A stretch of 23,230 bases of DNA from a virus: positions 1 to 23,230 of the IMG/VR virus record IMGVR_UViG_3300011258_000954, one strand, 5' to 3'. Each line of letters starts with the position of its first letter. Position 1 is the stretch's first letter. Made by a program: the position numbers and the translations under genes. A model generated the notes under the pieces. The model ran no database searches and was not told where the DNA came from. It saw only the letters and a program-made list of their open reading frames with translations. This document shows positions 1 to 23,230 of this stretch, piece by piece.

Positions 1-303
1 ACCCACAAGTCTCGCTTCACTAAAGAAAACAAAAAGATTGAAATCAAACTTTCCTACGATAAAGGACTTGATCGGTATTATGGTTTATTAGATCTTGCCG
101 AAAAGTACAACGTTATCAAAAAAGTATCAACTCGATATGAACTGCCTGATGGTTCTAAAGTATTCGGCAAGGCAATCAACTCTGATCCTGAAAAATACTT
201 TACACCTGAACTACTTGAGCAACTAGAAGAATGTGCAGCAAAAGAGTTTATGTATGGTCGGGAAGTTGAACAGGAAGTCGAAACAGAAGATGTTACTGAT
301 TGA
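1..303 (+). CDS. uvsX: UvsX RecA-like recombinase, C-terminal part (5' truncated)
   Basis: The window opens inside a reading frame whose last 100 residues match the C-terminus of T4-like UvsX as I know it from marine myoviruses: a KSRFTKENKK stretch, then LDRYYGLLDLAEKY, KKVSTRYELPDGS and FGKAI. UvsX is the phage RecA homologue that coats ssDNA and drives strand exchange in recombination-dependent replication. The Walker motifs and N-terminus lie upstream of the window. The acidic tail (EVEQEVETEDVTD) is typical of the family. The stop codon lies inside the next gene, giving a 14-nt overlap that suggests translational coupling. The call rests on remembered family sequence, not a search. Confidence 0.88.
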   Translation, partial: THKSRFTKENKKIEIKLSYDKGLDRYYGLLDLAEKYNVIKKVSTRYELPDGSKVFGKAINSDPEKYFTPELLEQLEECAAKEFMYGREVEQEVETEDVTD

Positions 304-844
304 CGACTTCTTACCAGAGGGTGATTTTAAAGAAAAACTTTGGGATGAATCACTATGGGTAAAAAACAGTCACTGGCGATGGCAAAACATTGACGATGAC
401 CCCATAAATGTATTTGAAGAGTTCTCATCATTAGTTTGGAAACAAATATATTCAAAGCATATAGATGGTATTACTGGTTGGGAATATTGGACTAAAGCTT
501 TGAAGACTGGTGCTCAGTTGGGATTTCATCAAGATAATAATACCATTGATCCAGATGATTTAAAAGGTCATCCGCTTAAATTTGCTAAATTTAGTTTTTC
601 ATATCTAGCGCAAAAAGAATTACCAAAAGGTGGATATTTATTGTTACAAAGACAAAACGGTGAGATAGAACGAATACAACCAAAACCAAATAGATTGGTG
701 ATATTTGATTCTGAAACATTTCATACTGTTTCGTTGATAACCGAAGGAATTAGATCTTCTCTTATATCTGTAGCATGGGATGAAAAACCTTGGCACTATG
801 GAGAAGATGGTATGAATTTATTTGAAAACACTCCATATCTATAA
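290..844 (+). CDS. 2-oxoglutarate/Fe(II) oxygenase, first tandem copy
   Basis: This 184-aa protein has the double-stranded beta-helix oxygenase signature: an HxD pair (H80, D82 in LGFHQDNN), a distal His (H145 in ETFHTVS) and a downstream Arg (R155 in GIRSS) suited to binding 2-oxoglutarate. Such phage enzymes resemble small prolyl-hydroxylase-type dioxygenases; the substrate is unknown. A longer in-frame start exists at 233, but it adds 19 residues over the uvsX coding region. MLLIDDFLPEGDF at 290 aligns with the start of the next paralogue (MFIYDNLLPEGDL), so I chose 290. It overlaps uvsX by 14 nt and the next gene by 1 nt. Modification of a phage or host protein, or of DNA, are both possible. 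Confidence 0.82.
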   Translation: MLLIDDFLPEGDFKEKLWDESLWVKNSHWRWQNIDDDPINVFEEFSSLVWKQIYSKHIDGITGWEYWTKALKTGAQLGFHQDNNTIDPDDLKGHPLKFAKFSFSYLAQKELPKGGYLLLQRQNGEIERIQPKPNRLVIFDSETFHTVSLITEGIRSSLISVAWDEKPWHYGEDGMNLFENTPYL

Positions 845-1416
845 TGTTTATATACGATAACTTATTACCAGAGGGTGATCTGAAGACTTCAATGGAAAGT
901 GAAGAACTTTGGGAAGAAAATTTACCCCTATCTTGGTACAGGTGTGGACTAGAAATACAAGATTACAAAGAAGAATTTTGTAAACATGTTTGGGATAATT
1001 ATTTCTTCACACCCAAACCAGTAGAAATAGTTGGTTGGGAATACTGGAGTCATTCAATGAATGCCGAAGGTGATTATAAAGATCTAGGATTCCATAGTGA
1101 TTCTGACATAATAAATTATGGACGAGATATGTCGGAGGAAATTGAACAACAGTGGATTGCTGAGGGAAAGGCAAAAGTCTCAAAGCATGGATTTATTTAC
1201 TACGCACACAAAGAACTACCTGAAGGTGGGTATCTAGAAGTGAAACGAGAACATGGTGAGATAGAAAGAATACAACCTGTTCCAAACAGATTGATTATCT
1301 TTGATCCCTCTTGCATACATAGAGTTACAAGTGTAACAAAAGGTGTAAGAAGATCATTCGTTTGTAACTTATGGAAGATACCACCAAGATGGGTATTAGA
1401 AAAAAGGAGTTTATGA
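844..1416 (+). CDS. 2-oxoglutarate/Fe(II) oxygenase, second tandem copy
   Basis: This 190-aa paralogue of the preceding gene shares its beginning (LLPEGDLK), the GWEYWS block, the HxD motif (H84, D86 in LGFHSDSD), the KELPEGGYL and GEIERIQPVPNRLIIFD blocks, the distal His (H159) and the Arg (R169). All three metal ligands are kept, so it should be active. It carries an insertion of about 20 residues after the HxD motif (NYGRDMSEEIEQQW region) compared with the first copy, which may change substrate choice. The start overlaps the previous stop (TAATG) and the stop overlaps the next start (ATGA), so the three genes are probably translated together. Confidence 0.82.
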   Translation: MFIYDNLLPEGDLKTSMESEELWEENLPLSWYRCGLEIQDYKEEFCKHVWDNYFFTPKPVEIVGWEYWSHSMNAEGDYKDLGFHSDSDIINYGRDMSEEIEQQWIAEGKAKVSKHGFIYYAHKELPEGGYLEVKREHGEIERIQPVPNRLIIFDPSCIHRVTSVTKGVRRSFVCNLWKIPPRWVLEKRSL

Positions 1417-1745
1417 TGGAAATGGCAGCACCTGAGTTTGAATTGATTGATCATCAAGATGGCGATAATGACCATTGGTGTATTAAGATAAAAGATGGCG
1501 AGTATAAGGGACTTATCTATCAATATCAAACTGTAAGTATTACTGAGGAACAAGACGAAGACGGTGCAGTTCTAAAGTTTAAGACCGCAGTTGTATCAAA
1601 ACCAGATGATCTAAACTTGACTAATGAGAAAGATCGTAGTATAATGGGTGCTATTCTAGTGAATATACTTGATGAGCAACTTGAAAATGTAAAGGGAACA
1701 GATGAGAACGGAACATCTAATACTGAAGAATCTAATAACGGATGA
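1413..1745 (+). CDS. Small acidic protein of unknown function between the oxygenases and gp41
   Basis: This 110-aa protein starts MMEMAAPEFELIDHQDGDNDHW; the AAGGAG ribosome binding site at 1404-1409 and the ATGA overlap with the preceding stop favour 1413 (the second ATG at 1416 is the alternative) over an in-frame start at 1371. The middle looks like a compact beta-rich domain (WCIKIKDGEYKGLIYQYQTVSI, then LKFKTAVVSK), followed by a helix (MGAILVNILDEQLENV) and a polar acidic tail. I do not recognise the family. Its position, immediately before and overlapping gp41 by 44 nt, suggests a role in replication, but this is only context. Confidence 0.7.
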   Translation: MMEMAAPEFELIDHQDGDNDHWCIKIKDGEYKGLIYQYQTVSITEEQDEDGAVLKFKTAVVSKPDDLNLTNEKDRSIMGAILVNILDEQLENVKGTDENGTSNTEESNNG

Positions 1746-3096
1746 GGACTACGCAAGAAGAACTCTACCATATTTGAAAAGTGAATACTTCCAAGATGTC
1801 AATGAGCGTGTTGTTTATGAAGAAATTGATAACTTCATTGAAAAATTTAACACACTTCCTTCACGTGAAGCATTGACGATTGAACTTGATAACAGAGCAA
1901 ATCTAAACGACAATCAATTCGCAGAGATAGCAAAGTATGTAAGCGATTTAAAATCTGACGAAAAAGATGATAGAGACTGGTTGGTACAAACAACCGAGAA
2001 GTTTTGTCAAGAAAAGGCAATATACAATGCGATTATGGAGTCAATACAAATTATCGACGGAGATGGAAAGCAAGACAAAGGAGCAATCCCCTCTCTACTT
2101 AGTGACGCACTTGCTGTCTCTTTTGATCCTAATGTCGGTCACGACCTTTTTGATAACTCTGACGCTCGGTTTGACTTTTATCATCGTGTTGAAGAGCGTA
2201 TTCCTTTCGATCTGGAATATCTCAACAAGATCACTAAAGGTGGTGTTCCAAAGAAGTCATTAAACATTATCCTCGCTGGTACTGGTGTTGGTAAATCGCT
2301 AGCAATGTGTCATATGGCATCTGCTAATCTACTTGATGGCAAGAACGTGCTTTACATTACATTAGAGATGGCAGAGGAAAAGATTGCTGAACGTGTTGAC
2401 GCCAATCTTCTTAATGTTAAACTTGATGAACTCAGCGAACTTCCGAAAGACATCTACGACAAAAAGATTAATCGCGTAAAGAACAAAACAACAGGCAAAC
2501 TAATCGTCAAAGAGTATCCAACTGCCGCAGCAAATGTTGGTCACTTCCGTCATCTGATCAATGAGTTGCGTTTGAAAAAATCGTTCAAACCTGATATGAT
2601 CTATATTGATTATCTAAACATCTGTGCTTCAAGTCGTATTAAGATGGGTGGTTCGGTTAACACCTACACTTATATCAAATCTATTGCTGAAGAACTTCGT
2701 GGTCTAGCAGTGGAACAAAATGTACCGATTTGGTCTGCTACTCAAACGACTCGATCAGGTTTCAGTAACTCCGATGTCGGACTAGAGGATACCTCTGAAT
2801 CGTTTGGACTTCCTGCTACAGCAGACTTCATGCTTGCTATCATATCCACCGAAGAGCTTAATAATCTCAATCAGGTGCTTGTGAAACAGTTGAAGAATCG
2901 TTATGGTGATCCAAACAATCATAAAAGGTTTGTATTGGGTATAGATCGTGCTAAAATGCGTCTCTACGACGTCGAGCAGAGTGCTCAGGAGGATCTAATC
3001 AATGTAGACGATAATGGTCCAGTAAATACATTCGGAGACCGTGAAAGACCTCTGAAGGACTCAGGAAGGAGCAAGTTTAATACTCTAAAGGTATAA
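1702..3096 (+). CDS. 41: Replicative DNA helicase, T4 gp41-like (DnaB family)
   Basis: This 464-aa protein matches T4-like gp41, the hexameric 5'-3' helicase of the primosome. An N-terminal helical domain (ITDEDYARRTLPYLKSEYF) is followed by the RecA-like motor, with Walker A GTGVGKS at residues 193-199, a Walker B-like MIYIDYLN at 299-306, a DnaB-type SATQTTRSG at 345-353 and the conserved ESFGLPATADF. Length is normal for the family. The start at 1702 has an AAAGGGA site just upstream and lies inside the preceding gene, a 44-nt overlap. It would act with gp61 primase, encoded at 14002. The C-terminal acidic and Lys/Arg-containing tail (after about 425) looks unstructured. Confidence 0.93.
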   Translation: MRTEHLILKNLITDEDYARRTLPYLKSEYFQDVNERVVYEEIDNFIEKFNTLPSREALTIELDNRANLNDNQFAEIAKYVSDLKSDEKDDRDWLVQTTEKFCQEKAIYNAIMESIQIIDGDGKQDKGAIPSLLSDALAVSFDPNVGHDLFDNSDARFDFYHRVEERIPFDLEYLNKITKGGVPKKSLNIILAGTGVGKSLAMCHMASANLLDGKNVLYITLEMAEEKIAERVDANLLNVKLDELSELPKDIYDKKINRVKNKTTGKLIVKEYPTAAANVGHFRHLINELRLKKSFKPDMIYIDYLNICASSRIKMGGSVNTYTYIKSIAEELRGLAVEQNVPIWSATQTTRSGFSNSDVGLEDTSESFGLPATADFMLAIISTEELNNLNQVLVKQLKNRYGDPNNHKRFVLGIDRAKMRLYDVEQSAQEDLINVDDNGPVNTFGDRERPLKDSGRSKFNTLKV

Positions 3097-3129
3097 AGAG
3101 CGAAGTCTATATTCCAAAATAGTTTAAAA

Positions 3130-3196
3130 TAAATCCCCTTTGAAATTAATAACTTGCGTATCCGTTCTGTAAGTCGTTGATTTTACTGGGGATTTA
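3130..3196. repeat. Inverted repeat upstream of the early promoter
   Basis: TAAATCCCC (3130-3138) and GGGGATTTA (3188-3196) are perfect 9-bp inverted arms separated by 49 nt, in the 176-nt gap between gp41 and the next gene. The right arm ends 14 nt before the -35 box. There is no T-run straight after it, so it is not a classical terminator. It may be a transcription-end structure for the helicase operon or a promoter-proximal element. The long loop makes pairing in RNA uncertain. Confidence 0.4.
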
Positions 3197-3200
3197 GTTC

Positions 3201-3272
3201 GAAAAAAAGCTTTACTTTCTTCTCAAGATCCCGTATAATGTATGTATTGATTGAGAAAAAGGAGAGAAAATT
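3201..3272 (+). promoter_or_regulatory. Early-type sigma-70-like promoter cassette, copy 1
   Basis: An A-rich stretch leads into the -35 box TTTACT (3211-3216), then a 17-bp spacer and the -10 box TATAAT (3234-3239). The ATG of the next gene lies 34 nt after the -10 box, with an AAGGAG ribosome binding site in between. The 19 bases at 3201-3219 recur exactly at 23087-23105, and the segment after the -10 box is also nearly repeated. The form resembles T4 early promoters, which are read by unmodified host RNA polymerase. Confidence 0.82.
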
Positions 3273-3539
3273 ATGAAAATTACTACTACTGACATTGAAC
3301 TTTTTACCGCTAAAACTACCAAGATCGTTGATGATGTATTGACTGCTCGTGGTTTGACAAAAATGTACCACTCGTGTAACGCTAATGAATACAATATTAA
3401 TTGGCACTCAGGTACTATGTTTGTCAAAGGTGTAAGTTTTCCTGATATGATGACGGTTAAAGATAGCGTCGAAAAGTTTACTGATATGACGTTTTGTAGA
3501 ATTGGCAGAAGTAATGAATTTGCCATTGACTTTAAATAA
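3273..3539 (+). CDS. Small unknown protein, first gene after the early promoter
   Basis: This 88-aa protein is preceded by a strong AAGGAG site (AAAAAGGAGAG) and is the first gene behind the promoter at 3211-3239. It has an alternating helix/strand appearance: IELFTAKTTKIVDDVLTARGLTK, then YNINWHSGTMFVKGVSFP and a MMTVKDSVEKFTDMTF segment. No metal-binding or catalytic motif is visible, and there is no signal peptide or membrane segment. I do not recognise the family. Its placement suggests an early host-takeover or DNA-metabolism function, but nothing in the sequence names it. Confidence 0.75.
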   Translation: MKITTTDIELFTAKTTKIVDDVLTARGLTKMYHSCNANEYNINWHSGTMFVKGVSFPDMMTVKDSVEKFTDMTFCRIGRSNEFAIDFK

Positions 3540-3557
3540 TTGAGAGAGGTTTATATT

Positions 3558-3821
3558 ATGAAAAATTATGTAACTGGTAATACTTATAGTGGCGAAAACC
3601 TTGTGGTTCTTTTACAGACTGAATTTTCTGATCCAAACTTTCTAACATTCAAACAGGCACTTGATGCTGGTCGTGTTGTGAAAAAAGGTGAGAAGGGTAT
3701 TGGTCTGAAGCGTATTGTTACTGTTAAGAAGGTTGATAAAAAAACTGGTAAAGAAAAAGTGAAACGTGTACCAAAGTTTTTTACTGTTTTTAATCTTACT
3801 CAAACTGAGGAGTTGGCGTAA
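3558..3821 (+). CDS. ArdC N-terminal-like ssDNA-binding domain protein
   Basis: This 87-aa protein matches the pattern of the N-terminal domain of ArdC antirestriction proteins: TYSGENLVVLL near residues 9-19, then FLTFKQALDAGRVVKKGEKG at 28-47 and a C-terminal FFTVFNLTQTEEL at 74-86. In ArdC this domain binds ssDNA and is followed by a zinc metalloprotease domain; here the protein ends right after the FNLTQTE block. The start at 3558 follows a GAGAGAGG site; an in-frame TTG at 3540 is less likely. A separate metalloprotease is encoded three genes later. Antirestriction or protection of incoming DNA is the natural inference. Confidence 0.72.
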   Translation: MKNYVTGNTYSGENLVVLLQTEFSDPNFLTFKQALDAGRVVKKGEKGIGLKRIVTVKKVDKKTGKEKVKRVPKFFTVFNLTQTEELA

Positions 3822-3955
3822 TGTATAAAGTTGATTTCTATAACTTTGGATATTCAAAACATTTTGATACTCTTGAACAGGCAATTGAAAATGCTAAGTC
3901 ATCAGGATTTCAATGTACTGTTTGGTTTGCCAATGCACTCATTAGAAATTTTTAA
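3821..3955 (+). CDS. 44-aa unknown protein
   Basis: A 44-residue frame, MYKVDFYNFGYSKHFDTLEQ through NALIRNF, starts on the last base of the preceding stop (TAATG) behind a GAGGAG site at 3807-3812 and ends on the first base of the next ATG. It looks like a short beta-alpha-beta fold (VDFYNFGYSK, then a helix DTLEQAIENAKSSG, then QCTVWF). The shape and tight coupling suggest a real gene, and similar tiny proteins are common in marine myovirus early regions. Function unknown. Confidence 0.68.
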   Translation: MYKVDFYNFGYSKHFDTLEQAIENAKSSGFQCTVWFANALIRNF

Positions 3956-4098
3956 TGGTCTCCGTTGTTAACAGATTGAAGCGTCGTAATCCTTACGCAA
4001 AGGCACTATTAGATCGTCAGGGAATATATAAACAACGAGTGGAAAGGGATCGCACAAAGTACACTCGCAAAACTAAACACAAAAACAGAGAGGTGTGA
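3955..4098 (+). CDS. 47-aa very basic unknown protein
   Basis: A 47-residue frame, beginning MVSVVNRLKRRNPYAKALL and ending KHKNREV, overlaps the preceding stop by one base (TAATG). About 40 percent of residues are Arg or Lys. The RNPYAKAL block and the later KQRV...KYTRK pattern resemble a small basic family I recall in T4-like marine phages. Its charge suggests nucleic-acid binding, but no defined motif is seen. It sits in a run of coupled small genes after the early promoter. Moderate confidence that it is translated, low confidence on role. Confidence 0.62.
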   Translation: MVSVVNRLKRRNPYAKALLDRQGIYKQRVERDRTKYTRKTKHKNREV

Positions 4099-4100
4099 AA

Positions 4101-4304
4101 ATGAGTATGAAAGAAACATTAATTAACAATCTAAAAGCAAAATATATTAATCAAATCCAAATATCCAAAACAAACATCAATTTGTTTCTAGCGAGTCCAC
4201 AAGGTGTTGCTGAACATATTGATTTTTCTGAAACAGTTGAGAAGGAATTGGAAAAGATCGCTCACGCTAATGATATGCTTGAGTCAATCAATCTTTTGGA
4301 CTGA
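4101..4304 (+). CDS. 67-aa conserved-type small phage protein
   Basis: This small, mostly helical protein starts at 4101 behind a GAGAGGTG site at 4086-4093; a GTG at 4095 is an alternative start. Its central pattern, NINLFLASPQGVAEHIDF, followed by ETVEKELEKIAHANDMLESI, resembles a small family common in T4-like marine phages (an NPxGVGEH block followed by a charged helix). Function is unknown. It lies between the basic 47-aa gene and the metalloprotease gene, in the same direction, probably in the operon from the promoter at 3211-3239. Confidence 0.72.
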   Translation: MSMKETLINNLKAKYINQIQISKTNINLFLASPQGVAEHIDFSETVEKELEKIAHANDMLESINLLD

Positions 4305-4307
4305 TCG

Positions 4308-4937
4308 GTGCATGTAATCGTTAAAGGTGGGAAAAAGTATCAGCGAATATGGGTGAATGATATAACTCAGTTTTGCTTGAAGAAACTAGTCTCCACTCGG
4401 ATGTATAATTTGCTCGAAGTTACTGTAGAAATGAGAAAAGACTTGTTTCACAAAGAGGGATTATATGGCGATGCGCAACCAGATGACTGGGGAGAAGCAA
4501 GACCAAAGTTTTTTACGGTTCGCATTGATAACTCTCTTAGATTGAGACCGTTGTTACAAAGTCTATGTCATGAACTGGTTCATGTTTCGCAGTATGCTAA
4601 GAATGAGATGCGCGAGGTAACTATAAAAGGTGAGATGTGCACTCGGTTCAAGGGAAAGTATTATCCGCATGAACAAACTCCCTACTGGGAACAACCATGG
4701 GAAGTCGAAGCAAATGGTTTGGAACGTGGAATGTTTGAGATGTGGGCAACTGATCTAGGAATCTTTGATGACGAAAGAAATAACAACTGGGCATATTTGG
4801 ACGAATATCCTACTGGATACTGGGAAAAGATATGGTCGCAAGATAAAACCGAACCAAGACAGAAAAAGCTTGACTTCGGAGAGGATTTAAGCGATAATAT
4901 ATGTATGGTTAACGAAACGACTTCTGGGGCGCATTGA
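4308..4937 (+). CDS. Zinc metalloprotease-like protein (HELVH, gluzincin/SprT-like)
   Basis: This 209-aa protein carries a zincin active-site helix, LCHELVHVSQY, with H88, E89 and H92, and a downstream WEVEANG whose E134 is a fitting third zinc ligand. The layout is like SprT or related small metalloproteases. The N-terminal half is a mixed alpha/beta region and the tail (after about 180) is acidic and polar. The proposed start is GTG at 4308, because no ATG gives a full-length protein; the ribosome binding site is weak. ArdC proteins end in a zinc metalloprotease domain, and an ArdC N-terminal-like protein is encoded nearby, so the two may act together; that is inference. Confidence 0.75.
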   Translation: MHVIVKGGKKYQRIWVNDITQFCLKKLVSTRMYNLLEVTVEMRKDLFHKEGLYGDAQPDDWGEARPKFFTVRIDNSLRLRPLLQSLCHELVHVSQYAKNEMREVTIKGEMCTRFKGKYYPHEQTPYWEQPWEVEANGLERGMFEMWATDLGIFDDERNNNWAYLDEYPTGYWEKIWSQDKTEPRQKKLDFGEDLSDNICMVNETTSGAH

Positions 4938-5019
4938 CAACTCTCTCTCTCTCAAAATCAATTTGTCATGTGATAAAACGGTAATGCAAAATTATCGACC
5001 CCCACCTTATCTCCTCCTC

Positions 5020-5045
5020 GCCCCACTTCGTTGGGGCATTTTTTT
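5020..5045 (+). terminator. Rho-independent terminator after the early gene block
   Basis: GCCCCA (5020-5025) and TGGGGC (5032-5037) form a six-pair GC-rich stem with the six-base loop CTTCGT, followed by A and seven T residues (5039-5045). It lies 82 nt after the metalloprotease stop and immediately before a TATAAATA late promoter, so it separates the early and late blocks. Confidence 0.88.
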
Positions 5046-5046
5046 G

Positions 5047-5054
5047 TATAAATA
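5047..5054 (+). promoter_or_regulatory. T4-type late promoter (TATAAATA)
   Basis: An exact TATAAATA match, the T4 late -10 consensus read by the gp55 sigma factor, sits 31 nt before the ATG at 5086 and directly after the terminator. The same octamer with the same 31-nt distance occurs before the structural gene at 11532, which supports a real late promoter. Confidence 0.82.
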
Positions 5055-5085
5055 GTTGATAAACTAATAATTGTAGAGATCTGAT

Positions 5086-6513
5086 ATGACGATTAAAACA
5101 TTTAAGGAAATGCTAACTGAAGGTGCTGCTAGTAATAAAGATCTCTTCAAAAGGGATAACAGAAAAACATTCATAGATAAAGCGCAAAAAGGCGAATTGG
5201 TAGATACCAAAGGAAATAAAATTCCTAAAGTCTCATCATCTTCTGAAATCATTAAATATATGAAAGATAATGATTCGCCATCACCAGAAATGAACAAAGC
5301 GTTTCTTGATTCATATGGTAAATCTTTCACTGCTCTTAAAATAGATAAACAATTAAATGGATTTTCGCCAAGTAGTGGACGTGGCGCAGGATCAGAACCA
5401 AGTGGAGCAGAGTGGGAAGAGGTTATATGTATTGCCTATAATATGGCAAAAGGTATGACTAAAGACAAGGCGATGTCATCTGCAGGGATTTCTAATCTTA
5501 AAGAAAAATTAGAAGGATTCATACCTGTAGGATCAGAGATAGTTAAAAACGCTTTTGGTAATCCAAAAGGAACTATGGAACACTATGGGGCAGGAACAGC
5601 GAATCTTAATAAACAATGGGACAAGTGGTTTGTGCAAACCACTGGTAAACCTGCTCAAGCGTCAACTAAAACACCAAAGACTGACATGTATATTGGAGCA
5701 CAACATATAAGTTTGAAAAAGCATGGTGGTTCTCAACTTATGTCAGGTGGTAAGGCAGAAACATTAGCAACTCTTGCGTTCGCTTATGAAAACCTTTCTC
5801 CGGAAACGAAAACGAAGGCACTCGACCGAGCGTGGAGTAAACTAACAAAACAAATAGAAAAAGATTTCACTAAAATTAATTTGCCTTCAGGCGAAACAAT
5901 CGGTGGTTTGAAGAAAAAGGCAGAAACTGGCACAAAAGATAAACTTGTAAAATTAGTCAAAGAATCGCTAACAAAACAAAGCGAAATGACAAATGCTATT
6001 CGAGACATTCTTTCTACTCCCGAAGCAAAGATAGAAGTATGCAGAGAAGCAATGACTGGCAGAAGTAAATTTTCAGAAAAATTGCCTATTGCTACGCATA
6101 TGATGATATTTGGTGCAGACGGTCGTGGTGCATATAAACCTATCAATGACAAACTTGTAAACTTTTATGCGGCAAGAACTAAGTTTAACATTTCATTTAA
6201 ATCTTCAGGCGCAGGTGGACAATCATGGACTGCATTAAAAGGAATATTTAATGAACAAGTTGAAACTCCATTACTAGACGAAATTATAAACGAAGCATAT
6301 AAAGTTTGTTCGGAAGAATTACTTCAAGAGGGCATACTTTCGAATGTTGGAAATGCTTTGAAAAAAGGAGTCAATGCTGTTAAAATGCTATTAGTAAAAA
6401 TGTTAAAATTTATATGGAATAAAGTAAAGACATTGCTTGCTAGTAGTTTAGAATATGTGCAATCAATATTAGGAATTAAAATGACAGCAAATAACCCAAC
6501 TGTGGTTTGGTAA
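5086..6513 (+). CDS. Late nuclease-like protein with a capsid-targeting-like N-terminus
   Basis: This 475-aa protein begins MTIKTFKEMLTEG, very close to the T4 internal-protein capsid targeting sequence MKTYQEFIAEA, with a (L/I)xE-G site after E12. Residues about 108-225 suggest a PD-(D/E)xK nuclease-like core: an acidic helix (GAEWEEVICIAYN), then KTPKTD with D200 and HISLKKHGGSQLMSGG with S209 and K211. Two further sites, INE-A (401-404) and LQE-G (413-416), precede a hydrophobic/amphipathic tail (LLVKMLKFIWNKVKTLL). It is the first gene after the terminator and late promoter, so it is probably a virion protein. The nuclease call is tentative; the (E/D)xK position is Ser here. Confidence 0.62.
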   Translation: MTIKTFKEMLTEGAASNKDLFKRDNRKTFIDKAQKGELVDTKGNKIPKVSSSSEIIKYMKDNDSPSPEMNKAFLDSYGKSFTALKIDKQLNGFSPSSGRGAGSEPSGAEWEEVICIAYNMAKGMTKDKAMSSAGISNLKEKLEGFIPVGSEIVKNAFGNPKGTMEHYGAGTANLNKQWDKWFVQTTGKPAQASTKTPKTDMYIGAQHISLKKHGGSQLMSGGKAETLATLAFAYENLSPETKTKALDRAWSKLTKQIEKDFTKINLPSGETIGGLKKKAETGTKDKLVKLVKESLTKQSEMTNAIRDILSTPEAKIEVCREAMTGRSKFSEKLPIATHMMIFGADGRGAYKPINDKLVNFYAARTKFNISFKSSGAGGQSWTALKGIFNEQVETPLLDEIINEAYKVCSEELLQEGILSNVGNALKKGVNAVKMLLVKMLKFIWNKVKTLLASSLEYVQSILGIKMTANNPTVVW

Positions 6514-6514
6514 A

Positions 6515-7744
6515 ATGAAAAAGTTTTCGACATACATAACTGAAGAAAAAAACACTCACATGGAACACCTAGAGGACGCTGTTCTCAACGCAGGTGTGAA
6601 AGGAGCAAGAGATGCAATTAATCTCCTCAGAAATTTACGTGATATGCTCGCTGGCAGCAGTGATTCTGCTGTGGACGTCACCGTAAAGTGGGACGGTGCA
6701 CCTGCTATCTTTGCAGGTATTGACCCAACAGATGGAAAGTTCTTTGTTGCTAAGAAGGGTATCTTCAATAAGAATCCTAAAATATACAAGACCGAAGCAG
6801 AGGTTAAGGCAGATACCTCTGGCGATCTAGCAAAGAAACTATCACTGACATTAAAGTATTTGCCAGAACTTGGTATCACTCAAGGTGTGTATCAAGGAGA
6901 TCTACTATACTCTAGATCTGATTTAAAAAAACAAACGGTTGATGGTGAGAAGATGGTCACATTCCATCCTAACACTATCATGTATGCAGTCCCACTCGCA
7001 TCAGAGTTGGGTAGAACTATACGCCAATCACAAATTGGTATTGTTTGGCATACAACCTATACAGGCGACTCTTTTGAGAACATGAGTGCATCATTTGGTA
7101 AGAACATTGCTTCTAAATTTAAAAATAGCAAGAATGTTTGGTCTGTAGATGCTATGTTCCAAGATGTATCAGGCAATGCTACATTTACAAAGAAAGAGAC
7201 TACACGAATCACCAAGTTGCTTTCCGACGCTGGGAAAATTTTTAGAAAACTTGATGCTAAAACACTTAATGGAATATCTGACAATCCCGAACTGCTTCAG
7301 AAAGTAAAGACTCACTACAACACAAAGGTGCGTAAAGGTGAACGAATTACTAATGTTTCTGCTCATGTCAGGGATCTCGTTAATTACATTACTGAATTCT
7401 ATGGAAAAGAAGCAGAAAAAAGGAAGACGCCACAAGGCAAAGCAAAACAAACAGACAAGCGTGATGAGATACTAAGTTTCTTTTCTAATTCAAATAAAAA
7501 GAATTTAGAAAACATCTTCACGATGATGAACTATATAATAGTTGCAAAAGAAATAATTGTTGACAAATTAGACCAAGCAAGTAATATAGGTACATTCCTA
7601 CGAACAGCAAAAGGATTTGAAGTAACTGCTCCTGAAGGATATGTAGGTATTGATCGAAAAGGAAGTGCTTTGAAGTTGGTTAATCGTATGGAGTTCTCAA
7701 GAGCGAACTTCTCAAGTGATGTGATTAAAGGATGGGAAAAATGA
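6515..7744 (+). CDS. Late protein with KWDG nucleotidyltransferase-like motif (DUF6267-type)
   Basis: This 409-aa protein starts one base after the previous stop. Its first ten residues, MKKFSTYITE, resemble the T4 capsid targeting peptide, ending in an ITE motif. The block NTHMEHLEDAVLNAG, then VTVKWDGAPAIFAGIDP (K58, D60, G61), FFVAKKGIFNK and GVYQGDLLYS (about 124-133), matches a conserved marine-myovirus family I remember as DUF6267. KxDG, then a K-G segment, then QGD, has the order of motifs I, III and IV of covalent nucleotidyltransferases (ligases, capping enzymes), so a ligase-like fold is plausible. The C-terminal part (about 240-340) is helical and basic. Activity is not established. 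Confidence 0.75.
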   Translation: MKKFSTYITEEKNTHMEHLEDAVLNAGVKGARDAINLLRNLRDMLAGSSDSAVDVTVKWDGAPAIFAGIDPTDGKFFVAKKGIFNKNPKIYKTEAEVKADTSGDLAKKLSLTLKYLPELGITQGVYQGDLLYSRSDLKKQTVDGEKMVTFHPNTIMYAVPLASELGRTIRQSQIGIVWHTTYTGDSFENMSASFGKNIASKFKNSKNVWSVDAMFQDVSGNATFTKKETTRITKLLSDAGKIFRKLDAKTLNGISDNPELLQKVKTHYNTKVRKGERITNVSAHVRDLVNYITEFYGKEAEKRKTPQGKAKQTDKRDEILSFFSNSNKKNLENIFTMMNYIIVAKEIIVDKLDQASNIGTFLRTAKGFEVTAPEGYVGIDRKGSALKLVNRMEFSRANFSSDVIKGWEK

Positions 7745-7854
7745 AAGAAGTGATGATGGAATATGTGGGATATGGATTTATGTGGTTGATATGTATTATG
7801 CTATGTTTGATACCATTGCATTTACTGCACTCAGTATTACATGCATTTTTCTAA
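7741..7854 (+). CDS. 37-aa single-span membrane protein
   Basis: The frame starts with an ATGA overlap on the previous stop and encodes MKEVMMEYVGYGF followed by a strongly hydrophobic helix (MWLICIMLCLIPLHLLHSVL). This is one membrane span with a short tail (HAFF) and no cleavage site. It is coupled to the KWDG gene and precedes a late promoter. Candidate roles are a holin-like or membrane-anchoring peptide, but nothing in the sequence decides. The start context (GGATGGGAAAA) is purine-rich. Confidence 0.55.
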   Translation: MKEVMMEYVGYGFMWLICIMLCLIPLHLLHSVLHAFF

Positions 7855-7857
7855 AAG

Positions 7858-7865
7858 TATAAATA
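7858..7865 (+). promoter_or_regulatory. T4-type late promoter (TATAAATA)
   Basis: An exact TATAAATA lies just after the 37-aa gene and 88 nt before the ATG at 7954. The long leader is unlike the other two late promoters in the window and contains a hairpin (7878-7914). It should drive the multidomain protein gene and the gene after it. Confidence 0.72.
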
Positions 7866-7877
7866 ACTGTTATTAGT

Positions 7878-7919
7878 CCTTATAAGCGACACTCTATTAT
7901 AACGCTTTATTAGGTTTTT
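7878..7919 (+). terminator. Imperfect hairpin with T-run in the 5' leader; possible terminator
   Basis: CCTTATAAGCG (7878-7888) pairs with CGCTTTATTAGG (7903-7914) through AAGCG/CGCTT and an outer CC/GG, with one bulge and one mismatch, followed by five T residues (7915-7919). It could end upstream transcripts or act as a leader element of the transcript from 7858. The stem is modest. Confidence 0.38.
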
Positions 7920-7953
7920 AGTCAAGCATTAAGTCTACGGAAAACATGCTAGT

Positions 7954-9957
7954 ATGAAAAAAATAGTATTTACATTTGGAAGAATGAACCCACCAACTGT
8001 GGGTCATCAAAAACTCGTTGATAAGGTCAAGTCCGTTGCCAAAGCACAAAAGGCAGACGCTAGAGTGTATTTGTCACACTCTCAAAACAATAAAAAAGAT
8101 CCCTTAGATTACGACACAAAGATTAATCTTGCTAAGAAGGCATTTGGTTCAACCGTAACTAAGTCTAGAGCAAGAACTATCATTGATGTTATGAAAGAAC
8201 TTACTGCGCAAAAGTACACCGACGTGGTGTTAGTTGTAGGTTCAGATCGTATAAAAGAATTCAAAACTTTGCTAGACAAGTATAACGGCAAAGATTATAA
8301 CTTCGAATCTATTAAATATCAATCTGCTGGTCAAAGAGATCCTGACGCTGAAGGTGTATCAGGTATGAGTGCCAGTAAGATGCGTGCTGCAGCAAAGGAA
8401 GGTGATCTTAAGGCATTCAAGTCTGGTCTACCTAAACCTCTACAGTCCTCTGCTCAAAAGATATATGATATGCTCCGTGATATAATGGAGACCGAAGAGT
8501 TAGACGAAGCAGTAATGACGTTACAACAGCGCATGAAACGAGCAAGAACGATGAAACGTATTGCTAAGAAACTTGCGATGAAACGAAAGATTAGAAAGAA
8601 ACGATTTGCCGATGCGAGTCGTTTACTACAGAGAGCGCGAAAGGCAGCAAAGAACATACTAAGAAAGAAACTTGCTGGTTCGCGTGGAGAGAATTACAAA
8701 CAACTCTCATTCTCAGGCAAGATGTCTGTAGATAAGTTGGTTGATAAACGTTCTGGTGTAATTGATAAACTAGCGAAAAGACTTTTGCCTAAAGTTCGTA
8801 AAGCAGAAATGGCAAGAGTTAAAGCAGCAAGAAGTGGACCAAAGAACGAGGAATACGATTGGTTGGAAAACGAAGATCTCGTGTTTGAGTTGTACGAATC
8901 CGATGCGGAGGAGTTCATGACTGAATTACTTGACGAAGCAAGACAAGACTCAGATATAAAAGATCGAGAGGGAACTCAACCTGCTAAGTATCACTCTGGT
9001 CTAAAAAAGTCAACTAAGGTTGCTCGTGATAGAGCATTCCAAAAAGGTGCTGATAAAGATCCAAGTGATCCTTCAGCATATCCAAAGTCACATCCTGGAG
9101 ATAGCACTGCTAAAACTAAAATGTCAAAACATACTAAAAAATATCATCAGATGTTCGGTGAGAAAGTTGAACAAGAAGACATAACTGAAAACGCCAAAGC
9201 AGCATTAATGAAAAAAGCAGACAAGTCTGGTATATCATACGGCATATTAAAGAAGGTATATGATAGAGGACTTGCAGCATGGCGTACAGGGCATCGTCCA
9301 GGTGCTAATCAACAACAATGGGGTTTTGCTCGTGTTAATTCTTTTATCACTAAAGGTAAAGGAACATGGGGCAAAGCAGATGCTGATCTTGCAGCAAAAG
9401 TTAGAGGATCGAAATCGAAGAGTGAAGATTGTTGGGATGGATATCATCAACAGGGTATGAAAAAGAAGGGTGATAAAGTTGTTCCTAATTGTGTGAAAGA
9501 GGCAGTATCACCTGCTCAACAGGCAGCAATCGCTATTTCTAAGAAGAAAAAGTTTAAGGAAATGATGAACAAATCAGGTGCTGGTGAGTTTGGTAGCACA
9601 GAACTTGCTAACAAATACAAAAAAGATACACCTGGCCAAGTTGCTGAAGACTGCGATTGTGATTATAGCGATGTTGTAATTACTGAGGCAGAATATCAAG
9701 GGAGATCGGTAAAACTAAATGATCCATTCAGATTACCAAGTGGAAATAAAAAGAAGTTTGGTGTGTATGTGAAGAATGCTAAAGGAAATATCATAAAGGT
9801 TACATTTGGTGATCCTAATATGGAAATCAAACGCGATGATCCAGCAAGAAGAAAGTCATTTAGAGCAAGACATGATTGCGCAAACAAAACAGATAAAACT
9901 ACTCCAGGATATTGGTCGTGTTACCAATGGCGTGCTAGTGCAAAAGTAGACAACTAA
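7954..9957 (+). CDS. Multidomain late protein: HIGH-type nucleotidyltransferase plus phage virion domains
   Basis: This 667-aa protein starts with a nucleotidyltransferase domain (1 to about 175): TFGRMNPPTVGHQK is the GRxNPPTxGH form of the HIGH motif, and SGMSASKMR (137-144) stands for ISSTxxR, as in NMN or cytidylyl transferases. Then come a very basic helical segment (190-290), a Lys-rich middle, a GISYGILKKVYDRG...AAWRTGHRPG block (426-465, DUF5824 as I recall), a CWDGYHQQGMKKKG...PNCVKE block (493-516) and a conserved C-terminal domain (580-660, DPNMEIKRDDPARRKSFRARH). Motifs LDEA (183-186), LDEA (326-329), ITEN (410-413) and ITEA (576-579) lie between these parts and match T4 gp21-type sites. 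The ribosome binding site is weak. Confidence 0.75.
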   Translation: MKKIVFTFGRMNPPTVGHQKLVDKVKSVAKAQKADARVYLSHSQNNKKDPLDYDTKINLAKKAFGSTVTKSRARTIIDVMKELTAQKYTDVVLVVGSDRIKEFKTLLDKYNGKDYNFESIKYQSAGQRDPDAEGVSGMSASKMRAAAKEGDLKAFKSGLPKPLQSSAQKIYDMLRDIMETEELDEAVMTLQQRMKRARTMKRIAKKLAMKRKIRKKRFADASRLLQRARKAAKNILRKKLAGSRGENYKQLSFSGKMSVDKLVDKRSGVIDKLAKRLLPKVRKAEMARVKAARSGPKNEEYDWLENEDLVFELYESDAEEFMTELLDEARQDSDIKDREGTQPAKYHSGLKKSTKVARDRAFQKGADKDPSDPSAYPKSHPGDSTAKTKMSKHTKKYHQMFGEKVEQEDITENAKAALMKKADKSGISYGILKKVYDRGLAAWRTGHRPGANQQQWGFARVNSFITKGKGTWGKADADLAAKVRGSKSKSEDCWDGYHQQGMKKKGDKVVPNCVKEAVSPAQQAAIAISKKKKFKEMMNKSGAGEFGSTELANKYKKDTPGQVAEDCDCDYSDVVITEAEYQGRSVKLNDPFRLPSGNKKKFGVYVKNAKGNIIKVTFGDPNMEIKRDDPARRKSFRARHDCANKTDKTTPGYWSCYQWRASAKVDN

Positions 9958-9968
9958 AGGAAACTGAA

Positions 9969-11483
9969 ATGAATTTACTAAACACAATTAAAAATCTATA
10001 CGAAAAGGTTGATCCTCAAGACACTGGCGGTGCTGAAGAAACATCTATGATTATGGGTCAAGTGAAACAGATGCGACACTATCTCGATGGTATTGAAGAG
10101 AGAGTTGCAAAAGACGGTGATGTCGAGGAATGGGTACAGAATAAACTTACAAAGGCAACTGACTATCTAAAGTCTGTCTATGGTTATAAATTAGGCAAAG
10201 ATGATAGTGAGGGGATAAATGAAGAAGTTGAACTTGACGAGGCATTAGATAAAAAAGACGAACCCAAAGTTAAAGAGATAATTAAAAAGTTAAAGGGTGC
10301 AAGTAAAGCTCATGCTGGTCAAGCAGATGATTTAGAAAAGGCAGTCCTTGACGAGGCACAAAAACTTTTCATGTTCACAACGAAAGCAGAAGCACAAAAG
10401 AAAGCAAAAGAAATTGGCGGTAAAGTATTAGAATTAAAACGAGCAATGGATGGCAACATGTTTGCTGTTCTTCATAAAGATCTAACAAAAGAGGAATTGA
10501 AAATGTCAATCGGAGAAGGTAAAACATATGGTCTGACTCAATCATTGCTCGATGCAGTCAAAGGTGTATTAAATGCTGACAACACCAATGATGTATCTGA
10601 CGATGGCGATGAGATGGATAAGGTACAACCAAAAGCATTAAAGAAGAAGTTTGCAAATCGTAAAGACAAAGACATCGACAATGATGGAGATACAGATGAT
10701 TCAGATGAGTATCTACATAAGAGACGTAAAGCAGTTTCTAAAGCAATCGACAAAGAAGAAGAGGTCGATGATAAAGAAGTAGAAAAGAAAGCGAAGGCAG
10801 AAAAAGATGTTGACGTTGACGACAAGGACGATAATAAGAAAGCGATGGCAAAAAATGCTGACGATGATGATGAAAAGTCCGACGAAGAAAAGCAAAAAGA
10901 AAAAGAACTAATTGCTAAAAAGTCAGATCGTAAAGAAAAAATCAATACTAAACCAACTATTGGCGAAAGTGCTGCTCGTAAGCGTTTATCTGGTATGATG
11001 AAAGACAAAGCGAACGTAAAAAACGTTCGTATTCCTACTCCTGCTGAGCGTAGAGCACAAATGGCAAAACAGAATGCAGGTAAAAAGAAGAATCCAAACT
11101 CTATATTTGCTTCTACAAATGAGGAAGTTGAACTTGACGAAGCAAAGTTTACAGATAAGCAAATCAAGATGGCGTATGGCGTATTGAATGACCCACGTTA
11201 TAAGGGTGGCAACTTATCTGGTGCTACGAAAGCGATCGAAAAAATTGCTCGCGGATTATCAAAAAATCCTAGTGTTATGAAAGCAATGAAGGCGACTTCT
11301 GAACAGGTTATTGTGAAAGAATTAAACATTAAAGAAGAAGAAATGACGCCTGAGCAGGAAAAGAAAAAAGAAGAAATCGTTATGGCAATGAAGAAAAAGT
11401 TGCCAGAATTCGAAGCGAAGTATGGTGATCGAGCAAAAGAAGTCATGTACGCCACTGCCACTAAGATGGCAATGAAAACTTAA
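9969..11483 (+). CDS. Charged late core-like protein with repeated LDEA motifs and an EF-hand-like loop
   Basis: This 504-aa late protein has an N-terminal helical domain (MGQVKQMRHYLDGIEERV...EEWVQNKLTKATDYLKSVYGYK), a charged low-complexity middle (about 260-325, Asp/Glu/Lys) and conserved C-terminal blocks (FTDKQIKMAYGVLNDPRYKGG; LPEFEAKYGDRAKEVMYATATKMAMK). DIDNDGDTDDSDE (235-247) is a full EF-hand or dockerin-type calcium loop. Prohead-protease-like motifs are LDEA (89-92), LDEA (127-130), IGEG (181-184), IGES (331-334) and LDEA (389-392). The first and last sit in an identical 9-residue block, NEEVELDEA. It has a good AAAGGAAA site. Probably a prohead core or internal head protein; function is inferred. 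Confidence 0.68.
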   Translation: MNLLNTIKNLYEKVDPQDTGGAEETSMIMGQVKQMRHYLDGIEERVAKDGDVEEWVQNKLTKATDYLKSVYGYKLGKDDSEGINEEVELDEALDKKDEPKVKEIIKKLKGASKAHAGQADDLEKAVLDEAQKLFMFTTKAEAQKKAKEIGGKVLELKRAMDGNMFAVLHKDLTKEELKMSIGEGKTYGLTQSLLDAVKGVLNADNTNDVSDDGDEMDKVQPKALKKKFANRKDKDIDNDGDTDDSDEYLHKRRKAVSKAIDKEEEVDDKEVEKKAKAEKDVDVDDKDDNKKAMAKNADDDDEKSDEEKQKEKELIAKKSDRKEKINTKPTIGESAARKRLSGMMKDKANVKNVRIPTPAERRAQMAKQNAGKKKNPNSIFASTNEEVELDEAKFTDKQIKMAYGVLNDPRYKGGNLSGATKAIEKIARGLSKNPSVMKAMKATSEQVIVKELNIKEEEMTPEQEKKKEEIVMAMKKKLPEFEAKYGDRAKEVMYATATKMAMKT

Positions 11484-11492
11484 TCTTAAAAT

Positions 11493-11500
11493 TATAAATA
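11493..11500 (+). promoter_or_regulatory. T4-type late promoter (TATAAATA)
   Basis: An exact TATAAATA sits in the short gap after the core-like gene and 31 nt before the ATG at 11532, with an AGGAG ribosome binding site in the leader. The distance equals that of the late promoter at 5047. It should drive the structural block that follows. Confidence 0.82.
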
Positions 11501-11531
11501 AGTAACAAATCTTTAATAGGAGATAAACAAA

Positions 11532-12263
11532 ATGTCACTTTGGGGTAATAAAGACAGCAAAACAATAGCAGGTAGTATTACTGTTACTGCTGCAAACTCT
11601 ACTGTTGTCGGATCAGGGACAACACTCACTAACTTCGCAGTTGGCGACTCACTAAATGCTGGAGACAGCGATTTTGTGATCACTGCTATCGCTAACGCAA
11701 CCGTCGCAACTGTAAGAGCAGGTGCTACTGGTGGAACATTGGCAAGTGCTCAATCTAACAATGCATACGTTGTATCAGAGAAACCAAAATACATGGCATA
11801 TGGTCAAGTTAATGGTGATCTAGGAAATGTATACGGTGTAGACGTTGGCGAGATGGAAGGTTCACCAATCTCATCAACTATCACTATTACAACAGCAGGT
11901 GCTAATTACACTTCAGCACCTACTATTGCGATCTCAGCACCTGAACATCCTAATGGCGTTCAAGCAACTGCCACATGTACGATTAGTTCTAACGCAATTA
12001 ATGCTGTTACTGTAACTAACGACGGACAAGGTTATCAGTCAATCCCAACAGTATCACTATCAGGTGGTAACACTACTATCGCAGGTGTTGGAGTTTTGAC
12101 TGCTGCATTGGTATCAACTGAACAACTAGCAGTTCCTCACGCTGGTTGGGTAGTTCGAACTGCAGGTTCTGGCGGTCGTGCTGGACGTGTTCAGTACGAA
12201 ACACTCGTAGCGAGTTCCTCTGTTACTGGTGATGGTGCTGACGACGCTAAGTTGCCTGAATAA
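11532..12263 (+). CDS. Virion structural protein, conserved in T4-like marine phages
   Basis: This 243-aa protein begins MSLWGNKDSKTIAGSITVTAANSTVVGSGTTLTNF, a start I associate with a common structural protein of T4-like cyanophages. It is rich in Ser, Thr, Ala, Val and Gly and in beta-strand repeats (TITITTAGANYTSAPTIAIS, then AVTVTNDGQGYQSIPTVSLSGG). The end, HAGWVVRT, GSGGRAGRVQYETLVASSS and TGDGADD, matches the same family. No catalytic motif is visible. The two AGANYTSAP and GQGYQSIP units look like an internal repeat of a beta-sandwich. It sits right after a late promoter and has an AGGAG site. Probably a neck, sheath-associated or fibre-like virion part; the exact role is unknown. Confidence 0.78.
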   Translation: MSLWGNKDSKTIAGSITVTAANSTVVGSGTTLTNFAVGDSLNAGDSDFVITAIANATVATVRAGATGGTLASAQSNNAYVVSEKPKYMAYGQVNGDLGNVYGVDVGEMEGSPISSTITITTAGANYTSAPTIAISAPEHPNGVQATATCTISSNAINAVTVTNDGQGYQSIPTVSLSGGNTTIAGVGVLTAALVSTEQLAVPHAGWVVRTAGSGGRAGRVQYETLVASSSVTGDGADDAKLPE

Positions 12264-12278
12264 ATTGGAGAATAACTA

Positions 12279-12659
12279 ATGGCAGATAAAAAGGTCACAG
12301 AATTAACGGCAGCGACGAGTACGACTGCCGACGACCTTTTGATGATTGTCGATAATCCAAACGGTACACCTGCAAGTAAAAAGATCACGCTGAACCACTT
12401 TTTCGGAAGTGTTTCAGCGAATACCGTTATTAGTGGCACTCTTAGAACGAGCGCGAACAACACTATTGCTGGTAATAAGATGACTGTTACTGCTAACACT
12501 ACCTTCAATGGAAACTTGAGAATGTCATCAGATACTCCATCATCCAACAACGCAGGATCTGAAGGATATGGAATTGGGTCAATATGGTTCGATGCGAACT
12601 ACATTTATGTTGCAACTGCATCAGGAGTAATTAAAAGGGTTGCATTGAGCGTATTCTAA
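12279..12659 (+). CDS. Small virion structural protein
   Basis: This 126-aa protein starts MADKKVTELTAATSTTADDLLMIVDNPNGTPASKKITL, a sequence start common in phage virion proteins, and ends with IWFDANYIYVATASGVIKRVALSVF, a C-terminal block typical of tail-fibre or neck-fibre modules. The middle is a Thr/Asn/Ser-rich beta region (SGTLRTSANNTIAGNKMTVTANTTFNG). It has a GGAG site at 12267-12270 and follows the previous structural gene by 15 nt. Probably a trimeric beta-structured virion component; no function beyond this can be read. Confidence 0.75.
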   Translation: MADKKVTELTAATSTTADDLLMIVDNPNGTPASKKITLNHFFGSVSANTVISGTLRTSANNTIAGNKMTVTANTTFNGNLRMSSDTPSSNNAGSEGYGIGSIWFDANYIYVATASGVIKRVALSVF

Positions 12660-12670
12660 AAGTATAACAT

Positions 12671-13057
12671 ATGTTTGAAAATTTGACGGAAGACAACTTC
12701 CAACTTTTCGCCATGAAATATTATATAAATCCACATTGTACGGATTTATTAGAGTTTCGTGAAGATCTTCGAAGAATATGCTACATTAAAAGATTATTTA
12801 AGAAGTATGAGAAAACTGGTGTGTTAAAAGAAAGACTGATATTGAATCACTTGATGGTTCTTTACAACATGTTTGAATCTAGAGAAATGACACGTATGTT
12901 GTTCTTTAGACTAACTGAATATCACCATTACTTGAAACCATTTTTGATGTTTCTTAGTTATTGGCCAGTCAACATTGGCAAAATAGATGGAAAAGATGTA
13001 GTTGATACTAACATACCATTAGACATCTACATTGTAAACACTCTTAGGAAAATTTAA
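12671..13057 (+). CDS. Conserved unknown protein of the late block
   Basis: This 128-aa helical protein begins MFENLTEDNFQLFAMKYYINPHC and contains KERLILNHLMVLYNMFESREMTRMLFFRL, a family conserved in T4-like marine phages as I remember it, without known function. It is rich in aromatic and basic residues and has no signal peptide or clear membrane span. A TATAACAT element (12663-12670) just before the ATG is close to, but not, the late promoter consensus. The stop overlaps the next ATG by one base (TAATG), so it is coupled to the next gene. A role in head or neck assembly is possible from location only. Confidence 0.72.
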   Translation: MFENLTEDNFQLFAMKYYINPHCTDLLEFREDLRRICYIKRLFKKYEKTGVLKERLILNHLMVLYNMFESREMTRMLFFRLTEYHHYLKPFLMFLSYWPVNIGKIDGKDVVDTNIPLDIYIVNTLRKI

Positions 13058-13617
13058 TGGCAAGCAAAATTGTAGATCTAGTCCTAGTATATCAGTTTCT
13101 GAAAAGACTGACTACACCTTTTGATAAGACCGAAGCATTCAAACTCGGACTTATTGATAAGGACGGCAAGTCGCTGAAGAAGGCAGAAACTTCTGAAGAA
13201 AAATCAGCGATGGGATACTTCGATCGTTTGACATTTAATCTCAAGCGTTTGCTTGGAAAACTTCCTGGTGGTAAATCAAGATTGGCATCATATGCTGCTG
13301 CTTTGTTACTCCTCAGAGAACATGCTAACCCCAAAGGGCATTACACTGATGAGGAACTAGCACAAGATCTTATGGAGAACCTAGATATGTTAGATAAAAC
13401 TGTAACCAAAAAACTCAATGAGTTTATTGCTGAAGATGCCCCTGCTAATGCTACAGGCGCAGCAGTTGCTGGTACTGGTGATGATCCTTCTGATTGGAAG
13501 AAGATGGATGCCAGAAAGAAAGAAACTAAAATGTTTCTTCGACGTTATATGGAAGGAAAAATGAAACGTGAGGCGTTGAAGAAACGCAAAGATTTCATGA
13601 AGAATCTAGGACTGTAA
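13057..13617 (+). CDS. Conserved late protein with an FIAE site
   Basis: This 186-aa protein matches a conserved marine T4-like family: MASKIVDLVLVYQFLKRLTTPFDKTEAFKLGLID, a LLGKLPGGKSRLASYAAALLLL block (65-86) and a basic C-terminus (MFLRRYMEGKMKREALKKRKDF). Residues 121-126 are NEFIAE, matching the end of the T4 capsid targeting peptide and a gp21-like IxE site, followed by an Ala/Gly linker (NATGAAVAGTG). If cleaved, the basic C-terminal part would be released. It overlaps the previous gene by one base and is followed by the next gene after one base. Role unknown; a head-core or packaged protein fits. Confidence 0.72.
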   Translation: MASKIVDLVLVYQFLKRLTTPFDKTEAFKLGLIDKDGKSLKKAETSEEKSAMGYFDRLTFNLKRLLGKLPGGKSRLASYAAALLLLREHANPKGHYTDEELAQDLMENLDMLDKTVTKKLNEFIAEDAPANATGAAVAGTGDDPSDWKKMDARKKETKMFLRRYMEGKMKREALKKRKDFMKNLGL

Positions 13618-13618
13618 C

Positions 13619-13960
13619 ATGCCTGCTTCACCTCAACCAGAAATAGACTTTTTCCAACTAATGGAGGATCGACGTGTGGAAACGGAACAGCACATTGAGA
13701 AACTTCACATAAGGATAAATGACATGAAAGATGAATTGCATGGTGAGATTGAAAAGTCGCATAATGCTATTATGTCAGAAATAAAAGAACTGCGAGAGGA
13801 TCAACGTTTGCATAATGAGAAGGAAGTGGTTCAGTTGGAACGTCTAGATGATCGTCTCAAGCACGTTGAGCGTTGGAAGTGGATCGTAATGGGCGGTGGT
13901 ATAGTGGTTGGTTGGTTGCTATTAGGTGGATTAGACGCTATAAAGGATTTTTTTAGATAA
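13619..13960 (+). CDS. Coiled-coil protein with C-terminal membrane anchor (XhlA-like)
   Basis: This 113-aa protein has a long helical, heptad-like region (about 20-85: EQHIEKLHIRINDMKDELHGEIEK, then EIKELREDQRLHNEKEVVQLERLDDRLKHVER) followed by WKWIVMGGGIVVGWLLLGGL (86-105), a single membrane span, and a short tail. This layout, coiled coil then ERWKW then a span, is that of XhlA-type phage proteins that pair with holins. It is the last gene of the late block. Lysis or membrane-anchoring is a reasonable guess, but no holin or endolysin is seen beside it. Confidence 0.65.
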   Translation: MPASPQPEIDFFQLMEDRRVETEQHIEKLHIRINDMKDELHGEIEKSHNAIMSEIKELREDQRLHNEKEVVQLERLDDRLKHVERWKWIVMGGGIVVGWLLLGGLDAIKDFFR

Positions 13961-14001
13961 AAAGCTTGCCTTCATAGGGGTTTCAACGTATAATAACTCC
14001 T
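13961..14001 (+). promoter_or_regulatory. Early-type promoter for primase
   Basis: AAAGC leads into TTGCCT (13966-13971), a 17-bp spacer and TATAAT (13989-13994), the same layout as the promoters at 3211 and 23097. The primase ATG is at 14002, only 7 nt after the -10 box, so the expected transcript start lies at or next to the start codon. Confidence 0.72.
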
Positions 14002-15024
14002 ATGGATTATATTGATACAAAATACATAAATCTCGCATCTTCTTCTCTTGAACAATTCAAGGCGAAGAACAGTGGAGTATACAACTTCCGTTGCCCTTTC
14101 TGTGGTGACTCTCAATCAAATAAAACCAAGACACGTGGATATATTTTCCAAAAGGAAAACAAACCCATATTCAAGTGCCATAACTGTGGACACGGCACGA
14201 CGCTGAATGGTCTACTCAAGCACGTTAATCCTCAACTACAGAAGGAATATGCTCTAGAGCGGTTCTCTGACGGTGATAGGCGTCCTCTAAACGTCGGCAA
14301 GAGCAAACCTGAACTAAGGTTCAAGAAAAAACCACAGTACCTTAAAACTCCTCTAGGAGAGTTGAAGAAGATATCTCAACTGGATCCTAAACATCCTGCG
14401 AAGCAGTATATCAACTCGCGTAAAATACCTGCAAACTTTCATTATAAATTATTCTACGCACCGAAGTTTAATGCCTTTGCTCATCAGTTTGCTCCTGAAA
14501 AATTCAACATAGTTGAGAAGGATGAACCACGTTTGATTATTCCGTTCATTGATAAAAATAATCAATTACTGGGATTCCAAGGCAGAGCGTTTGGCAAAAC
14601 TTCCTTGCGATATATAACAGTGAAGTTGCAAGATAACACTCCTAAGATATTTGGACTAGATAGTATTGATTCTTCAAAGACTGTTTACATAGTTGAAGGT
14701 CCAATCGATAGTATGTTCCTAGATAATGCAGTTGCGATGGGTGGTGCGGACTTATCAGTAGAAAGTATATCGATGATTGGTGCGTCAGATATTGTATTTG
14801 TGTTTGATAATGAACCGCGAAACAAAGATATATTGAGTAGAATTGAGAAAGTAATCGACATGGGATATAGTGTCAGTTTGATACCAAATTATGTTAAAGA
14901 AAAAGATATAAATGATATGGTACTCGCTGGCAGAGACCCTTTAGAGATTCAAACTATTATAAGTACAAGTACCTTCAAGGGTCTATCAGCGAAGGCAAAA
15001 TTGAGTGAGTGGAAAAGATTATGA
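14002..15024 (+). CDS. 61: DNA primase, T4 gp61-like
   Basis: This 340-aa protein has the zinc-binding domain of phage primases (C31, C34 in RCPFCGDS; C59, C62 in KCHNCGHG) and a TOPRIM core: VYIVEGPIDSMFL (228-240, Glu 232), then a DIVFVFDNEP block (263-272) and KDINDM (301-306). It makes RNA primers with the gp41 helicase. The start MDYIDTKYI agrees with remembered gp61 starts, and there is no Shine-Dalgarno match upstream, which fits leaderless initiation from the promoter at 13966-13994. The stop overlaps the next ATG (ATGA). Length is normal for the family. Confidence 0.92.
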   Translation: MDYIDTKYINLASSSLEQFKAKNSGVYNFRCPFCGDSQSNKTKTRGYIFQKENKPIFKCHNCGHGTTLNGLLKHVNPQLQKEYALERFSDGDRRPLNVGKSKPELRFKKKPQYLKTPLGELKKISQLDPKHPAKQYINSRKIPANFHYKLFYAPKFNAFAHQFAPEKFNIVEKDEPRLIIPFIDKNNQLLGFQGRAFGKTSLRYITVKLQDNTPKIFGLDSIDSSKTVYIVEGPIDSMFLDNAVAMGGADLSVESISMIGASDIVFVFDNEPRNKDILSRIEKVIDMGYSVSLIPNYVKEKDINDMVLAGRDPLEIQTIISTSTFKGLSAKAKLSEWKRL

Positions 15025-15209
15025 CCGACATATTCGAACTAACAAGGGGAACTGAATGCGAACCAAAAACGGTGCTGACAGAAGAAGAGTACAGTGGTTC
15101 GGGATGCATAATACCCGACGTGTTTTTGGAATACAAAGGAGTGAAGTTCGGAATAGGTATGGACAACAAACTGTGGATAAGAGAAAACGATAGTTGGAGA
15201 AAGGCGTGA
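15021..15209 (+). CDS. 62-aa unknown protein coupled to primase
   Basis: This acidic 62-aa protein starts MTDIFELTRGTECEPK and overlaps the primase stop by 4 nt (ATGA); a GGAAAAG site lies at 15011-15017. A GTG at 15009 is an unlikely alternative. The second half, VFLEYKGVKFGIGMDNKLWIREND, looks like a short beta-sheet unit. No motif or family is recognised. It is one of two tiny genes between primase and thyX. Confidence 0.68.
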   Translation: MTDIFELTRGTECEPKTVLTEEEYSGSGCIIPDVFLEYKGVKFGIGMDNKLWIRENDSWRKA

Positions 15210-15403
15210 TGATGAATGTCAGTGAATTTACGAGTAATGATGGAACAAGAGTAGCAAAAATTTGGTATGATCTAGGAATACCGTTTGTTTATTGTTATGA
15301 AAATGATAATCTTGTTAGAGCAATAAACTGTGTTGGTCATAGTATACAATATGCTGAAGATGCAGCAGAAAATTGGGCATCTGGAGTGGGAGTATTTACA
15401 TGA
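15209..15403 (+). CDS. 64-aa unknown protein
   Basis: The frame begins with two ATG codons (15209 and 15212); both have the GGAGAAAGG site at 15196-15204 close by, so either could be used. It encodes MMNVSEFTSNDGTRVAKIWYD and a tail of VGHSIQYAEDAAENWASGVG. The pattern of a strand pair followed by a helix gives no recognisable family. The stop overlaps the thyX start by three or four nt. The gene looks real from spacing and coupling. Confidence 0.68.
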   Translation: MMNVSEFTSNDGTRVAKIWYDLGIPFVYCYENDNLVRAINCVGHSIQYAEDAAENWASGVGVFT

Positions 15404-16068
15404 TGAACGTAAAGTTAGTTTCTTGGTCTATGCCAAGCGAAGAAATGATAAATGATGGTATAGAAAATGTACAAGATCTAATTGCATATTGCGCTAGAGT
15501 ATCAAACCCATCGAATCAAAACAATAAAGCAACATCTGAGAAGCTTATAAATTACTTGGTGAAGCATAAACATTGGTCGCCACTTGAGATGACCAGTGCT
15601 TGTCTAGAAATAGAAACGACACGAGATATTGCCCGACAAATACTGAGGCACAGATCTTTTTCGTTTCAAGAGTTTAGTCAAAGATATGCTGATCCTACGC
15701 AAGATTTAAAATTCGTAACACGTGAAGCAAGATTACAAGATCTTAAGAATAGACAAAATTCAGTTGTTTCTGATGACGAGTTATTACATGCTCAGTGGGA
15801 ACAATATCAAAACAAAGTCATCGATGCAGCGAAAACTGCATACTCTTGGGCAGTAACTAGAGGAATAGCAAAAGAACAAGCAAGGGCAGTATTGCCTGAA
15901 GGATTAACGATGTCACGAATGTACATGAATGGTACATTGCGTTCGTGGATACATTATATAGAATTAAGAAGTGCAAACGGAACACAACAGGAACATATGG
16001 ATGTGGCAAAGGCGTGTGCAAAAGTAATTGCCGACATATTTCCGTTGTCAGAGTCGTTTGTAGAATAG
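15400..16068 (+). CDS. thyX: Flavin-dependent thymidylate synthase ThyX
   Basis: This 222-aa protein carries the ThyX signature RHRX7S: R83, H84, R85 and S93 in RHRSFSFQEFS. It methylates dUMP to dTMP using methylene-tetrahydrofolate and NADPH through FAD, without the dihydrofolate product of ThyA. Length is normal. The C-terminal TMSRMYMNGTLRSWIHYIELRS block is also typical, with the dUMP-binding residues. The start is at 15400 (or 15403) behind GGGAG. It is next to nrdA and nrdB, forming a deoxynucleotide supply set for phage DNA replication. Confidence 0.93.
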   Translation: MMNVKLVSWSMPSEEMINDGIENVQDLIAYCARVSNPSNQNNKATSEKLINYLVKHKHWSPLEMTSACLEIETTRDIARQILRHRSFSFQEFSQRYADPTQDLKFVTREARLQDLKNRQNSVVSDDELLHAQWEQYQNKVIDAAKTAYSWAVTRGIAKEQARAVLPEGLTMSRMYMNGTLRSWIHYIELRSANGTQQEHMDVAKACAKVIADIFPLSESFVE

Positions 16069-16084
16069 AATTTAAGGGGATAAT

Positions 16085-17857
16085 ATGGCAAGGCAACATT
16101 TAGGCATCAATATCGATGCCCGAAGGGATCGTTTACTTTCAGATCAAGCATTTAAATTATTAAAAGATTATTATTGCATAAAAGATGAGAAAACTCCACA
16201 AGAAGCATTCGCTCGTGCAGCAGTAGCATATAGTTATGGTGACATGGAATTAGCGCAGCGCATTTATGATGGTGCGTCTAAGGGTTGGTTCATGTTCAGT
16301 TCACCTATCCTGTCGAATGCTCCGATGCCTGATCAAAAGGCAAAGGCACTACCGATCTCATGTTTCCTTTCTTATGTTCCTGATACATTAGAAGGTTTAA
16401 TTGATCACACATCAGAGTTGCGATGGTTATCCGTAAAGGGTGGTGGTGTCGGTGGTCATTGGTCAGACGTGCGTAGTATTAGCGACATCGCTCCAGGTCC
16501 ACTTCCGTTTCTACATACAGTAGATGCTGATATGACTGCATATCGTCAAGGAACTACACGCAAGGGTTCATACGCTGCATATATGAACGCTGATCATCCA
16601 GACATTGTTGAGTTTATACAAATGCGTATTCCTACTGGTGATGTGAATCGTAAGAATCTAAATTTGCATCACGCAGTAAATCTATCAGACGAATTTATGG
16701 AAGCAGTGCGTGATAACGGAATATGGCATCTGAAGGATCCTAATAGTAAAGAAGTTCGTGATACTATGCCTGCTCGTAAGTTATGGGAAATGCTACTTGA
16801 AACTCGATATCGTACAGGCGAACCATATCTAAACTTTATTGATACAGCGAACAAAGCATTACCTGAAGCGCAAAAGAAGTTAGGACTAAAGATTCATGGT
16901 TCTAATTTGTGTAATGAGATTCACCTAGCAACAAGCGATGATAGAACTGCGGTATGTTGTTTGTCCTCGCTAAACTTAGAGCGATATGATGAGTGGCGAA
17001 ACGAAGGTATCGTTGGTGATCTAATACGATTCTTAGATAATGTGTTGCAGTATTTCATTGATAATGCACCTGATAGTATTAGTCGCGCAAAATATTCGGC
17101 AGAGCGAGAGCGTTCTCTCGGACTTGGAGCAATGGGATATCACTCATACTTACAGAAACATATGATTGCGTTTGAGTCTCAGGAAGCATTAGATACTAAC
17201 ATAGAAATGTTCAAGTCTATTCAAGAGATGGCAATACAAGAGTCAGAGATACTTGCTAAAGAACGTGGCGAAGCACCTGATATGAAAGGTTGGGGAGTTC
17301 GTAATGCGCACTTGCTAGCGATCGCTCCTAATGCCAACTCTAGTTTGATTGGTGGTACTTCGCCTTCTATTGAACCGTGGAAAGCAAATGCATTTACCTC
17401 TCGTACACGCGCAGGATCACATCTAACAAAGAATAAGTATCTAGTGGAATTACTCGACAAACTCGGTAAGAATGATGAAAAAACTTGGTCATCTATTATT
17501 ACAAATGGTGGTTCAGTTCAACACTTTGATTGGATGCCTGATGATATGAAGATGGTATTTAAAACTGCTATCGAACTTGATCAAAACTGGGTAGTTAAAC
17601 AGGGTGGCGATCGTCAAAAGTATTTGTGTCAGGGACAGTCACTTAATATATTCTTCCCTGCTGGAGCAACTAAATCATATTTGCATCAAGTACACTTTAA
17701 TGCTTGGAAGTATGGAGGAAAGGGACTATACTATTTGAGAACCGAAACATCTAACAGAGCAGAAAACGTAGCACAAAAAATAGAAAGAGATAAATTGATA
17801 GAATTCACAGACAACACACAGGAGGACGATGATGAATGCGTTGCATGTCAAGCTTGA
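16085..17857 (+). CDS. nrdA: Class I ribonucleotide reductase alpha subunit, no ATP cone
   Basis: This 590-aa protein is a class I NrdA: C93 (ISCFL) and C291 (AVCCLSSLN) form the active-site thiol pair, N274-C276-E278 (SNLCNE) are catalytic, Y549-Y550 (GLYYLRTE) pass the radical, and the C-terminal CVAC (585-588) reloads the active site. It begins near the catalytic barrel without the N-terminal ATP-cone of about 90 residues, so overall-activity control by dATP is probably absent. It is shorter than typical NrdA (about 750 aa). The start at 16085 has an AAGGGG site. It overlaps the next gene by 29 nt. Confidence 0.95.
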   Translation: MARQHLGINIDARRDRLLSDQAFKLLKDYYCIKDEKTPQEAFARAAVAYSYGDMELAQRIYDGASKGWFMFSSPILSNAPMPDQKAKALPISCFLSYVPDTLEGLIDHTSELRWLSVKGGGVGGHWSDVRSISDIAPGPLPFLHTVDADMTAYRQGTTRKGSYAAYMNADHPDIVEFIQMRIPTGDVNRKNLNLHHAVNLSDEFMEAVRDNGIWHLKDPNSKEVRDTMPARKLWEMLLETRYRTGEPYLNFIDTANKALPEAQKKLGLKIHGSNLCNEIHLATSDDRTAVCCLSSLNLERYDEWRNEGIVGDLIRFLDNVLQYFIDNAPDSISRAKYSAERERSLGLGAMGYHSYLQKHMIAFESQEALDTNIEMFKSIQEMAIQESEILAKERGEAPDMKGWGVRNAHLLAIAPNANSSLIGGTSPSIEPWKANAFTSRTRAGSHLTKNKYLVELLDKLGKNDEKTWSSIITNGGSVQHFDWMPDDMKMVFKTAIELDQNWVVKQGGDRQKYLCQGQSLNIFFPAGATKSYLHQVHFNAWKYGGKGLYYLRTETSNRAENVAQKIERDKLIEFTDNTQEDDDECVACQA

Positions 17858-19061
17858 TCAACCAGAAATAGAAATTTACACTAAGGACAACTGCCCTTAC
17901 TGCATACAAGCCAAAGATTGGTTTACCAGTCATGGGTTCAGTTACACCGAGAATAAATTATATGACGAAGAACAAAGATTAGCATTCTTTCAAAAGTTTC
18001 CTACAGCAAAAACTGTACCACAAATATTGATAGACGGAAAAAACGTTGGGGGATACGACGAGTTTATGAAGATGAGTGATACATTAGTTAAGAAACAGTC
18101 AGGTGGATTGATTGACTTTTCTAAAACGTACAAACCTTTTTACTATCCATGGGCAGTAGAAATTACTACAAGGCACGAAAAGGCGCACTGGATTGAGGAC
18201 GAAGCAGATCTATCAGAAGATGTTTCTGATTGGAAAGGTGGTAAGATTTCTCCAGTAGAAAAGGATTACATTACAAACATTTTGCGTTTGTTTACTCAGT
18301 CAGATGTGGCAGTTGGACAAAATTACTACGATCAATTTATCCCTAGATTTAAAAACAATGAAGTTCGTAATATGCTTGGATCATTTGCCGCACGTGAGGG
18401 CATTCATCAACGAGCATACGCATTACTGAACGAAACACTTGGACTACCTGATAGTGAGTATCATGCATTCTTAGAGTATAAAGAAATGGTAGAAAAGGTT
18501 GAGTTTATGATGGAATCAGATCCTTCTACTCAACGTGGACTTGGACTATCACTTGCGAAGTCAGTATTCAACGAAGGTGTTGCGCTGTTTGCTTCCTTCG
18601 TTATGTTACTCAACTTTCAGCGGTTCGGTAAGATGAAGGGAATGGGTAAAGTCGTTGAGTGGAGTATTCGTGACGAGTCTATGCACGTAGAGGGTAATTC
18701 TAAGTTGTTCAGAGCATTTTGTGCTGAGCACGGACGTATCATAGATGACGGATTCAAACAAGACATATATAAGATGGCAAGGCAAGCAGTAAAACTTGAA
18801 GACAAGTTTGTTGACCTTGCTTATAAGATGGGACAGATTGAAGGGTTGGAAACTCAAGAGGTGAAAGACTACATTCGTTACATCACAGACCGAAGGTTAT
18901 TACAACTTGGGTTGAAACCAAACTACGGTGTCAAAGATAATCCTTTGCCATGGTTAGAGTGGGTATTGAATGGTGCTGATCACACTAACTTCTTTGAGAA
19001 CCGTGTTACTGAATATGAGGTAGCAGGTTTGACAGGTGGTTGGGATGAAGCATATGCATAA
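17829..19061 (+). CDS. nrdB: Glutaredoxin fused to ribonucleotide reductase beta subunit
   Basis: This 410-aa protein has an N-terminal glutaredoxin domain (about 12-88: EIYTKDNCPYCIQAK with CPYC at 22-25, then the TVPQILIDGKNVGGYDEF block) joined to a full NrdB. Di-metal ligands are present: D159, E190, H193, E249, E283, H286, with radical tyrosine Y197 in EGIHQRAY. NrdB makes the tyrosyl radical that NrdA uses, and the glutaredoxin could reduce the NrdA C-terminal cysteines directly. A glutaredoxin-NrdB fusion has been described in Facklamia ignava. The start is 17829 or 17832; GGAGG at 17821-17825 favours the second ATG. Confidence 0.95.
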   Translation: MMNALHVKLDQPEIEIYTKDNCPYCIQAKDWFTSHGFSYTENKLYDEEQRLAFFQKFPTAKTVPQILIDGKNVGGYDEFMKMSDTLVKKQSGGLIDFSKTYKPFYYPWAVEITTRHEKAHWIEDEADLSEDVSDWKGGKISPVEKDYITNILRLFTQSDVAVGQNYYDQFIPRFKNNEVRNMLGSFAAREGIHQRAYALLNETLGLPDSEYHAFLEYKEMVEKVEFMMESDPSTQRGLGLSLAKSVFNEGVALFASFVMLLNFQRFGKMKGMGKVVEWSIRDESMHVEGNSKLFRAFCAEHGRIIDDGFKQDIYKMARQAVKLEDKFVDLAYKMGQIEGLETQEVKDYIRYITDRRLLQLGLKPNYGVKDNPLPWLEWVLNGADHTNFFENRVTEYEVAGLTGGWDEAYA

Positions 19062-19087
19062 CAAAGTAACAAGAGGAGAGCAGAAGC

Positions 19088-19288
19088 ATGGCTGAAATCG
19101 TATACGAACTCATTTGTGATGGGTGCGGTGCTGATTATCAGATCAACTACGTTGACAACAATATAAATGATTATGTGGAAGAACCAATATATTGCCCGTT
19201 TTGTGGAACGGATGTTGACTTGAGTGATATTGATGATGGAGAAGAAGAACAAGAATATGCCCCAAAAATCGAGTACGAAACAAAATGA
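19088..19288 (+). CDS. Small zinc-ribbon protein
   Basis: This 66-aa protein has two CxxC pairs: CDGC at about residues 10-13 and CPFC at 36-39, a four-Cys zinc ribbon, followed by an acidic tail (DIDDGEEEQEY). Such small ribbon proteins are common in T4-like marine phages near nrd genes. It starts after a strong AGGAGAG site at 19072-19078. Its last 32 nt overlap the next gene in another frame. A role as an adaptor or in nucleic-acid binding is possible; nothing more can be read. Confidence 0.75.
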   Translation: MAEIVYELICDGCGADYQINYVDNNINDYVEEPIYCPFCGTDVDLSDIDDGEEEQEYAPKIEYETK

Positions 19289-19727
19289 AGAGTATGAAAA
19301 CCCGTGGTTGTTTAATGACAAACCATTTACAACAGAACAGATAGGAAACTTTGTTGGGTTTTGTTACGTTATCGAATGTAAGATTGATGGGAGAAAATAT
19401 ATTGGACGCAAATACTTTTATAGTAGAAGAAAGACTAAAGGTAAATCGCGTCGTGTAAAGAGTGAATCAAACTGGAAGAGTTATTACGGTTCTAATGAGT
19501 TGTTAAAGGAAATGGTCAAATCCTACGGAGGTCATCAATTCCGTAGGATTATCTTGTCTCTTCATATAACTGAAGGTGACTGCAACTATGAAGAGGTGAG
19601 ATTACAGTTTCACCATAACGTGCTTGAAACAGATTTATTTCTGAACGAAAATATAAACGGTAAGTGGCACAACAAACCACAGCATATTATTGAAGGTCGC
19701 TTACTAAATGAAATTTATAAACTCTAG
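19257..19727 (+). CDS. GIY-YIG-like endonuclease
   Basis: The proposed start at 19257 gives a 156-aa protein; in-frame starts at 19224-19236 are upstream. It has a GIY-YIG-like core: FVGFCYVIECKIDGRKYIGRKYFYSRR (residues about 32-58), where GFCY and KYIG take the GIY and YIG places, then SYYGSNELLKEMVKSYGG, RRIIL, and an E in NYEEVRLQF followed by the NENING block. This order matches phage GIY-YIG proteins. It overlaps the zinc-ribbon gene by 32 nt. It could be a homing-type or repair nuclease; the first Gly of GIY is replaced in context and the activity is not certain. Confidence 0.65.
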   Translation: MPQKSSTKQNEEYENPWLFNDKPFTTEQIGNFVGFCYVIECKIDGRKYIGRKYFYSRRKTKGKSRRVKSESNWKSYYGSNELLKEMVKSYGGHQFRRIILSLHITEGDCNYEEVRLQFHHNVLETDLFLNENINGKWHNKPQHIIEGRLLNEIYKL

Positions 19728-19736
19728 GTATACATA

Positions 19737-20393
19737 ATGATTATATCATACACACACAATTTTATTTTTATCAAAACTAGAAAAGTCGGTGGCACTTCTT
19801 TTGAAAAGTATATTATCGATAATCACTTTGATCCTGAAAAGGATAAATGTACAGGATCAATAGTAGACGATTATCCATGGTACAATATGCCTTGTGAAGC
19901 AAAGGGGCATATGCCGTGGGAGAAAATAAAAGAATATGAACCATCGGCAGATACATTTCGTGCATTTACATTTGAACGTAATCCGTGGGACAAGTGTGTT
20001 AGTCAATACTATTTTTTCAGAGATAAGATAAAGGCTATCCCTAAAGAAATGTCGTTTTCTCAGTACTTAGAACTCTCTACTAAATTGACAGCAGAACAAG
20101 GAATGCCGATAGATCGAAGGAGATATAATAAAGCAGTCAACTGTATTATAGTTCGTTGGGAAGATTTCTTAGAAGATTTGCCTGTAGTTATGGCACAACT
20201 TGGAATAAAGTTTGACTTTGATGCGTTTTCGAAGTATAATTTAAAGTCAGGTGTGAGAAAAGACAAACATTACAGCACATTATATACCGATCGAGATATA
20301 GAGATTGTTCGTAATGCATTTAAATGGGAAGTGGAGAATCTAAAGTATGAATTTGAAGATGAAAGAGGAAAGCACTGGCAAACAATCTATTAA
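19737..20393 (+). CDS. Sulfotransferase family protein
   Basis: This 218-aa protein shows both PAPS-binding elements of sulfotransferases: the 5'-phosphosulfate loop FIKTRKVGGTS (residues 11-21) and the 3'-phosphate motif FERNPWDKCVSQYYFF (79-94, Arg 81 and Ser 89). It should move sulfate from PAPS to a hydroxyl or amino group of a sugar or other acceptor. The neighbours are glycosyltransferases, which suggests sulfation of a polysaccharide. No membrane anchor is visible, so it acts in the cytoplasm. Its 3' end overlaps the next gene by 47 nt. Confidence 0.83.
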   Translation: MIISYTHNFIFIKTRKVGGTSFEKYIIDNHFDPEKDKCTGSIVDDYPWYNMPCEAKGHMPWEKIKEYEPSADTFRAFTFERNPWDKCVSQYYFFRDKIKAIPKEMSFSQYLELSTKLTAEQGMPIDRRRYNKAVNCIIVRWEDFLEDLPVVMAQLGIKFDFDAFSKYNLKSGVRKDKHYSTLYTDRDIEIVRNAFKWEVENLKYEFEDERGKHWQTIY

Positions 20394-21183
20394 GCTATTT
20401 GTAGGTTGTGCTCCTAACGGAGAGGACGCTGAAACACAAATGGTGTTAGAATATACTGCTAAGAAAAATAGTAGTATGCCAGTAGACATAACTTGGATGA
20501 AACACGAGCCTGCAGGCATATGGTCTGGATGGAAAAGTGAAACTTGGGCAACACCATTTAGCGGATTCCGTTGGGCAATACCTGCTGCTTGCGATTACAA
20601 AGGGCAAGCAATATACATGGACAGTGATATGATCATTATAGGTGATCTCGCTGAACTTTGGAATAACTCGTGGAATGATTCTGCTATCATACAAATGAAA
20701 GGCGATTGGAGAACCTGTGTAGCGAAATGGAACTGTCAACGTGCTGGTCAAGTATTACCTAACATCGAAATGATTAAGAGCGTCCCTAACGCACACCAAC
20801 AATTATTCAGCGCAATACAACAACGTCCTCATTTACAACAATCGTTTGATCGTCAATGGAATAATTTTGACGGTGAGAATGATAGACTTGAGGATATAAA
20901 GATACTACACTATACAGACATGGCATCGCAGATGCATTTGAAGCGAGCAATACCTCGTTTACAATCTGAAGGTAGAAGTCATTGGTACGACGGAGAAGTC
21001 CGAGAGCATCGCAGAGCGGACGTTCAGGAGTTGTTTGATAGGTATTATCAAGAAGCACTCGACTCTGGTATGAAGGTAACTGATTATTATTCGCTTGACT
21101 CTAAAGACTGGATAGGGTATACTAAAGAGAGTCAAAAAGATTACAAGGCAAACAACGGATTCGACGGATCCCAAGGACAATAA
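20347..21183 (+). CDS. GT8-like glycosyltransferase
   Basis: This 278-aa protein has a Rossmann-like start (KLFVGCAPNGEDAET), the metal-binding DxD motif D92-S-D94 in IYMDSDMIIIGDLAELW, and a C-terminal KILHYTD segment whose His is typical of the GT8/GT-A fold. The PFSGFRWAIPAAC helix between them also fits. It would use a nucleotide sugar with Mn2+. The start at 20347 has GGAG at 20334-20337; ATG at 20359 is an alternative. It overlaps the sulfotransferase and is followed by a larger glycosyltransferase gene after one base. Acceptor unknown: host envelope or virion. Confidence 0.77.
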   Translation: MNLKMKEESTGKQSIKLFVGCAPNGEDAETQMVLEYTAKKNSSMPVDITWMKHEPAGIWSGWKSETWATPFSGFRWAIPAACDYKGQAIYMDSDMIIIGDLAELWNNSWNDSAIIQMKGDWRTCVAKWNCQRAGQVLPNIEMIKSVPNAHQQLFSAIQQRPHLQQSFDRQWNNFDGENDRLEDIKILHYTDMASQMHLKRAIPRLQSEGRSHWYDGEVREHRRADVQELFDRYYQEALDSGMKVTDYYSLDSKDWIGYTKESQKDYKANNGFDGSQGQ

Positions 21184-21184
21184 T

Positions 21185-22882
21185 ATGATATATGGTGAAC
21201 TCCCAACCACAGGCGCAGTATTTGCTGCTTGTGACTCGAAATACTTCATGGATCACGCAGGTCCATTTCTTTATTCTGCATCTGAGAATGGATTTAATGT
21301 TCACATACATGTGGTGAATCCAACGAACGAAGTTCTATCCTATGCGGCAATACTTTCATCGACTTCGCAAACTCATACTACGTTTACATTTCATGATGTA
21401 GATCTCGGCAAGTTAAGTGGTGAAGAACGAAGAGCATATTATGCTTGTGCTCGTTTTCAAGTTGCGCCACATATACTAAGGTTTGCTGAAAGACTATTAG
21501 TGTTGGATATTGATTGTTTGATAATGCGTCCTTTCGAATTCCCAAATAAACCAATCGGATATTTCCCACGTGAGTCTCTCCCAGGAACTACAGGATGGGA
21601 GGCAGAGGGAACTAAAGTTGCAGCAGGAGCAGTTTACTTTGGCAAACATGCAACAGCACAAAAGGTTTGTACAGCAATCGGGCAAGCAATTGACCAACTG
21701 CCACTACAATGGTTTAACGATCAAATTGCTTTGAGTCATGCAATGAAGCAGTTGCCTGATGATTATGTTGAAAAGTTTGATGGCGAGTTTATGGATTGGG
21801 AATTTAAACAAGGCACTGCTATATGGACTGGCAAAGGTCCAAGGAAATATGACAACCCAACATACGTTGCTGAGAAGAATCGTATGGACAAGGCAAAGGA
21901 ATACACAAAAGACAAGGATACTATCATACTTGCTCCACGTTTAGATCTGATGTTCAAACGCAGTGGCGTGGACTATGCTAAAGGTAGCATCGAACCAATA
22001 AGAATACATTGGGGCAATTTTATTGATAAACTTGCATCAATTCGTGCTGACCATATGCATACAACCCCACTTATCATTCAAGCACCTCGTTGGTTCTTCA
22101 ATGAAAGTATATGCGAATGGTTTGATGAAGAAAAATGTATGATATATGTTCCTCACTCTGAAAAATCTATATGGGGTGGTGGTGATAACTGCAGATATTA
22201 TATGCAAACAGTATTCCCATGGTTGTTTACAATAGACAAAAAAGGTTGGGGTGGCGGATCATCATATAAAGAGTGGTTTGATCCTGCTAAAGAAACAGAA
22301 AATGGTTCTTACAAATCTATGCAAGAATACATAGAAAAGGGTAACACCAAATTTAAGCATCTACAACCAGAAACTGAGTGGGAACCAAAAGAAGAATATG
22401 TATTCATGCCACTACAATTACCGCACGATGAGACCATTAAGTATCATAGTGATGTGACTGTGCCTGAAGTAGTCAAGGCAATGTGCGAATGGGCAGATAA
22501 TGGTGGTAAGAAAGTGGTGTTCAAAGGACATCCAGTAAACATTGGTTCAATGGAACCACTAGTAGAAATTATAAATCAATACAAAAATGTGCAGTATGTG
22601 ACTGATGTAGATATCAACGAAGGAATTAAAAAGTCGCTTGCTGTATATGTGGTGAACTCAGGAACAGGGCAGGAATCAATGTTGCACGGTAAACCTGTTG
22701 TTACCTTTGGTCGTTGTGATTATGAGGCAGTAACTATACATGGCGACATAAACAATTTATCAGAAACTTGGGAACAAGTTGCGAACGATGATAATGAAGA
22801 GAGAGTCCAGTTGTACAGTAAGTGGTATGATTGGTTTTTAACTGATGTAACATTTAACACTAGAAAGGAAAAAAATGCGTAA
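21185..22882 (+). CDS. Two-domain protein: GT-A glycosyltransferase plus capsule-transferase-like (KpsC/KpsS) domain
   Basis: The 565-aa protein has an N-terminal GT-A-like half (1 to about 290) with DID at 108-110 in RLLVLDIDCLIM and a WFNDQIALSHA segment (176-186). The C-terminal half (about 315-560) resembles KpsC/KpsS-type capsule Kdo transferases: YVFMPLQLPHDETI, FKGHP (446-450), the VNSGTGQESMLHGKPVVTFG block (490-509) and a CDY. Fusion of both in one phage protein suggests two-step sugar addition. It follows the GT8-like gene and has an AAGGA site. Its stop overlaps the small lipoprotein gene by 8 nt. Confidence 0.72.
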   Translation: MIYGELPTTGAVFAACDSKYFMDHAGPFLYSASENGFNVHIHVVNPTNEVLSYAAILSSTSQTHTTFTFHDVDLGKLSGEERRAYYACARFQVAPHILRFAERLLVLDIDCLIMRPFEFPNKPIGYFPRESLPGTTGWEAEGTKVAAGAVYFGKHATAQKVCTAIGQAIDQLPLQWFNDQIALSHAMKQLPDDYVEKFDGEFMDWEFKQGTAIWTGKGPRKYDNPTYVAEKNRMDKAKEYTKDKDTIILAPRLDLMFKRSGVDYAKGSIEPIRIHWGNFIDKLASIRADHMHTTPLIIQAPRWFFNESICEWFDEEKCMIYVPHSEKSIWGGGDNCRYYMQTVFPWLFTIDKKGWGGGSSYKEWFDPAKETENGSYKSMQEYIEKGNTKFKHLQPETEWEPKEEYVFMPLQLPHDETIKYHSDVTVPEVVKAMCEWADNGGKKVVFKGHPVNIGSMEPLVEIINQYKNVQYVTDVDINEGIKKSLAVYVVNSGTGQESMLHGKPVVTFGRCDYEAVTIHGDINNLSETWEQVANDDNEERVQLYSKWYDWFLTDVTFNTRKEKNA

Positions 22883-22976
22883 ACTCATAGCAATACTAGC
22901 AATCGCTGGTTTCTTAGCAGTATCTCAAGGTTGTGCCACTCCAAATCAAGACTTTCCATATATTGATTCCGAATAA
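22875..22976 (+). CDS. 33-aa small lipoprotein (entericidin-like)
   Basis: The frame MRKLIAILAIAGFLAVSQGC, followed by ATPNQDFPYIDSE, has a positive start, a hydrophobic signal and a lipobox-like VSQGC with the Cys at residue 20, leaving a mature peptide of 14 residues. The lipobox is not perfect (Q at -2). It has a GAAAGGAAAA site and overlaps the previous gene by 8 nt. A short lipoprotein in a phage may act in lysis as an outer-membrane spanin partner or in superinfection exclusion; neither can be decided. Confidence 0.62.
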   Translation: MRKLIAILAIAGFLAVSQGCATPNQDFPYIDSE

Positions 22977-22994
22977 AATCAAGCTTTCTGACAT

Positions 22995-23078
22995 TTGCCT
23001 GTAGAATCAATAAGTTATAAGTCCTTGATTCTACAAGGGAAACTCAGAAAAATCATAAGTTCTTGATTCTACAGGCAA
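22995..23078. repeat. Three-arm repeat: one inverted and two direct copies
   Basis: The arm TTGCCTGTAGAATCAA (22995-23010) is a perfect 16-bp inverted match to TTGATTCTACAGGCAA (23063-23078). A middle copy, TTGATTCTACA (23025-23035), pairs with the inner 11 bases of the first arm (23000-23010) across a 14-nt loop. The middle and last copies form a 19-bp direct repeat with one mismatch (23017-23035 and 23055-23073). So two hairpins compete for the first arm. It ends 18 nt before the next promoter's -35 box and follows the lipoprotein gene. Confidence 0.88.
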
Positions 23079-23086
23079 TTCTCTTT

Positions 23087-23158
23087 GAAAAAAAGCTTTA
23101 CTTTCCCCTATCACTGGAGTATAATCTATGTATTGATTTGATAAATGAGGGAGTAAAT
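23087..23158 (+). promoter_or_regulatory. Early-type sigma-70-like promoter cassette, copy 2
   Basis: GAAAAAAAGCTTTACTTTC is identical to 3201-3219. The -35 box TTTACT (23097-23102), a 17-bp spacer and TATAAT (23120-23125) match copy 1, and TATGTATTGATT follows in both. The distance from the end of the -10 box to the ATG is 34 nt in both copies, and a GAGGGAG site precedes the ATG. Confidence 0.83.
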
Positions 23159-23230
23159 ATGATTCGTTTAATAGTTGGTTTGATTTTAGTTTTAGGTGGC
23201 GCAGGTTCTGTTGTTGATACTACGCCAACT
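23159..23230 (+). CDS. Small membrane protein, 3' truncated by the window end
   Basis: Twenty-four residues are visible: MIRLIVGLILVLGGAGSVVD followed by TTPT. The N-terminal part is one hydrophobic helix with a Gly-rich end, like small single-span proteins I recall from T4-like marine phages (MIRxxxGxxxVxGAVGG starts). It starts 34 nt after the -10 box of promoter copy 2, behind GAGGGAG. The frame remains open to the window end. The rest cannot be judged. Confidence 0.62.
   Translation, partial: MIRLIVGLILVLGGAGSVVDTTPT

Follow-up and report, generated by a model that had tools for sequence, protein, structure and literature searches.

The window analysed here is a 23,230-base virus fragment from IMG/VR, whose nearest isolated relatives are T4-type phages, Kyanoviridae or Kyanoviridae-like, namely Pelagibacter phage HTVC008M, Methylophilales phage Melnitz, phage C48C1, Stenotrophomonas phage DLP6 and cyanophages. 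The gp41 helicase gene is followed by a nuclease-like gene, a DUF6267 gene, a gene encoding a HIGH-type nucleotidyltransferase and, later, the gp61 primase gene. HTVC008M and Melnitz retain this gp41-to-gp61 order, and cyanophages do so broadly. The features of the locus, in the following called the cassette, are listed in Table 1. PADLOC identified no defence family among the proteins of the window, and scans with Pfam and PHROGs revealed no T4 internal-protein family among the cassette proteins.

Table 1. Genes, signals and candidate processing sites of the cassette, with positions in the window.
Feature	Position	Strand	Remarks
Terminator-like hairpin and T run, GCCCCACTTCGTTGGGGC ATTTTTTT	5020..5044	+	separates replication genes from cassette
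T4-type late promoter TATAAATA	5047..5054	+	31 nt ahead of ATG of nuclease-like gene
475-aa tagged protein	5086..6513	+	PD-(D/E)xK-like residue pattern; nuclease fold unconfirmed
CTS-like N-terminal tag MTIKTFKEMLTE of 475-aa protein	5086..5121	+	tag matrix; model confidence
Invariant C-terminal LxE site L413-Q-E415 of 475-aa protein	6322..6330	+	between folded core and C-terminal helix
DUF6267 protein	6515..7744	+	PF19782; ligase-like motifs VKWDGAP, YQGDLLY, EGYVGI, LKLVNR
CTS-like N-terminal tag MKKFSTYITE of DUF6267	6515..6544	+	conserved positions 4, 7, 8, 10
T4-type late promoter TATAAATA	7858..7865	+	upstream of HIGH-type gene
667-aa multi-domain protein	7954..9957	+	HIGH-type nucleotidyltransferase, DUF5824 and more small domains
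LDE-A site, residues 183-185 of 667-aa protein	8500..8508	+	ahead of basic domain
LDE-A site, residues 326-328 of 667-aa protein	8929..8937	+	ahead of DUF5824; poorly conserved
ITE-N site, residues 410-412 of 667-aa protein	9181..9189	+	ahead of KKADKSG domain; best-conserved of the four
ITE-A site, residues 576-578 of 667-aa protein	9679..9687	+	ahead of EYQGR domain
504-aa acidic/basic low-complexity protein	9969..11483	+	many (L/I)xE-[AGS] sites
(L/I)xE-[AGS] sites of 504-aa protein	10233-10241, 10347-10355, 10509-10517, 10959-10967, 11133-11141	+
T4-type late promoter TATAAATA	11493..11500	+	ahead of structural-type gene
Structural-type protein	11532..12263	+	resembles virion-detected S-SCSM1_95, E 1.2e-6

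The 475-aa protein carries the invariant residues E111, TPKxD200, SLK211 and Q217, and homologues are rare beyond close relatives. It had been called nuclease-like in an earlier note on this DNA; the residue pattern stood, and the fold was left unconfirmed by a structure comparison of the model with the PDB, which gave no match to a nuclease fold. A PDB sequence search returned nothing useful for this protein or for DUF6267. The DUF6267 protein matches PF19782 with 383 bits at a cut-off of 27. Its family alignment has 50 invariant columns and keeps the ligase-like catalytic motifs, among them K58 W59 D60 G61, Q127-D129, E374-G375 and K387, the motif assignment being our own. With motif I KxDG and the later ligase motifs in order, the proposed affiliation to the KxDG type is borne out at the level of motifs. 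When the DUF6267 model was compared with the PDB, nothing was found under E 0.001, and adenylation domains of NAD-dependent DNA ligases appeared weakly (E 0.3-2); in the searched literature no described role for DUF6267 was found. The HIGH domain of the 667-aa protein is nearest to NMNAT-type adenylyl/cytidylyl transferases and matches PF01467 (CTP_transf_like) with 23 bits (cut-off 21), and a PHROG cytidyltransferase profile matches with an E-value of 2.7e-94. A single profile, PHROG 455, covers both DUF6267 and the HIGH domain, so the two proteins may act together.

At the N-terminus the 475-aa protein has MTIKTFKEMLTE-G and DUF6267 has MKKFSTYITE-E, which confirms the T4-like N-termini described previously. 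The T4-type capsid targeting sequence (CTS) is an N-terminal propeptide of 10-19 residues, the end of which is (L/I)xE. Both N-terminal segments of the window have such an end, and the tag recurs on proteins whose mature parts are unrelated: nuclease-like homologues open with the same tag as DUF6267, and their bodies are unrelated to it. The pattern MxxFxx(F/Y)(L/I)xE was present in nearly all of the roughly 92 distinct DUF6267 N-termini that were collected from phages and viral contigs, where it sits directly ahead of the conserved domain start KNTHMEH. In an alignment of 42 sequences F4 and Y/F7 were each conserved in 33, L/I8 and E10 each in 41. In T4 IPIII residues 4 and 7 control targeting and residues 8 and 10 control processing (PMC9026906); the conserved positions of the DUF6267 tag are thus the known determinants, and the tag matches the T4 CTS map. 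Residues 1-14 of DUF6267 lie outside the predicted fold (AlphaFold, pLDDT < 50), and residues 1-27 of the 475-aa protein are of low confidence in the structure model. The carrier of the tag varies by phage and is DUF6267, the HIGH-type protein or both; the DUF6267 tag is degenerate or absent in HTVC008M, P-HM2 and several cyanophages.

For a wider search, a weight matrix was built from the DUF6267 tags alone and run with a cut-off of 12 bits on the N-termini from 12 genomes or fragments, the expectation being derived from the interiors of the same proteins. Gene starts were taken from a simple in-house caller, whose results matched 164 of 186 HTVC008M annotations. Outside DUF6267 the matrix matched 29 N-termini, compared with 0.92 expected. 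Among these are PNK/zeta-like kinases, a HAD phosphatase, HIGH-type proteins, a RimK-like ATP-grasp protein, proteins coded beside gp21 and the gp22 scaffold of P-HM2. As a positive control, 800 T4 starts yielded five matches, which include ipII and ipIII and of which two are probably false. Since DLP6, P-HM2 and HTVC008M together gave only two matches in about 600 N-termini, the pattern is no general feature of N-termini.

The motif TATAAATA is the core of the T4 late promoter. It occurs three times in the window, always on the plus strand, and starts 39 to 96 nt ahead of the nuclease-like, HIGH-type and structural-type genes, so that every site precedes a cassette gene. The number of sites is near chance (1.76 expected) and their placement is unusual. 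The terminator-like hairpin lies immediately upstream of the first of them. In relatives the same motif stands ahead of the gp23, gp22, sheath and portal genes, and in 47 of 116 orthologues of the HIGH-type gene it was detected within 130 nt of the gene. A scan for sigma-70-type promoters was not above chance. From the placement of the motif and its occurrence before head and tail genes of relatives we conclude that the cassette is probably expressed late despite its location among replication genes.

Homologues of the cassette proteins are present in virions of cyanophages. Sullivan et al. (2010) report the citidylyltransferase T4-GC190 from S-SM1 virions (PMC3037559), and the papers on S-SZBM1, S-CREM2 and S-SCSM1 place the same HIGH-type enzyme in virions (PMC9146016, PMC10665884, PMC9602691). 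All four of these proteins are tagged, with the N-termini MKKFSAFLNEA (S-SM1), MRFRQFIIEA (S-SZBM1), MKNFSSFLTEA (S-CREM2) and MKSFLQFLKEA (S-SCSM1). In S-PM2 the HIGH-type protein, which went undetected in the virion, lacks a tag at its annotated start. DUF6267 is untagged in S-SM1, S-SZBM1 and S-CREM2, and that of the latter two is absent from the printed virion tables. Each of the four tagged non-structural S-CREM2 proteins with a length of 60 aa or more was detected in the virion (SAM hydrolase, kinase, gp13 and cytidylyltransferase), as against 22 of 156 without a tag (P 5.7e-4); without the length limit, four of seven tagged proteins were detected (P 0.007). The S-CREM2 virion also contains a Cas9-like protein with a tag-like LRFASFMAEA from residue 17. 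Pooled over three phages, six of nine tagged proteins were detected versus 1.4 expected (P 6e-4), and the undetected ones of S-SZBM1 and S-SCSM1 are small (105-165 aa). Of the ten gene products encoded between helicase and primase in S-SCSM1, seven carry a virion-protein annotation (genes 89, 90, 91, 92, 93, 95 and 97). Gene 91 encodes the HIGH-type protein, and the products of 92 and 95 resemble the 504-aa and the structural-type protein of the window, the former by a short segment match (E 1.8e-4). Because untagged neighbours were detected as well, the tag is not the sole route of entry. Packaging, as claimed in the earlier note, is strongly supported by the recurrence of the tag, its match to the T4 CTS, the late promoters and the virion detection of relatives' proteins. 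The inclusion of a HIGH-type nucleotidyltransferase in the packaged set is upheld in part: PF01467 supports the enzyme class, but the 667-aa protein of the window has no N-terminal tag, unlike orthologues elsewhere. A partnership with DUF6267 would explain how the untagged protein enters the head.

Nine (L/I)xE motifs had been pointed out in the 667-aa and 504-aa proteins. All were found at these residues, eight of them followed by A, G or S; they are a selection from seven (L/I)xE motifs in the 667-aa and ten in the 504-aa protein. In composition-preserving shuffles, a comparison proposed with the original claim, the plain motif showed only a slight excess (P 0.021 and 0.047, respectively), and that of (L/I)xE-[AGS] was clearer, with four sites versus 0.75 expected in the 667-aa protein (P 0.005) and five versus 1.1 in the 504-aa protein (P 0.003). 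The two tagged proteins showed no enrichment of internal sites over shuffles. Raw counts being weak evidence, we used the following residue, the direction and the position of the motif instead. In the 504-aa family the density of (L/I)[STDNA]E[AGS] is 3.19 per 1000 residues, compared with 0.76 in phage proteomes, and across relatives 56 forward motifs stand against 10 reversed ones. In the 667-aa family, with domain-boundary anchors picked by eye from the alignment, the boundary test was clear at the KKADKSG and EYQGR domains and moderate at DUF5824. Ahead of the KKADKSG domain the strict motif stands in 16 of 22 non-redundant proteins and its reversed form in one of 22; ahead of the EYQGR domain a relaxed motif stands in 11 of 12 and its reversed form in three. 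At the basic-domain boundary the site is non-directional, and away from the KKADKSG and EYQGR boundaries the motif is barely directional in the family overall. In the 475-aa protein L413xE415 lies between the core and the C-terminal helix, in a stretch which the model renders with low confidence. This site is invariant over 11 nuclease-like homologues, of which the other ten share 25-37% identity with the window protein. Judged by sequence, the site patterns of the 667-aa, 504-aa and nuclease-like proteins would look like those expected of a polyprotein cut by the prohead protease gp21.

A search for Peptidase_S77, the gp21 family, found none in the window's own record, a 23-kb fragment. Of 25 related records 19 contain the gene, the others being fragments, and it is also present in S-SZBM1, S-CREM2 and T4. 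The presumed gp21 homologue was therefore missing from the fragment itself and present in all complete relatives checked. For the processing claim, the conserved (L/I)xE sites are the sole support. The residue following the DUF6267 tag is frequently E, Q or D instead of A, G or S, so cleavage by gp21 may be inefficient there.

We interpret positions 5047-12263 as encoding, amid the replication genes of a T4-type phage akin to Kyanoviridae, a set of late virion proteins which is packaged by CTS, processed by gp21 and ejected with the DNA, and assign this reading a probability of roughly 0.8. The CTS-like tags would dock the 475-aa protein and DUF6267 on the scaffold core of the prohead, as in T4 internal proteins, and the untagged HIGH-type protein probably enters together with its DUF6267 partner. 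A gp21-type protease would then cleave on the C-terminal side of the Glu in (L/I)xE and free the mature enzymes inside the head. At the interdomain sites the C-terminal tail of the 475-aa protein may be trimmed and the 667-aa and 504-aa proteins may be split. As with IPI* and Alt of T4, the cargo would be ejected along with the DNA and, as infection begins, would target nucleic acids or nucleotides of the host, possibly as an injected kit for nucleic-acid or nucleotide repair.

The N-terminal motif might instead be an amphipathic segment for folding or partner binding, one among many short helical motifs, which resembles the T4 CTS by convergence. N-termini with much K, F and L are frequent among phage proteins, and the two probable false matches in T4 fit such a view. 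This is nevertheless improbable, since the tag occurs on bodies as unrelated as a kinase, a phosphatase, an ATP-grasp protein and a HIGH domain, moves between DUF6267 and the HIGH-type protein by phage, is disordered in the DUF6267 model and is as scarce as the scan of DLP6, P-HM2 and HTVC008M indicates; moreover, the matrix recovers IPII and IPIII of T4, and the tag accompanies virion detection.

Two further explanations rank below the packaged-enzyme reading. If the products were assembly proteins associated with core or scaffold and mostly degraded like gp22 and gp67 of T4, the tags on gp21-adjacent proteins and on the P-HM2 gp22 scaffold would be accounted for, as would the repeated LDE-A sites of the 504-aa family, which recall a processed scaffold. 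Against this, HIGH-type homologues are present in finished virions, and the ligase-like motifs of DUF6267 and the HIGH catalytic motif are retained, which implies selection on enzyme activity; we consider delivered enzymes the better reading and a purely scaffolding role unlikely. The least probable alternative, and a very improbable one, holds that these are ordinary cytoplasmic enzymes of metabolism or repair which were carried over from the lysate into the virion preparations of relatives. The genes do sit between gp41 and gp61, and the authors of the S-CREM2 and S-SCSM1 proteomes raise carry-over and state that CsCl-purified virions can hold contaminants. Abundant replication proteins from the same lysates are absent from the S-CREM2 and S-SZBM1 virion tables, however, seven products of the cassette carry a virion annotation in S-SCSM1, and late promoters and tags indicate head assembly.

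CTS and gp21 are already known from T4, and the T4 internal proteins IPI, IPII and IPIII share with the proteins described here the ten-residue N-terminal tag with its (L/I)xE end and aromatic positions 4 and 7 and the unrelated mature parts, and gp21 is present in T4 as in the complete relatives of the window virus (PMC9026906, PMC3012670). They are small, whereas the cargo of the window consists of large multi-domain enzymes. T4 Alt is likewise a packaged enzyme and is processed by gp21 at both ends (PMC9026906), but it is an ADP-ribosyltransferase, in contrast to the ligase-like, HIGH-type nucleotidyltransferase and nuclease-like proteins found here. It has been suggested in a T4 review that the CTS may allow T4-like phages to package varied proteins (PMC9026906). 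The cytidylyltransferase/NMNAT proteins of S-SM1, S-SZBM1, S-CREM2 and S-SCSM1 virions belong to the same HIGH-type family and mostly to the same locus; they were found by mass spectrometry, and in the window the tag is on their neighbours instead. The available portions of these papers ascribe their presence to carriage or carry-over and name no tag, and in the openly searchable literature we found no link between tag and virion enzymes for cyanophages or pelagiphages.

Cyanophages and pelagiphages of the T4-like type abound in the sea. The tag turns scattered, unexplained virion enzymes of cyanophages into a rule that can be read from sequence, in which it would predict the proteins carried into the cell; it may thus serve as a cheap screen for injected proteins and indicates DUF6267 as a packaged ligase-like enzyme. 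At about even odds, T4-type marine phages in general use one interchangeable ten-residue label to load a wide enzyme cargo, partly as polyproteins cut by the head protease at domain boundaries, as a ready kit for repair and takeover. This cargo would include DUF6267, HIGH-type proteins, PNK/zeta-like kinases, HAD phosphatase, RimK-like ATP-grasp protein, SAM hydrolase and the Cas9-like protein. The prohead protease is thereby suggested as a possible polyprotein-processing enzyme. In phiKZ and SPN3US, according to the accessible part of the source (PMC5694885), many head proteins, including ejection proteins, are likewise cut after xxE by a gp21-like protease; there the motif is (S/A)xE or AxE, the propeptides are mostly longer and no common ten-residue tag is reported.

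Across the whole of T4, the top-scoring match to the weight matrix for the ten-residue, N-terminal CTS-like tag was gp61.1. Its gene is flanked by primase 61 and helicase 41, a position which equals that of the cassette in Kyanoviridae, and gp61.1 may be a packaged protein that has so far gone unrecognised. In Melnitz, an isolated relative of the window's virus, a very strong tag was found on a RimK-like ATP-grasp protein, which is a candidate for a packaged modifier of translation.

Further features (L-numbers denote stretches of other phages' genomes)
Feature	Location	Description
T4 gene 61.1	NC_000866 18966-19130 (L291:467-631)	54 aa, unknown function; N-terminus MKTFKEFIKEDMVAGDSG
Melnitz RimK-like ATP-grasp protein	L004:82-1131	ribosomal protein S6 modification type; N-terminus MTQKFSQFITEEPKEQ
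S-CREM2 tagged proteins and gp12	L259:3837-13331	
S-SZBM1 gp084, gp085	L290:17312-18126	small, tagged, within structural region
SSCSM1_30	L299:44215-44535	small, tagged, within structural region
SSCSM1_93	L298:5627-5836	virion protein; C-terminal end TFKEFLEYIE
Pelagiphage tags	L122:1212-2270; L003, HTVC008M gp127, gp129	MYNDLLVED, MIPFILKEG, MLSFTGYSNLSEA
Window gene directly before cassette	4308-4937	PHROG 10499 (unknown function)

In the cyanophage S-CREM2, the SAM hydrolase, gp13 and the kinase carry the tag and all three were detected in virions. The tag-like stretch of the Cas9-like gp12 begins at residue 17, with a CTG codon, and the annotated start may therefore be wrong. The tagged S-SZBM1 gp084 and gp085 and SSCSM1_30 (tags MKTFKQYITEA, MKSFKSFLSES and MKTFKQFMSES in this group) were not detected in virions; the end of SSCSM1_93 is possibly a C-terminal version of the tag. 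The shortened or altered pelagiphage tags suggest a changed scaffold recognition rule in these phages.

The protein encoded directly before the cassette contains a HELVH motif of zinc-protease-like type.
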